Shown here: positions 1-64,000 of the stretch, piece after piece
Position numbering within the stretch: the first letter of the stretch is position 1
Layout of the letters: the number at the start of each line of letters is the position of its first letter
Source: Piscirickettsiaceae bacterium
GTDB taxonomy: Bacteria; Pseudomonadota; Gammaproteobacteria; Nitrosococcales; Methylophagaceae
Assembly (NCBI GenBank): GCA_013215805.1
Contig: JABSQM010000014.1
Location: forward strand, 186,001 to 250,000
Length of the DNA: 64,000 nucleotides
Reading direction: 5' to 3'
Position numbers and translations under genes: made by a program
Notes under the pieces: model-generated
The model's input: only the letters and a program-made list of their open reading frames with translations
The model's database searches: none
Told to the model about the DNA's origin: nothing

Positions 1-936
1 AAGAATTCTATGCCTTTGTTGTTTGACACAAGAATAAATTAATAAAACTAAAGGTATGTGCAACCATATGTTTTCGATGATCTGATTAGAGAGATGAAGA
101 CATTGCTTTTATTTTCATTAAACTAATGATTGACAGCATAGACATAGAATTAAAAAAATCATCCTTAATTGAAAATATTAATAGATAATCAGGTGAAGCA
201 TTTATACTCTAATATAAATAGCAATAATTAAAAATACATTCGGTAATCACAACATAGTAGTCATATTTATATTACTGTATTTCATAATTCCATGAAACCT
301 ATATTAATAGATATATGCTTTATTATAGATAGACCAATACAAGAACATATGTTATTTATATAATCAATGAATAATACCACCTGGACGTACGGCCGATTAT
401 TATCCCAATATTAGCATTAGATACTTAAAAGACCTTGCCCCCCCTACTCTAACTCATGACAAACAGTTCATTATAAAATATATATCTTTGCTATCTTCAT
501 CTATATAAAATACTGATAACTATAATTATCAATATAAGCCATATCTATCCTCTAATGGTCATCAGTTAGATTAACGAAATATCTCATTCATCATTTTACT
601 CCAGCCAATAAATATACCAACATCACATTAACTATATACATTAATAGTATTTAGTAAATAAAGATATATTCTACTATTTGGAAAATCAATCAAATTTTAG
701 CGCTAATAATTTTTTATACAAGGTGGAAATAACATTCATAATTAGTAGTATTTGTATACTTAGAATAATAGTAGTAGTAGAATGATGACAATGAATACCA
801 TTAGCCTAATCATATTCTTGGGCATGTACAAAATAATTTTGCATTAAAAATCAATACAGCAACTAAAACACGAACATATCATGCTAGTAATTAAGTAGAA
901 ACGTATTATCTCATTAATTCAGGTGCAATCCAACCC
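1..936. other. AT-rich spacer upstream of gshB
   Basis: I recognise no gene here. Stops are frequent in all frames. A slightly GC-richer patch at about 370-480 contains a C7 run (438-444) and a short open stretch, but no family can be assigned. The density of stops resembles the spacers elsewhere in the window that contain gene relics, so this may be an eroded gene, but that is inference. Confidence 0.4.
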
Positions 937-1887
937 ATGAGTCGACGAATTGGTATTGTGATGGATCCTATTCACGAGATCAACACAGAAAAAGACAGTA
1001 GCTTTGCCATGCTACTAGCTGCACAAGATAAAGACTGGTCCCTGTTTTATATGGAACAGCAAGATCTGTTTCTACATCAAGGTACAGCCTCAGCAGAAAT
1101 GAGACAACTGACTGTTACCGAAGATACTAATAATGATTGGTTTGAACTAAGTAATTCCCGGACACTAACACTAGCTACGCTAGATGTCATCCTAATGCGC
1201 AAAAACCCACCATTTAACATGGAATACATCTACAGTACATATTTATTGGAGCAAGCACAAGCTGAAGGCGTATTAGTAGTCAACCACCCGCAAAGCCTGC
1301 GTGATGCTAATGAAAAACTATATACAGCTTGGTTCCCACAATGTTGCCCACCAACCTTGGTAACTCATCACAATCATCTCATTCGCAATTTTCAACAAGA
1401 ACATAAAGATATTATTCTGAAACCACTTGATAGCATGGGTGGCACATCCATTTTTAGAATGAGATTAAATGATCCTAATATCAGTGTAATCATCGAAACC
1501 TTGACTGCGCACGGGCAAAAATCGGTTATGGCTCAAAAATATATTCCTGAAATAAAAAAAGGTGATAAACGTATTTTAATGGTTGATGGCAAACCAGTTC
1601 CTTATGCCTTAGCTCGTATCCCCGCTGAAGGAGAAACGCGTGGCAACCTGGCAGCAGGTGCTATTGCTGAAGGACGACCATTAACTAATCATGATTATTG
1701 GATATGCGAACAGGTAGGACCTACCTTGCATAAGAAAGAATTACTCTTTGTTGGTTTGGATGTAATTGGCGATTATTTAACCGAGATTAATGTAACAAGT
1801 CCCACCTGTATACGTGAGCTTGATAAACAATTCAACCTCAATATTGCTGGTGATATAATGAATAGTATAGAGCAGAAGCTATCATGA
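937..1887 (+). CDS. gshB: glutathione synthetase
   Basis: ATP-grasp ligase that joins gamma-glutamylcysteine and glycine to make glutathione in the cytosol. The 316 residues equal the length of the E. coli enzyme and align along the whole protein. The N-terminus has the family signature GIVMDP followed by KDSSFAML. The middle has NHPQSLRD-NEKL and the ATP-grasp segment ILKPLDSMGG. The C-terminal part has RGNLAAG and the metal/substrate end TEINVTSPTCIRE. The stop overlaps the start of apbE by four bases (ATGA), so the two are probably cotranslated. gshA is not in the window. With gloB, which acts on glutathione thioesters, this suggests a working glutathione system. Confidence 0.97.
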   Translation: MSRRIGIVMDPIHEINTEKDSSFAMLLAAQDKDWSLFYMEQQDLFLHQGTASAEMRQLTVTEDTNNDWFELSNSRTLTLATLDVILMRKNPPFNMEYIYSTYLLEQAQAEGVLVVNHPQSLRDANEKLYTAWFPQCCPPTLVTHHNHLIRNFQQEHKDIILKPLDSMGGTSIFRMRLNDPNISVIIETLTAHGQKSVMAQKYIPEIKKGDKRILMVDGKPVPYALARIPAEGETRGNLAAGAIAEGRPLTNHDYWICEQVGPTLHKKELLFVGLDVIGDYLTEINVTSPTCIRELDKQFNLNIAGDIMNSIEQKLS

Positions 1888-2939
1888 ATCTATCTAAAAT
1901 TTCTGTGACAATCACCCTCATCTCCTTAATAGCATGTAGTAATGAGCGTATACAACAGGCTAATTTTTATGCATTTGGTACTAGAATAAATATAAGTCTC
2001 TATGGTGTCACTAACGAAGATGCAACCAATGCAATTGCAATTGTAGAGGAGTATTTATCCCATGCAAACAAAATTTGGCATGTCTGGATGCCTAGTACCA
2101 TTACTGACATTAATACTGCAATAAAAAATAGCAAACTTATTATGATTAGCTTTAATGTTGAACAACTAATAAGTCAAGCACAAACTCTAGCAACTAACAG
2201 TCAAAATTTGTTCAACCCTGCAGCAGGTAGATTATTCGAGCTCTGGGGTTACCATGCAGATAACTGGTTCGAATCTCGACCACCGCCCAGTGAAGAATTG
2301 ATTAATAAATATCTTAATATCAATCCAACTATGGAAGACATATCCATTGATTACGGCATCCTAAGTAGTAATAATACCGGAGTTAAATTGGGATTTGGTG
2401 GCTTGGCTAAGGGGTATATTATTGATATAGCAATTTCTGCTTTACAAAGCAAAGGCATAAGAGACGCTATCATAAATATAGGTGGTGATTTACGGGTGAT
2501 TGGAGCACATGGCAAGCACCAATGGATCGCTGGTATTCGCCATCCACGTAAAGACGGAATACTTGCATCAGTAGTAATGAATGATGATGAGAGCGTTTTC
2601 AGTTCTGGAGATTACGAGCGCTACTTTGAATATAAGAATATACCCTATCCACATCTTTTTGATCCAAGGACAGGCTATCCCGCCAAAGACACTACATCAG
2701 TGACAGTATTACATAATAATGCCGCTCAAGCTGATGCTGCGGCAACCGCATTATTTGTTGCGGGAAGATACTGGCCCGCTATTGCTGCAAAAATGGAAAT
2801 AAAGCATGTTATGGTAGTGCGACTAGATGGTCGAATTGAACTTAGCAAAGAAATGATGAAACGTGTCAATTTGATCAATAAAAAAGAAGCGCCAATAATG
2901 CGTGAAATAATACAAATATTAAAACCAATATCACCGTAA
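1884..2939 (+). CDS. apbE: FAD:protein FMN transferase, lipoprotein
   Basis: ApbE family. It attaches FMN from FAD covalently to threonines of periplasmic or membrane flavoproteins such as NqrB/NqrC or RnfD/RnfG. The 351-residue product starts with a lipoprotein signal peptide whose lipobox ends LIAC, Cys18 being the predicted lipidated residue. Family motifs follow in order: GFGGLAKGYIID near residue 175 (usual form DLGGIAKGY), NIGGDLRVIG near 200, DPRTGYPA near 265 and ADAAATALFVAG near 288. The start overlaps the gshB stop (ATGA), so it is probably translationally coupled to gshB. No NQR or RNF target gene lies in the window. The pairing with gshB is not one I know as standard. Confidence 0.95.
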   Translation: MNLSKISVTITLISLIACSNERIQQANFYAFGTRINISLYGVTNEDATNAIAIVEEYLSHANKIWHVWMPSTITDINTAIKNSKLIMISFNVEQLISQAQTLATNSQNLFNPAAGRLFELWGYHADNWFESRPPPSEELINKYLNINPTMEDISIDYGILSSNNTGVKLGFGGLAKGYIIDIAISALQSKGIRDAIINIGGDLRVIGAHGKHQWIAGIRHPRKDGILASVVMNDDESVFSSGDYERYFEYKNIPYPHLFDPRTGYPAKDTTSVTVLHNNAAQADAAATALFVAGRYWPAIAAKMEIKHVMVVRLDGRIELSKEMMKRVNLINKKEAPIMREIIQILKPISP

Positions 2940-3519
2940 TTTCCTAAAATATACTATTGACAATTCTACTTACCGCAAATTATGTTGATATCTTACAGAC
3001 CTTATTAAAGCTTTAAGTACCCGCCCTCATAAAAATAAATAGAATGATCCAAAGCCCTAATAATCTCGATCAATTAATTACCTGCCTAATCACTATCTAT
3101 ATTCATCCAATAAATGAAATCGAGGTCATTACAATTATGATAAACCTCAATTTATCTACATGGCTTAACCAGCTATATTATTGAACTAAATATCTGTTTA
3201 CTATATATTCATTATTTATAAAGTAGAAAAAATAATGAGGCATATTCCATTGTGAAAGTTGATGTAATTTATTCTTATAATTAACTCAGTAAATAAATGT
3301 CATAGCTATGACCCATTAACGAACATAACTACAAGCCAACGTCATCCCTCAATTTAAAACAAGAATGCACAAAATATATAGATAGTTAATAGGAAAACTG
3401 GTCGTTACACATAAACAAAAGTCATAAAATAAAATTAATTAATTAATAAAATTATTATCAAACTACCCACAGCCATATAGTCCGATAACTCAGAGTATCG
3501 TCATTATAGCAATAATAGA
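2940..3519. other. AT-rich spacer after apbE
   Basis: Nothing recognisable between the apbE stop and the first traceable uvrA remnant. It may include the most decayed 3' end of uvrA, but I can no longer align it. Confidence 0.4.
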
Positions 3520-4915
3520 AAGATAATTAATCTTAGTCGATTGCTTTAATAATATTGATTATATTTAACCGCCATAAAAACATTACTGCTCATACGTAAG
3601 AAATGCAATCACTTTGGTAATCTCTACATGTCAAAAAATGTAATGCCGTAGTAGGCTCATCTAGAATATATAAGGTTATTACAATATTAGATTTTGATGA
3701 TTTTCTTGCTAACATCATCTTTTGCGCCTCTCCTCCAAAAAGGGTATAATCACTGCGAGCTAATATCAAGGATATAAGACCAACATCAATTAAAGAGTAC
3801 ATAGTTTCTCTGTTTCTGAAATAATTTTTGAAGTGATATCACCTATTGAACACCATAATCAATACAATTAAAGATAATCTTTAACACACACTGCCATATA
3901 ATATCAATTGTTTTATACTCTCTTGCAATTAATTAAAGGCAAATCCCTGAATTCAATTATAATAATTAGCTAAGGACAACATGAATGAATGACAATAGAT
4001 GTACAACGACCCCAATCATGGACCGCGCCATAAGGTAAACTTATTTTAAAATGTACTACCATGAGCTATAAATCGATTAATAATTGGCCATTTAAGAAAT
4101 CACCAGCACTACGAACACTGTAGAATGATTAAATGAGGAAATTATAGATTAAAAAATCGATCATTGTTTCACCAAATTTGGAACATGAACAACTAGCAAA
4201 AAATAGGGATAGATTAACTAAGTCATGTTCCACCACTACGCGTGCAATATCTCTTGCTACATTCAATGATATTTATACTTATTTTTTAAATGCTGCCACA
4301 AATATTCACGCACTATATATCAATCGATAGCCACCTCAATAGTATGATTGTATCTAATTCTAGCTTAGATAGATTATTCAATCTCAAATGATCATGCCAT
4401 TAATAAATACACGTACAAGGACCTTTGCGCCCAAATCATATAAAATATATCTATAAACACTTCTGCCACCTTGTACTACTAGTGCTAATAACATCACACA
4501 CTTATCTTCTAATATTCCATAAATTAATATATCATTTAATAAATTCTTTGGACAAACAAAAGTTGATCATGAATAAAAAAAAGCACAGATTTGCAGCGTA
4601 GAGAGTAATAAAATTTCGAACAATCATAAATATCCGTGATCATACCCACAGTAGATCGTAACTTATCAAATGTTAATCTTTATTCAATTGAAATTATCAA
4701 TAATTAATGCCCCATATGATCCATGTCTAACTTTTAATTATTGGCAGAATTGACAAGCATAGATCAATAAAAATTTAATATCACGACTTCGACTCTTGGC
4801 ATGCAAAATATTAAAAAGTAAGCGATAACTCGCCCGAACCTGATAACCTAGTAGTAACAATTAAAATATCTTAAAACAAATTTAAATTAAAATTAATAAA
4901 ATTATGTGAACGTGC
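3520..4915 (-). pseudogene. uvrA: decayed uvrA (excinuclease ABC subunit A)
   Basis: Translating the minus strand across frames recovers UvrA pieces in the correct order. About 4860-4790 gives a ruined Walker A, RLSGSGELSL for GLSGSGKSSL, with the Lys lost. About 4760-4600 gives the ACQF, ISIE, then LRSTVGMITDIYD segment. About 4370-4090 gives HTIEVAID..VRE, then a FASCSCSKFGETM-like zinc-finger region. About 4020-3880 gives GAVHDWGR and FMLSLANYY...LILYGS. After an apparent deletion of several hundred codons, 3830-3590 carries the C-terminal ABC signature TLFGGEAQ..MLAR and Walker B TLYILDEPTTALHF, then frameshifts to LHFLR. Many stops and shifts interrupt it. Divergent placement before an MFS gene matches Pseudomonas (uvrA / MFS / ssb). 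Nucleotide-excision repair is presumably lost. Confidence 0.9.
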
Positions 4916-4992
4916 ACCATGCATACTTATATTTTTCATACAGCACATATCTCATTGAATCATTTATCTAATTAATAGGCTATTATTTTATT

Positions 4993-6402
4993 ATGACTAA
5001 AAAACAGCAGCATCGTTATCCAATGACCCCGATGGAAAAGCGCAGTACTGCCGGCTTATCCATAATATTTGGATTGCGCATGCTGGGATTATTCATGATA
5101 CTGCCTGTATTTTCTCTAGCTGCAAATCAATACACTGATGCTACTCCAATGTTAATTGGTTTGGCCATTGGGGCTTATGGACTGACTCAAGCCTTATTGC
5201 AGATTCCATTTGGAATGTTATCAGATCACATAGGACGAAAACATGTCATCACTATAGGCCTAATTATATTCACCGCTGGTAGTATAGTTGCCGCCAGCGC
5301 CAACTCAATATATATGGTTATTGCCGGTCGTTTATTACAAGGTAGCGGAGCTATTGCAGCAGCAATCATGGCCTTAACAGCAGATCTAACTGGTAATGAA
5401 CATCGCACCAAAGCAATGGCAGGCATTGGCATTAGCATAGGTATATCATTTGTGATTGCCTTAGCATCAGGACCTGCTTTAGAATATTGGATAGGCTTAT
5501 CAGGTATATTCTGGACTACGGCAATATTGTCATTGATTGGTATCGCAATTTTACATCTATACATACCTACACCCATAAGATATATTAATCATCGTGATAT
5601 TAAACCGATTCCACGACAATTTCCCAATGTATTTAAAAGTGCCGATATTATGCGCATAGTACTTAGTATTATGATCTTACATTGCCTCTTGACCACTAAT
5701 TTTTTTGCCCTACCCATTGCCTTGCAATACTATGCTGGTCTAGCTAGTCATCAACATGCCTCAGCATATCTACCAATTTTAATTATAGCCATGATTAGTA
5801 TAGTGCCGTTCATTCTAATTTCTGAAAAGTACCAAAAAATAAAATTGGTATTCTTGGGTGCCATCATAATATTGGCAATATCTCAATTAGGTTGGGCTAT
5901 TCTACCACATTCATTAGTTGCTTTATTAATAAGCATATGGCTATTCTTCACTGCTTTTAATATATTGGAAGCCAGCTTACCATCATTGATGTCTAAGCTT
6001 AGCCCGCTAAATAATAGAGGCACCTTCATGGGCATATATTCTACTGCCCAATTTATAGGGGCTTTTTTAGGCGGTGCCTTGGGTGGCTCAATGTACGCAC
6101 AGTTTAATGTATATGGTGTATTCACATCCGGATTCATCATAACATTATTATGGATTGCCATTATTATTCCGATTAAAGCTCCCAAACAATTAGGGAGTCG
6201 CATTATTAAGATCAATAATTTGACAGCTATTAATGCGAATGAAATTTCGCAACAACTTAATTCTATAGATGGTGTAGTTGAAGTTATTGTGGTGATCGAG
6301 GAGCAGCTAGCCCATATAAAATTTGAGACTGAACATATAAATATGGAATCTCTAAATATATTTAACACAAACTCTTTTGTTAAGATGAAAAAGCTAAATT
6401 AG
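4993..6402 (+). CDS. MFS transporter with C-terminal YajR-type domain
   Basis: Inner-membrane major facilitator superfamily protein, 469 residues, about 12 hydrophobic segments between residues 20 and 395. The motif-A loop after TM2 reads GMLSDHIGRK. After the last helix (about residue 400 on) comes a small soluble domain containing SQQLNSIDGVVEVIVV, which resembles the ferredoxin-like C-terminal domain of E. coli YajR. Substrate unknown. In Pseudomonas the homologue lies between divergent uvrA and ssb. Here uvrA is a relic upstream and no ssb is seen in the 280 bases downstream. The reading frame is intact and free of damage, so the transporter has outlived its neighbours. Confidence 0.9.
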   Translation: MTKKQQHRYPMTPMEKRSTAGLSIIFGLRMLGLFMILPVFSLAANQYTDATPMLIGLAIGAYGLTQALLQIPFGMLSDHIGRKHVITIGLIIFTAGSIVAASANSIYMVIAGRLLQGSGAIAAAIMALTADLTGNEHRTKAMAGIGISIGISFVIALASGPALEYWIGLSGIFWTTAILSLIGIAILHLYIPTPIRYINHRDIKPIPRQFPNVFKSADIMRIVLSIMILHCLLTTNFFALPIALQYYAGLASHQHASAYLPILIIAMISIVPFILISEKYQKIKLVFLGAIIILAISQLGWAILPHSLVALLISIWLFFTAFNILEASLPSLMSKLSPLNNRGTFMGIYSTAQFIGAFLGGALGGSMYAQFNVYGVFTSGFIITLLWIAIIIPIKAPKQLGSRIIKINNLTAINANEISQQLNSIDGVVEVIVVIEEQLAHIKFETEHINMESLNIFNTNSFVKMKKLN

Positions 6403-6681
6403 GATATATTTTAAATTAGGTCACCATCCTAAAAAATACTCATAAAATATACTATCTTTTATTATAATATAAGACTTGAATGCACTATGAAAATAGTAAA
6501 AGTGACAAAGAACACAGATAAGATATGCTCGAATCGCATATATATTTGATAAAATAGAAAACCAATTATCAATTGCACACCACTTAGCTATGGGTATTAA
6601 TATTTAATAAAGACAACAATATCAAATTTCAACCTATCTTCACCAACCCAATATATATGCTATTCTTCAAACCAAGTGGCT

Positions 6682-7413
6682 CTATTGAGCTTTAATCATC
6701 CTACCATTGATAAACAAACTGTCATCACCCATTAGATAGACATAATTAGAGACAACATCCTCAGAAGCAAGCAAGCCCCAGGGATCAACAGCCGGATATG
6801 TCTGAACATGAAGTTTTGTCCTCACTGTACCTGGATCAATACAGTTCACTCGAATACAACCTCCACTCTCCAATTCATCGGCTAATTGATTGCTTAAAGC
6901 TGCAATTCCAGCCTTGCTAATTCCATAACCAGCCCAATAAGCCTTATTATTATGATTATCAGTAGTAAAAATAATTGATGATTTATCAGATTTTTCCATC
7001 AATGATAGACATGAGCGAGTTAGGAAATAAGTTGAAATCAAATTGATGTGAATGGTTGCTAACCAAATCAGGGGATCCTGATATTGAACTGGAGCTAATT
7101 GGCCGATGCTAGCAGCACAATGAGCTAGGCCATCAAGATGGTTTAATTTATCATAAATTCTGGTTACGAGCATATCATAATCATCGATCGAGGCTCCTCC
7201 AAAATTCAAGGGATAAATGGCAGGTGTTGGACCGCCTGAACCAATAATTTCATCGTATACTTGCTCAAGATCGGAGATATTTTTATCAAGCAGGATAACT
7301 GTAGCTCCATGAATAGCATAACTTTTAGCAACAGCAGCACCAATGCAACTACCGGCTCCAGTAACAAGAATAACTCTATCCTTTAGAAGGTCTGTAGTAG
7401 CAGTGTAATTCAT
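6682..7413 (-). CDS. yciK: YciK-like short-chain dehydrogenase, worn active site
   Basis: A 243-residue Rossmann-fold SDR that aligns along its length with E. coli YciK (start LLKDRVILVTGA, centre LDGLAHCAA, end NCIDPGTVRTKL and YLMGDDS). Physiological substrate unknown. Three hallmark motifs have drifted: the cofactor loop reads TGAGSCIG instead of TGASDGIG; the NAG motif after the fourth strand reads CAA; and the catalytic serine stretch (FTSSS in YciK) reads FTTDN with about two residues missing, although the YxxxK pair (YGISK) is present. It may bind nucleotide without normal catalysis or be an early casualty of erosion. The frame is open end to end. Confidence 0.8.
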   Translation of the reverse strand: MNYTATTDLLKDRVILVTGAGSCIGAAVAKSYAIHGATVILLDKNISDLEQVYDEIIGSGGPTPAIYPLNFGGASIDDYDMLVTRIYDKLNHLDGLAHCAASIGQLAPVQYQDPLIWLATIHINLISTYFLTRSCLSLMEKSDKSSIIFTTDNHNNKAYWAGYGISKAGIAALSNQLADELESGGCIRVNCIDPGTVRTKLHVQTYPAVDPWGLLASEDVVSNYVYLMGDDSLFINGRMIKAQ

Positions 7414-8184
7414 TTAGATGGTTGTACCAAGTTTAACTAAAGACGACTTTATACTATACAGTATACAATAGGTTCAAAGTGATTGACCTATTGACAGAAA
7501 CCATAATTTAACTGAAACTATTCTTACCCAATAATCTAATATTAGCTTTCTTAAAATACCTGTCTCAACATCGATAGCATTATACAACTATAATTACGAT
7601 AATTGAAATTAGTATAGGTTGTGTCACAGGCGACTACTATTACTACAACCAATCATAAGTTGAAGCTAATAATAAGAATAAAAATAACTAAACGTGCACA
7701 ATCAAGCATATATGACTTTATGATAATAAAAATAATAGCCTATTAATTACAACAGTGATTAAACGATGATATCGATAATGATCGATTCCTATCAACTGCA
7801 ATTACTTCCTAGTTTATACTATTTATTATTGCTCCTTAAGGCGTTCCATTAAGAAATGGATTAATCACGTTAATATCGATCATAACTACAATCTTCCTAT
7901 ATTTCATAGATATTATAGCTTACAAGTAAAATCCAGATCATATACTGAATGATAGAAGTGATAATAACCGATCAAAGACTGATCTTCACCAAATAATATC
8001 ACAAATTTATTATTTTATATTTGCTTATAATTACCAATCATATTGATATATGTCAAGCGATTAAATTTTTAGCTATCAAACATCCATTAAATAAATTAAT
8101 AACACCAATTTCATCAACCATAATCAAAATTGTCATACTCCTTGAAAACACATACATTTTTTCCTGCCTATTTATCCGCCACGA
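7414..8184. other. spacer between yciK and the synthase relic
   Basis: No gene recognised. In Pseudomonas mupP and ubiG precede yciK on the same strand. I looked for an HAD or methyltransferase signature on the minus strand and found none. Confidence 0.35.
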
Positions 8185-8955
8185 TAGCTATAATTTTTGA
8201 TCTAGGTTAATAAAACCATAGTGTTGCATCACTTTATAACCATCTGCTTCAATCCCATTCAGGATAGCATCATGGATGGCTGCTATGTCCGACCCAGCAC
8301 GTCAAGTATGGCAATCACATTTAGAAGGCACTTCTCCTCATTGTAGGTAATAATTTTTAGCCCTATCAGACTGATATTTTAATAATTTTATAAGTTCAAA
8401 ACTAAATTCAAGATCAAGTAAATCCTTGATTTTCATATGAAGTCGCGTTAATTTATACTACAGTAGATATATGAGACCTCGCTCAGCATCCTTACGAACA
8501 TTGCAAATAATATTAATGAATTTCAGAGCTATACCTAATTTTAGGAGTATTGTCATGTAGATCTATTTTGATAACATAAGATTGCAGAAAATAGTAAGGC
8601 TCGCTACACTCGTAGTTAGGTAACAATGCAAAGATCCTTTTGTAAGAGAATGATAAATAAATTGGTCCAGATCCATTGCGATACCATCAACAATTTTCAT
8701 AGAATATCCTTCGTGCGAATTAAAGCTATTAATCGCCCTCCATAAAACCTTACTAACAGGATGTATCGCAGCTCTCTTGAATAGGAAGATCCTATAACAT
8801 CACTAATCTAATGTTTTAAGGCAAAAAATTATCATCTATCTCGTCAAGAATATCATCTAACCCACGATAAAAAGCATATAAATAAACAATAGTTCAGCAT
8901 TATTATTCCGATAAAAGCAAAGTCTATAATAAATACTAGATCAACTTTTCATGGC
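8185..8955 (-). pseudogene. decayed squalene/phytoene synthase (HpnD-type)
   Basis: Minus-strand translation across frames gives a trans-isoprenyl head-to-head synthase in order. Near 8940-8900 is a SIYYRLCFY segment (family S-FYY). At about 8876-8835 is the first aspartate motif RGLDDILDEIDD. At about 8755-8660 is RAINSF followed by KIVDGIAMDLDQF, and at about 8530-8460 is INIICNVRKDAERGLIYLL (second motif, consensus NI-RDV-EDA-RGR-YLP). Then come YQSDRAKNYY near 8370 and AIHDAILNGIEADGYKVM near 8270-8215. Several stops and frame changes break it, and the second motif has lost its first aspartate. The living enzyme would make phytoene or (pre)squalene diphosphate from C15/C20 diphosphates, as in hopanoid or carotenoid synthesis. 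ispB lies just upstream on the same strand. Confidence 0.85.
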
Positions 8956-9288
8956 CTTATAATGACGATATTAATTAGGTGCCATCACCCTGATCTATGA
9001 ATCATCATATACAACGTTTAAAAATATAATTTATATATTTTCAATATATACCTCTGATTTTCATCATGGATGACCAATAATTTATAAATTTTTGCATAAC
9101 CTATTATTTATGATAAGACACGATAATCTGGACAATTGAACCTCTTATTACACCTCATACCTCCGACAATTTAATATCCATAATCATTTAATTCATACAT
9201 ATATATTTGTAGTAAAATTATTTCAGTGAATAATCTGACAGACATAATCATAAAGTCATAAATTAATAATCAAGTAATTGCAAATATA
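8956..9288. other. spacer downstream of ispB
   Basis: About 330 AT-rich bases between the synthase relic and the ispB stop. No gene or convincing terminator seen. Confidence 0.4.
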
Positions 9289-10257
9289 TTAATAGGTTCG
9301 TTTTATAGAAAAATCGGCTAATTTCAATAAAGCATCTTTATAAATTGAGTCAACAATGACAGACAATGCAGCTTTGGCATTATTTACTTCCCGCTCTGCT
9401 ACTTGCAATGTATATTCGACTGCACCAGTCTGATGAATGATGGCAATAACTTGATCGATCTTATCGCGTTGTCCCTCTTTAATAGCAGTACGAATAATAT
9501 GAACCTGATCCTTGACACCATGCTGCATAGCATATATTAGAGGCAGTGTAGGCTTACCTTCAGATAGATCATCTCCAATATTCTTACCTATAGATTTACT
9601 GGAAATATCATAATCTAATAAATCATCCATTAATTGAAAGGCACTACCCACATGCATTGAATATTTAGTAATGGCTGTTTCGATATCAGCCGAGGAATTC
9701 GTAATTACAGCACCTAACCGACCCGCAGCTTCGAATAATTTAGCCGTCTTATGATGAATAACTTCCAAATAACGCGCTTCAGTGGTGTCAGCATCATGAC
9801 AGTTAAGCAATTGAAGAACCTCCCCTTCGGCGATAACATTGGTAGTATGGGACAGGATTCTCATTAATTGCATTGAATTCATTTCCACCATCATCTCAAA
9901 TGAACGGGTGTAAAGAAAATCACCTACTAATACACTAGCCTCGTTACCCCATAAATTATTAGCCGTTTCACGACCACGGCGCATGTCAGAGTTATCAACA
10001 ACATCATCATGCAATAGAGTCGCAGTATGAATAAATTCAATAATGGTAGCTAAATTAATATGATAATTTCCTTGGTATCCACAAGCACGAGCACATAATA
10101 TGGATAATGTAGGCCGTAAACGCTTTCCACCACCATTAATGATATAACGTCCTAATTGATTGATTAACACTACTTCAGATTGCAACCGCTCCTGAATCAT
10201 TGTGTTAACTGATACCATATCTCTTTCAATTAAAGTATGAATGGATTTAATATCCAC
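9289..10257 (-). CDS. ispB: all-trans polyprenyl (octaprenyl) diphosphate synthase
   Basis: Builds the long prenyl tail of ubiquinone or menaquinone by adding isopentenyl diphosphate to farnesyl diphosphate. The 322 residues have the family layout: GGGKRLRP near residue 43, first aspartate-rich motif LLHDDVVDNSDMRRG near 82-96, VGDFLYTRSFE, HHKTAKLF, and second motif LMDDLLDYD near 208. The tail length cannot be read reliably from the sequence. It is divergent from rplU with about 125 bases between, the standard gammaproteobacterial arrangement. Its allylic substrate would come from IspA, encoded near 57 kb. Confidence 0.96.
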   Translation of the reverse strand: MDIKSIHTLIERDMVSVNTMIQERLQSEVVLINQLGRYIINGGGKRLRPTLSILCARACGYQGNYHINLATIIEFIHTATLLHDDVVDNSDMRRGRETANNLWGNEASVLVGDFLYTRSFEMMVEMNSMQLMRILSHTTNVIAEGEVLQLLNCHDADTTEARYLEVIHHKTAKLFEAAGRLGAVITNSSADIETAITKYSMHVGSAFQLMDDLLDYDISSKSIGKNIGDDLSEGKPTLPLIYAMQHGVKDQVHIIRTAIKEGQRDKIDQVIAIIHQTGAVEYTLQVAEREVNNAKAALSVIVDSIYKDALLKLADFSIKRTY

Positions 10258-10273
10258 GTATTTAATATCTACC

Positions 10274-10302
10274 TATAATTGCTGTTTTTAAAATGGTATA
10301 CT
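10274..10302 (+). promoter_or_regulatory. possible -10 boxes of the rplU operon
   Basis: The ispB-rplU intergenic strip holds a perfect TATAAT (10274-10279) and a TATACT (10297-10302) about 80-105 bases before rplU. Neither has a good -35 at 17 bases, and in so AT-rich a sequence such boxes arise by chance. Confidence 0.25.
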
Positions 10303-10381
10303 TTCTCATGCAAAATAATAGATCGCAAATACAATTAAAATATTTGCTTTCTTATCAAGAATTAAATTATTGGGGCAAACT

Positions 10382-10693
10382 ATGTACGCAATTATCGAGG
10401 CCGGTGGTAAGCAATACCGTATTAAGGTGGGAGAAAGGCTACGTATTGAAAAAATATCCGCCAAACCTGGAGATATGGTTGAACTAGACAAAGTTTTAAC
10501 TATTGGCGAAGGTGATAATCTCCAAATTGGCATGCCATACCTGAAAGGTGCGAGAGTAACTGCTACGGTCAATTCCAATGGCCGCTCTGATAAGATAAAA
10601 ATAATTAAGTTTCATCGTCGCAAGCACTACCGCAGGCAGATGGGGCACCGTCAGCCCTACACCGAAATTAAAATTAACAATATTATAGCCTAA
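10382..10693 (+). CDS. rplU: 50S ribosomal protein L21
   Basis: Large-subunit protein that binds 23S rRNA. The 103 residues start MYAIIEAGGKQYRI, the conserved L21 N-terminus (E. coli MYAVFQSGGKQ), which sets the start at 10382 rather than at the in-frame ATG 12 bases earlier. The C-terminal FHRRKHYRRQMGHRQPYTEI is the family signature. It is followed 26 bases later by rpmA, and the two are almost certainly one transcript. Confidence 0.97.
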   Translation: MYAIIEAGGKQYRIKVGERLRIEKISAKPGDMVELDKVLTIGEGDNLQIGMPYLKGARVTATVNSNGRSDKIKIIKFHRRKHYRRQMGHRQPYTEIKINNIIA

Positions 10694-10719
10694 AACATCA
10701 CTAAAGGAGTACTTAAAAA

Positions 10720-10977
10720 ATGGCTCATAAGAAGGCGGGCGGTAGCACTAAAAATGGACGTGATTCTCAATCAAAACGTCTTGGTGTAAAACGATACGGT
10801 AGCCAAGCAGTCATAGGTGGCAATATATTGATTCGTCAACGCGGTACTCATTATCACGCTGGAATCAACGTGGGTATGGGCAAAGATCATACATTATTTG
10901 CGACAGTGGCAGGTAAGGTATTATTCGAAAAAAAGGGTCCAAATAATAGAATGTTAGTAAGCGTCATTGATAAATAA
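10720..10977 (+). CDS. rpmA: 50S ribosomal protein L27
   Basis: Large-subunit protein whose N-terminus reaches the peptidyl-transferase centre. 85 residues. It starts [20 protein letters not shown], the form without a cleaved leader, and contains [17 protein letters not shown] strong Shine-Dalgarno (AAAGGAG) precedes the ATG. Second gene of the rplU-rpmA-obgE cluster. Confidence 0.98.
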
Positions 10978-10978
10978 A

Positions 10979-11037
10979 ACATGTGTAAAAGCACATGTAG
11001 ATCTAACATTATCACCCCTCCTACATTGAGCAGGGGT
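10979..11037. terminator. two small hairpins between rpmA and obgE
   Basis: A 7-bp inverted repeat ACATGTG/CACATGT (10979-10985 with 10992-10998, 6-base loop) starts just after the rpmA stop. A 6-bp one, ACCCCT/AGGGGT (11014-11019 with 11032-11037), follows. Neither is followed by a clear T run, so they may attenuate rather than end transcription before obgE, or protect the ribosomal-protein mRNA end. Confidence 0.4.
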
Positions 11038-11071
11038 CCTTCTAAAGTATATTTTGATGTGAGATCAATAG

Positions 11072-12136
<1,065 letters not shown>

Positions 12137-12194
12137 ATTAAAATAGTCTCAAAAACAACATACCAAATATAAATGACAACCTGAGAGAAAGCAC

Positions 12195-13358
12195 TTGACC
12201 ATATTACATCGAGATGTTGTTAAAACTAAACGTTGGGTACTAAAAATAGGAAGCACATTACTCACTAAAATGGGTCAAGGCCTAGATCGTGAACGTATAG
12301 GTTGGCTAAGTGCAGAAATATCCACATTATACAAGCAAGGCAAGGAGGTGGTTGTAGTAACATCAGGATCCATTGCCGCTGGTATGCAACAGCTAGGTTG
12401 GAATAAAAGACCTCATAAAGTGCACCTACTTCAAGTCGCTGCTAGCGTCGGTCAAATGGGATTAATTCAGACCTATTCCTCGGAATGTAAAAAATACGGT
12501 ATTCATACAGCACAAATTCTACTCACTCACCTGGATCTATTAGATCGTAACCGCTACCTCAATGCACGTAGCACACTGAATAGCCTGTTAGAATTAAATG
12601 TGTTACCTATCGTTAATGAAAACGACACCATTGCTACCAATGAAATTAATTTCGGTGATAACGATACCTTAGCAGCGATGACCGCAAACCTGGTTAGAGC
12701 TGGAATCCTAGTGATTTTAACCGATCAAGATGGTCTGTTTGACGCCGATCCACGAGAATATCCAAAAGCGCAAATCATTGCCTCTTCCTCTGCCAACAAT
12801 CCAGAATTAGACCAAATGGCAACTGAACAAGCAGGCCGACTTGGCCGTGGTGGTATGGCTACCAAATTATCCGCAGCACGACGGGCAGCGCGTTCTGGAA
12901 CATATACAGTTATTCTATCTGGTAAAAATCCTAAAAATTTACAGATGCTTACAGCAGGTGAAAGTGTAGGTACATTACTATGGCCTGACAACAAACCCAT
13001 GTCTGCCCGTCAACAATGGCTAGTTGGACACTTAAATCCCCAAGGACATATTTTATTAGATGAAGGAGCAGTTGCAGTAATCCTAAAACAAGGTAAAAGT
13101 GTGTTGCCAATCGGTGTTAAAGAAATTAGCGGTAACTTCTGCTGTGGAGATTTGATACTATGCCTAGATGTAAATGGCAATGAAGTTGCCCGTGGACTAG
13201 CTAATTATTCTGCTAAGGAAGCAAGCTTAATTAAAGGCAATCCTAGCACTGCTATTAAAAGATTATTAGGGTATATCAATAAGCCTGAACTTATTCATCG
13301 AGATAATCTTGTAATTACAGGTCAAAAATCACATGATAATAATAAACTCATATCATAA
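12195..13358 (+). CDS. proB: glutamate 5-kinase
   Basis: Phosphorylates glutamate to gamma-glutamyl phosphate, the first step to proline. 387 residues: an amino-acid kinase domain (WVLKIGSTLL, VVTSGSIAAGM, PIVNENDTIA, LTDQDGLFDADPR) to about residue 265, then a PUA domain (HILLDEGAVAVI to the end). The likely start is TTG at 12195, preceded by GAGAAAG. No upstream in-frame ATG fits. It follows obgE by 58 bases, as in Pseudomonas. proA, the next enzyme, is not in the window. Confidence 0.95.
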   Translation: MTILHRDVVKTKRWVLKIGSTLLTKMGQGLDRERIGWLSAEISTLYKQGKEVVVVTSGSIAAGMQQLGWNKRPHKVHLLQVAASVGQMGLIQTYSSECKKYGIHTAQILLTHLDLLDRNRYLNARSTLNSLLELNVLPIVNENDTIATNEINFGDNDTLAAMTANLVRAGILVILTDQDGLFDADPREYPKAQIIASSSANNPELDQMATEQAGRLGRGGMATKLSAARRAARSGTYTVILSGKNPKNLQMLTAGESVGTLLWPDNKPMSARQQWLVGHLNPQGHILLDEGAVAVILKQGKSVLPIGVKEISGNFCCGDLILCLDVNGNEVARGLANYSAKEASLIKGNPSTAIKRLLGYINKPELIHRDNLVITGQKSHDNNKLIS

Positions 13359-14232
13359 TTAGTTTGAATAAATTATGGTTAACCATTCAATTAATATTAA
13401 AAAGCGATACAAACAGCATAATTAAGGTATTTGAAGATTAATTCGACTGAATTAACACATAAAATATCTAAATTAGGTAATGACAATATGTAAATAATCG
13501 CCAATATTAACCAAAGATAACGTCCGATGGATGTACGGCAAATAAAATAGTTAATTAAAGATGGTTTATTACCCGCATATATTCTATATATATATAGGTA
13601 AATATATCAGAATAATAAATAATAACCATTATAGCCTTCATGACGTAAAGATGGTGAAGTGACGGCATATATTTAATAGAGAGTATATTAATAAAATTAA
13701 GCTTACCTTCTTCGTAAATCAAATATTAGATACAAAAAATTAGTTATGTGCAAAGCAGACAAAACACCATAATAAAATTACATTATAAGCAATGGACTTA
13801 CAAAATTATAGAGCAACTATACTCAATATTAAGTCAGCACTAGGCAGTGCTACTACCTATTGCCACCCATTCATACCCACAGACCGATAAGTTAGTTACT
13901 AAATTATCGTCATTTATAGATAAGCAACCTAATGCTAAGTCGACTGCAATCAAATGATAATATATACAACGATCCATAACTCAAGAAAAATTAAAAACTA
14001 ATAGTCGAGCCATAATCACTTTACTGTTTAAATATATAGTTTAAATACATTATCATCTCCATCATAAGGATACATCTTGATTTATCGTACTCTTAGAATT
14101 GCAATAGCCTACAAATGACTAAACAGGGCATACGTTACATAAAATCATAATGTATTATCTATAAAAAATTTCATAGAAAATATAGGAAACTGAAACCTCC
14201 AATGAAATCTTTCAGAACAGTAAATCCTAAAT
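13359..14232. other. long spacer between proB and rpsT
   Basis: No confident gene. The minus strand at about 13395-13575 has an open hydrophobic stretch of some 55 codons containing GRYLWLILAIIYILSLPN, which could be one membrane helix of a dead membrane protein. It has no start or ribosome site and I cannot assign a family. Confidence 0.35.
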
Positions 14233-14493
14233 TTATAGAGCTCGAACAGATGTGTTCAAACTACTTTTGATACGTGCAGCAGTATTTTTATGAATAATGC
14301 CTTTGCGAGCCATGCGGTCAATAGCGGGAACAGCATCTTGATAAGTCTTTGTCGCTAATTCCTTATTATTAGATATAATTGCTTTCTTAAGGGCTTTGAT
14401 AGTGGTACGCATCGCTGAACGCTGGCTTGCATTACGTTGGCGTCTATTCTCCGATTGACGTACACGTTTCTTCGCTTGCGCTGAATTTGCCAA
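14233..14493 (-). CDS. rpsT: 30S ribosomal protein S20 (UUG start)
   Basis: Small-subunit primary binding protein, 86 residues, starting MANSAQAKKRVRQSE and containing KGIIHKNTAARIKS near the end. An ATG lies six bases upstream in frame, but it is only one base from the Shine-Dalgarno AGGAG (complement of 14501-14505). The TTG at 14493 has the proper 7-base spacing and gives the expected MANSA N-terminus. E. coli rpsT also starts with UUG, which takes part in its autoregulation, so the rare start appears conserved. Confidence 0.93.
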   Translation of the reverse strand: MANSAQAKKRVRQSENRRQRNASQRSAMRTTIKALKKAIISNNKELATKTYQDAVPAIDRMARKGIIHKNTAARIKSSLNTSVRAL

Positions 14494-14610
14494 AATCATT
14501 CTCCTAAGGGTTATATTTTATAATATATAATAAAGTATTATTAAGATTTGTAAAGAAAACATATTCAATAATAAATATCAGTTGTATGAAATTTATACCA
14601 CACAAAAATT

Positions 14611-15392
14611 ATGAAAATTATTACTGCTAATGTTAATGGTATCAGAGCTGCTAAAAAAAAGGATTTTTTAATTGGCTAGAGGACGAACAAGCAGATATAG
14701 TATGTATTCAAGAGATAAAAGCACAAATCAATCAATTACATTGTGCCAGGTATCATCCTAAGGGATATCACTGTTTCTATCATGATTCTAAAAGGAAAGG
14801 CTATGGTGGCGTAGCATTATATTGCCGTCTAGAACCGAACGATGTGATTATTGGTATGGGCAACAAGGAGTTTGATGACGAAAGTCGTTACGTTGAGGCA
14901 AAATTTAAAAATATCAGTGTCATTTCTCTATATATACCATCAGGATCTTCAAATGAAAAACGTCAATTGGCCAAATATCGTTGCATGTATTATATGATGA
15001 AAAAAATGAAAGAAATGGGGGGCACACTCCGTGATTACATCATAACCGGAGATTGGAATATAGCTCACAAAAAGGTAGATATACATAACTGGCAAGGCAA
15101 TCTGAAAAATACAGGATTTTTACCAGAAGAACGTGCATGGATAGATACACTCTTAAATGAAATGGGCTTTATAGATGCTTTTCGCGAATTAGAACAAGAA
15201 AAACATTCATATACTTGGTGGTCGAACCGTGGTAAGGCATGGAATAATAATGTAGGATGGCGAATCGATTATCATGTATTATCTCCAGCTTTGAAAGGCA
15301 AGGTGATAAAGACTAAAATTTATAAAAGTAAGCGTTTTTCGGATCATGCACCATTGATAATTGATTATGATTATGCAGTAACAGACGCATGA
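14611..15392 (+). pseudogene. xthA: exodeoxyribonuclease III with poly-A frameshift
   Basis: Apurinic-site endonuclease / 3' exonuclease of base-excision repair. The first 16 codons (14611 on) read MKIITANVNGIRAAKK, then an A8 run (14663-14670) throws the frame to a stop. One extra A restores GFFNWLEDEQADIVCIQEIKAQ, and from there the frame stays open to 15392. The downstream part keeps the catalytic features: IQEIKA, KGYGGVALY, ITGDWNIAH, WRIDYH and the terminal SDHAP. Apart from the run, the whole 260-residue protein looks healthy. It could be an incipient pseudogene, an assembly error, or a gene rescued by slippage on the A tract, as described for poly-A tracts in insect-endosymbiont genomes. 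Confidence 0.85.
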
Positions 15393-16213
15393 ATAAGGTG
15401 ATTTACTATAATAACTAATTAATATACATATTAATTTTACCATTCATAGACTTATAAATATATTACATGTATCTAGAATGCACCACACTGTTCAACTTAT
15501 GTAATCTTATTCAGACAATACGGCACATTAATCCCATTAATATAGGCACCGTTAATGAGATATCTTAATAGTGAACATTAATTTGTTGATACTATTATTT
15601 TACATAGTGTGACATCACAATCATTATCATATTCCCTACATATCTGTAACCGGGTATTTTTTGTATACCAATTTAGAGATCAAATATATATAAATAAGAT
15701 TATTAGGCATGGAGTATAGATTATAACGTCAATACTAGGAAAAATATATGATCTATATGATAACAATATTGCTTATCAATAATTCTCCCTATGATTTCAT
15801 AACGTCTGTCATGGTGAGCTTTTATGACTAAAAGACAACTTTATTCATAATGGCTGTAAATAAACTTTATATTATATATTAAAGAATGATTTCATATGAA
15901 TTATGTAACCTGATCATTAAATTAAATTATGAATAAATAATTAACTATTGATCCTTTGTCGCTCTAGTAACGTATATACCGATGTCATAAAATTATATTA
16001 TGCCAATATAATGGGATAATTTTTAATAAATATAAAGCTATTAATGCCACAGATCAATAAATAATGACTATACCCTACAGATTAGCAAAACAGTATTAGG
16101 ATATCACTGTTTATCAAATAAATTGTCTGATTATATTTGATTCAATTTTTTAAATGAACCAACATTCAGCCATAAGCATCTTTTTAGATATCAAATTTTC
16201 TGTCATTGCCCTT
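15393..16213. other. spacer between convergent xthA and rluB
   Basis: 820 AT-rich bases with no recognisable gene, tRNA or terminator. Confidence 0.4.
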
Positions 16214-16969
16214 CTATATTTTTCCAACATAACCACCTAAATCTACATAATTATATAAAGATTTGGACTCATCATCTCCAGCCATTATCCAATGCCCCAT
16301 TCTTAATTTACTGGGAATGATGACAGGTCCATAGCGTACTCGCATTAAGCGACTAACCTGCACACCTTGGCTTTCCCATAGCCTACGAATTATACGGTTA
16401 CGACCTTCCTGTATAACCACATGAAACCAACTATTAACACCTTTACCACCAGATCGTCGCACATCTAAAAAACAAGCCTGGCCATCATCCAATAATACTC
16501 CATTAACTAAATTATATAACGTTTCAGCCGTCACCTCACCTAAAATTCGTACGGCATATTCCCTATCCACTCCATTGGAAGGATGCATTAAGGTATTTGC
16601 TAATTTGCCATCAGTAGTCAGGATAATTAAGCCACTGGTGTTAATATCTAAACGACCAACACCAACCCAACGGCCGCGCTCTGGAGCAGGAAGAGATTGA
16701 TAAATTATCCGACGACAATCAGGATCTTTGCGGGTACATAACTCACCTACTGGCTTATTATATAACAAAATTTGCTGAGGGCATTGCCATAATTGCCTAG
16801 ATGACAGCGACTTGCCATCTAGCTTTATCAAATCGCCAACCTCAATTTGATCGCCTAAAATAGAAGTTTTACCATTACGACTAACTCGTCCCAATTTAAC
16901 CCAAGCTTCTATCTCGCGACGAGAACCGTAGCCAGCCCGCGCTAAAACTTTTTGTATCCGTTCCAACAT
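16214..16969 (-). CDS. rluB: 23S rRNA pseudouridine(2605) synthase
   Basis: RsuA/RluB-family enzyme modifying helix 93 of 23S rRNA. 251 residues. The S4 RNA-binding domain is at residues 1-60 (RIQKVLARAGYGSRREIEAWV). The catalytic domain has GRLDINTSGLIILT with the catalytic Asp near residue 105, then REYAVRI and EGRNRIIRRLWESQG. The basic C-terminal tail of E. coli RluB is missing, which is common. In relatives scpA/scpB sit between rluB and trpS. Here they are absent and trpS is 145 bases upstream. Confidence 0.92.
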   Translation of the reverse strand: MLERIQKVLARAGYGSRREIEAWVKLGRVSRNGKTSILGDQIEVGDLIKLDGKSLSSRQLWQCPQQILLYNKPVGELCTRKDPDCRRIIYQSLPAPERGRWVGVGRLDINTSGLIILTTDGKLANTLMHPSNGVDREYAVRILGEVTAETLYNLVNGVLLDDGQACFLDVRRSGGKGVNSWFHVVIQEGRNRIIRRLWESQGVQVSRLMRVRYGPVIIPSKLRMGHWIMAGDDESKSLYNYVDLGGYVGKI

Positions 16970-17114
16970 TTTGATGGTCTCCCAATACCTTTTTCAATTA
17001 ATATAATCAGACAATATTATTGTTACTTATATTTCCCGAACATATTATTCAAAATATGGTAAATTCACATGCATAGATAATACAATGATTGCACTTTAAT
17101 ATAAATTATAGTTA

Positions 17115-18332
17115 TTATTTGTAATCTAACCCCATTGCAGCCCGTACTTCAATTAGAGTTTCTTGCGCTACAGCCCTAGCAGCATCATTTCCATCCTCGA
17201 TGATACGACGGATATCTTCGGGATGTTGACTTAACTCCTCGGCTTGTTTGCGTATTGGCCTTAATGTAGCTGCCACCACATCAATCAATGATCCCTTGCA
17301 ATTTAAGCACCCAATTTTAGCTGTACGACAACCCTCTTGTACCCATGCTTTCTGATCTTCAGTAGAATAAATTTCATGCAACTGCCATACAGAACAACGA
17401 TCAGGATCACCAGGATCTGATCTACGAATACGGTTTGTATCGGTGGGCATCCTCTTGATTTTATCTGCCAAGCTATCTTCTGGTTCACGCAAAGCAATGG
17501 TATTACCATATGAGTTAGACATTTTTTGTCCGTCCAAACCTGGCATTTTAGATGCCCGCGTCAATATTGCCTGTGGTTCTGGTAATATCACTTTTCCTCC
17601 ACCTTCTAAATAGCCGAATAACCGTTCACTATCTCCTAATGCCAAGTTCTGCTGACTCTTTAGCAACTCTTTCGCAATATCTAAGGCCTCAACATCGCCC
17701 TGCTCCTGATAGGCAGTACGTAACTGAATGTATAGTTTAATATTCTTCTTACTCATTCTCTTAATGGCCGATTGAGCTTTGTCTTCAAAGTCTTTTTCAC
17801 GACCATAAATATGGTTAAAACGACGAGCCACTTCACGGGTTAATTCAACATGAACTACCTGGTCTTCACCTACAGGCACCTGACCTGCACGATAAATCAA
17901 AATATCGGCACTTTGTAATAAGGGATAGCCTAAGAATCCATAGGTTGATAAATCCTTTTCCTTTAATTTTTCTTGCTGATCTTTATATGTAGGCACACGT
18001 TCTAACCATGACATCGGAGTAATTGCCGACAATAATAAATGTAATTCTGCATGCTCAGGAACTTTTGATTGCAGAAATAATGATACTGCCGAAGGTTCTA
18101 TTCCCACTGCAAGCCAATCAATTACCATATTCCAGATACTTTCTCTAATGATTATACTATCTTCGTAGTGAGTAAAAAACGCATGCCAATCTGCCACAAA
18201 GAAAAAACAATCATATTCATGTTGTAATGCAATCCAGTTTTTCAACACTCCATGATAATGGCCAAGATGAAGCCGCCCTGTAGGGCGCATACCAGAAACT
18301 AAACGTCGAGACTGTAATTCTACCGTATCCAA
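17115..18332 (-). CDS. trpS: tryptophanyl-tRNA synthetase, long form
   Basis: Class I synthetase charging tRNA-Trp. 405 residues, against about 334 in E. coli. The Rossmann core has the HIGH-like TGRLHLGHYHG near residue 17, MSWLERVPTYKDQ, LLQSADILIY, VGEDQVVHVEL and the KMSKS-like KMSNS near 270. Extra length comes from an insert of about 70 residues (roughly 170-245) rich in charged residues, between the GEDQ region and KMSNS. Such an insert occurs in the long TrpRS type of some Proteobacteria. Confidence 0.96.
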   Translation of the reverse strand: MDTVELQSRRLVSGMRPTGRLHLGHYHGVLKNWIALQHEYDCFFFVADWHAFFTHYEDSIIIRESIWNMVIDWLAVGIEPSAVSLFLQSKVPEHAELHLLLSAITPMSWLERVPTYKDQQEKLKEKDLSTYGFLGYPLLQSADILIYRAGQVPVGEDQVVHVELTREVARRFNHIYGREKDFEDKAQSAIKRMSKKNIKLYIQLRTAYQEQGDVEALDIAKELLKSQQNLALGDSERLFGYLEGGGKVILPEPQAILTRASKMPGLDGQKMSNSYGNTIALREPEDSLADKIKRMPTDTNRIRRSDPGDPDRCSVWQLHEIYSTEDQKAWVQEGCRTAKIGCLNCKGSLIDVVAATLRPIRKQAEELSQHPEDIRRIIEDGNDAARAVAQETLIEVRAAMGLDYK

Positions 18333-19047
18333 TGTTGATCTCCTGATCGTTATATTAACAAGATTAGATTTTTGAAGAAATCAGAATATTCATGATGGAT
18401 AGATTTAATTTGCATTGACTCTACAAATTAATAAAACCATAACTAATATCCGAGGTTTAAATTAAAATTAATAATAATGGACAATAGGATGGGGAAATGA
18501 TAGGACTCCTACTCACTAACTACCAAGCTATTTCACCAAATAATGTGCCAATCAATAACATATTGTTTTTGGATGATAGCAATAGAGATAAATTTACAAT
18601 CATCAAAATCGTATTTATTAATACGCTACGACCTTGTTAGTGACATGGCTTCATCTAAAAACCTACTTCTTGCTTTAATATAAATAAATACCAGTTTCAG
18701 AATCAAAATATAAATTAATACTACATATAAATGAACCCTTGTCTCCGCTATACAATATTAAAAGACCATACCTAATTTGGGTTTACTAAGTCTATTGATA
18801 GGCAATGAGGATTAGCTAAACCAAACAGGGTACGGGGCAGCAGACATCAACAATAACCCATGTACTGATACCGTATCTAGATATTGGATATGTTCTGTGA
18901 ACTCCAAATTTAAACAACTGATAAATATAGAATGCAAAATCACAATTAATATGCATGTTATCCCACTAAATGCCCACTCACGCGTACCGTCATAGAAAAT
19001 AGGAATATAAAAAGCCTAAAATAAAATTTTTAAAATACAAAAATAAT
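18333..19047. other. spacer between serS and trpS
   Basis: 715 bases, no gene recognised. A minus-strand open fragment near 18620-18680 (KARSRFLDEAMSLTRS) cannot be placed in a family. Confidence 0.35.
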
Positions 19048-20322
19048 TCATTTGCTGATTATTTTCTGTTCACCCATGTATGGCCTTAATACCTTAGGTA
19101 TATAAATTCCACCTTCTTCATCCTGATAATTCTCTATCACAGCTAATAATGTTCGGCCTACAGCTAAACCAGAACCATTTATAGTATGCAAAAACTCAGT
19201 TTTATTAGTTTCAGGATTGCGCCAACGAGCCTTTAATCGTCGTGCCTGAAAGTCATGACAATTACTACATGATGAAATTTCTAGATAGGTATCTTGGCTT
19301 GGTAGCCATACTTCCAAATCATATGTTTTGCTTGAAGAAAACCCTAAATCTCCAGTACATAAAACAACTTTGCGATATGGTAATTCTAATTTTTGTAAAA
19401 TAATTTCAGCGTGGTCAGTCAAACTTTCAAGTGCAGAAACTGAATCTTGTGGACGCACTATTTGCACTAATTCCACTTTCTCAAACTGGTGCTGACGAAT
19501 TAGGCCACGTACATCACGGCCATACGAACCAGCTTCACTTCGAAAGCAAGGTGTGTGAGCAACAAATTTCAATGGCAATTCATCATCACTGATGATAGTA
19601 TCTCTAACAATATTAGTCACCGGTATTTCAGCAGTAGGAATCAAATATAAACTAGCATTATCAACTGCAAATAGATCGTCTGCAAACTTAGGCAGTTGAC
19701 CAGTGCCTAACAATGAATTAGCATTAACTAGATAAGGAACATAGGTCTCCATGTAACCATGCTTCTCCGTATGAATATCCATCATAAATTGGATCAATGC
19801 GCGTTGTAGTCTCGCTAATGGTCCTTGTAACATCACGAAACGTGCCTGGCTAATTTTAGCTGCCATTTCAAAATTCATACCATCAAGTCCTACGCCTAAG
19901 GTGACATTGTCTTTAGGTACAAATTTAAATTGTCTTGGCTTTCCCCAACGTAATAGCTCCTGATTATCATTTTCATCGTATCCTTCTGGCACATCCATTT
20001 GAGATATATTAGGTATCTCCATTGACAAAGAAGTTATCTGTTCTAATATATCTGCCAACCGCATTTCTGATTCTCTATACTTATCGCCCAGTTCTTCGAT
20101 ATCAGCTAATAATGGAGCAATATCATGACCCAATAATTTAGCCTTACCAATCATTTTTGAATGACTATTACGTTCAACCTGAAGTCTGACCGTTTTTAGT
20201 TGCGCTTTTTTACGTTGTTGTTCTAGGGTATTAATTGTCTTAACATCAAGTTTATAGCCGCGTCGTGCCAATAATAATGCGATCTGTTCAGGTTCATTTC
20301 TTAATAATTTAGGGTCTAACAT
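19048..20322 (-). CDS. serS: seryl-tRNA synthetase
   Basis: Class II synthetase for tRNA-Ser. 424 residues, full length. The N-terminal coiled-coil arm that grips the long variable arm of tRNA-Ser spans residues 1-105 ([26 protein letters not shown]). The catalytic domain has motif 2 [21 protein letters not shown] near 262-282 and motif 3 [19 protein letters not shown] near 383-401. It stands alone between long spacers. The crcB and cysG neighbours seen in Pseudomonas are absent. Confidence 0.97.
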
Positions 20323-21244
20323 GTCAACTTCCGGTTATTACTAACCAGGAAATAATATGACTAAATCTAATAAAATCATATAATTAACCTGATATTTAAA
20401 AATAGCATGTGCAAAAAACTAAAACATATAATTAATATGGGTCAGCATATATTTAAATTCAATGGTAATTACTTATATGATATATAAGTATATTGTGGAT
20501 ACCATTATAGTAAAATAACGAAGGCTCATAGCACCAAACTATATATACTTAGATAAATGAATTAATACAGGCTATAGCCTTCCATTAGATACTACTAGCC
20601 ATATTAGGATTAATCATATTTACAACAATGTCATGCAACACAAACACAGGGAAACACTAAATAGAATCATAACGAGGCTTTAATTCAATTATTTCACTTA
20701 AATACAGATGTAATATCCAGAGAAAAAGTTATCAATGTCGTAAATACGGCTAATAAATAAATCAATACGGCCATACAAAGAATTTTGATGATATTAATAA
20801 TAGTTCTGACAACATAAAAAAGAATAAGCCTATCAGTAATGAATCCAGTGCATTAAATGACAGAGTACCCCCACACATATAAGTCAGATGTATAAAATAT
20901 ATATTTATCAAGTAAACAAACAATCAATTACTAATTGATACATAACAAACAAAATACAAGTAACATTTATGATAAATCACTCAACTACATCCCGATAAAC
21001 AGTTAAGTGAATCGAATGTAAGCTCAACAAGGTAATCTCAATAATTCACCATAAGAGATAATGATCAACTAAACTATTCTTGGAACTATACCAACTTCAT
21101 AAGGTGCTAATATTAGATAGCTAATCCAACAGGATGACATAATAGATTATAATTAGAAATAGGTATGAACAAATACGCAGATTAATATATACCTCTACCC
21201 ACATCAATACCAAATTTTTACTAGTAATAAGCTCACTACTTTAT
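20323..21244. other. long spacer between pyk and serS
   Basis: 920 bases. On the minus strand about 20720-20840 there is one open hydrophobic stretch (ILCMAVLIYLLAVFTTLITF) compatible with a single relic membrane helix. No start, ribosome site or family match, so no gene is called. Confidence 0.35.
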
Positions 21245-22711
21245 CTATTCACAGCTTACACCCGTCATCTGAGGTTTAGCCATATCCCCCACACGCACTA
21301 ATTTAAGTGCATTGGTACCACCTTGAACTTCAAGATCACCTTTAGTGATAATGACAATATCACCATCGCGAACCACACCCTGACGTTGCAATTCATCTAT
21401 TGCTTCTCTATTAAGAACAACATGATCATCATGATCAACGGTAAAACTAATAGGATAAACCCCTCGATATAATGTTACCTTTCGACGTGTTTCAACGGAG
21501 GATGTTAATGCAAAAATTGGAATGCCAGAACTTATTCGAGACATCCACAATGGCGTGGAGCCTGATTCAGTTAATGCCGCAATTGCTTTCACTTCTAAAT
21601 GATTAGCCATATACATGGCAGCCATGGCAATTGCTTCATCTATGCGTTCAAATCTAGAATCTATACGATGGCTTGATACTCGAATTTCGCGCTCCTGCTC
21701 AGCTTGCAAACAGATACGATCCATAGCTTCAATTACACTGACAGGGTGCTGACCCACAGCCGTCTCTCCAGACAGCATTACGGCATCCGTACCATCTAAT
21801 ACAGCATTTGCAACATCAAATACTTCTGCTCGTGTTGGAATGGCATTAGTAATCATTGATTCCATCATTTGAGTCGCAGTGATTACCACTCGATTCAAAT
21901 CACGAGCACGTTGGATAATATTTTTTTGTATTGGTGGTAAAGCTGCATCACCTACCTCGACACCCAAATCGCCTCGCGCTACCATAACAGCATCTGCTGC
22001 CACAATAATTTCATCAATCACAGTTATTGATTCTGCACGTTCAATCTTCGCAATGACCCCACCACGACCTCCGGCATCAGACAATAATCTACGAGCATTA
22101 TTAATATCTTCCGCAGAACGAGGAAAAGACACTGCAATATAATCGGCCTCCATTTTGGCTGCGGTAACGATATCTCGTTTATCTTTATCCGTTAGTGCAT
22201 CGGCTGACAAACCACCACCCTGACGGTTAATACCCTTGTTATTCGATAATTCACCACCTACCAACACTCGACAAATTATTGATTGCCCCTTAACTTCTTC
22301 AACCCATAGAATAATACGACCATCATCTAATAATAGAGTATCGCCACGATTAACATCTTGCGGTAATAATTTATAATCAACACCCACCTGTTGTTCATCG
22401 CCATCTTCGCTGTCTAGCACAGCATTCAATATGAATTTTGCATCCTTCTCTAAGTATATTTTGCCCATTTTAAACCGCGAAATACGAATTTTTGGCCCTT
22501 GTAAATCAGCTAGGACTCCCACTTGACGACCATAAGCTTGCGCTCTATCACGTACTGTTGCCGCTAATTCTAGATGTTCTTTCGCGTCACCATGAGAAAA
22601 ATTAAGACGTACTACATCAACTCCAGCTTCGATTAAGGCATCAAGTACTTCTGGAGTATTTGTTGCTGGCCCAAGAGTTGCAACAATTTTGGTTCTTCTT
22701 TTGGCTATCAC
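21245..22711 (-). CDS. pyk: pyruvate kinase
   Basis: Last step of glycolysis: phosphoenolpyruvate plus ADP to pyruvate plus ATP. 488 residues. It starts at GTG (22711) behind an AGAGG ribosome site. Motifs: KIVATLGPATNTPE at the start, VVRLNFSHG near 35, LLDDGRI near 127, and the active-site MVARGDLGVEVG, ITATQMMESM and DAVMLSGETAVGQHP between about 240 and 315. The C-terminal allosteric domain is complete. Seventeen bases separate it from pgk; it is part of a tkt-gap-pgk-pyk block. Confidence 0.97.
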   Translation of the reverse strand: MIAKRRTKIVATLGPATNTPEVLDALIEAGVDVVRLNFSHGDAKEHLELAATVRDRAQAYGRQVGVLADLQGPKIRISRFKMGKIYLEKDAKFILNAVLDSEDGDEQQVGVDYKLLPQDVNRGDTLLLDDGRIILWVEEVKGQSIICRVLVGGELSNNKGINRQGGGLSADALTDKDKRDIVTAAKMEADYIAVSFPRSAEDINNARRLLSDAGGRGGVIAKIERAESITVIDEIIVAADAVMVARGDLGVEVGDAALPPIQKNIIQRARDLNRVVITATQMMESMITNAIPTRAEVFDVANAVLDGTDAVMLSGETAVGQHPVSVIEAMDRICLQAEQEREIRVSSHRIDSRFERIDEAIAMAAMYMANHLEVKAIAALTESGSTPLWMSRISSGIPIFALTSSVETRRKVTLYRGVYPISFTVDHDDHVVLNREAIDELQRQGVVRDGDIVIITKGDLEVQGGTNALKLVRVGDMAKPQMTGVSCE

Positions 22712-22727
22712 TGATATTACCTCTGTC

Positions 22728-23909
22728 CTATTTTGTTCGAAATTTCAACATTGAAACTGCAGGGAGCTCTTTACCTTCTAAAAATTCCAAAAACGCACCT
22801 CCGCCAGTCGAAATATAAGAAATATTATCACTGATATTATATTTTGCTACGGCTGCCAAAGTATCACCACCTCCAGCAATGGAAAACGCTTTGGACTCTG
22901 CAATAGCCATCGCTATTTTCTTAGTGCCTTCGGCAAACTGATTAAATTCGAATACTCCAATCGGACCATTCCAAACTATCGTTCCTGCATTCTTGATAGT
23001 TTTTGTTAGCCTGGCAATACTTTTTGGCCCAATATCAAGAATAATGTCGTCATCTTCTACATCGTGAGTTGATTTAAGAACAGCTTGAGCAGATGCTGAA
23101 AATTCCTTACCACATACAACATCTGTAGGTACAGGAATACTACTCCCATAAGATCGTGCATCCGCTAACAACTTTTCACAGGTACCTAACAAATCAGACT
23201 CATATAAAGAATTGCCAATATTGTTACCATCCGCTGCAATGAATGTATTAGCAATTCCACCACCAACGATAAGTTCGTCAACTATTTTTAATAATGATTC
23301 TAATACAATTAATTTAGTCGATACCTTCGAGCCTCCGACTATTGCCACCATCGGTCGAGATGGATCATCTAAAGCCTTACCTAAAGCTTCAAGTTCATCA
23401 ATTAGTAAAGGTCCAGCACATGCAATAGGCGCATATTTTGCAATACCATGCGTTGATGCATGCGCACGATGTGCTGTACCAAAAGCATCCATAATATAAA
23501 TATCACACAATGATGCCATCTGCTGTGCAAGTTTATCATCATTAGATTTTTCACCACAATTGAAACGGACATTTTCAAATAATACTACTTCTCCCCTTCT
23601 GAGGGTAATGGCATCAAAGTTCAACCAATCTTTTTCTAACCTCACAGTCTTATCCAATAAGGTAGATAGATAATTCGCTACCGGTGCTAAAGAATAACGA
23701 TTTTCGTATATACCTTCAGTAGGACGGCCAAGATGAGACATAATCATAACCTGTGCATTAGATTCCATTGCCGTTTTGATTACAGGTAATGAAGCATGGA
23801 TACGTGTTCCATCCATAATTACTCCATCCTGTAACGGTACATTTAAATCCAAACGAATTAAAACACGTTTTTCTGTTACATTAAGATCTGACATCTTTAT
23901 TATAGACAT
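22728..23909 (-). CDS. pgk: phosphoglycerate kinase
   Basis: Converts 1,3-bisphosphoglycerate plus ADP to 3-phosphoglycerate plus ATP. 393 residues. N-terminal [47 protein letters not shown], and C-terminal nucleotide-binding WNGPIGVFE and GGGDTLAA are present. It starts MSIIKMSDL like E. coli Pgk (MSVIKMTDL). It is followed directly by pyk and preceded by gap after 115 bases, so transcription as one unit is likely. Confidence 0.98.
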
Positions 23910-24024
23910 AGAGTGATTTTCCTAGTAACGATAAAATTAATGTGAGATTTAATATTTACTGATGCAATCTAACCGTGTGCTATAGATATAAAAGGCTCCA
24001 CTGTCAAATAATCCTATTTTCTAT

Positions 24025-25529
<1,505 letters not shown>

Positions 25530-27527
25530 TTAAATTGTTAAGACCTCTTTTACCGTTTTAACGACATTGTCGACTGTAAAGCCAAAATATTCCATCAATA
25601 CACCTCCTGGTGCCGACTCACCAAAAGTATCAATGCCAACTACTCCACCCTCTAGGCCGATATATTTACGCCAAAAATCAGTAATACCTGCTTCAACTGC
25701 AACACGCTTAACACCTGATGTTAATATGCTATCCTTATATTCCTGGTCTTGACGATCAAATACGTTGGTAGATGGCATGGACACAATACGTGCATTAATT
25801 CCGTCATTAGCCAAAATATTTTTAGATTTCATGACTAAACTAACCTCAGAACCGGTTGCAATCAAAATTATATCTACAACACTACAGCTGCTAGCCTCCG
25901 ACAGGACGTATCCACCCTTACGAATTGCATCAAAATCAGCAACATCATGCTTCTGACCCGCAACACTTTGACGGCTCAAAACTAAACTGGAAGGACCATC
26001 TGTACGCTCAATGGATGCGATCCATGCAACTGCAACTTCTACAGAATCGGCCGGACGCCATACATCCATATTAGGAATATAACGCATGGAAGATGTATTC
26101 TCAATTGGTTGGTGAGTTGGACCATCCTCACCTTGACCAATAGAGTCATGAGTCAATACAGCAATCGTAGGCAGCTTCATTAATGCAGCCATACGCAATG
26201 CACTTTTTGCATAATCAGCAAATATATGAAAAGTACCACCAAATGCAATTAGGCCTCCGTGTAGTGCAATACCGTTCATGATCGCGTACATACCAAATTC
26301 ACGCACACCGTAATGAATATAATTACCTGGAGACTTGCCACTAACATGTTTGAATTGTGTACAACTAGTCAAATTTGAGCCAGTCAAATCGGCAGAACCA
26401 CCTAAAAATTCTGGTAATACTGACGCTAGGGCGGTAATCGTATTTTGTGATGCTGTCCGAGAGGCAATACTCTCCGCCTTTTCATTTGTTTCATGGATGA
26501 ATGCATCAGTAGACCTTTTCCAATTAGAAGGCAACTCACCCGCCACCCGACGTGTAAATTCTGCTGCCAATGCTGGGTATTTAACGGAGTAATCTTTAAA
26601 TTTAATATTCCAATCCGCCTCCTTAGCAGTGCCAGCAACTCTGGCGTCCCAACCTTCATAAACATCGGCAGGAATTTCAAATGGTGCCGCATCCCAACCC
26701 AATTGTTTACGGGTTAATTCAACTTCTTCTTCACCCAAAGCTGCTCCATGACAGTCATGGCTAGCAGATTTGTTGGGAGAGCCGAAGCCAATAATTGTTT
26801 TACAGCAAATTAAAGATGGACAATCTGTAACCGCTTTAGCCTCAATAATCGCATCATTAATTGCGTCAGAATCATGACCATCAACGGAGATAACATGCCA
26901 ACCGTATGCCTTGAAGCGTCCTACCGTATCATCTGTATACCAACCATCAATATGACCATCAATGGATATATTATTATCATCCCAAAAAGCAATCAAATTG
27001 CCTAAGCCCCATGTACCAGCCAATGCACATGCTTCATGAGATACACCTTCCATCAAACAGCCGTCACCCATAAACACATAGGTGTTGTGATTTACAATGT
27101 CATGGCCTGGCTTATTAAACTGGTCAGACATTAATTTTTCAGCCATTGCAAAACCAACTCCATTAGTAATACCCTGGCCTAAAGGTCCAGTTGTTGTTTC
27201 GATTCCAGGCGCATAGCCATATTCAGGGTGACCTGTACATTGTGAATGTAACTGACGGAATGATCTTAATTCAGACATTGGCAAATCATAGCCTGATAAA
27301 TGTAACAATGAATAGATAAGCATAGAACCATGGCCATTAGACAAAATAAAACGATCCCGATCGGCCCATTTTGGATTAATTGGATTATGTTTTAAGTGGT
27401 TATTCCACAATACTTCAGCCATATCCGCCATACCCATAGGAGCACCGGGGTGACCAGAATTTGCCCTCTGTACTGCATCCATACTCAAAGCACGAATTGC
27501 GTTAGCTAAATGTCTACGTGTAGCCAT
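25530..27527 (-). CDS. tkt: transketolase
   Basis: Thiamine-diphosphate enzyme of the non-oxidative pentose phosphate pathway, transferring two-carbon units between sugar phosphates. 665 residues, full length. N-terminal [26 protein letters not shown] near 115, the ThDP motif [12 protein letters not shown] near 155, the pyrimidine-binding [13 protein letters not shown] near 403, [16 protein letters not shown] near 458, and a complete C-terminal domain are present. It is upstream of gap on the same strand after a 488-base hairpin-bearing spacer. Confidence 0.97.
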
Positions 27528-27552
27528 CTACATTCTCCCATTCAAGATAAAA

Positions 27553-28110
27553 TCAATCTGTTCGCCATTTAATCGAACAACCCATGCTAGGTATTTGTTC
27601 TTCTGGACCACGTCCCGTGTCTGAGACCTGTTTCATTGCCTCAAATAGATCTCGTCGTGCATCTACTAATGCCGTATTTTTTTTACTTGCATCTAAACGA
27701 CCGCGATACTGCAATTGTAGATTTTTGTTATAACCAAAAAAATCTGGAGTGCAAACAGCACCATATTTTTTGGCGGTTTGTTGCGTTTCATCATATAGAT
27801 ATGGGAAAGAAAACCTGTGCTTTCGAGCTATACTCTCCATATTATAAAAGGAATCTTCTTTATAATCTGCTACGTCATTAGACATGATAGCTACTGAGTT
27901 AACACCCAATTGTTTTAATTCATCGGTATCTCGTACCAGCCGATTCAATATCGCTTTTACATATGGACAATGATTACAGATGAACATCACTAATACGCCA
28001 TTCTCACCACAACAATCATCTAGTGTCCAGGTCCTACCATCAGTACCCGGCAACAAGAAATTAATTGCGAGAAGATTGAACTCGCAGGTTGGTGTTTCTA
28101 AGCTGACCAT
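27553..28110 (-). CDS. thioredoxin-fold (AhpC/TSA-like) protein
   Basis: 185-residue cytosolic protein with a thioredoxin/peroxiredoxin-like fold. Near residue 45 it carries ICNHCPYV, a CxxC pair in the form typical of a widespread uncharacterised thioredoxin family. YGAVCTPDFF near 115 contains the cis-Pro loop and a further Cys. The substrate is unknown; a role in thiol redox or peroxide handling is inferred. It lies 25 bases upstream of tkt on the same strand and may be cotranscribed with it. Confidence 0.8.
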   Translation of the reverse strand: MVSLETPTCEFNLLAINFLLPGTDGRTWTLDDCCGENGVLVMFICNHCPYVKAILNRLVRDTDELKQLGVNSVAIMSNDVADYKEDSFYNMESIARKHRFSFPYLYDETQQTAKKYGAVCTPDFFGYNKNLQLQYRGRLDASKKNTALVDARRDLFEAMKQVSDTGRGPEEQIPSMGCSIKWRTD

Positions 28111-28250
28111 GGATTACCCATATTTTATTTTCCACTCTTTTACGCAAGTAAAGATACAAATTAATTGCATGAATTTATTATTCATTCCAGACCAAACTAA
28201 CTTATAGAACCGTAAATCAACTAAAATTTATAAACTATATTATATTATAT

Positions 28251-29069
<819 letters not shown>

Positions 29070-29095
29070 TCAAATATTGCTATAACACAGCGTGT

Positions 29096-30196
29096 TTAAT
29101 CAAAAAATTTTTTTACTCCATCAAGCCATGAGGTATATTTTGGAATATGCTTATCACCACCTCCTTGTATGGTAGTATCAAATTCTCGCAATGATTCTTT
29201 TTGTATTTTCGATAATTTAACTGGCGTTTCAATAACCACTTTACACATCAAATCACCTACAGCACCACCGTGCACAGACTTTACACCCTTGCCACGAAGG
29301 CGGAATTGCTGACCTGTTTGAGTACCTTCTGAAATTTTCAGTCTAGCCTTGCCCGACAAAGTAGGTACTTTTAATTCACCTCCCAAACCAGCGGTTACAA
29401 AACTTATAGGCACATCACAAAATAAATTACTTCCATCACGAGTAAATACATCATGGCGTTTTACCTCCACCTCTACATATAAATCTCCAGAATTTGCACT
29501 ACCTCTACCAGTTCCACCCTCACCTGCCAGACGAATGCGATCCCCCGTGTCTACACCAGCAGGTACCTTGACAGATAAAGTTTTATACCCTTGAGTCTGG
29601 CCTTCGCCGTTACAATTTGAACATTCTTCCTTAATTACCTGACCCGTACCATGGCAATGAGGGCAAGGTTGTTGTACTGAAAAGAAACCTTGTTGCATAC
29701 GAACCTGACCATGACCACCGCATGTTGCACAGGTTGTGGGTCTCGTCCCATCCTTAGCACCGCTACCATTACAAATTTTACAATCAATGCTTACTGGAAT
29801 TCTAATTTTAGCCGTTGTACCGGCAACCGCTTCTTCCAAACTCAGATCTAGGTGATATCGAAGATCAGTACCACTGTCATTTTGTCTGCTGCCGCCTGAT
29901 CCGAAGATATCATTAAATACATCTCCAAATACATCACCAGCACTACCAGAATTTCTCTGGCTGGAAGATTGATCAATGCCAGCATGACCAAATTGATCAT
30001 AAGCTGCGCGTTTTTGGCCATTTGATAGTAACTCATAGGCTTCCTTGGCTTCCTTAAAATGTTCCTCCGCATTGACATTATCAGGATTACGATCAGGATG
30101 ATATTTCATCGCCATACGACGATATGCTTTCTTAATTTCCGATTCTGTCGAAGTACGTGAAACACCTAATATTTCGTAATAATCTCGTTTGGCCAT
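29096..30196 (-). CDS. dnaJ: chaperone DnaJ
   Basis: Hsp40 co-chaperone that delivers substrates to DnaK and stimulates its ATPase. 366 residues. J domain at 1-70 with HPDRNPDN, a glycine-rich linker ([16 protein letters not shown]), a zinc domain with four CxxCxGxG-type repeats ([32 protein letters not shown]) at about 130-210, and C-terminal substrate domains. It is downstream of dnaK with a hairpin in the 88-base gap. Confidence 0.98.
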
Positions 30197-30232
30197 CTCT
30201 GTTTCCTAATTTTACCTCTAACACATAACAAA

Positions 30233-30258
30233 ACAGGCGCAGAAATATCCGCGCCTGT
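30233..30258. terminator. hairpin between dnaK and dnaJ
   Basis: Perfect 8-bp GC-rich inverted repeat ACAGGCGC/GCGCCTGT with a 10-base loop, followed on the minus strand by TTTTG. It probably lowers read-through from dnaK into dnaJ or stabilises the dnaK mRNA 3' end. Confidence 0.6.
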
Positions 30259-30284
30259 ATATAAAAAATAATTCTAATCAAGAA

Positions 30285-32198
30285 TTATTTTTTATCGTCA
30301 TCTACTTCCTCAAATTCTGCATCGACCACATCATCTTCTGCTTTTGAGCGAGAATTTTTTGTAGGCGCACCATCTTTGGCATTCTCATCGTAGGCTTGCT
30401 TAGACATTGCAGCTGATGCTTCTGTTAATACCGTTATTTTGGTCTCTATATTATTTTTATCTTCACCTTTCGCTGCTACACGCAAATCTTCGAGAGCTGC
30501 TTCTATTGACACTTTTTCATCCACATTAACCTTATCACATAGGTCAAGTAGGGACTTCTCCGTGGCATGTATTAATGCATCAGCTTGATTACGAATGCCA
30601 ACTATCTCATGAAATTTGCGATCCTCGTCAGCATGTGCTTCAGCATCATGTACCATTTGTTCGACTTCCTTATCAGACAAGCCACTAGATGCTTTGATGA
30701 TGATGGATTGCTCTCTACCAGTTACCTTATCTTTTGCAGATACATTCAAGATACCATTGGCATCAATATCAAATGTGACGTCAATCTGTGGTTGTCCACG
30801 CAATGCTGGGGGGATATTAGACAAATCAAAGCGACCTAATGATTTATTTCCTGATGCTACCTCACGTTCGCCCTGCAACACGTGAATAGTTACAGCAGGT
30901 TGATTGTCATCTGCCGTTGAAAATATTTGATTTGCCTTGGTCGGAATTGTGGTATTTTTTTCAACTAACTTGGTCATCACGCCACCCACAGTTTCGATCC
31001 CAAGGCTTAATGGCGTTACATCTAACAACAAGACATCCTTGACATCACCGGCCAATACTGCCGCTTGGATAGAGGCGCCAGCCGCAACCGCTTCATCAGG
31101 ATTTACGTCCTTACGCGTCTCTTTGCCAAACATCTCTTTGACAGACTTTTGAACCATCGGCATACGCGTTTGTCCACCAACTAGAATCACATCATCAATA
31201 TCTGATAAGGACAAACCCGCGTCCTTCAGTGCTGTCTTACAAGGATCCATGCTGCGCTTCACCAAATCTTCTACCAATGATTCGAGCTTAGCACGTGTTA
31301 AACGTACTTCCATATGCTTGGGGCCTGATGCATCAGCCGTCACATAAGGTAGATTAATATCTGTTTGCTGACTTGAAGATAATTCAATTTTAGCTTTTTC
31401 AGCAGAATCTTTTAGACGTTGTAAAGCCAAAGGATCATTTGACAAATCTATGCCTTGATCTTTTTTGAACTCATCAACTAAAAATTCAATGATGCGCTGA
31501 TCAAAATCTTCTCCTCCGAGGAATGTATCGCCATTTGTAGCTAACACTTCAAATTGATGCTCACCTTCAACGTCTATAATCTCAATAATAGATATATCAA
31601 AGGTACCACCACCAAGATCATAAACAACAATGGTGGAGTCACCTCGTTTCTTATCCATACCGTAAGCTAATGCTGCCGCTGTAGGCTCATTAATGATACG
31701 CTTCACATCTAAACCTGCAATTTTTCCTGCATCCTTAGTTGCTTGACGTTGTGAATCATTAAAATAAGCCGGTACAGTAACTACCGCCTCACTCACCTCT
31801 GATCCTAAAAACTCTTCCGCAGTTTTTTTCATTTTCATCAACACACGAGCAGAGATTTCTGGCGGCGCCATCTTCTTACCATTAGCTTCAACCCATGCAT
31901 CGCCATTATCCGCTTTAACAATCGTGTAAGGTACCATGTCAATGTCACGTTGAACGACGTCGTCTTCAAATTTTCGGCCTATCAAACGTTTAATAGCAAA
32001 CATTGTATTTTTAGGATTGGTTACAGCTTGACGCTTTGCCGATTGGCCAACTAATACCTCATCATCCTTAGTAAAAGCAACAATTGATGGTGTCGTGCGA
32101 TCCCCTTCACTGTTTTCAATAACATGAAACTTACCATCTTCCAAAACTGATACACAGGAATTCGTCGTTCCCAAGTCAATACCAATAATTTTACCCAT
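30285..32198 (-). CDS. dnaK: chaperone DnaK (Hsp70)
   Basis: ATP-driven chaperone, 637 residues. Nucleotide domain [55 protein letters not shown]; conserved linker [15 protein letters not shown] near 388; C-terminal [10 protein letters not shown], close to the usual EEVKD(D)KK ending. Shine-Dalgarno GGAG precedes the ATG. A sigma-32 type promoter lies upstream. Confidence 0.98.
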
Positions 32199-32227
32199 GA
32201 TTTATCTCCATCATTCTTAAATTTCAT

Positions 32228-32242
32228 GCTGGTTATACCAGC
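32228..32242 (-). other. small leader hairpin of dnaK mRNA
   Basis: Inverted repeat GCTGGT-TAT-ACCAGC lies between the heat-shock promoter and the dnaK start, in the presumed 5' leader. It may affect mRNA stability or translation; no evidence beyond the repeat. Confidence 0.35.
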
Positions 32243-32253
32243 TGTTGTTACTA

Positions 32254-32284
32254 GTTATATGGGGGAACGAAAAATAATTTCAAG
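32254..32284 (-). promoter_or_regulatory. sigma-32 heat-shock promoter of dnaK
   Basis: Minus strand reads CTTGAAA, 13 bases, then CCCCATATA, almost identical to the RpoH consensus (CTTGAAA, 13-15 bases, CCCCATnTA). It lies about 55 bases before the dnaK start. Confidence 0.85.
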
Positions 32285-32324
32285 CCCTTGAAATACCACA
32301 CTCCTGATTTCGTTTAGTTATTAC

Positions 32325-32849
32325 CTATTTAGAAACAATGACCATTGCTGGACGTAGTAAGCGTCCATTAAATTGATAGCCTTTCTGTACAACAGTTAAT
32401 ACCTGATTTGGCTCTACACCTTCCATCTCTTCGATTGCCATAGCCTGATGCACCTCAGGATCAAAAGCCTGATCTTCTGGATTCACTTGTTCTAAGCCAA
32501 ACTTACTAATTGAGGATAAAAACATTTTCATACTCATTTCCAAACCATCGCGCACAGCATCTAATGATGCCTCTGCACCATTGGCTGCATTTAAGCCTAA
32601 TTCCATGCTGTCATAAATTGGCAACAGCTCAGACACAAACTTATCTAATGCATGTTTATGGGCATTTTCCAAATCACGTGCTTGCCGCCGCCGCATATTT
32701 TCCATTTCTGCTTTTGCACGCAACAATTCATTCCAATGATCATCCGCTTTATTTTGTGCCTCTTCTATAAGCTCTGCTGAATTTTTGATAATATCTAATT
32801 CAGATTTGGAGCTTTCGATTTTAATCTTATCAATCTCTTCGTCGCTCAT
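32325..32849 (-). CDS. grpE: nucleotide exchange factor GrpE
   Basis: Releases ADP from DnaK. 174 residues from the ATG at 32849, chosen because GGAAG sits at proper distance upstream; an in-frame TTG five codons earlier is less likely. The N-terminal half is an alpha-helical dimer stalk (RAKAEMENMRRRQARD). The C-terminal beta domain carries GLEQVNPEDQAFDPEVHQAM and VVQKGYQFNGRLLRPAMVIVSK, the family signature. Encoded just upstream of dnaK on the same strand with its own heat-shock promoter. Confidence 0.97.
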   Translation of the reverse strand: MSDEEIDKIKIESSKSELDIIKNSAELIEEAQNKADDHWNELLRAKAEMENMRRRQARDLENAHKHALDKFVSELLPIYDSMELGLNAANGAEASLDAVRDGLEMSMKMFLSSISKFGLEQVNPEDQAFDPEVHQAMAIEEMEGVEPNQVLTVVQKGYQFNGRLLRPAMVIVSK

Positions 32850-32885
32850 AATTCCAACTTCCAAGTAAATATGTAATTAACTCGT

Positions 32886-32914
32886 TATTTGGGGATAAAA
32901 AAATTAATTTCAAG
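32886..32914 (-). promoter_or_regulatory. sigma-32 heat-shock promoter of grpE
   Basis: Minus strand shows CTTGAAA, 13 bases, CCCCAAATA, a close RpoH consensus match, about 40 bases before the grpE start. Confidence 0.85.
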
Positions 32915-34920
32915 ACCAAAACAATCTTTCTTTATACTCAATTACAAACTGAATCCAAATTTTCTGCAAAATCCTGGAATCATTTGTACATAATATTTAT
33001 ATATTAATGATAATAAATAAATAAGCTTTAGATCTGCCAAAACACATGCACAGAAAAAAGTTTGAAATAACTCAATATCACTAATAAAATTCCAATAAAA
33101 ACTGGATGAAGTAAATTTATATCCCCTAATAGAGTCAATTAAATATTTTTCATTGCATATTTTAACTTCAAGATAAAAAAGCAAAAATCATAAACCCTAT
33201 GTCGTCTCAAGTAATTAAAAAGTTACCTATTTAATACTAGATATGAATATTCCAAATTATTCAACTAACCATCAGCCATGATGGATATAGGGTGTAAAAT
33301 CTGATATGAAAAAATAGATAAATACCTAAAAATAATAAGAATATGTTAATCAATAAAATTGACGAATAAATCAACAGGTAATGTACATCTATAAAATATC
33401 CGTACCTACAATTACCTAGAATGATAAACCACAGACTTAAAGTACAAAATTAAAATCACAAACAAAAATTTATTCATGCCTATACCATAGTTACTATTAG
33501 ATACCCCCCCTAAAATCTACTCCGAAGCTACTTCAATCAACCATTTACATAACTCATTAACAAGCAAAATTACGGTTATTTCAATGGTTTGAAATCTTTA
33601 CTAAAATATCAAAGAAATAAAATAGGCAATATTATATATCATATACACTCCTATGAATATTAGACTTAATCTACATTATATCCAAGCCACATAACTTAAA
33701 TAGTTATATGTATCTGTAGCTGTAACTACCTAAATTATAGGCAACTATAATCTATAGTCTTTCTGATTCAAGTAATTGAATGAATAACCAACTAAATAAA
33801 TTATATTTGATTATACTTGTTACGAAAATAAAACAATTTATAGATTAAATTTTTATGCATAATTTAACAAAATTTCATTAAATATATCTTTGGAAAAACG
33901 CTCAAATTACAGTCATTGACATTAACCTGGATAAATTTTTAGAAATTACACATTCGGTAATACCAAAATCAAATTTAAGAATATCAGTCTGCTTTATATC
34001 ATCCACAATAATTTTACAGGCATACATTGACATCATGAGAAAGTGCCTGATGGATGATGAACAACATCCAATTTATCGCTTTTATTGCAAAGCAATCAAA
34101 GCTCTAGAGACTATATGCTCCAACAATATAATATTATGTAACTGACGCCCCATTTCTTAATATGAATGATCGATTATTTAAAGGCATAATTTACGGCAAT
34201 TGACGAAGGCTGCGATGGGGCAATAACTTCAAACTAATCTTGCATATAATTACACAACTGAATACAAAGAAACAATGTTAATCTTCAAAAGTTAGGTGAT
34301 TGTACATTTCGCCATGTATAGCTTTAAAATTACAATGGCAACCAAAATAGATGGAATTAAAAATTTCTGCCTCCAATTTAATAGACCCCCCCGCACCAAA
34401 GTTGTATAAGTTTGCATTGATACACGGCAACCTTTAAAAGCTCCTTTGCTGGTGTCTCCCAAATCCTAATTTAGTGGAAATAATAAGTATCATTCTATAA
34501 AAACAGTATCTAACAACTGTAAAAAAAGCGTAATAAATATCAGGAACAACTAAGCAAGGATGAACAAATGAATATCTTTGATGACTAAAACTTAAAAACA
34601 CTGCGAATTTCACAGCTGCCAGCAACGGGATCCTGATGTTATTAATGATAGATGCCAGAAATAGATATTTATTACGATTTCGAGGATAGTCTCTCATGTG
34701 ATATGTTGTGTCTGAATCAGACAAACAATAATCGCAAGTTTTAGAGCGAGTTTAAGATATACAGAATAATGTTATGAAAATCATAAGGACTTTCAAATAG
34801 CAAGTGACAACAACTAACTATCAACATAGCAACATCATTTCCTATTGACATTTTCATCCTCAATTCATAATAATCACGCGAGAAATTTTAATAGTCTGAT
34901 TAAAACATCAGATCCATCAA
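32915..34920. other. 2-kb gene-poor region upstream of grpE
   Basis: In many gammaproteobacteria recN lies divergently here, but I could not find a RecN Walker motif. Open frames at 32942-33184 and 34434-34724 (minus) begin without ribosome sites and match no family I know. The second has hydrophobic stretches (IRIPLLAAVKFAVFL). A plus-strand open stretch near 33945-34140 (MDDEQHPIYRFYCKAIKALET) also looks protein-like but unassignable. C7 runs occur at 33504-33510 and 34386-34392. Probably gene debris. Confidence 0.4.
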
Positions 34921-34922
34921 TG

Positions 34923-35124
34923 CCGAAACGTTGCATTCGGTATCAGTACATAAGATTGGTGGCGGTATTCTCCCAGGTCGAAGAACTAAGTATAAGATAC
35001 AAATTCTAATTTCACCAAAGAGAGCTGAGGGCAGCACCTGGGTGGGTATCATAAAATATAACCAAGGCAACCCCCCTAGTATGCACTGATACAGATTAGC
35101 AAAATCAGCTAAGTACTGCCCTCA
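34923..35124. ncRNA. structured GC-richer patch, possible RNA gene
   Basis: This patch stands out from the AT-rich surroundings. It contains nested inverted repeats: CCGAA/TTCGG (34923-34927 with 34936-34940), CCCAGGT/ACCTGGG (34972-34978 with 35036-35042), TGAGGGCAG/CTGCCCTCA (35026-35034 with 35116-35124) and, inside the last, GTATCA/TGATAC (35046-35051 with 35087-35092). The 9-bp and 6-bp stems together would make a hairpin of about 100 bases. I compared it with SRP RNA, RNase P, tmRNA and 6S RNA from memory and saw no convincing core. It lies 50 bases past the dnaQ stop. Strand unknown. Confidence 0.3.
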
Positions 35125-35177
35125 CTAAGACAACAATTATAACGTCACATAAAGTATTATCTTAATTTTTATCAAAA

Positions 35178-35918
35178 TTATAGATCTATGTCATTAGATC
35201 GCCATGCACATTTATTTTTGCTAATTTTTTGTATAAGATTCAAAAACTCTTCATGTGCTATCAGCTCCGTCTCATTAGCCGCAATCACCAGTAAATCTTT
35301 GCGTCGCAATATTGTTGATTTTTGTTTACTCTCTCCTGAATTTACCTGTGCAAAATCCTCTTCTATCAAGGGTAGACTAATCTGACCCCCAGTCATCGCT
35401 AAATAAACATTAGCCAAAATTTCGGAGTCCAACAGAGCCCCATGAAACTCTCTATGCAAATGATTGATTTTATATCTTTTGCGCAATGCATCAAGATTAT
35501 TTTTTTTTCCAGGATGTTTATGTCGGGCTAATTTTAATGTGTCTAATACTAAGCACGCATCGTTAACACATCTAATTTTAGTATTGATTTTAGATAATTC
35601 ATAATCAAGAAAGGCGACATCAAAAACTGCATTATGAATAATAAGCTCTGCACCAATTATAAACTGTATAAAATCGGCAGCAATATCCACAAATTTTGGC
35701 TTGTCTGCCAAAAAATTACTGGTAATCCCATGGATATTTAAAGCTCCAACATCAATTCTACGCTCAGGATTAACATACCTATGAAATTTTGCACCCGTGA
35801 TTCGTCGATTAATTAGCTCTACACAACCAATTTCGATAATACGATGTTTATCAGCAATACTCAATCCCGTCGTCTCGGTATCCAGCACCACCTGACGCCT
35901 CTGTTTTTGCTCAATCAT
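35178..35918 (-). CDS. dnaQ: DNA polymerase III epsilon subunit (proofreading)
   Basis: 3'-5' exonuclease of the replicative polymerase, DEDDh type. 246 residues. ExoI VLDTETTGLS (near residue 12), ExoII HNAVFDVAFLD (near 98) and ExoIII HGALLDSEILANVY (near 158) are intact. A C-terminal tail follows for contact with the alpha subunit. It is 12 bases downstream of rnhA on the same strand; in E. coli the two genes are neighbours but divergent. Confidence 0.96.
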   Translation of the reverse strand: MIEQKQRRQVVLDTETTGLSIADKHRIIEIGCVELINRRITGAKFHRYVNPERRIDVGALNIHGITSNFLADKPKFVDIAADFIQFIIGAELIIHNAVFDVAFLDYELSKINTKIRCVNDACLVLDTLKLARHKHPGKKNNLDALRKRYKINHLHREFHGALLDSEILANVYLAMTGGQISLPLIEEDFAQVNSGESKQKSTILRRKDLLVIAANETELIAHEEFLNLIQKISKNKCAWRSNDIDL

Positions 35919-35930
35919 AATGCACCACCA

Positions 35931-36371
35931 TTATTTATTCAACACCTGTTTACATGCCGTAACCGCTAATTGATCAGCACGCTCATTTCCTGGATGACCT
36001 TGATGACCTCGCACCCATATCCATCGTAAATTATGTTCATAAGCTGCTAATTCCATACGCTTCCAAAGATCTACATTCTTAACTAGCCCTTTATTGGCAG
36101 TATGCCAATTCTTTGATTTCCACACGAACAACCATTCTGTCATGCCTCTTATTACATACTGTGAGTCGGTCGTAACTGTGACCTTACAAGGTCGTCCAAT
36201 AAACTCTAAAGCTGCAATAACTGCAATCATTTCCATACGATTATTAGTTGTCTCATTCTCCTTGCCTGACAACTCTTGTTCTATACCTCTGGATTTTACA
36301 ATAGCACCCCAGCCACCAGGGCCTGGATTGCAACTACAAGCGCCATCAGTATAAATCTTTATTTCATCCAT
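35931..36371 (-). CDS. rnhA: ribonuclease HI
   Basis: Degrades the RNA strand of RNA-DNA hybrids. 146 residues. All four carboxylates of the active site are visible in context: YTDGACSCNPGPGGWG (Asp8), TTNNRMEMIAV (Glu), TDSQYVI (Asp) and GHQGHPGNERADQLA (His and Asp). Immediately upstream of dnaQ on the same strand. Confidence 0.97.
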   Translation of the reverse strand: MDEIKIYTDGACSCNPGPGGWGAIVKSRGIEQELSGKENETTNNRMEMIAVIAALEFIGRPCKVTVTTDSQYVIRGMTEWLFVWKSKNWHTANKGLVKNVDLWKRMELAAYEHNLRWIWVRGHQGHPGNERADQLAVTACKQVLNK

Positions 36372-37097
36372 TTGATCAGTCTCTATGCCATTTGTAAAAA
36401 TTGCCTAAATATAAGATATTATGTATATTATTATTATGGTTGGTTATAAACTATAATCCCATCCGAATGGGGTTATGTTGACAAATAACTTCTATGGGAG
36501 GATAATATTTGCCTTGCTAATAATTACATCAAGACAGAACAAGTAATTTTTTACCATGACAATGGTCTTACCAAAGCCAATAATATCTGTGATCTCTGAG
36601 TGATCTACATCTATCTATTTACTTGGATAACAACCTAAAAAATAGTAAACAGAAGCAATAATTGAGGTAGAAATTAAAAGATATGACAATGCCCCATCCA
36701 ACCTTCAGCTATTCTACAAATCATAAAAGTTGAAATTATATATTCATCATCAATAGGCATTTCACTCATCTTTATGAACAGCCTAGTATGAATTAGATAG
36801 AAGCTTTACAATACGAAGGATTAATTGCATTATTAAAGTTTATAATGACTATCCTTTACCATCTAACATCCACATATTAATTCATTATTTCGATGGCAAT
36901 CACTAATATCAAAAACCTGTCTTTTAGGTAATTTTTATAAGCATGAAAATAACATCATAAATATTTTTTATGATCTACAAAATCTGTTGACCTCAAATTA
37001 TAAGATTTCAACCAATATATCTTAGTTATCATTATGATGAAGTTATCCAAAATAATAAGATGCACAAATTATAAATCCATTCAAATAAAAAACACTA
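36372..37097. other. spacer between divergent rnhA and gloB
   Basis: 725 bases. In Pseudomonas and E. coli a SAM methyltransferase gene (yafS type) sits here. Short minus-strand pieces resembling RIAEGW might be its last trace, but I could not line up the motif I methyltransferase signature, so no gene or relic is called. Confidence 0.35.
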
Positions 37098-37868
37098 ATG
37101 CCATACATTCAAGCAGTCCCAGCCCTAAAAGATAATTATATATGGCTTATACATTCAATCAATAGCAATGATGTGTTAATTGTAGACCCCGGAGATGCCG
37201 AACCTGTAATTAAAGCTATCACTAAAAAACATAGATCTCCTATTGCCATTTTAAACACTCACCATCATTACGATCACGTAGATGGAATTACACAATTAGT
37301 TGACAAATATGATATACCAGTATATGGATCTGATACTGTGTATATTCCCAAACAATCAATATCATTTTCAGGCGCCTGTAAAATAACATTACATCCTAAT
37401 TTTCCTGAATTTAAAATATTGGATATACCCGGCCATACGGCCAATCATATCGCATATCTAGTTAATGATATGCTGTTTTGTGGGGATACACTTTTCGCCG
37501 CAGGATGTGGTCGTTTATTAGGAGGAACCGCAACTCAACTTTTTGACTCATTAAAAAAAATCAGTAAACTACCAAACAGCACTAGAATATTCTGTGGTCA
37601 TGAATACACTCAAAATAATCTGAAATTTGCATTAACGGTTGAGCCTAATAATGAAGAAATAAAAAAACGAATTAACAAAATAAAATTTTTACAACGAGCC
37701 GGAAAGCCTATCTCACCTACTACAATTTCACTTGAATTGGCGACCAATCCTTTTCTGCGCTGCGATAGAAACGAAGTCATTAGAGCTGCACAGCGATTTG
37801 CTGGTGCTAAACTAGATAATCCACTTGCTGTTTTTACTTCATTACGAGTGTGGAAAGATTTATTCTGA
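37098..37868 (+). CDS. gloB: hydroxyacylglutathione hydrolase (glyoxalase II)
   Basis: Hydrolyses S-lactoylglutathione to lactate and glutathione, the second step of methylglyoxal removal. 256 residues. Metallo-beta-lactamase fold with THHHYDHVDG near residue 53, PGHTANHIAYLV near 110, CGDTLFAAGCGRLLGG near 130, FCGHEYTQNNLKFA near 168 and the C-terminal substrate helices. Conserved neighbourhood with rnhA/dnaQ and mltD. It works with the glutathione made by GshB. Confidence 0.97.
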   Translation: MPYIQAVPALKDNYIWLIHSINSNDVLIVDPGDAEPVIKAITKKHRSPIAILNTHHHYDHVDGITQLVDKYDIPVYGSDTVYIPKQSISFSGACKITLHPNFPEFKILDIPGHTANHIAYLVNDMLFCGDTLFAAGCGRLLGGTATQLFDSLKKISKLPNSTRIFCGHEYTQNNLKFALTVEPNNEEIKKRINKIKFLQRAGKPISPTTISLELATNPFLRCDRNEVIRAAQRFAGAKLDNPLAVFTSLRVWKDLF

Positions 37869-38507
37869 TGAATTATGTTGATTGATATTAAAACTCAGCA
37901 GGGAGTCATAGCAAAAATTAAAAACAAACAACATTTATATAATATAATGACGACAACAATATAATTAAGATATTATACTGTATTTATACAGCATTATTTC
38001 AAAATAGAAATAAGACGCCATAATATAAATATTTGGAAAATGAGATTCGTATCTTCAATAGTTTGTTGTGACTTTATATTTGAGGAATAATATACGGACG
38101 AATCTATTACCATTTAAAATGGATGAGATATAACTTGGATATAATCTACACATTTAGTAGAATCATGATGAAAAATAATATTAGTATAATCAATAAATTG
38201 GTCTTTGTAGTAATCATATTGGCTATGAGAGCAACAATTTAATTATTGAATCAGGTATTTACCTCCGGCTATCACCAAAATGTACGCATTCTTCCTATCC
38301 AAAATTTTAATTTACCTATTTAATTCTATGATACAGGTCGAATTAAAATTAATATCAACTTACCAAAGATATATTTGACTAATAAACTAACATTGGACAT
38401 ACTGTATATACCTACATCAAGCCAATGAGGTCTACAGCACAAATAATAACGATATAAAATTAGCAATTTACTAGCCATAAGCTCCCCATCGTCATGCTGG
38501 TATTAAC
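37869..38507. other. spacer between convergent gloB and pyrD
   Basis: 640 AT-rich bases with no gene, tRNA or strong terminator recognised. Confidence 0.4.
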
Positions 38508-39530
38508 TTAGGTTCTGTCGTTTATACATCCGACTATATCTTTAATTAAACCCGGGCCATGATATATCAATCCGCTATAAATTTGTACTAAACTCGCACC
38601 AGCATCTATTTTTAGTTGTGCATCACAACGCGACATAATACCACCAACAGCAATTATAGGAAAATCTTCTGGTAAGGCCCGACTGAATTTACGTATCATA
38701 TCTGTTGATTCAGAAAAAACAGGACGACCACTAAGGCCGCCAGCCTCATCCCAATGCTTTATACCTATCACACTGTCACGAGATATCGTAGTATTGTTAA
38801 CTACTACTGCATCAATTTTATATTCAACAAAAGACTGTGCCAACTGCTCAATATCATTATCTTCAAGATCTGGCGCTATCTTTACAGCTATAGGTATATA
38901 ATGTTGATAGCATTCTTGTAACCTTAAATGTTCTTGTTTAAGTTGATCCAACAAACTATCAAGTGACTTACCAAACTGTAAAGCACGGAGCCCAGGCGTG
39001 TTGGGAGACGAAATATTAATAGTTATATAGTCAGCATAAGGATATACCCTGTTCAAACCAATCAAATAGTCCTCAACTATTTTTTTTTCTGATGTGTCAA
39101 AATTTTTACCGATATTAATTCCCAATATGATATCTTTTTTCACTTTTTTTACTCGTTTAACTACATAGTCGACTCCTAGATTATTGAACCCCATTCGATT
39201 AATAATTGCCTCTGCTGCGGGCAAACGAAATAACCGTGGCTTAGAGTTGCCCTGCTGTGGTCTTGGAGTTACTGTGCCAATCTCAACGAAGCCGAACCCT
39301 AGAGATGACATAGCATCAATGTAATCACCATCTTTATCAAAACCAGCAGCTAATCCAACCGCATTAGGAAATGTCAATCCCATTATATCGATGGAAGATG
39401 CCGGATATTTTTGATAGAACAGCGATGATAAGCCGCTCTTCGCAATACAATTTAAACTTTGTAAGCCTATGTAATGTGATTTTTCCACATCGAACTTGAA
39501 TATTAAGTTTCGTATCAGGTCGTATAACAT
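38508..39530 (-). CDS. pyrD: dihydroorotate dehydrogenase, class 2
   Basis: FMN enzyme of pyrimidine synthesis that oxidises dihydroorotate to orotate and passes electrons to quinone at the inner membrane. 340 residues. The N-terminal membrane-facing helix (MLYDLIRNLIFKFDVEKSH) marks class 2. Then NAVGLAAGFDKDGDYID near 55, GFVEIGTVTPRPQQGN, NRMGFNNLG, ITINISSPNTPGLRALQ near 172 and PIIAVGGI near 293. Its ATG immediately follows the stop of the DUF2797 gene (TAG then ATG), so the two are probably cotranslated. Confidence 0.97.
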   Translation of the reverse strand: MLYDLIRNLIFKFDVEKSHYIGLQSLNCIAKSGLSSLFYQKYPASSIDIMGLTFPNAVGLAAGFDKDGDYIDAMSSLGFGFVEIGTVTPRPQQGNSKPRLFRLPAAEAIINRMGFNNLGVDYVVKRVKKVKKDIILGINIGKNFDTSEKKIVEDYLIGLNRVYPYADYITINISSPNTPGLRALQFGKSLDSLLDQLKQEHLRLQECYQHYIPIAVKIAPDLEDNDIEQLAQSFVEYKIDAVVVNNTTISRDSVIGIKHWDEAGGLSGRPVFSESTDMIRKFSRALPEDFPIIAVGGIMSRCDAQLKIDAGASLVQIYSGLIYHGPGLIKDIVGCINDRT

Positions 39531-40379
39531 CTACAAGATCATAGTTATCTGGTATCCACTAAACTTACGAATATTAACTACTCCTATATTAAGGATTAAA
39601 TACTGTCCCTTCATACCTTGTAGCACACCATCAATTTCTGACATTTCATTAAAATCCAATGATCTCACTATTTTAGGATAAAATTGCACTGGATAATGGA
39701 TCGTCAACATGATATCTTCGCATAATGGTGTAATTGCTGATTCATCAAAACGTTGCTGTAATATCCTTATTTCATCATTGAATTTACACATTAGTAGATT
39801 GCGCATAAAGATAAGATCCACTGGATCGGCAACCCCTCTCAGCATTGTACGCCAATTTGTTTTATCAGATACATGATTCTTCAATACCATTTCTAACAAA
39901 CCTGATTGGTAGCGACTTCGTGTACGAAATATCGGTAATGTCTGCGTTGCTCCTTGATCGATCCATCTAGTGGGTACCTGGCCTATTCGAGTAACACCAA
40001 CTTTAATACCAGAACTATTGGCTAAATAGACGATATGATCTTTCATACATACCTCCTTGCCCCATTTAAAATCACGACAAGTCCCAGAAATAAAATGACA
40101 TGTCTCAGGTTTCATCATACACAAATCACACTGTGCCAATCTCTGTGAACAAGGAAAACAAAAACCTCTGCTAAAGCTTTTTTCAGTCATACTACTACAG
40201 GCTTGGCAATAAATTTTGCCATCAAATATTAATTTAATTTTTCGACCTATGAAGGGTTGCATCGCAACAGATTGTTCCCCCAATACCATCTTATAATCTG
40301 CTACTCCTCCAGAAGACAATGAAACGTCCATCTTAGACAATTGACCACGGATTTCCGCCACAAGATATACTCTATACAC
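39531..40379 (-). CDS. DUF2797 protein with zinc-ribbon-like cysteines
   Basis: 282 residues from a GTG start; a second GTG six codons on is also possible. Function unknown. Residues 57-115 hold a dense set of cysteines (CQACSSM, GFCFPCSQRL, CDLCMMKPETCHF, GTCRDFKWG) that likely bind metal. After it comes the family-typical block HIVYLANSSGIKVGVTR near residue 135 and PTRWIDQGATQTLPI. The C-terminal third is less conserved. It sits zero bases upstream of pyrD. Retention in an eroding genome implies a useful role. Confidence 0.85.
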   Translation of the reverse strand: MYRVYLVAEIRGQLSKMDVSLSSGGVADYKMVLGEQSVAMQPFIGRKIKLIFDGKIYCQACSSMTEKSFSRGFCFPCSQRLAQCDLCMMKPETCHFISGTCRDFKWGKEVCMKDHIVYLANSSGIKVGVTRIGQVPTRWIDQGATQTLPIFRTRSRYQSGLLEMVLKNHVSDKTNWRTMLRGVADPVDLIFMRNLLMCKFNDEIRILQQRFDESAITPLCEDIMLTIHYPVQFYPKIVRSLDFNEMSEIDGVLQGMKGQYLILNIGVVNIRKFSGYQITMIL

Positions 40380-40500
40380 TAATTATAACTTCACCAGTAT
40401 AAAGTAGAATCTTAATAAAAGTATAATTTAGGGCGAGGCACTTACAAAAATCAGGAAAGAAAACAGATGCCAACCTGGTTATTAACTATAAGGCATTCCT

Positions 40501-42138
40501 ATGTGGAATATAATGCTTCAATTCAAGATAATTTTTTTTTACATGATAATCATTTTAATAATATCTTCGTGCAATGGACCTTTTGACCCAGTTAAAAAGA
40601 TAACTAATAATACGCAGTCAGCAGAATTCACCTATGCTCAATACAAATTGACATGGAAACGACCTCATAAAAATATGCAGGAAACTCAAAAAAATATATC
40701 TATAAAATCCTACACATCAATAATTTATACAGAAGAAATCAAGTCCAAATTAATCACCAATATATGGCAACGTATTCGAGATGGTTATGGTATGAAGCAT
40801 TTTAGTTTACATGAAAAAACTAAAAAACAATTAACTTGGTTTGTTAAACACCCTGACTATATGGATCGTATTGTTGAACGTGCACGCCCTTATTTACATC
40901 ATATTGTTGATCAATTAGAGCGGCGTAATATGCCCTTAGAAATTGCCCTACTACCCATTGTGGAAAGTAGTTTTCAACCTTTTGCCTATTCTCAAGGTCA
41001 AGCAGCAGGACTATGGCAATTTATTCCTGCAACTGGTAAAATGTATGGGTTAAAACAGAATTGGTGGTACGATGGTCGCCGTGATGTGATTGAGTCAACC
41101 CGAGCAAGCCTCGATTACTTGCAGAAACTTCATAATTATTTCAACGATTGGAAACTAGCTTTAGCTGCATATAATTGTGGTGAGGGTACTGTCAGTAGAG
41201 CTATTAAAAATAATAAGAAAAACAGTAGGCCGATCGATTTTTGGTCCCTTGAATTACCTAAGGAAACCTCTGCCTATGTACCTAAATTCATGGCACTAGT
41301 TCATCTTGTGAAACGACCAGAACAATATAATATAAGCCTCAGTCCAATAGATAATTCTCCATTCTTAACGATTATTGACATTGGCTCCCAAATAGATTTA
41401 GCATTAGCAGCTAGACTAGCTCAGACAACAACTTATGAAATCTATCAGCTTAACCCAGGATTTAAACGCTGGGCCACACCCCCCAATGGACCACATCGCC
41501 TAGTATTGCCATTGGAAAAAGCCAATATTTTTAAAAACGCGCTTGCCAATCTACCATTAGAAAAACGTATGCAATGGACACGACATAAAATTAAATCAGG
41601 GGAATCTTTGGGTGTCATAGCCAAACATTATGGAACTACTGTCGACATTATCAGAAATGCCAATGACCTTAACAGTAATACAATTCGATCAGGCAATTAT
41701 TTACTAATTCCTGTTTGCTCTGAAAAATCTAGTAATTACAATAACACCCGCATCAGCCAACTATTAACTACCTATCCAAATGCATTACAAGAATGTAATA
41801 AAAAAATCCACATAGTTGGAGTTGGTGAGGCTTGGTCGGATTTAGCTATTTTCTATAAGGTCGATATTAATAAGCTAGCATTATGGAATAACAACACACT
41901 TGAAGAATCCTTGCAAATAGGACAAAAAATAATAATATGGACTAAAAAAATAGCATGTTCCAGAAACATCCGCACTATTAATTATATTATTAAAAATGGC
42001 GATTCCTTATGGAAGATATCACATAAATTTAAAATCAGTATTTTTCAAATCCGTAGATGGAATGGAATGAGTGATGATCACATATTAATAAGACCGGGGC
42101 AAAATATAAAATTATACGTTGACATTATCAATCAGTGA
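40501..42138 (+). CDS. mltD: membrane-bound lytic transglycosylase D
   Basis: Cleaves peptidoglycan glycan strands in the periplasm. 545 residues. The N-terminus is a lipoprotein signal ending IISSC (Cys24). The SLT domain (about 135-260) has the catalytic Glu in LLPIVESSFQPFAYSQGQAAGLW-type sequence, then FIPATGKMYGL and LALAAYNCGEG. Three LysM repeats follow: about 361-405 (KIKSGESLGVIAKHYG), a divergent one near 437-480, and about 497-541 (YIIKNGDSLWKISHKF). Conserved neighbour of gloB, here separated from it by pyrD and DUF2797. Confidence 0.95.
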   Translation: MWNIMLQFKIIFFYMIIILIISSCNGPFDPVKKITNNTQSAEFTYAQYKLTWKRPHKNMQETQKNISIKSYTSIIYTEEIKSKLITNIWQRIRDGYGMKHFSLHEKTKKQLTWFVKHPDYMDRIVERARPYLHHIVDQLERRNMPLEIALLPIVESSFQPFAYSQGQAAGLWQFIPATGKMYGLKQNWWYDGRRDVIESTRASLDYLQKLHNYFNDWKLALAAYNCGEGTVSRAIKNNKKNSRPIDFWSLELPKETSAYVPKFMALVHLVKRPEQYNISLSPIDNSPFLTIIDIGSQIDLALAARLAQTTTYEIYQLNPGFKRWATPPNGPHRLVLPLEKANIFKNALANLPLEKRMQWTRHKIKSGESLGVIAKHYGTTVDIIRNANDLNSNTIRSGNYLLIPVCSEKSSNYNNTRISQLLTTYPNALQECNKKIHIVGVGEAWSDLAIFYKVDINKLALWNNNTLEESLQIGQKIIIWTKKIACSRNIRTINYIIKNGDSLWKISHKFKISIFQIRRWNGMSDDHILIRPGQNIKLYVDIINQ

Positions 42139-42526
42139 CACACTGATATTAAAAAATAGTTATGTACACATTCATTATTTATACGCTATCATTAAGTTTC
42201 CATCTACTAATATAGAATGAACATATCAATTTAATGTGTCCTACGAGAACAAATAAACAGCTGATAAGTATATAAGCTCATGGGTAAAATGAGTGCTCTA
42301 CACTAATTTTTAATTAAACAAATTATCTGTTTCAGAAGAAATAATATAGAAAGTTCATCCAAATTTTTATAAAAACATTAAAATTGAATAAAAGAGATAG
42401 ATATATAAACACAACAAAATATTTATGCCCTTTTATCTTTATCTAAAGATCTATAAATTATTAGGTACTAATATATATCAACAATCACTCTCTAAATTTC
42501 ATAATTCGAATACCGTGTCAACCTAG
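42139..42526. other. spacer between convergent mltD and the PuuD-like gene
   Basis: 388 AT-rich bases, nothing recognised. Confidence 0.4.
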
Positions 42527-43174
42527 TCATAATGGCATTATCAACAATCCAACTAGAATAGCTGTTAACACTACACTACTGATAATAACGCCACAAACAG
42601 TAGTCATTGGACCTTGTCTTCCCACAACACCATTAATTTCGATGATAGCAATAATAGCTAGTGTTACCCATAAACTAATACCGCTAGCAGCAGAGCCGTA
42701 GCCCGCACCTGATTGTGAGAAATGAGGACCAGCCAACATAGAGAATATCATAGGTCCAGAAAATAAAGTATTGGTACGAGAAGCTAATAAAGCCCTTGAA
42801 CCAGCAACAGGAATATTTCCTTTAACCAAACCTAAAGCTACCTTCTGGTTTGGCCAAATGATAAACCAAACATTTAGAAACATCAAGGTCCCCATAGCAA
42901 TCCCAATAATAATGAACGGATTTAATTCACCTGCCTTTTGCAAACCTATAATTAAGATGATACCAGTCACAAAAGTGAACATTGCCGCCCAACGAAACCA
43001 CCATAATGCACTTGGGGCAAGTTTGGCTTTAGCATCTGCTAAACCTTCAGCAGAAGCTAGTTTAAAATAGCCACCCTGAATAAAATTAAAATAATAAAGA
43101 ATGCCAATCCATGTGATACCAAATAGCAAGTGCCCCCATCTAGCAAGTATATTAATAATGATTTCTAGTTCCAT
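42527..43174 (-). CDS. PuuD-type multi-pass membrane protein
   Basis: 215 residues, about seven hydrophobic segments. It matches the membrane domain of the urate hydroxylase PuuD family: WGHLLFGITWIGILYYFNF near residue 13, ALWWFRWAAMFTF near 55, MGTLMFLNVWFIIWPNQK near 95 and ASRTNTLFSGPMIF near 130. The C-terminal cytochrome c domain of full-length PuuD is absent. Such short forms are common in marine bacteria, and urate oxidation should not be assumed; no purine-degradation gene is nearby. Conserved His residues (HLLFG, GPHFS) could bind heme, which is inference. Confidence 0.75.
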   Translation of the reverse strand: MELEIIINILARWGHLLFGITWIGILYYFNFIQGGYFKLASAEGLADAKAKLAPSALWWFRWAAMFTFVTGIILIIGLQKAGELNPFIIIGIAMGTLMFLNVWFIIWPNQKVALGLVKGNIPVAGSRALLASRTNTLFSGPMIFSMLAGPHFSQSGAGYGSAASGISLWVTLAIIAIIEINGVVGRQGPMTTVCGVIISSVVLTAILVGLLIMPL

Positions 43175-43413
43175 AAATTTCGTCCTGTTTCATAAATATC
43201 AAAAATTTGATTGGTGTCCGTGAAGAAATAAGAACAAATATATTTTCTTATGCATCATGAAATTAATAGCCTAAAAAGCAATATTACCCCCCAGCTTAGA
43301 AAACTAAGTAAATATCCACAGCCCTCAACTTACTAACCTTAATTCAAATAAAAATTGTTCATACAATTAAACACACCACAACTCCATATTATAAACATGT
43401 GACTTTAGGGGAG

Positions 43414-43490
43414 TGGTGGCTATGGGCGGATTCGAACCACCGACTCCATCATTATGAGTGATGTGCTCTAACCATCTGAGCTACATAGCC
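43414..43490 (-). tRNA. tRNA-Met (CAT), elongator
   Basis: Minus strand folds as a 77-base tRNA: acceptor GGCTATG/CATAGCC, D arm GCTCAGATGGTTAGAGC, anticodon loop ACTCATAAT with anticodon CAT, T arm GGTGGTTCGAATCCGCC, and an encoded CCA end. It is close to the E. coli elongator tRNA-Met (GGCTACGTAGCTCAG start, same anticodon stem), so elongator Met is preferred over the initiator or tRNA-Ile2. It is the only tRNA I found in the window. Confidence 0.95.
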
Positions 43491-43629
43491 ATTTGTACAT
43501 AATATAAATTATACGTTGATGAGTAATAAATATCAAGTAATACCTTCGCTATTTCTAAGCTATTTCAAAATATTGGCTTTATCCGAAACTTCGTCGTGCA
43601 CACGTAAAATAATTAGCCCACATCAATAC

Positions 43630-44240
43630 ACCAATAATACTATGTTAAAGGCAATTATTTTCCATCCAAAATTATCTGAAACACTTATTACTACCTTGCC
43701 ACAAACTAAGTTCTCGAGAAATGGAAGAAATTAAACTGGAATGAGGTGTGAAGATGGATCATACAGAAATTAATCGTTGGGTCACCAAATCCACTCTAAT
43801 GTTGGAACATAAATTAAGACCTAAAAAAAGACCTATATATTCTTCATGACATATGGATAAGACTTATGTTAAGACAAAAAATGAGTTATTTCATACCGTC
43901 GATAAATTTAGTGATATCATAAATATATATAGACTCAAAAATTGATAGAGATCAACCAAATATTTTTCAATTAAAATATAGTTTAAAATTAACTTAACAG
44001 ATAAGATAGTCATTGATGGCAGGGAGTTAAAATTATACTACAATCTATGCAATGAATGTATGAATGTGATTATCATGGCTTTCATATCGTCTTTAATCGA
44101 TATATTATATGTTGAATATCGATGATATTCACCATTGATGAAGCATAGAATACGTCAAGCACCAATCTTGAAATCAATTGAAGGAAACCAATAAATTCTC
44201 CATGGCAAAAAATATCGAGCCTGATTGAATAATAGAATAT
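43630..44240 (+). mobile_element. dead IS6-family transposase
   Basis: Plus-strand translation, mostly in one frame, recovers an IS6/IS240-type DDE transposase in order: KLSSREMEEIKLE at about 43700 (family SYRDLEEIMLERG), GVKMDHTEINRWVTK near 43750, LEHKLRPKKRPIYSS then MDKTYVKTKNELFHTVDKF at 43790-43915 with the first catalytic Asp, NLTDKIVIDGREL near 44000 with the second Asp, and ILYVEYR..YSPLMKHR near 44110-44150, where the family has KYLNN-EQDHR. At least seven in-frame stops interrupt it. I could not find the short terminal inverted repeats. It is the only mobile-element trace seen and appears long dead. Confidence 0.8.
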
Positions 44241-44284
44241 AGACATCTAAAAAACAACTGCCTTCTTATTATTTCACTCACTTG

Positions 44285-44400
44285 CAGGATAGTTATGATT
44301 ATGAATCAGTACATCTATCTCATCTGCAATTCTTGCGGCGGAAATTACAAACCCTTTATTTTAGAATCTATCTCCTATACAAGAATATCTGTAAGGTCTT
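44285..44400 (-). pseudogene. possible etfA scrap (electron transfer flavoprotein alpha)
   Basis: Minus strand gives DILV-EIDSKIK in one frame, then after a shift GFVISAARIADEIDVLIHNHNY. EtfA proteins begin ILVIAEHDN...LN-VTAA--I---IDVLVAGHNC. The match covers only about 40 residues with one stop and one frameshift. The rest of the gene would lie where the IS6 relic now is, so an insertion may have broken it. Confidence 0.45.
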
Positions 44401-44576
44401 GTAACTCTCGTGTGATGAAATTAGCATCTGATGATGAAAATTGAATAATTATTATCTGATATCTTGACCCTATTATTAGATAATAAGTCTCCTAGACTAA
44501 CGTCTAATATTTTGTTTACAATATTCCTAATGGCATTACACTGCCCATATCTAATAGATATGCAATTAAAGTTCTC

Positions 44577-46409
44577 TCAGGCCAGTTTCGACAAGTCACG
44601 TATAGCTCCTTTATCGGCAGACATCGCCATCTTTCCAAATAATTTTAATGCCGTAGATATTTCACGAGGACGTGCTTTCACCGGCTTCCATCCTATTTGG
44701 TCTTGACTAATACGACGTGCCTTTAATTCTTGGTCAGATAACAATACATTAATGGTACGATTCGGTATATCTATCTTAATAATATCACCGTTACGTACCA
44801 AACCAATGGCACCACAAGATGCTGCTTCTGGTGATAAATGACCAATCGATAAGCCAGAGGTACCGCCAGAAAAACGACCATCAGTTAGCAATGCACAGGT
44901 TTTGCCTAGTCCTTTAGATTTAATATAAGAAGTCGGGTAAAGCATCTCTTGCATACCGGGGCCACCGCTTGGCCCTTCGTAACGAATGATGACGACATTA
45001 CCTGCAACCACCTTGCCGTTGAGTATATTAGTTACTGCTTCATCTTGAGATTCGGTGATATGTGCAGGACCCTCAAATACTAGAATAGATTCATCTACCC
45101 CGGCAGACTTAACAACACAACCATCCAATGCAATATTGCCTTTAAGCACGGCCAAGCCACCTTCCAGAGAGAAGGCATGCTCCAATGATCTAATACATCC
45201 ATTTTCACGATCCTTATCTAGAGCAGGCCAACGTGTTGATTGGCTAAATGCCTCTTGAGTAGGAATACCTGCTGGACCAGCTTTATAAAATATATGTATT
45301 GAATGACTCGGGTTACGCATAATATCCCATTTATTCAATGCATCTTTCATCGTTGGTGCATGAACTGTTGGTGTATCTGTGTGAAGTTTACCTGCTCGGT
45401 CTAGCTCACCTAAAATGCTCATAATACCGCCAGCACGATGCACATCTTCAATATGATATTTCTGCGTATTTGGTGCCACTTTACATAACTGAGGAATTAT
45501 CCGCGACATACGATCAACATCATCCATGGTAAAATTAATTTTTGCCTCTTGTGCGATTGCTAATAAATGCAAAATAGTATTAGTTGATCCTCCCATAGCA
45601 ATATCCAAAGCAATTGCATTTTCAAATGCCTTAAGTCCAATCGAACGTGGCAATACCAGCTCATCATCCTGTTCGTAGTAACGCTTAGTTATGTCAACGA
45701 TTGTTCTACCAGCTTGTAGGAAAAGTTCCTCGCGATCTGTATGAGTCGCTAGCAACGTACCATTGCCAGGCAAGGACAATCCCAATGCCTCTGTCAGGCA
45801 GTTCATTGAATTTGCAGTAAACATACCAGAACAAGAGCCACATGTTGGACAGGCAGATTTTTCAACTGCATGTAACTCTTCTTCTGATATATTGGAATCA
45901 ACTGCCATCACCATTGCATCAACTAGATTTAATTTATGATCGATCAATGTGGTTTTTCCTGCCTCCATCGGCCCACCAGAAACAAATATTACAGGAATGT
46001 TGAGACGCATGGCAGCCATTAGCATACCAGGGGTAATTTTATCACAATTTGAGATACACACAATAGCATCGGCGCAATGTGCATTAACCATGTATTCCAC
46101 GGAATCAGCGATAAGTTCGCGTGAAGGCAAAGAGTAGAGCATACCGTCATGTCCCATTGCTATACCGTCATCAACTGCAATAGTATTAAACTCTTTAGCA
46201 ACTCCACCTACCTTCTCGATTTCACACGCCACTAGATATCCCATATTTCTTAAATGCACATGTCCAGGTACAAATTGAGTAAATGAATTAGCAATCGCAA
46301 TTATTGGTTTCTTAAAATCATCATCCTTCATACCCGTTGCTCGCCACAAGGCGCGTGCACCCGCTTTATTTCGTCCAGAAGTAGAAGTTTTAGAACGATA
46401 TTCTGGCAT
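44577..46409 (-). CDS. ilvD: dihydroxy-acid dehydratase
   Basis: Iron-sulfur enzyme of valine, leucine and isoleucine synthesis. 610 residues, full length. Cluster and substrate motifs: [12 protein letters not shown] near residue 121, [18 protein letters not shown] near 195, and C-terminal [31 protein letters not shown] near 515-535. It starts [22 protein letters not shown]. It is divergent from argA. No other ilv or leu gene is in the window, so the rest of the pathway must lie elsewhere or be supplied by a host or partner. Confidence 0.97.
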
Positions 46410-46559
46410 ATGGTATCTCCAAATTGGTTTATGTTTTCTTTCTTTTATATTTCGTAATTTTAATAATTATAATAAATTTTACACTGAATTCAGCAAGTTT
46501 GCTGAAATGAAATATTATTACGGTTTCCCATTCGAAGCTGTTAAAGGTAAAATTGTAAT

Positions 46560-47849
46560 ATGGATATACTTAATCACAATAACATTGCAGAAACCACAAG
46601 CTGGTTCCGTACGGCAGCACCATATATTAGCAAGCATCGAGATGCCCATTTTGTCATTGCATTTGATAGTGAAACTATATTAACAAATAGCTTTGACAGC
46701 TTGATATATGACATAGCTTTATTAAATAATTTAGGCATTAAATTGGTAATAATTTTTGGCGCTAGAAAGCAGATTGATGCTCAATCAAGAAGTCATAATG
46801 TTGAAATTAACTATCATGATGGATTGCGTATTACTCACAAACGCAGTTTGGATATTGTCCGATCAGTAATCGGGCAGTTAAGACTAAATATTGAAACCAA
46901 ATTTTCATTTGGCCTACCTCACACACCAATGGCTGATGCACAAGTACGCTGTACTAGTGGCAATTTAGTGATTGCTCGTCCAGTAGGCATTAGAGATGGC
47001 ATTGACTTTGGTTATACTGGAGAGGTACGCCGTATAGACATACGGGGAATTCATGAACAGCTTGATTTAGGTAATGTAGTACTGTTACCGCCAATTGGAT
47101 TTTCACCTACTGGTGAATTCTTCAACCTGTCGTATGAAGCTATAGCTGCTAGAGTAGCAACTGATTTAGACGCGGACAAGCTAATTTTTGTGGGCAAAAA
47201 ATACGATATGTTATCACGTGAAATCACAATTGAACAGGCTGAAAATATGAAGTACATATGCCCTATATTAACTGCAGCCATGTCCGCATGTAAGGCTGGA
47301 GTTACGAGAGTACATTTGCTGGATCGTGATCAGGATGGGGCTCTAATACAAGAATTATTTAGTCGAGACGGAGCTGGTACCTTAATTGCGGCCGATTCCT
47401 TTGAAACCACTCGTAAAGCTACAATTGAAGATGTAGGTGGAATAATTAGATTGATTCGACCTCTAGAAATTAACTGTGTATTAGCCAAACGCTCACGGAA
47501 TGATATAGAAAAGGAAATAGCTCATTTTACGATAATGGAACGTGATGATACAGTAATTGCTTGCGCCGCATTATATCCCTACGTGAAAAATGAAATTGGT
47601 GAGCTATCGTGCTTAGCTGTAGCCAAAAATTATCAATGCCTAGGTAAGGGCAAAGAATTATTATCCGTAATTGAGCGTCAAGCACGCTCAATAAATCTGA
47701 AAGTCATATGTATACTTACTACACAAACAGCACATTGGTTTATTGAGCGTGGATTTCAGGAAGCTAAAATAGCTGACCTACCCATTGAAAGACAAAATTT
47801 TTATAATTATCAGCGTAATTCTAAAATATTTACTAAAAAATTATATTAA
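46560..47849 (+). CDS. argA: N-acetylglutamate synthase
   Basis: First step of arginine synthesis. 429 residues: an amino-acid-kinase-like domain (1-285; FVIAFDSETI, IIFGARKQID, GEVRRIDIRGI, LLPPIGFSPTGE) that normally carries arginine feedback control, then a GNAT acetyltransferase domain (AALYPYVKNEIGELSCLAVAK, GKGKELLSVIERQA, WFIERGFQEA). This two-domain layout is the classical gammaproteobacterial ArgA. Confidence 0.96.
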   Translation: MDILNHNNIAETTSWFRTAAPYISKHRDAHFVIAFDSETILTNSFDSLIYDIALLNNLGIKLVIIFGARKQIDAQSRSHNVEINYHDGLRITHKRSLDIVRSVIGQLRLNIETKFSFGLPHTPMADAQVRCTSGNLVIARPVGIRDGIDFGYTGEVRRIDIRGIHEQLDLGNVVLLPPIGFSPTGEFFNLSYEAIAARVATDLDADKLIFVGKKYDMLSREITIEQAENMKYICPILTAAMSACKAGVTRVHLLDRDQDGALIQELFSRDGAGTLIAADSFETTRKATIEDVGGIIRLIRPLEINCVLAKRSRNDIEKEIAHFTIMERDDTVIACAALYPYVKNEIGELSCLAVAKNYQCLGKGKELLSVIERQARSINLKVICILTTQTAHWFIERGFQEAKIADLPIERQNFYNYQRNSKIFTKKLY

Positions 47850-48152
47850 TATTGCTTAGTTTTGATATTAATCCGTAAAAAATATTTTAGCTCCCAATAA
47901 TTTAATTTTTGAGGTGACATAGTTGTCATTATTATCTTAATAAGCGAAGAGACGTATGAAAGATCCTATTTACCTTAATACACACTCTATATAATTTCAC
48001 AATTAATCTTAACTAATTCTTCCATTTATATCCATGCATCTCCAGGCTATTGATACTAATTACTATTGTAGAATCATATTACCAAGTTTAAGAGTATTAT
48101 GTATCTATGCCGGTATTCATCCCGCTATGATTCACAGATCGATCATTATTTT
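47850..48152. other. spacer between convergent argA and rppH
   Basis: About 300 AT-rich bases; no gene or terminator recognised. Confidence 0.4.
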
Positions 48153-48644
48153 TTAATTTGTTTTTTTATATTTAGAAAATAAAAGTGGGGCTAATTCATG
48201 TAAAGCTTTTTCATAAACACGTCGTTTAAAGAATACAATATCCTCAACTGGCTTCCAATAATTAACCCAACACCAGTCATTAAATTCAGGCATGTCGTCG
48301 GTATGTAATCGGATATTTTCTTCGTCACCGATAAGTCGCAATATAAACCAGCGTTGCTTTTGACCCACACATAATGGTTTATTGCGATATCGTAAATATC
48401 GTTTGGGAAGCTTATAACGTAACCAATTTTGCGTCATACCTAACATTTTAACATGCTCAGGTCTCAATCCTACCTCTTCCGTTAATTCGCGGTAGACAGC
48501 TTGCAAGGCAGTTTCATTGGGATTGATCCCACCTTGTGGGAATTGCCAAGAATCATGTTGAGTACGACGAGCCCACAAAACTTGGTCATGTCTATTGCAG
48601 ATAATGATACCTACATTGGACCTGAAGCCATTTTCATCAATCAT
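48153..48644 (-). CDS. rppH: RNA pyrophosphohydrolase
   Basis: Nudix enzyme that removes pyrophosphate from mRNA 5' ends and starts decay. 163 residues. It begins [18 protein letters not shown] and has [10 protein letters not shown] followed by the Nudix box [22 protein letters not shown]. The ptsP gene that usually follows in Pseudomonas is missing; the divergent HAD gene beside it is conserved. Confidence 0.96.
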
Positions 48645-48792
48645 GCAATGTAATATTTTGTCAACATCTAGAAATAGATAAGCATTATAAATAATTTCAA
48701 TTGTTATTCATTAGTGAGATTACTGCATAGTATACAATGAGTGGTAGGTTACAATGATGTCACCTTATTAGATACATATTAGGATATATTAT

Positions 48793-49449
48793 ATGGCTTT
48801 GGCAATTTTTGATCTAGATAATACTCTGCTTAATGGTGATAGCGACTATCTATGGGGTGAGTTCCTTGTTGAAAATGACATTGTTGATGATACTCATCAT
48901 CGGAAAAATAATAATTTCTATGATCAATATCTTGCAGGTAAAATGGACATTCTCGAATTTTTGATATTTCAACTAAGAACATTAGCAGACAATTCACCTG
49001 AAAATTTATATAAATGGCGAAAACAATATCTACAGAATAAAATTAATCCTATTATTTTGCGAGCAGGTCAGAAACTAATAGCTTCTCACAAACAACAGGG
49101 TGACGAAATCCTAGTTATCACTGCAACTAATAGCTTCATTGCTATGCCCATTGCTAAAAAATTAGAAATTCAAAATTTAATTTCAACAGAAGTTGAGTTT
49201 ATTGATGGCTCTTATTCTGGTAGAATAACTAGCATACCGTCCTATCAGGGAGGTAAAATTATACGTTTAAACAAATGGTTAGAATGTCGTCATTTTGATC
49301 TTAGGGGTAGTTATTTTTATAGTGATTCGTACAATGACATCTCACTATTGAGGCTCGTTGATCACCCTGTTGTAGTGGATGCAGATGACAAGCTTAAATC
49401 TATAGCGATAAAGCTTGGATGGAAACTATCCAGTTTGCGTCATACTTAA
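48793..49449 (+). CDS. HAD-IB family phosphatase (SerB-like)
   Basis: 218-residue haloacid-dehalogenase hydrolase. Motif I FDLDNTLLNGDS near residue 6 with both catalytic Asp, motif II ITATNSF near 115, motif III/IV GGKIIRLNKWL and YSDSYNDISLL near 180. The SerB-like subclass IB cap is present. The equivalent gene beside rppH in Pseudomonas is annotated as a histidinol-phosphatase or phosphoserine-phosphatase-like protein; the substrate cannot be decided from sequence alone. Confidence 0.85.
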   Translation: MALAIFDLDNTLLNGDSDYLWGEFLVENDIVDDTHHRKNNNFYDQYLAGKMDILEFLIFQLRTLADNSPENLYKWRKQYLQNKINPIILRAGQKLIASHKQQGDEILVITATNSFIAMPIAKKLEIQNLISTEVEFIDGSYSGRITSIPSYQGGKIIRLNKWLECRHFDLRGSYFYSDSYNDISLLRLVDHPVVVDADDKLKSIAIKLGWKLSSLRHT

Positions 49450-49502
49450 AAATTATTTGATGCACTCTTTAATATAATATTAATTTAAAGTAGGTGATGA
49501 AT

Positions 49503-50954
49503 ATGAAATGGGAAGTAGTAATTGGATTAGAAGTACATGTCCAACTAGCGACAAAAACTAAAATGTTCTCTAATGCCTCCACCGCCTATGGTGCTAAACC
49601 AAATACTCAGGCATGTGCCATTGACCTTGGATTACCAGGTGTATTACCGATCCTTAACAAGGAAGCCGTTAAAATGGCCATTAAATTTGGATTAGCAATC
49701 GATGCCAAATTAACACATCGTTCTATATTTGAGCGCAAAAACTATTTCTATCCTGATCTACCTAAAGGCTATCAAATTAGTCAGTTTAAAACACCAATCG
49801 TAGGCTCAGGTCAATTAAATATTGAATTAGAAGATGGTAGCGAAAAAATAATAGGTATAACTCGTGCACACTTAGAGGAGGATGCAGGTAAATCTTTGCA
49901 TGATTATTTTCAAGGTCAAACTGGCATTGATCTAAATCGTGCAGGCATCCCTCTATTAGAAATAGTATCTGAACCAGATATACGATCTGCGAAAGAGGCC
50001 GTTGCATACATGAAAAAAATTTATTCTTTAGTGTGCTACCTAGAAATATGTGATGGAAATATGCAAGAAGGTTCATTTCGTTGTGATACCAATGTATCCA
50101 TACGCTCAATAGGTGAAATAAATTTAGGCGCACGAGTTGAGTTGAAAAATATTAATTCATTCCGTAATGTTGAACGTGCGATTAATGTTGAAGTTAAACG
50201 TCAAATAGAAATCATAGAGAGAGATGGTAAAGTATTTCAGGAAACGCGTCTATACGATGACCATAAAAATATAACACTTGTTATGCGCAAAAAAGAAGAG
50301 ACTCAAGATTATCGCTATTTTCCGGATCCAGATCTCTTGCCTTTAGTATTAGAAAAAGAAATGATCGAACAAGTCCGTATGACTTTGCCTGAATTGCCAG
50401 ACGCAAGACGTAATCGTTTCATTACCGATATGAACTTGTCATTTTATGACGCATCTGCATTGACTAGTTATCATCAATTGGCTGATTATTATGAAGTTGT
50501 ATTAATCAAAACAGATGGTCAGAACCCAAAGCTATGCGCTAACTGGGTCTGCGACGAATTATTAGGTACATTAAATAAATTTAATTTGGATATTACCACT
50601 TCACCTGTTACCGCAGAACAATTAGGTGGAATTTTAGTTCGTATTATTGACAATACCATTTCTGGAAAAATTGCTAAACAAATTTTCGAGTCCTTATGGA
50701 AAAAAGAGGCTAATAATGCTGACGATATTATTAAGTCTAATAACTTAAAGCAGATCACCGATAGCACGATCATTGAAGAGATGATAGATAAGGTCATCTC
50801 CAATAATACCAGACAATTAAAACAGTATTTAGGGGGTAAGAAACAGTTGTTTGGCTTTTTTGTAGGACAGGTGATGAAGGTTTCCAAAGGCAAAGCTAAC
50901 CCAGTCGAGGTCAATAATTTGCTTAAAGAAAAGCTAATTATTAGCATTGAATAA
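49503..50954 (+). CDS. gatB: Asp-tRNA(Asn)/Glu-tRNA(Gln) amidotransferase subunit B
   Basis: tRNA-binding subunit of the GatCAB complex that turns Glu-tRNA(Gln) or Asp-tRNA(Asn) into the amide form. 483 residues. Start set at the ATG giving [15 protein letters not shown] because the AGTAGG ribosome site has proper spacing there, not at the GTG or ATG 6-9 bases earlier. Motifs: [30 protein letters not shown]-type block near 85, [11 protein letters not shown]-like, [11 protein letters not shown] near 150, RCDTNVSIR and a C-terminal YqeY-like domain. gatA and gatC, usually adjacent, are not in the window. Confidence 0.96.
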
Positions 50955-51180
50955 CATTAACGCTCAACCTTAGAGACGTTAATCTCCCTTCCCATATTAC
51001 TGAAATTTAAAATTTAGTAATTTATTTAGATATGAATCAGTTTTGTCTCTACTAAAAAGTCTGGCATATTGCCCATTCAGAGTACATATCAAATGGAAAA
51101 AATTTTTCTTTTCTTTAAAATAAATTTAATCTAATTTTGGTTTTTTCGAAGAGTACAGTAGATATCCTGTCATAGATATA
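50955..51180. other. short spacer after gatB
   Basis: About 225 AT-rich bases with no gene, ending at the strong hairpin that serves the convergent gatB and groEL. Confidence 0.4.
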
Positions 51181-51214
51181 AATAAAGCCTCGATTCAACA
51201 ATCGAGGCTTTATT
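51181..51214. terminator. bidirectional rho-independent terminator
   Basis: A perfect 15-bp inverted repeat AATAAAGCCTCGATT / AATCGAGGCTTTATT with a 4-base loop (CAAC). The A/T-rich stem ends supply the U run in both directions. It sits between the convergent gatB and groEL and can end both transcripts. It is the strongest terminator in the window. Confidence 0.9.
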
Positions 51215-51240
51215 CATTACTAAAAGGCTCTAGGTAGTAA

Positions 51241-52905
<1,665 letters not shown>

Positions 52906-52950
52906 TTAAATATATTCTTAATGTTATTTAACGAATTGATGTAAGGTGAT

Positions 52951-53241
52951 CTAATCTTTAATTACAGCAACAATATCGTCTTCACGCATTACTAAAAGCT
53001 CTTCACCGTCAACTTTAATTTCTGTACCAGTATATTTACCGAAAAGAATTTTATCGCCAACATTTATGGTTAAAGAACGAACATCACCTGAATCTGTAAT
53101 TTTCCCACTACCTACTGCAACAATTTCACCCTGAGATGGTTTTTCAGTTGCATTATCAGGAATTACGATGCCACCAGGGCTAGTTGTTTCCTCTTTTGTA
53201 CGACGAACAATTACACGATCATGAAGGGGACGAATATTCAT
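52951..53241 (-). CDS. groS: co-chaperonin GroES (Hsp10)
   Basis: Lid of the GroEL chamber. 96 residues from the ATG at 53241 ([14 protein letters not shown]), set by the GAGGA ribosome site seven bases upstream. A longer reading frame runs 20 codons further up but would start inside the heat-shock promoter and add a non-family N-terminus. The mobile loop [16 protein letters not shown] and the C-terminal [12 protein letters not shown] are typical. Confidence 0.98.
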
Positions 53242-53286
53242 CAATGTATCCTCTAAAAAATAGCTATCAAAAAAATGTACCTTTTC

Positions 53287-53317
53287 TAAATGGGGGTGCA
53301 AAATAAAACTTCAAGGG
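53287..53317 (-). promoter_or_regulatory. sigma-32 heat-shock promoter of groES-groEL
   Basis: Minus strand reads CTTGAAG, 13 bases, CCCCATTTA, a near-consensus RpoH promoter. It lies 45-75 bases before the groES start and resembles the dnaK and grpE promoters in this window. Confidence 0.88.
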
Positions 53318-55532
53318 AAAAGCAAAAATTTATCTTAAAAGATTATTTTTTTTGTCTGAGATCCCCCTTTTTATTGGCAAGCCGCCATATCCTTGTTGCT
53401 TATAAATTTGCATTATCATATTTTTAGAAATTTAGGTTGCTTGTGCCTAGGGTACGCTCAATAATGCCTCATAAAAAGTTAATATTGAAATTATAAAGAC
53501 TTAAGGTATAGGTTGTAAATCCCAGTGTAAGTACAATAACCCCACTTAATCATAAAGCCACGCCTTCAAATATGACAATTGCCGACAATTAAACATGTTG
53601 CTAAATATATTTAGGCTTCTTTAAGAAATATTTAGACCTTGCCAAGGTAACAGACTAAGGACAATTGTTGTCGTAATTTTTGTTACGTTGGCACGGCTAA
53701 ACATATTGTCCAAGTGGCACCAATAACGACTCCTATTTAAATTGAAAATAGCCTTCCAATGAAGGTTCAATAAAAACGATATGAACGAGGAGCAAAATAT
53801 TTATTCTCCTAAAATAATATAATTAGGCATGATTTTATTGTTTTTCAAGTTAGTAGATTTTTGTAGAATAAATTAAAATATAATTTGTAAATATATTTTG
53901 TAATCCTTAAGCAACCGGTAATAAATAAAATCAGCATATCTTGCCAAAACATAAAAAGTCATCCTTTGTGAAAATATTATCAATTAATAATGTACGGCAG
54001 TAGATTTTTTTAATGCGGGAAAATAGAGTCAGATTGTGATATTTGCAATATAAGCATCCTCAATTTTCTTATGTTTTATATAATTCGAAGGTCAATAAAT
54101 CATGTCATAAAATTTAAGATGCCCTGAATTATATGAACTTTATAAAAAATCATATTTAGCTACTACATTAAAGATGTTGGAACTATGATCTATTATAATA
54201 ACACTCCATGATTTACATCCAATGATGAAGGCATAAATGATAAATTTGCATCAGTGTAGTGATCTTGATTTGACAGTATAAAATCTAAATTAACTGCATA
54301 TATTATATGTTACATTCTTGAATCATGAATATCATCATCAAATGAAAATATTTTCATATTCGTAATATTACCGCCAAGCCATCTGCTAGGAAACTATTGG
54401 TAGTGTGTGTTATATATATAAATATGTGCTAATTAAATCAAAAAATATTTTGTAAATTTGGTAGTTACATCATCTTAATCAATTAATTTTAGTCATAAAT
54501 ATCATGATTCTAATAATGTTATATATTGCTGAAACTCTAAGAGTTATCATATAACAATAATTAATGTACATACAATATAGGCATTTACTCAAAGTAAATA
54601 ACAAGCTATAAACTAATATTTATTGTGTAACAAATTAAATCCACTAAACCATCTCTATTTTTCTGGTAGATATTATTCATGATCATACATTGATATTTAT
54701 CAATCTAAATATTATCAATATGTTTTAGGACTTGATCTTCTCCATAGGCATACAACTATTAATAATCCACTTGACAGTTTTATGAAAGATCATATCAGGA
54801 ATTTAGACTGTGGAATAAAATTAAAACTTGCACATTATAGAATACATAGTTATTTCTGTGAGCCAGTTTAAAATTACCCTAAACAATTATTGCTAAATAT
54901 ATATTTCATCCTAGTAGGAGTCATCATTCGGTTATTTCATTAATAAAATATTACGTTAGTTACTAAATAATTCCGAAAGAACTGATAATTCATTGTTAAA
55001 TAAATTTGCTGTTATTGGTAAGACTTCCTGAAAATAAATATCCCAATAGTCAATGATTTAAAATATTTTTGCCTAGAAGCCATGAACATTAAAAATCAAC
55101 CATTAAACTTTGCAAGAGATTCAAATTAAGAAATTACCCCTTGCTATATCACTTTTGGTAGAAATACCTAAATAATTATTTATTGTTTCACATTATGTAG
55201 AATAGTTATATCCATGATATTGCAAATAGTTACACATCATCATATTAATACTCATAAATTTGAATAATATATTATAAATAACATATATTATAATAGCTGA
55301 TCTAATCAAATAAATAATCTCGATGAGATTTAAATAAAGTTTAAAACATGTTTGTTATCTAAGAAGTGCCAAGGAATTGGTATGTGCTATCCACTGTTGT
55401 GCACAGCATAACATGCTGTCTTATATCTAAAATAATAATCATCATTAAATGATAATTTTAAAAATTGAATCGGACACAACAAAATTTAAAAACCAATTTA
55501 AAACATCTATATATCAGAACAGCATTCAGGCA
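53318..55532. other. 2.2-kb gene-poor region between groES and ribF
   Basis: No assignable gene. A plus-strand stretch near 54700-54860 stays open for about 50 codons (GLDLLHRHTTINNPLDSF) without start or ribosome site. fxsA, which precedes groES in Pseudomonas, could not be recognised. Short palindromes occur (CAGCAT/ATGCTG near 55407-55421). Probably the remains of one or two genes. Confidence 0.4.
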
Positions 55533-55925
55533 CTAAGTGAAATAAGCATGTGCTTGTCGACAATCTTCGTTAATCTGATTTATTAATTGTTTCATATCAG
55601 AAAAATTCTGTTCGTCCCTTAACTTATGTAGGAAATTCACTCGTACATATTTGCCATAAATTTCATCAGAAAAATTAAATAAATGCACTTCTAACATGAT
55701 TTTTCTTCCATTGAATGTAGGCCGAATACCTAAATTAACAACGCCTCTGACTGGCTCACCTTTAATACCATATAGCAAAGCTACATAGACTCCTTTTATG
55801 GGTATTGTATATCTGCATAAATATATATTAGCTGTTGGAAACCCCATGGTACGACCTATTTTATTTCCATGGGAAATACGTCCACTGATGCTGTACGGTC
55901 TCCCCAATAATCTATTAGCCAACAT
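55533..55925 (-). CDS. ribF: riboflavin kinase domain, intact remnant of RibF
   Basis: C-terminal half of the bifunctional RibF protein, which phosphorylates riboflavin to FMN. 130 residues from an ATG that has AGGTG seven bases upstream (MLANRLLGRPYSISGRI). All riboflavin-kinase landmarks are kept: HGNKIGRTMGFPTANI near residue 19, KGVYVALLYG, GVVNLGIRPTFNG, EVHLFNFSDEIYGKYV and FLHKLRDEQNF. The frame is open upstream only to a TAG at 56022-56024, and beyond that the FAD-synthetase half is wrecked (separate entry). Whether this short frame is translated alone to make FMN, or is just the less decayed end of a dead gene, is undecided. Confidence 0.7.
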   Translation of the reverse strand: MLANRLLGRPYSISGRISHGNKIGRTMGFPTANIYLCRYTIPIKGVYVALLYGIKGEPVRGVVNLGIRPTFNGRKIMLEVHLFNFSDEIYGKYVRVNFLHKLRDEQNFSDMKQLINQINEDCRQAHAYFT

Positions 55926-56445
55926 TAAATCACCTGATAGTAATGATCTACGAATTAGGGCACTACTTACACGGATCTGATCAACTAAAAATGTATTAAT
56001 ATCGAATGATTCAAGATCAAACTAATTGCTATATTCATACAATGAAGCATGATCTCCTTGTCTCTACTTTACCAAAATGAAAATCATTTCCCAAGACTAG
56101 GCAACGCACATTGTAACTATTAATTAATAATTTTTTAACAAAAAACTGCGCAATCATCTGTGCTAATTCTCCATTAAAGTACAACACACATCTTTGCCCT
56201 ACAAAGTAGATATCCGATGTCCCAATTTTTCCCCATATCTACTGATACACACCGAAGACTCATTAAAAAAACAGGAAATCATCTGGCTTGTGACTCAAAG
56301 GTAATAACTAAAATCGATAACCCTAATTAATTGTCCTTCTGTACCAGTTTATTTAATATCAATTGATGACTCGAATAAACACCATAAAAATCAACAATGG
56401 CAAATGAACATGTTTGAGATATGAATGTAATATTAGAGAAAATAA
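55926..56445 (-). pseudogene. ribF: ruined FAD synthetase half of ribF
   Basis: Upstream of the kinase half the minus strand still shows the FMN adenylyltransferase domain in order. FAIVDFYGVYSSHQLILNKLVQK near 56420-56350 stands for the family ATIGNFDGVHLGHQ, with the nucleotide-binding HLGH destroyed. LVITFESQAR is near 56310, MCVVLYFNGELAQMIAQFFVKKL near 56190, RCLVLGNDFHFGK near 56090, and IRVSSALIRRSLLSGDL joins the kinase half. At least three stops and several frame changes interrupt it. The intact protein would be about 310 residues. Confidence 0.88.
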
Positions 56446-56760
56446 AATATATTTTATACATAATAGTCTAATATTCACAGATAAATAAATTTAAGATATA
56501 TAAATAATTTAACAGGCAAGTATATTGGATAATTATTAAGATAATTAAGGGTAGATCGTTATTGAGTCCAACTCTGATACTAACAATAGCAGTGAAAATA
56601 AATTATAATTATTCAAAATAATGCCTATAATGAACTGGATGTAGAGTATCTACATTTTGAAAATCAGTGCATTCTATCAATTACTTTACAAGCTAGTTAA
56701 AATTGATAAATAAAAAGTGCATATGCTGTAAAAATTTAGTTAATTAATATTAAAAATATT

Positions 56761-57684
56761 TTGGATTTAAGCCCTACACAAACTGTGAATAATAATTTTT
56801 TACTTCATAAATGGATGCTTCAACACCAACAACGCATAGAATCTGTTCTAAATTGCCAATTGTTAGATCATGAAAACAGGAAAATATCAGTTCAATTGCT
56901 TGCTGCTATGCGTTATTCAACTCTAAATGGCGGAAAACGTTTGCGTGCTCTGTTAGTATATGCTACTGGTAAAACATTAAATGCTGATTTTAATACGTTG
57001 GATGCACCTGCAAGTGCCGTCGAAATGATCCATACTTATTCATTGGTCCATGATGATATGCCAATAATGGATAACGACGATTTGCGCCGCGGCCGTCCCA
57101 CATGTCACAAGGCCTATGATGATGCCACGGCTTTATTAGTTGGAGATGCCTTACAAACATTAGCCTTTGAAAGTTTATGTGATGATAAGTTAACCTCTAT
57201 TCAACAAAATAAAATGGTCAAGACCTTAGCACAACGTTCTGGCGTTTATGGCATGGCTAGTGGTCAAGCTATTGATCTGGAATCGACCGATAAGACACTT
57301 GATCTAGCATCATTACAAACCATGCATGAACTCAAAACAGGCGCCTTATTTCAAGCCAGTGTACGACTGGGGGCTTTGGCATCAGGAGATATTGACGATC
57401 ACAGCTTATCTAAACTAGATCACTATGCCTTCTGTCTTGGTCTAGCCTTCCAAGTACGAGATGATATACTTGATGTAATCGCAAATACAGATACCTTAGG
57501 TAAAATTAAAGGTGCTGATATTGCATTAAATAAACCTACTTATCCAGCCTTAATAGGTTTAGCACAAGCACAACGAAAAGCAGATGATTTAATTAAGAGA
57601 GCACAAATTTATCTTAATGATTTATCCTATGATACTCATATTCTTTCCGCATTAGCTCAATTTGTCATACGACGTTCTAACTAG
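56761..57684 (+). CDS. ispA: farnesyl diphosphate synthase
   Basis: Condenses isopentenyl and dimethylallyl diphosphates to geranyl and farnesyl diphosphate. 307 residues if read from the TTG at 56761; an ATG at 56815 would give 289. Motifs: LNGGKRLRALLVYATG near 58, first aspartate motif LVHDDMPIMDNDDLRRG near 97, second FQVRDDILDV near 233, GKIKGADIALNKPTYPAL near 247. The CLD-type spacing of the first motif fits the short-chain bacterial enzyme. xseB and dxs, usual partners, are not visible. Confidence 0.95.
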   Translation: MDLSPTQTVNNNFLLHKWMLQHQQRIESVLNCQLLDHENRKISVQLLAAMRYSTLNGGKRLRALLVYATGKTLNADFNTLDAPASAVEMIHTYSLVHDDMPIMDNDDLRRGRPTCHKAYDDATALLVGDALQTLAFESLCDDKLTSIQQNKMVKTLAQRSGVYGMASGQAIDLESTDKTLDLASLQTMHELKTGALFQASVRLGALASGDIDDHSLSKLDHYAFCLGLAFQVRDDILDVIANTDTLGKIKGADIALNKPTYPALIGLAQAQRKADDLIKRAQIYLNDLSYDTHILSALAQFVIRRSN

Positions 57685-57726
57685 TCATAATTAAAAGGGT
57701 TAAAGTTTCGGACTATTATAGATATA

Positions 57727-57756
57727 ATACCTATATATATTTTTCATTATAGGTAT
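57727..57756 (+). terminator. weak hairpin after ispA
   Basis: Inverted repeat ATACCTATA/TATAGGTAT with a 12-base loop about 40 bases after the ispA stop. AT-rich, so a weak terminator at best. Confidence 0.35.
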
Positions 57757-59589
57757 AATATTATAAGAAACTTATTATAAATTTCGTCAGAGTTTGCATT
57801 CTTTAGGTTAACAGAGGTATGATTCACAGCCTCTTGATTATATTCATATATCAGCAATTAATTGTTACTCGTAAATTAAGTTCATCGAATTTGATCAAAT
57901 TTTCTTAATTACTGCGCTCTAGATGTGAATTTTTATCGTTTTGCAGAAAATAAATTAAATGCCTATATTTAGGTAGACAGATTTTTAGAGATGAATTTCT
58001 AAAAGAAATTTTAAAGTCTATTATAATTTCTACGAAAATATCTTTTTTATGACTTTACATTTCATTAAATTAGTGTACGAATATAAAATATATGTCCTAC
58101 AAAATTTTTTACTAAAGAATTAAGTTTGCCTAATATTAATCTATGAGAGCGTGGAATTTCATATATTTATGTAGCTATGGTTAAGTATATAAATAATTAT
58201 TTTATTATATTCATATACGTATTTATAAAATACATATCTATATTAGATCAGAAAACATATAGGCGGATAAATATAGATATGAACAATTTTTTGATTCACA
58301 GATATTGCATATATCAATTAATCTGGCATATGAAGGCTTATATAAGCTTTTGTTGATAACTAAGATCGAATTAATTAAATTGTGCTTTATTAAAAATTTA
58401 GTCATTCTACATACACGGTATTTACAAAATTACCAACGAAAATAAATCATAATTTTCGGCAACGTTGAAACCTATCAATGATTTATAAATCTTGGATAGA
58501 TTTTTATGCAATGATCGATCCTGAAAGATATTATATTATCTAATTGATACTGAAGTAAGAAGCGAGAAAGTAGTTATTAAAAAAATTTCCGATTGATGAC
58601 GAAAAGTTTGGTGAAATTACGATCTTGCTGATGAAAACCTACAAGATATTTTTAAGTTGTTCTGCTATCAACATCTACTATAGGGATGGGAAAGATAACA
58701 TTATTTTTAATTTGACGCTATGTAAAACAATTGTTTTCCCCACATACCTGCATTCACTAAAAGGCTATCGTCAAAGTGCAAAAAATCATATGACGTATCA
58801 TTTTTCTTAAAACAGTCACAGTTTTGTTTTTTCATCATGTCAGAATCTTGGTAAAATAGCAATATCTATGTGACCATTTACGATAGTCAATATTAAATAA
58901 TACACCAATCTATAACATGAATGCACCCCCCCCCCAAAGAATGTTGAAGCCATGTACTGCCCCCGTCAATAGCGAAAATTTCTTTGAAATTGATGGTGTA
59001 ATCGCACAAAATTTAAGATTAATAAAATATTTATTTAAATACTTGCAAATATATAGAATAGATTTTTAATTATTACAGTACCACCAAAGGTATTAAAAAA
59101 CTCTCTGTAGCAATTCATCATTCTGTCTCTTGTTGGATGGTCGGAAAATAGTTTATATTAAGACACCAGCCGATGGCTGAATTCAGTCCATGCTTCCACA
59201 ATATGCCATTCACTATTGTCTGATATGCCAAAGATAGTGCCTAATAGAAGGTTCGTCCGATGTAGAACTAACAACATCACAGTCCATATGAAACATCTAT
59301 TAACATGTAGATTACAATAGTGGGTTAACTATCAAAAATTTATCCCACAGCATCATCTACAAAATTATTAAATAATATAAAAGCTATATTAACAAACCAG
59401 TGCTTCACGAAAGAAAAAATATTGGATAATCAATAATTAATTTTATCTAATATTTATAACTATGAGTGGATTTTATAAAAATACATTTCAGATTGTTGTT
59501 ATCATTAAAATAACTACTTGTTTTGCTAGATTAGCTTTTGCATAATTAAATACATTAATTAAATTAACCAGATATCCAAGATGTAATCA
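57757..59589. other. 1.8-kb gene-poor region between ispA and gmhA
   Basis: No assignable gene. dxs, often next to ispA, was sought on the plus strand and not found. A 61-codon plus frame at 58625-58810 has no ribosome site. A C10 run lies at 58926-58935. One minus-strand stretch (59040-59265) looks like coding debris and is listed separately. Confidence 0.4.
59040..59265 (-). pseudogene. unidentified coding debris
   Basis: About 75 codons in one frame with a single TAA. The translation includes NSEWHIVEAWTEFSHRLVS before the stop and YKLFSDHPTRDRMM, NCYREFFNTFGG after it. The composition, richer in Trp, Arg and Asp than random AT-rich sequence, suggests a former protein. I do not recognise the family. 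Confidence 0.25.
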
Positions 59590-60156
59590 ATGCCATTTAA
59601 ATCAACACTCATACGTCATCAATCCATGGTTGAAGGATTATTTAAACTTGATATTCAAGTCAATAAATTGCTTGAAAGAATAATTAAATGCCTGGATCAG
59701 GGGAATAAAATTATATTTTTTGGAAATGGTGGTAGCGCAGCAGATGCACAACATTTAGCTGCTGAATTTATTGTACGTTATCGAAAACAACGCTTACCAC
59801 TAGCGGCAATGGCTCTAACGACTGATACGTCAATTATTACAGCTCATGGTAATGATTATAGCTTTGCAACAATTTTTGACCGTCAGATCTTAGCTTTAGC
59901 CAAGAAAGGTGATATTGCCATTGGTTTGTCATCCTCAGGAAATAGTGACAATGTCATGAATGGCATTAAGAGAGCACAGCAGATAGGTTGTTGGACCTGC
60001 GCATTCACTGGTGCAAGTGGTGGCAAATTATTTAACTTGGCAGATGACTGTATTCGCCTCTCTACAGAGGAAACGGCTCGTGTACAGGAAGGTCATCTCA
60101 TAGTTGGACATTGGTTGTGCGAAGCCTTGGACGATCGAATCAGCAGAACCCAATGA
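59590..60156 (+). CDS. gmhA: phosphoheptose isomerase
   Basis: SIS-domain enzyme turning sedoheptulose 7-phosphate into D-glycero-D-manno-heptose 7-phosphate, the first step of ADP-heptose synthesis for LPS. 188 residues. FFGNGGSAADAQHLAAEF near residue 46, GLSSSGNSDNVMNGI near 117, TGASGGKL and EGHLIVGHWLCE near the end. The closely related DiaA replication protein is an alternative, but hldE in the same window supports GmhA. The stop overlaps the next start by ATGA, so translation is coupled. Confidence 0.9.
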   Translation: MPFKSTLIRHQSMVEGLFKLDIQVNKLLERIIKCLDQGNKIIFFGNGGSAADAQHLAAEFIVRYRKQRLPLAAMALTTDTSIITAHGNDYSFATIFDRQILALAKKGDIAIGLSSSGNSDNVMNGIKRAQQIGCWTCAFTGASGGKLFNLADDCIRLSTEETARVQEGHLIVGHWLCEALDDRISRTQ

Positions 60157-61346
60157 GTATGAAAAATTATAGCGCTGACGTTGTTATTATAGGAGCTGGA
60201 ATAACTGGTTTATGGATACATAATTGTTTAAATAATATAAACATCCACTCCCTATTATTAGAAAATAATTCTATCGGAAATGCGCAAACTTTAAGTTCGC
60301 AAGGCATTATCCATGGAGGTACAAAATATGCTATTGACGGCATTCTTTCTAAAGCTACACAATCAATTAGTGACATGCCAGCCCGATGGAGAGCCTGTCT
60401 CAATGGTAAAGGAGACATCGATTTAAGAGGAGTAAGGATATTCACAAATCATCAATTGATGTGGTCAAAAGACCGACTATCTTCTAAAATGGCATCATTT
60501 TTTTCTAGCAAAGCACTTCATAGCCGCGTACAGATAATAAATGAGCAATTGCGACCCGAAATGTTTCGACATATAAACTATACATCCCAATTGTACAGAC
60601 TCAATGAACCAGTTTTAGATATCGTTAGCATGATCAGATGTTTGGTTACACCTTGGCAAGAACGCATTATGAAAATTTCTAATGATAGTAATATTACCTG
60701 GAGTCAAAAAAAAAATAAGGTGCAATCACTTACACTTGACCGTAAAATACATATAGCTGCACAGCAATTCGTTTTAACTGCTGGTGAAGGTAATGAAGCT
60801 TTACTGACATCATTAGGTATGAAAAAACCTGCCATGCAACGCAGGCCATTGCGAATGTTGTTATGTAAATCCACAAATAAAGCTCAAATATTACCTATTA
60901 TTTATGCTCATATATTGATATCTAGCTGGAAACTTACGACCATAACCAGTCACTTTGATGAGAATGACAACATCATCTGGTATATTGGTGGCAGTATTGC
61001 TGAACTAAGCATTGGCGACACACCTAAACAACTCACTGCTAAGGCAGAAATCTTATTAAATAATCTTATGCCTTGGTTAAAATTACCAACTTTAAAATGG
61101 GCAGCCCATACAGTCAATCGTGCGGAGCCTAAGCAATCTACATTCTCAAGACCTGATACATCCTTTATTGAATCCATAGATAATATACACATTGCTTGGC
61201 CGACCAAGTTAGCGTTAGCTCCTAATCTTTCTGATAAAGTAATAACAGTGATTCTAAGGGACATAAAGCCAACTGAACATGAAAAACTAATTAATGTGCC
61301 CGCTGTAACGATCGGAAAACCATTATGGGATAGAGCTTTCAAATGA
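60153..61346 (+). CDS. FAD-dependent oxidoreductase (DAO family)
   Basis: 397 residues from the ATG overlapping the gmhA stop (ATGA); a second ATG two codons on is possible. The N-terminal FAD-binding dinucleotide fold reads ADVVIIGAGITGLW, then GTKYAIDG, where DAO/glycerol-3-phosphate-dehydrogenase-like proteins contact the isoalloxazine ring. The mid-region FVLTAGEGNEALL resembles the family's second FAD strand. Substrate unknown. Its coupling to gmhA upstream and an aldo/keto reductase downstream suggests a small carbohydrate or sugar-derived metabolite, but this is inference. C-terminal residues are divergent from well-known members. Confidence 0.75.
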   Translation: MSMKNYSADVVIIGAGITGLWIHNCLNNINIHSLLLENNSIGNAQTLSSQGIIHGGTKYAIDGILSKATQSISDMPARWRACLNGKGDIDLRGVRIFTNHQLMWSKDRLSSKMASFFSSKALHSRVQIINEQLRPEMFRHINYTSQLYRLNEPVLDIVSMIRCLVTPWQERIMKISNDSNITWSQKKNKVQSLTLDRKIHIAAQQFVLTAGEGNEALLTSLGMKKPAMQRRPLRMLLCKSTNKAQILPIIYAHILISSWKLTTITSHFDENDNIIWYIGGSIAELSIGDTPKQLTAKAEILLNNLMPWLKLPTLKWAAHTVNRAEPKQSTFSRPDTSFIESIDNIHIAWPTKLALAPNLSDKVITVILRDIKPTEHEKLINVPAVTIGKPLWDRAFK

Positions 61347-62149
61347 CGGTATATCTACATCAACGCAATTCAATATCTAAGACAGGAGTTATCGTTTCAC
61401 CTTTAGGGCTAGGCATGGTTAAGTTAGGTCGCGACAAAAGCTTAAAATATAAAAACCAATTTAAGATTGCCAGCAATAAACAAGCATTAGAGTTTTTGGC
61501 CTGCTCCTGGGATTATGGTATTAATTTAATTGACACTGCCCCTGCCTATGGCAATAGTGAGCATCGTTTAGGCGAGCTTCTTCCTAAACTCAATAAAGAC
61601 TGGGTAATATCAACCAAAGTTGGGGAAATATTTAGCAATATAACTGAGAGATCTACATATAATTTTGCGCCAAAATTTATTGTCACTAGTGTCAAACAAA
61701 GCCTAAAAAGATTAAAACGTGATGTTTTAGATATTGTATTAATCCATTCTGATGGCAATGATACTAAAATTATTGAACAAGGTGCATTAGAGGTGTTATC
61801 TGATTTGAAACGACAAGGTTGGATTCGAGCCTCTGGCATGTCTACTAAATCCCTTGATGGAGGATTATTGGCGCTGAAACACTCCGACTTAGCTATGATA
61901 ATGTATAACCCCAAATACAGAAATGAGCAAAAGGTATTTGAGCAAGCCCTAAAAAATGATAAAAGCATTTTTATCAAGAAAGCTTTTTCTAGCGGCCATT
62001 TAATAAATAGCGATATGAAAAATCCTATACAAGCTAGCTTCAATTTGATATTTCAGGAGCCATCAGTAAGTAGTATTATCATTGGTACTATGAATGCTGC
62101 CCATATGAAGGATAATGTGAAAAAAGCTATGTGCGCCTTGAAAAAATAA
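61343..62149 (+). CDS. aldo/keto reductase
   Basis: NAD(P)H-dependent TIM-barrel reductase, 268 residues. VSPLGLGMVKLG near residue 18, DYGINLIDTAPAYGNSEHRLGELL near 58-81 with catalytic Asp and Tyr, STKVGEIF with the catalytic Lys near 92, LDIVLIHSDG with the His near 132, and SSIIIGTMNAAHM at the cofactor-binding end. Somewhat shorter than typical (about 300). It overlaps the FAD oxidoreductase stop by ATGA. Third gene of the coupled set; substrate unknown. Confidence 0.85.
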   Translation: MTVYLHQRNSISKTGVIVSPLGLGMVKLGRDKSLKYKNQFKIASNKQALEFLACSWDYGINLIDTAPAYGNSEHRLGELLPKLNKDWVISTKVGEIFSNITERSTYNFAPKFIVTSVKQSLKRLKRDVLDIVLIHSDGNDTKIIEQGALEVLSDLKRQGWIRASGMSTKSLDGGLLALKHSDLAMIMYNPKYRNEQKVFEQALKNDKSIFIKKAFSSGHLINSDMKNPIQASFNLIFQEPSVSSIIIGTMNAAHMKDNVKKAMCALKK

Positions 62150-63528
62150 TAATTTATCACTGATGATATATTTTTACCACCCTGCACCCCAAAAAATTAA
62201 TGTAATTATTCTTTGACAAAAAGTAATAATATTTTATCAAATTCATTCAACATTTTTATATTATATGTTTATTTAAAGAGTATATGCTGAAAGAACGAAA
62301 AATATAATCATGAATCACAAGCAAATTAATCTGTAAAATTAGCATATAAACTATATATTGAATAGAACATGTATATTTCCAAAACTCTCCCTGTCTAAAA
62401 TTCATAAAAATTAAAATAGAAAGAGAACTATACTGTGCTAAGCAGGCACAAATGGACTAATTGAGATAATGGAAAATAATAAACGTAAAATAAATGTTGA
62501 GTGAACTTCATAATAAAGAACAAAATACGCAAAAAATCTAAATATACCTTTGACCTTGAAAATTAATAGAGAGTATTGTGAAACTAGTTGAATTCCCAAC
62601 AACACAAAACTTATTTCAAGTAGCAATAATTAATAAAGTCTAATGAAAACAATAGAAGCATTATAAGCTTTAGACACCTATATGCATCAAGTTTCAAAGA
62701 TTCTTCAAAAAATTGAAGTTTCGGAAAATTCATGAATATTTTAATGTATAATTCAAATTATATTATATTTATAAAAATATTGTAAAGATAATCAAAAAGT
62801 TTAGTGAAATTATGTGAAATCAAAATCAAAAGACAATATCATGAAATATATAAATGGAGATATTATAAAGTGTAATTAAAAATAAATATGATTGTAATAT
62901 TTTTATTTAAAAATTCTCAAACTCTTAGACATATCATTGATGCAATTTATTTTTTAATTTTATCAAAAATTGATAAAAATATTAAAATCTATGCTTTGAA
63001 ATATTTTTAAAGACAATAACATATCACCTCCTCATTATATTATTATAAAAAATAATGAAGACTATACTGTATTATACAATAACTTAAAATATTAAAAATA
63101 TAATAGACTAAATTAGTCATAATAAAAAGTTTTTATTTAAAAATGAATACCACCAACCAACTTAGATGCTTTTTGCCATATACGAAAATAAGACAGATAT
63201 TATTTATTTTACAAATGCCCATAAGCCGAATAGCCAAAATAATTATAAATCTGTTGAAATTAAAAATACCGGCATGACTCTTGATGATTACAAAAATAAA
63301 AAAGAGAGGGGTAATAATGATTGTTCAAAAGATGGAAAGCTCTGATAGTAGTAGATTGTAATTTATCATTAATCTAGCACAAAAATATACTTTATTGTCG
63401 TCTGAGCACAATTACTAAAATTGATCATGATATCGCCACGTCCTTCTTAATAATATTGAAATTTATAGAATAAATAGTGAAATATTTCAAATCCCTTTAA
63501 ATTACAAAGTAGTTATAGAGATATTTTG
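62150..63528. other. 1.4-kb very AT-rich spacer
   Basis: Between the aldo/keto reductase and hldE. No gene recognised. The minus-strand frame at 62438-62626 and a hydrophobic stretch near 63130-63330 have no start signal or family match. One of the most AT-rich parts of the window. Confidence 0.4.
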
Positions 63529-64000
63529 TTATTTATACTTACCAGTTATTTTATCAATAATCATTGTAGTGGAACAATTAGATATCATTCCCATTACTAT
63601 AACTTGACCGCCATAACCCTCAACAATATCCCAGCCTATTACATTTTCCTTATCGTAGTCACCACCTTTTACTAATATATCAGGTTTTATTTTACGTAAT
63701 AAATATTCGGGAGTGTCTCCCTTAAAAGGAATAACCCAGTCAACTGCACCTAATGCGGCCAATACAGCTAATCTCCTCTCGGTTGTATTTATCGGTCGGC
63801 CGACACCTTTTAATTTAGCAACAGATTCATCGGTATTAATAGCAACGATCAATCGATCACCTAAAGCTCTGGCTTGCTGTAAGTAGCTAACATGTCCAGC
63901 ATGCAATATATCAAAACAACCATTGGTGAACACAATTTTTTCACCACGTTGTTTCGCATATTTGGTTTCTATTCTTAATTCCTTTAAGGTAACGATATTA
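63529..64000 (-). CDS. hldE: HldE C-terminal ADP-heptose adenylyltransferase (partial)
   Basis: Attaches AMP to heptose 1-phosphate, giving ADP-heptose for the LPS core. Only the C-terminal part is in the window. The frame is open to the window edge, reading NIVTLKEL before [19 protein letters not shown], so the in-frame GTG at 63933 is internal. Nucleotidyltransferase motifs: [17 protein letters not shown] (HxGH type), [29 protein letters not shown] and the end GNCSTT-like [10 protein letters not shown]. The linker before the domain fits the bifunctional kinase/adenylyltransferase HldE; a stand-alone form is not excluded. It works in the same pathway as gmhA. Confidence 0.9.

Follow-up and report, generated by a model that had tools for sequence, protein, structure and literature searches.

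The window, i.e. the whole stretch of 64,000 nucleotides analysed here, harbors on its minus strand the damaged remains of hpnD, the gene of presqualene diphosphate synthase (8158..8985), which were recognised by PF00494, TIGR03465, tblastn and a frameshift-tolerant alignment. HpnD joins two molecules of farnesyl diphosphate to presqualene diphosphate, and HpnC and HpnE complete the synthesis of squalene. The window is part of a 27-contig draft genome of 1.15 Mb from the family Methylophagaceae. Its nearest relatives, as judged by IspB and synteny, are the congeners Methylophaga sp. 42_25_T18 and 41_12_T18, whose genomes (2.1 and 2.4 Mb) are about twice as large.

When all six frames of the whole genome were searched with PF00494 (cut-off 26 bits), the relic was found unaided with 53.1 bits and E=1.6e-14, and this was the only place in the genome that the profile matched. 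The match covers window positions 8224-8772 of the minus strand (contig 194224-194772) and includes four stops (two TGA and two TAG). Using HpnD of a congener as query, tblastn aligned residues 68-278 with 43% identity (E=7e-47). The frameshift-tolerant alignment, based on a profile built from the HpnD proteins of relatives, extended the relic to residues 1-278 of 285, corresponding to window positions 8985..8158, with a score of 498 compared to 35-55 for the controls (six stretches elsewhere in the window, and the opposite strand). In this alignment, 128 of 266 aligned codons (48%) are identical to HpnD of the congener, and 11 in-frame stops and about 12 frameshifts were counted. The original prediction of a squalene/phytoene synthase relic at 8185-8955 is borne out by these matches, including the significant one to a trans-isoprenyl synthase profile within that interval; it named the right place but missed about 30 bases on either side and gave no strand. 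It had also described both aspartate-rich motifs as readable, which holds for the first (8837..8857, minus strand), reading DDILDEI. The second (8476..8502, minus strand) is present but damaged: it reads NVRKDAERG in place of DVREDAERG in the congeners and has thereby lost its first aspartate.

Several trans-isoprenyl synthase models were compared on the relic, and HpnD was the best of those tested. The read-through sequence scored 159.3 bits with the HpnD model, 68.9 with cyanobacterial CrtB and 58.7 with HpnC (TIGR03464), the squalene synthase of the three-enzyme route, which belongs to the same superfamily. While the reading of 159.3 bits is frame-corrected and fitted to HpnD, no fitting is involved in the raw six-frame match of TIGR03465, which reached 87.2 bits (E=3.8e-25). 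Both values lie below the curated TIGR03465 cut-off of 278.6 bits, as is to be expected of a decayed gene that is no working member of the family. In a phylogenetic tree, the relic grouped with HpnD apart from HpnC with a support of 100/100; its branch of 2.23 gave no finer placement within HpnD. The original prediction placed the relic in the correct superfamily; specifically, it is one of HpnD. The relic resembles HpnD (TIGR03465, PF00494) in its full-length similarity and in its position within a conserved ispB-fdx-hpnD-hpnE order, and differs from it in being dead, with stops, frameshifts and a damaged second aspartate-rich motif.

The conserved order in relatives comprises ispB, a 2Fe-2S ferredoxin gene, hpnD, hpnE, a small lipoprotein-like gene and a gene for a YciK-type short-chain dehydrogenase (SDR). 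The relic in the window likewise lies between ispB and the SDR gene, in this same order and thus at the ancestral position of hpnD. The upstream neighbor in the ancestral operon, ispB (octaprenyl diphosphate synthase; 9289..10257, minus strand), is an intact ORF that exceeds the cut-off of NF008140 and encodes a protein 80% identical to IspB of a congener. Downstream, the intact SDR gene (6682..7413, minus strand; NF006509, E=1e-70) shows 72% identity to its counterpart in a congener. The spacer between ispB and the relic (8986..9288, minus strand) is the site at which most relatives carry the 100-aa ferredoxin gene; no trace of it was found there, the profile alignment being at background (35.8 compared to 36-49 in controls). 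The ferredoxin gene is also missing at this place in Methylophaga sp. 41_12_T18. On the other side, a remnant of 744 bp (7414..8157, minus strand) occupies the site where relatives have about 1.7 kb with hpnE and the small lipoprotein-like gene. The hpnE profile alignment was at background here (42.2 compared to 36-46 in controls), as was that for the small lipoprotein-like gene, and blastn of the gaps on either side of the relic against the relatives gave just marginal, chance-level matches in unrelated places.

The partner genes of hpnD are missing from the genome as a whole. No PF01593 protein was detected by a search that finds HpnE in both congeners. The gene hpnC, which the congeners carry at a second locus (ubiG-gph-rmuC-hpnC-cysM), gave no match, either as a gene or as a relic, to profiles that detect it in relatives, and rmuC, sought as a neighbor to locate the site of hpnC, was not found in the genome either. 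With hpnC and hpnE gone alongside the dead hpnD, the route is indeed lost, as originally proposed. In the genome and the congeners, neither a squalene-hopene cyclase nor, over the cut-off, a CrtI/CrtN-type desaturase was found. Intact HpnD over the cut-off occurs in 35 of 36 Methylophagaceae genomes that are at least 90% complete, the sole exception being the genome of the window; the remaining genomes of the family without a full-length HpnD match are incomplete ones. Across the family, hpnC, hpnD and hpnE are near-universal, yet the squalene-hopene cyclase occurs in none of the genomes searched.

The hopanoid or carotenoid that the original prediction ascribed to the ancestor finds no support in these distributions. 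For hopanoids, it could be argued that HpnC, HpnD and HpnE supplied squalene to a squalene-hopene cyclase which was lost as well, in keeping with the hpnCDE names and with the presence of the cyclase in all six sister-family genomes covered by the same search. We consider this highly unlikely, the search having found the cyclase in none of 23 Methylophagaceae genomes, both congeners included, so that its loss would predate the lineage of the window and the loss of hpnD. A full-length CrtI/CrtN-type desaturase over the cut-off was found in 3 of 57 genomes of the family and in none of this genus, where the matches comprise only short nucleotide-binding stretches. In three small Methylophagaceae genomes (1.2-1.7 Mb), a CrtI-type gene adjoins an extra PF00494 gene; the CrtI matches in two of them list one internal TGA. 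These pairs probably represent a carotenoid pathway separate from hpnCDE. They and the superfamily shared with CrtB and CrtM, reflected in the 68.9 bits of the CrtB model, are what could be cited for a relic of a carotenoid gene (CrtB/CrtM) from a pigmented ancestor; given the higher score of the HpnD model on the same reading, the location at the conserved hpnD position and the lack of any CrtI-family gene over the cut-off in the congeners, such an origin is extremely improbable. A trait of light or membrane protection is likewise not indicated, considering this distribution of cyclase and desaturase. Since no cyclase is present and desaturases are rare, the end product would be squalene itself or the product of an unrecognised enzyme. 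Squalene, or some derivative of it, is therefore the likely and more economical candidate for the product of the ancestor, and its loss cost the lineage no hopanoids and, so far as one can judge, no pigments.

Substitutions by codon position were compared at sites that are identical in the two congeners. The relic differs from them at 37% of first, 24% of second and 46% of third positions, compared to 13-22%, 5-10% and 42-46% in the intact neighboring genes and 13-14%, 6-7% and 39-43% in the intact hpnD genes of further relatives. Substitutions at first and second positions are thus raised two- to three-fold in the relic, which indicates relaxed selection and not indel errors. The ratio of second to third positions in the relic (0.40, 0.26-0.60) is intermediate between constrained and neutral, with 0.07-0.15 for the neighbors and 0.11-0.13 for intact hpnD, and the second position still lags behind the third, so selection must have acted on the gene during part of the lineage. 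In-frame stops, frameshifts and relaxed codon-position constraint are therefore all found in the relic, as in a pseudogene. Its substitutions are mostly C>T and G>A, which agrees with the decrease of G+C from 0.43 to 0.33. Because third positions are near saturation, the death of the gene can only be placed well after divergence from the congeners had begun. The losses are not all of one age, as hpnE and the ferredoxin gene are less well preserved than the relic. The notion that a working gene only looks broken through faults of assembly or sequencing, for which the draft state of the genome and a similar breakage of the usually essential ribF (see below) might speak, is hardly credible in view of the raised first- and second-position substitutions, which indel errors do not cause, the more than 3 kb of unbroken neighboring genes (ispB, the SDR gene, obgE and proB are all intact) and the concurrent absence of hpnC and hpnE.

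The G+C content is about 35%, and ORFs of at least 80 aa cover about 64% of the window, leaving many gaps of 0.5-2 kb; the low G+C and the sparse ORF cover point to a decaying genome and not to a compact streamlined one. We infer a host-associated life of the organism. Its halved genome, low G+C and sparse coding resemble those of host-associated bacteria at a middle stage of genome reduction with their pseudogenes, as does a further relic in the same window, that of ribF (FAD synthetase/riboflavin kinase; 55539-56461, minus strand). Two stops and several frameshifts interrupt this gene, which is normally essential; it shows about 52% identity to its counterpart in a congener over 303 codons, and its C-terminal part is still open as an ORF of 130 aa. 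The present case differs from such bacteria in that no host is known and the lineage is Methylophagaceae. Few symbionts have been described in this family, the Idas mussel symbionts (PMC10199937) among them, and these fall into a clade (GCA-002733105) other than that of the window lineage. The literature yielded nothing that deals directly with squalene in Methylophaga or with a symbiont of this Methylophagaceae genus that has a reduced genome. An exonuclease III-like gene, xthA (14590-15380, plus strand), is split across two frames near its start; its identity of 70-73% to the congeners suggests a possibly recent break or a shifted start. The PQQ methanol dehydrogenase (TIGR03075) was not detected in the genome of the window and occurs in one or more copies in both congeners and two other genomes of the family. 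The organism thus seems to have lost methanol oxidation, though it is a member of a methylotroph family.

Most genes for isoprenoid precursors are retained. The gene ispA (56761-57684) is intact, and uppS, dxr, ispD, ispE, ispF, ispG and ispH are present in the genome. For dxs (TIGR00204), the only match in the genome is the transketolase; the scores in three relatives are 890-920 bits. In relatives, dxs follows ispA; the 1.9-kb stretch downstream of ispA (57685-59589) showed no trace of it, and no relics of queD or folE2 were found downstream of ispA. As genes can be absent from a draft assembly, the missing dxs is a lead only; it either stems from a gap in the assembly or means that 1-deoxyxylulose 5-phosphate comes from an unusual source. 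Next to an otherwise retained MEP pathway, it is worth settling.

Judged from its sequence, the stretch 8985..8158 is very probably an hpnD pseudogene without function, which a free-living ancestor within the Methylophagaceae passed on at this same place and which decayed during genome reduction. In this ancestor, HpnD, HpnC and HpnE would have made squalene, which was presumably no longer needed in the reduced lineage. Under such a relaxed need, hpnC, hpnE and the ferredoxin gene would have been removed by deletion and neutral decay, and hpnD would have been left as neutrally decaying DNA accumulating stops, frameshifts and A+T. Farnesyl diphosphate would now serve only essential products, namely the octaprenyl chain (IspB) and undecaprenyl (UppS).

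The death of hpnD is unremarkable in a genome undergoing reduction, and it is the only loss seen here of a near-universal squalene route of the Methylophagaceae. A wider reading, which we regard as rather doubtful, is that the family maintains an orphan HpnC/HpnD/HpnE route throughout, lacking a cyclase and in most cases also a desaturase, with squalene itself as a membrane lipid, and that the lineage of the window gave this route up and at the same time turned to an external or unusual supply of 1-deoxyxylulose 5-phosphate. Ordinary as the relic is by itself, it points to the role of squalene in Methylophagaceae, and it is the missing hopanoid cyclase that raises the question of what these methylotrophs use squalene for.

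Follow-up and report, generated by a model that had tools for sequence, protein, structure and literature searches.

The locus described here raises the question of whether a cell whose ribF gene has decayed in one of its two enzymatic halves can still make its own FAD. In the window, which is the whole stretch of DNA that was analysed (64,000 nucleotides), ribF has a broken FAD synthetase (FMNAT) half and an open riboflavin kinase (RFK) half. An earlier note on this DNA had interpreted the gene as a bifunctional enzyme split by erosion and had proposed that, provided the kinase half is still made, the cell would produce FMN but no FAD of its own.

The ribF gene of the window, hereafter copy A, retains its RFK half as a 130-aa stand-alone open reading frame on the reverse strand (55533..55925), recognized by PF01687 and by residue retention. 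The Pfam Flavokinase domain (PF01687) spans this frame over its entire length with 142.8 bits against a cut-off of 19.6 and is the sole domain in it; with no FMNAT domain, the product has the makeup of a monofunctional riboflavin kinase. The alignment revealed GRTMGFPTAN, GVY, NLGIRPT, and LEVHLF to be retained, giving copy A both an RPT loop and a complete GxPTAN motif, with the PTAN of the ATP/Mg and flavin site at 55827..55838 (reverse strand). The ATG at 55923-55925 is the earliest ATG, GTG, or TTG of the RFK frame and lies 4 nt after a Shine-Dalgarno-like AGGTGA (55930..55935, reverse strand). This AGGTGA stems from the linker Gly-Asp codons (GGTGAT), and because relatives have GGTGAT at the equivalent place, the ribosome site is plausible without being clearly newly evolved. 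A promoter scan at copy A returned fewer matches than shuffled sequence and was uninformative. We infer from the frame and its start region that copy A would be translated from the internal ATG as a stand-alone RFK module.

The FMNAT half of copy A (55926..56461, reverse strand) is a pseudogene with three in-frame stops and three indels. A codon-by-codon comparison with the paralogue described below placed the stops near 56327, 56279, and 56022 and identified a 2-nt insertion at ~56271, a 1-nt deletion at ~56233, and a 1-nt insertion at ~56067. Furthermore, the HLGH nucleotide-binding motif aligned with YSSH in copy A (56366..56377, reverse strand), which together with the stops and frameshifts leaves copy A without the HxGH and SSTxxR motif set of the FMNAT module of type I FAD synthetases (FADS). 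Judged from these lesions, FMNAT function has certainly been lost in copy A. Of the residues strictly invariant in the 35 nearest relatives, copy A kept 31/54 in the FMNAT half; for the RFK half the count was 41/43 (Fisher p = 1.4e-5). Since both halves belong to one gene and have had equal time to decay, this difference indicates that selection acted on the RFK half. These results bear out the earlier note in its account of a kinase half with motifs, ATG, and ribosome site, of an N-terminal half that had lost HLGH and gained stops and frameshifts, and of decay by domain with the kinase half under selection. Its description of the kinase half as pristine was slightly overstated, as the motifs are kept on a long branch with many variable positions that differ from those of relatives.

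A complete second ribF, which the earlier note itself had regarded as incompatible with its reading, was looked for in the rest of the genome and was found on another contig (C1:60545-61489, forward strand), outside the window. This gene, copy B, encodes 314 aa free of stops, and the stretch of copy A that can be aligned with it (55499..56539, reverse strand) matched L066:10456-11503, L066 being C1:50001-70000, with 64.6% identity. The FMNAT half of copy B is open and intact in its motifs, scoring 163 bits with HLGH, GDDF, and SSTRIR present, and thus carries the HxGH and SSTxxR motifs expected of type I FADS. Copy B also passes the NCBIfam cut-offs for ribF (TIGR00083, 257.7 versus 184.35), and its RFK half is in frame and full length, with PF01687 matched over 1-124/124. 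The flavokinase score of 91.5 bits is the lowest among the full-length matches in 58 genomes, the next being 98.5. This low score is due to changes in the flap and the RPT loop, as the alignment reads HGDKRGRTMGFPTANIHL in relatives and YVDKLSIIERIQTLNIHV in copy B. Most of the glycine-rich flap, which binds the nucleotide, is gone: GxxxGRxxGFPTAN has become VxxxSIxxRIQTLN, so that PTAN is now QTLN, and ANVGVRPT of relatives has become AYVGVQST, turning the RPT loop into QST. Among the residues lost are some, including the flap Gly and the Pro of RPT, that are conserved in 53/53 relatives. Copy B still has the Thr and Asn of PTAN (within QTLN), GVY, and the catalytic Glu of LEVxLF.

Phylogenetic and neighborhood analyses indicated that the two copies arose locally. 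RFK loci were matched in 52 other Methylophagaceae genomes, with a single locus in 51/52; in the remaining genome (G071), ribF is cut by contig ends. Copies A and B were sisters with UFBoot support of 100 in the FMNAT DNA tree and 96 in the RFK DNA tree, and in the former the pair lies beside G001 and G002, which belong to the same genus. The RFK protein tree on its own did not resolve the placement of the copies because both rows are long, and the DNA trees were used instead. With sisterhood in both halves, relatives that are single copy, and a position beside their own genus, copies A and B are lineage-specific duplicates of one ancestor. The presence of two copies and their sisterhood are direct observations, as are the broken FMNAT half of A and the intact FMNAT motifs of B. 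In total, the genome has two RFK loci and a single FMNAT locus that is intact. Relatives carry ribF divergent from ispA-dxs-queD-folE2. Copy A retains ispA from this arrangement as its divergent neighbor (56761..57684, forward strand; the sole copy in the genome) and is flanked by groEL and a SIS-domain gene, which are widely separated in G001. Copy B is flanked by folE2 on one side and by a conserved gene of 346 aa on the other, as in the ancestral neighborhood, and having kept both of these flanks it may occupy the original site. A segment containing at least ribF was duplicated, with flanking genes later lost from one site or the other. We also noted that dxs, adjacent to ispA in relatives, was not found in the genome and that a second polyprenyl synthase besides ispA is kept (9289-10257).

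The reading that we favor and consider likely is duplication, degeneration, and complementation, with copy A kept for RFK and copy B for FMNAT. One ancestral bifunctional ribF was duplicated in this lineage and left two descendants. Copy A, having lost FMNAT, would convert riboflavin to FMN as an RFK module started from the internal ATG, and copy B would convert FMN to FAD as an FMN adenylyltransferase. The RFK domain of copy B stays in frame, probably because it helps the FMNAT half to fold, to assemble, or to bind flavin. Copy B would probably be without useful RFK activity, and both copies would now be needed.

Residue counts distinguished the two RFK halves. Near-universal residues were defined as those conserved in at least 95% of the RibF proteins of 53 single-copy relatives within the class; by this measure, copy B lost 9/29 RFK residues and copy A 1/29. 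Relatives lost 0 to 4, save one distant outlier with 9 that belongs to another family and is divergent in both halves. Copy B lost only one of the 37 near-universal FMNAT residues. Similarly, of the residues invariant in the 35 nearest relatives, copy B changed 4/55 in the FMNAT half versus 13/43 in the RFK half (p = 0.006), and the 13/43 RFK changes in copy B compare with 2/43 in copy A (p = 0.003). These counts show directly that A selectively retained RFK residues and that B lost near-universal ones. Codon analysis of the RFK halves gave branch omega values of 0.28 for copy A and 0.24 for copy B, with no difference between them. The RFK half of copy B rejected omega = 1 (2dlnL = 5.4) and thus remains constrained. 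Because synonymous sites were saturated and omega did not differ between the copies, we did not use omega to support the split; as far as the sequences indicate, the contrast between A and B is in which residues changed rather than in overall rates.

The constraint on copy B also fits an alternative explanation, namely that copy B is still bifunctional, its RFK being divergent yet active, and that copy A is simply decaying and has so far escaped damage to its RFK half by chance. The full-length open frame, the TIGR00083 score, the retained Thr, Asn, and Glu, and the RFK-half omega of copy B are all compatible with this explanation. Others have assumed the natural motif variants PTLN and KTAN to be active (PMC2972280), and with Thr, Asn, and Glu kept, copy B may retain some weak RFK activity. 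However, a merely decaying copy A does not account for the 41 RFK invariants kept against the 31 of 54 kept in its FMNAT half, which argues for selection on its RFK half, and an active RFK in copy B is at odds with the loss of residues found in every relative and with the lowest score of any full-length match. We therefore regard a bifunctional copy B as unlikely, albeit the most serious competitor to division of labor between the copies.

The genome as a whole bears on the second alternative. The assembly is 1.15 Mb in 27 contigs with a completeness of 100 and a contamination of 0.04. In L066, open reading frames of at least 100 aa cover 39% of the sequence; in the window they cover 63%, versus 93% in related genomes. 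These low values reflect advanced genome erosion. The second alternative holds that two related, co-resident symbiont lineages are combined in one bin, each with a single ribF broken in a different half. The location of the copies on different contigs of the draft assembly and their DNA identity of only ~63% would fit this idea, but lineages so distant would duplicate most genes unless their gene sets were complementary. Against such duplication, contamination is low at full completeness, groEL and ispA are single copy, ribF is the only window protein with a homologue on the examined 100 kb of C1, and GC3 is identical (0.29) on both contigs. The 16S rRNA gene, which is often absent from metagenome bins, was not found in the assembly and thus could not help to show how many organisms are present. 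Altogether, a mixed bin appears very improbable. The earlier version, with a single eroded ribF in a cell that makes FMN and imports FAD or obtains it through another type of enzyme, holds if the window alone is considered, and we reject missing FAD synthesis as barely credible because the FMNAT half on C1 is intact at 163 bits with HLGH and SSTRIR; it could hold only if copy B were inactive or came from a different organism. What survives of that version is the splitting of a bifunctional enzyme by erosion, as two reciprocally eroded copies instead of one copy with a lost function.

Returning to division of labor between the copies, ribH is present in the genome, so riboflavin is probably made, and copies A and B would jointly cover the remaining steps to FMN and FAD. 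Flavin enzymes encoded nearby in the window include a quinone-dependent dihydroorotate dehydrogenase (38508-39530), which is an FMN enzyme, and a DAO-family FAD oxidoreductase (60111-61346). Studies of the Corynebacterium enzyme (CaFADS) make the proposed roles plausible. An isolated CaFADS RFK module with residues 1-182 deleted has activity like that of the full enzyme (PMC5544777), and since the copy A start is equivalent to about CaFADS residue 177, a protein initiated at 55925 would be the naturally occurring counterpart of this deletion product. Mutating the RFK module of CaFADS alters how FMN and FAD bind to the FMNAT site (PMC5428420), and such an influence could explain why copy B keeps its RFK domain in frame and folded. 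Counting against the split are the Thr, Asn, and Glu kept in copy B, the similar omega values, and the separate draft contigs. We are evenly divided over a broader proposal, in which a bifunctional housekeeping enzyme of an essential pathway is splitting, through reciprocal, domain-wise decay of its duplicated gene, into two enzymes with genes of their own. Erosion would then have raised the number of genes that this pathway requires even as the rest of the genome shrinks, and copy B would retain its dead kinase domain as a subunit-like, structural or regulatory part of the FMNAT enzyme.

The locus is of interest because it offers a probable intermediate stage, open to testing, in the splitting of a bifunctional enzyme. 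The case for subfunctionalization through complementary loss normally rests on end states; in this genome, both copies can still be read, including the dead half of A and the damaged half of B. A duplicate also persists in a shrinking genome, where loss would be expected. Two cautions follow for annotation: one decayed gene is no proof of a metabolic loss such as that of FAD synthesis, and passing a family score is no proof of function, as annotation would call copy B a bifunctional RibF and copy A a pseudogene.

Separate RFK and FMNAT enzymes are already known in a few bacteria, and the unusual part here is reciprocal damage caught in progress. According to a 2010 survey, most prokaryotes have one bifunctional FADS, four species have FMNAT and RFK as separate proteins, and Alistipes alone has a PTAN-less FADS type II plus an RFK (PMC2972280). 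These cases and the plant RibF proteins provide precedents for the proposed end state. A limited search of the open-access literature yielded no case in which two local copies had decayed reciprocally and both had left readable remnants. A and B derive from a bifunctional FADS type I (RibF, as in CaFADS and TmFADS); in copy B, both domains remain in frame, and neighboring genomes preserve the ancestral single gene beside ispA. The present system differs from FADS type I in having two copies, A without a working FMNAT and B without near-universal RFK residues. Copy A resembles monofunctional bacterial RFKs such as RibR of Bacillus subtilis (PMC2972280) in having an RFK module and no FMNAT. Unlike them, it is what remains of a bifunctional gene and still has the FMNAT pseudogene attached, and it would be the main RFK of the cell instead of a supplement to an intact RibF. 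Copy B resembles the FADS type II of Alistipes putredinis, which has a separate RFK, and to the plant chloroplast RibF1 and RibF2, for which RFK activity was undetectable (PMC2972280): FMNAT is intact (HLGH and SSTRIR kept), PTAN is lost (QTLN), and RFK would come from another protein. Those systems are long established and have a C-terminal module ~40 to 60 residues shorter, whereas the module of copy B, at 314 aa for the whole protein, is full length, and its RFK partner would have arisen from ribF itself by local duplication.
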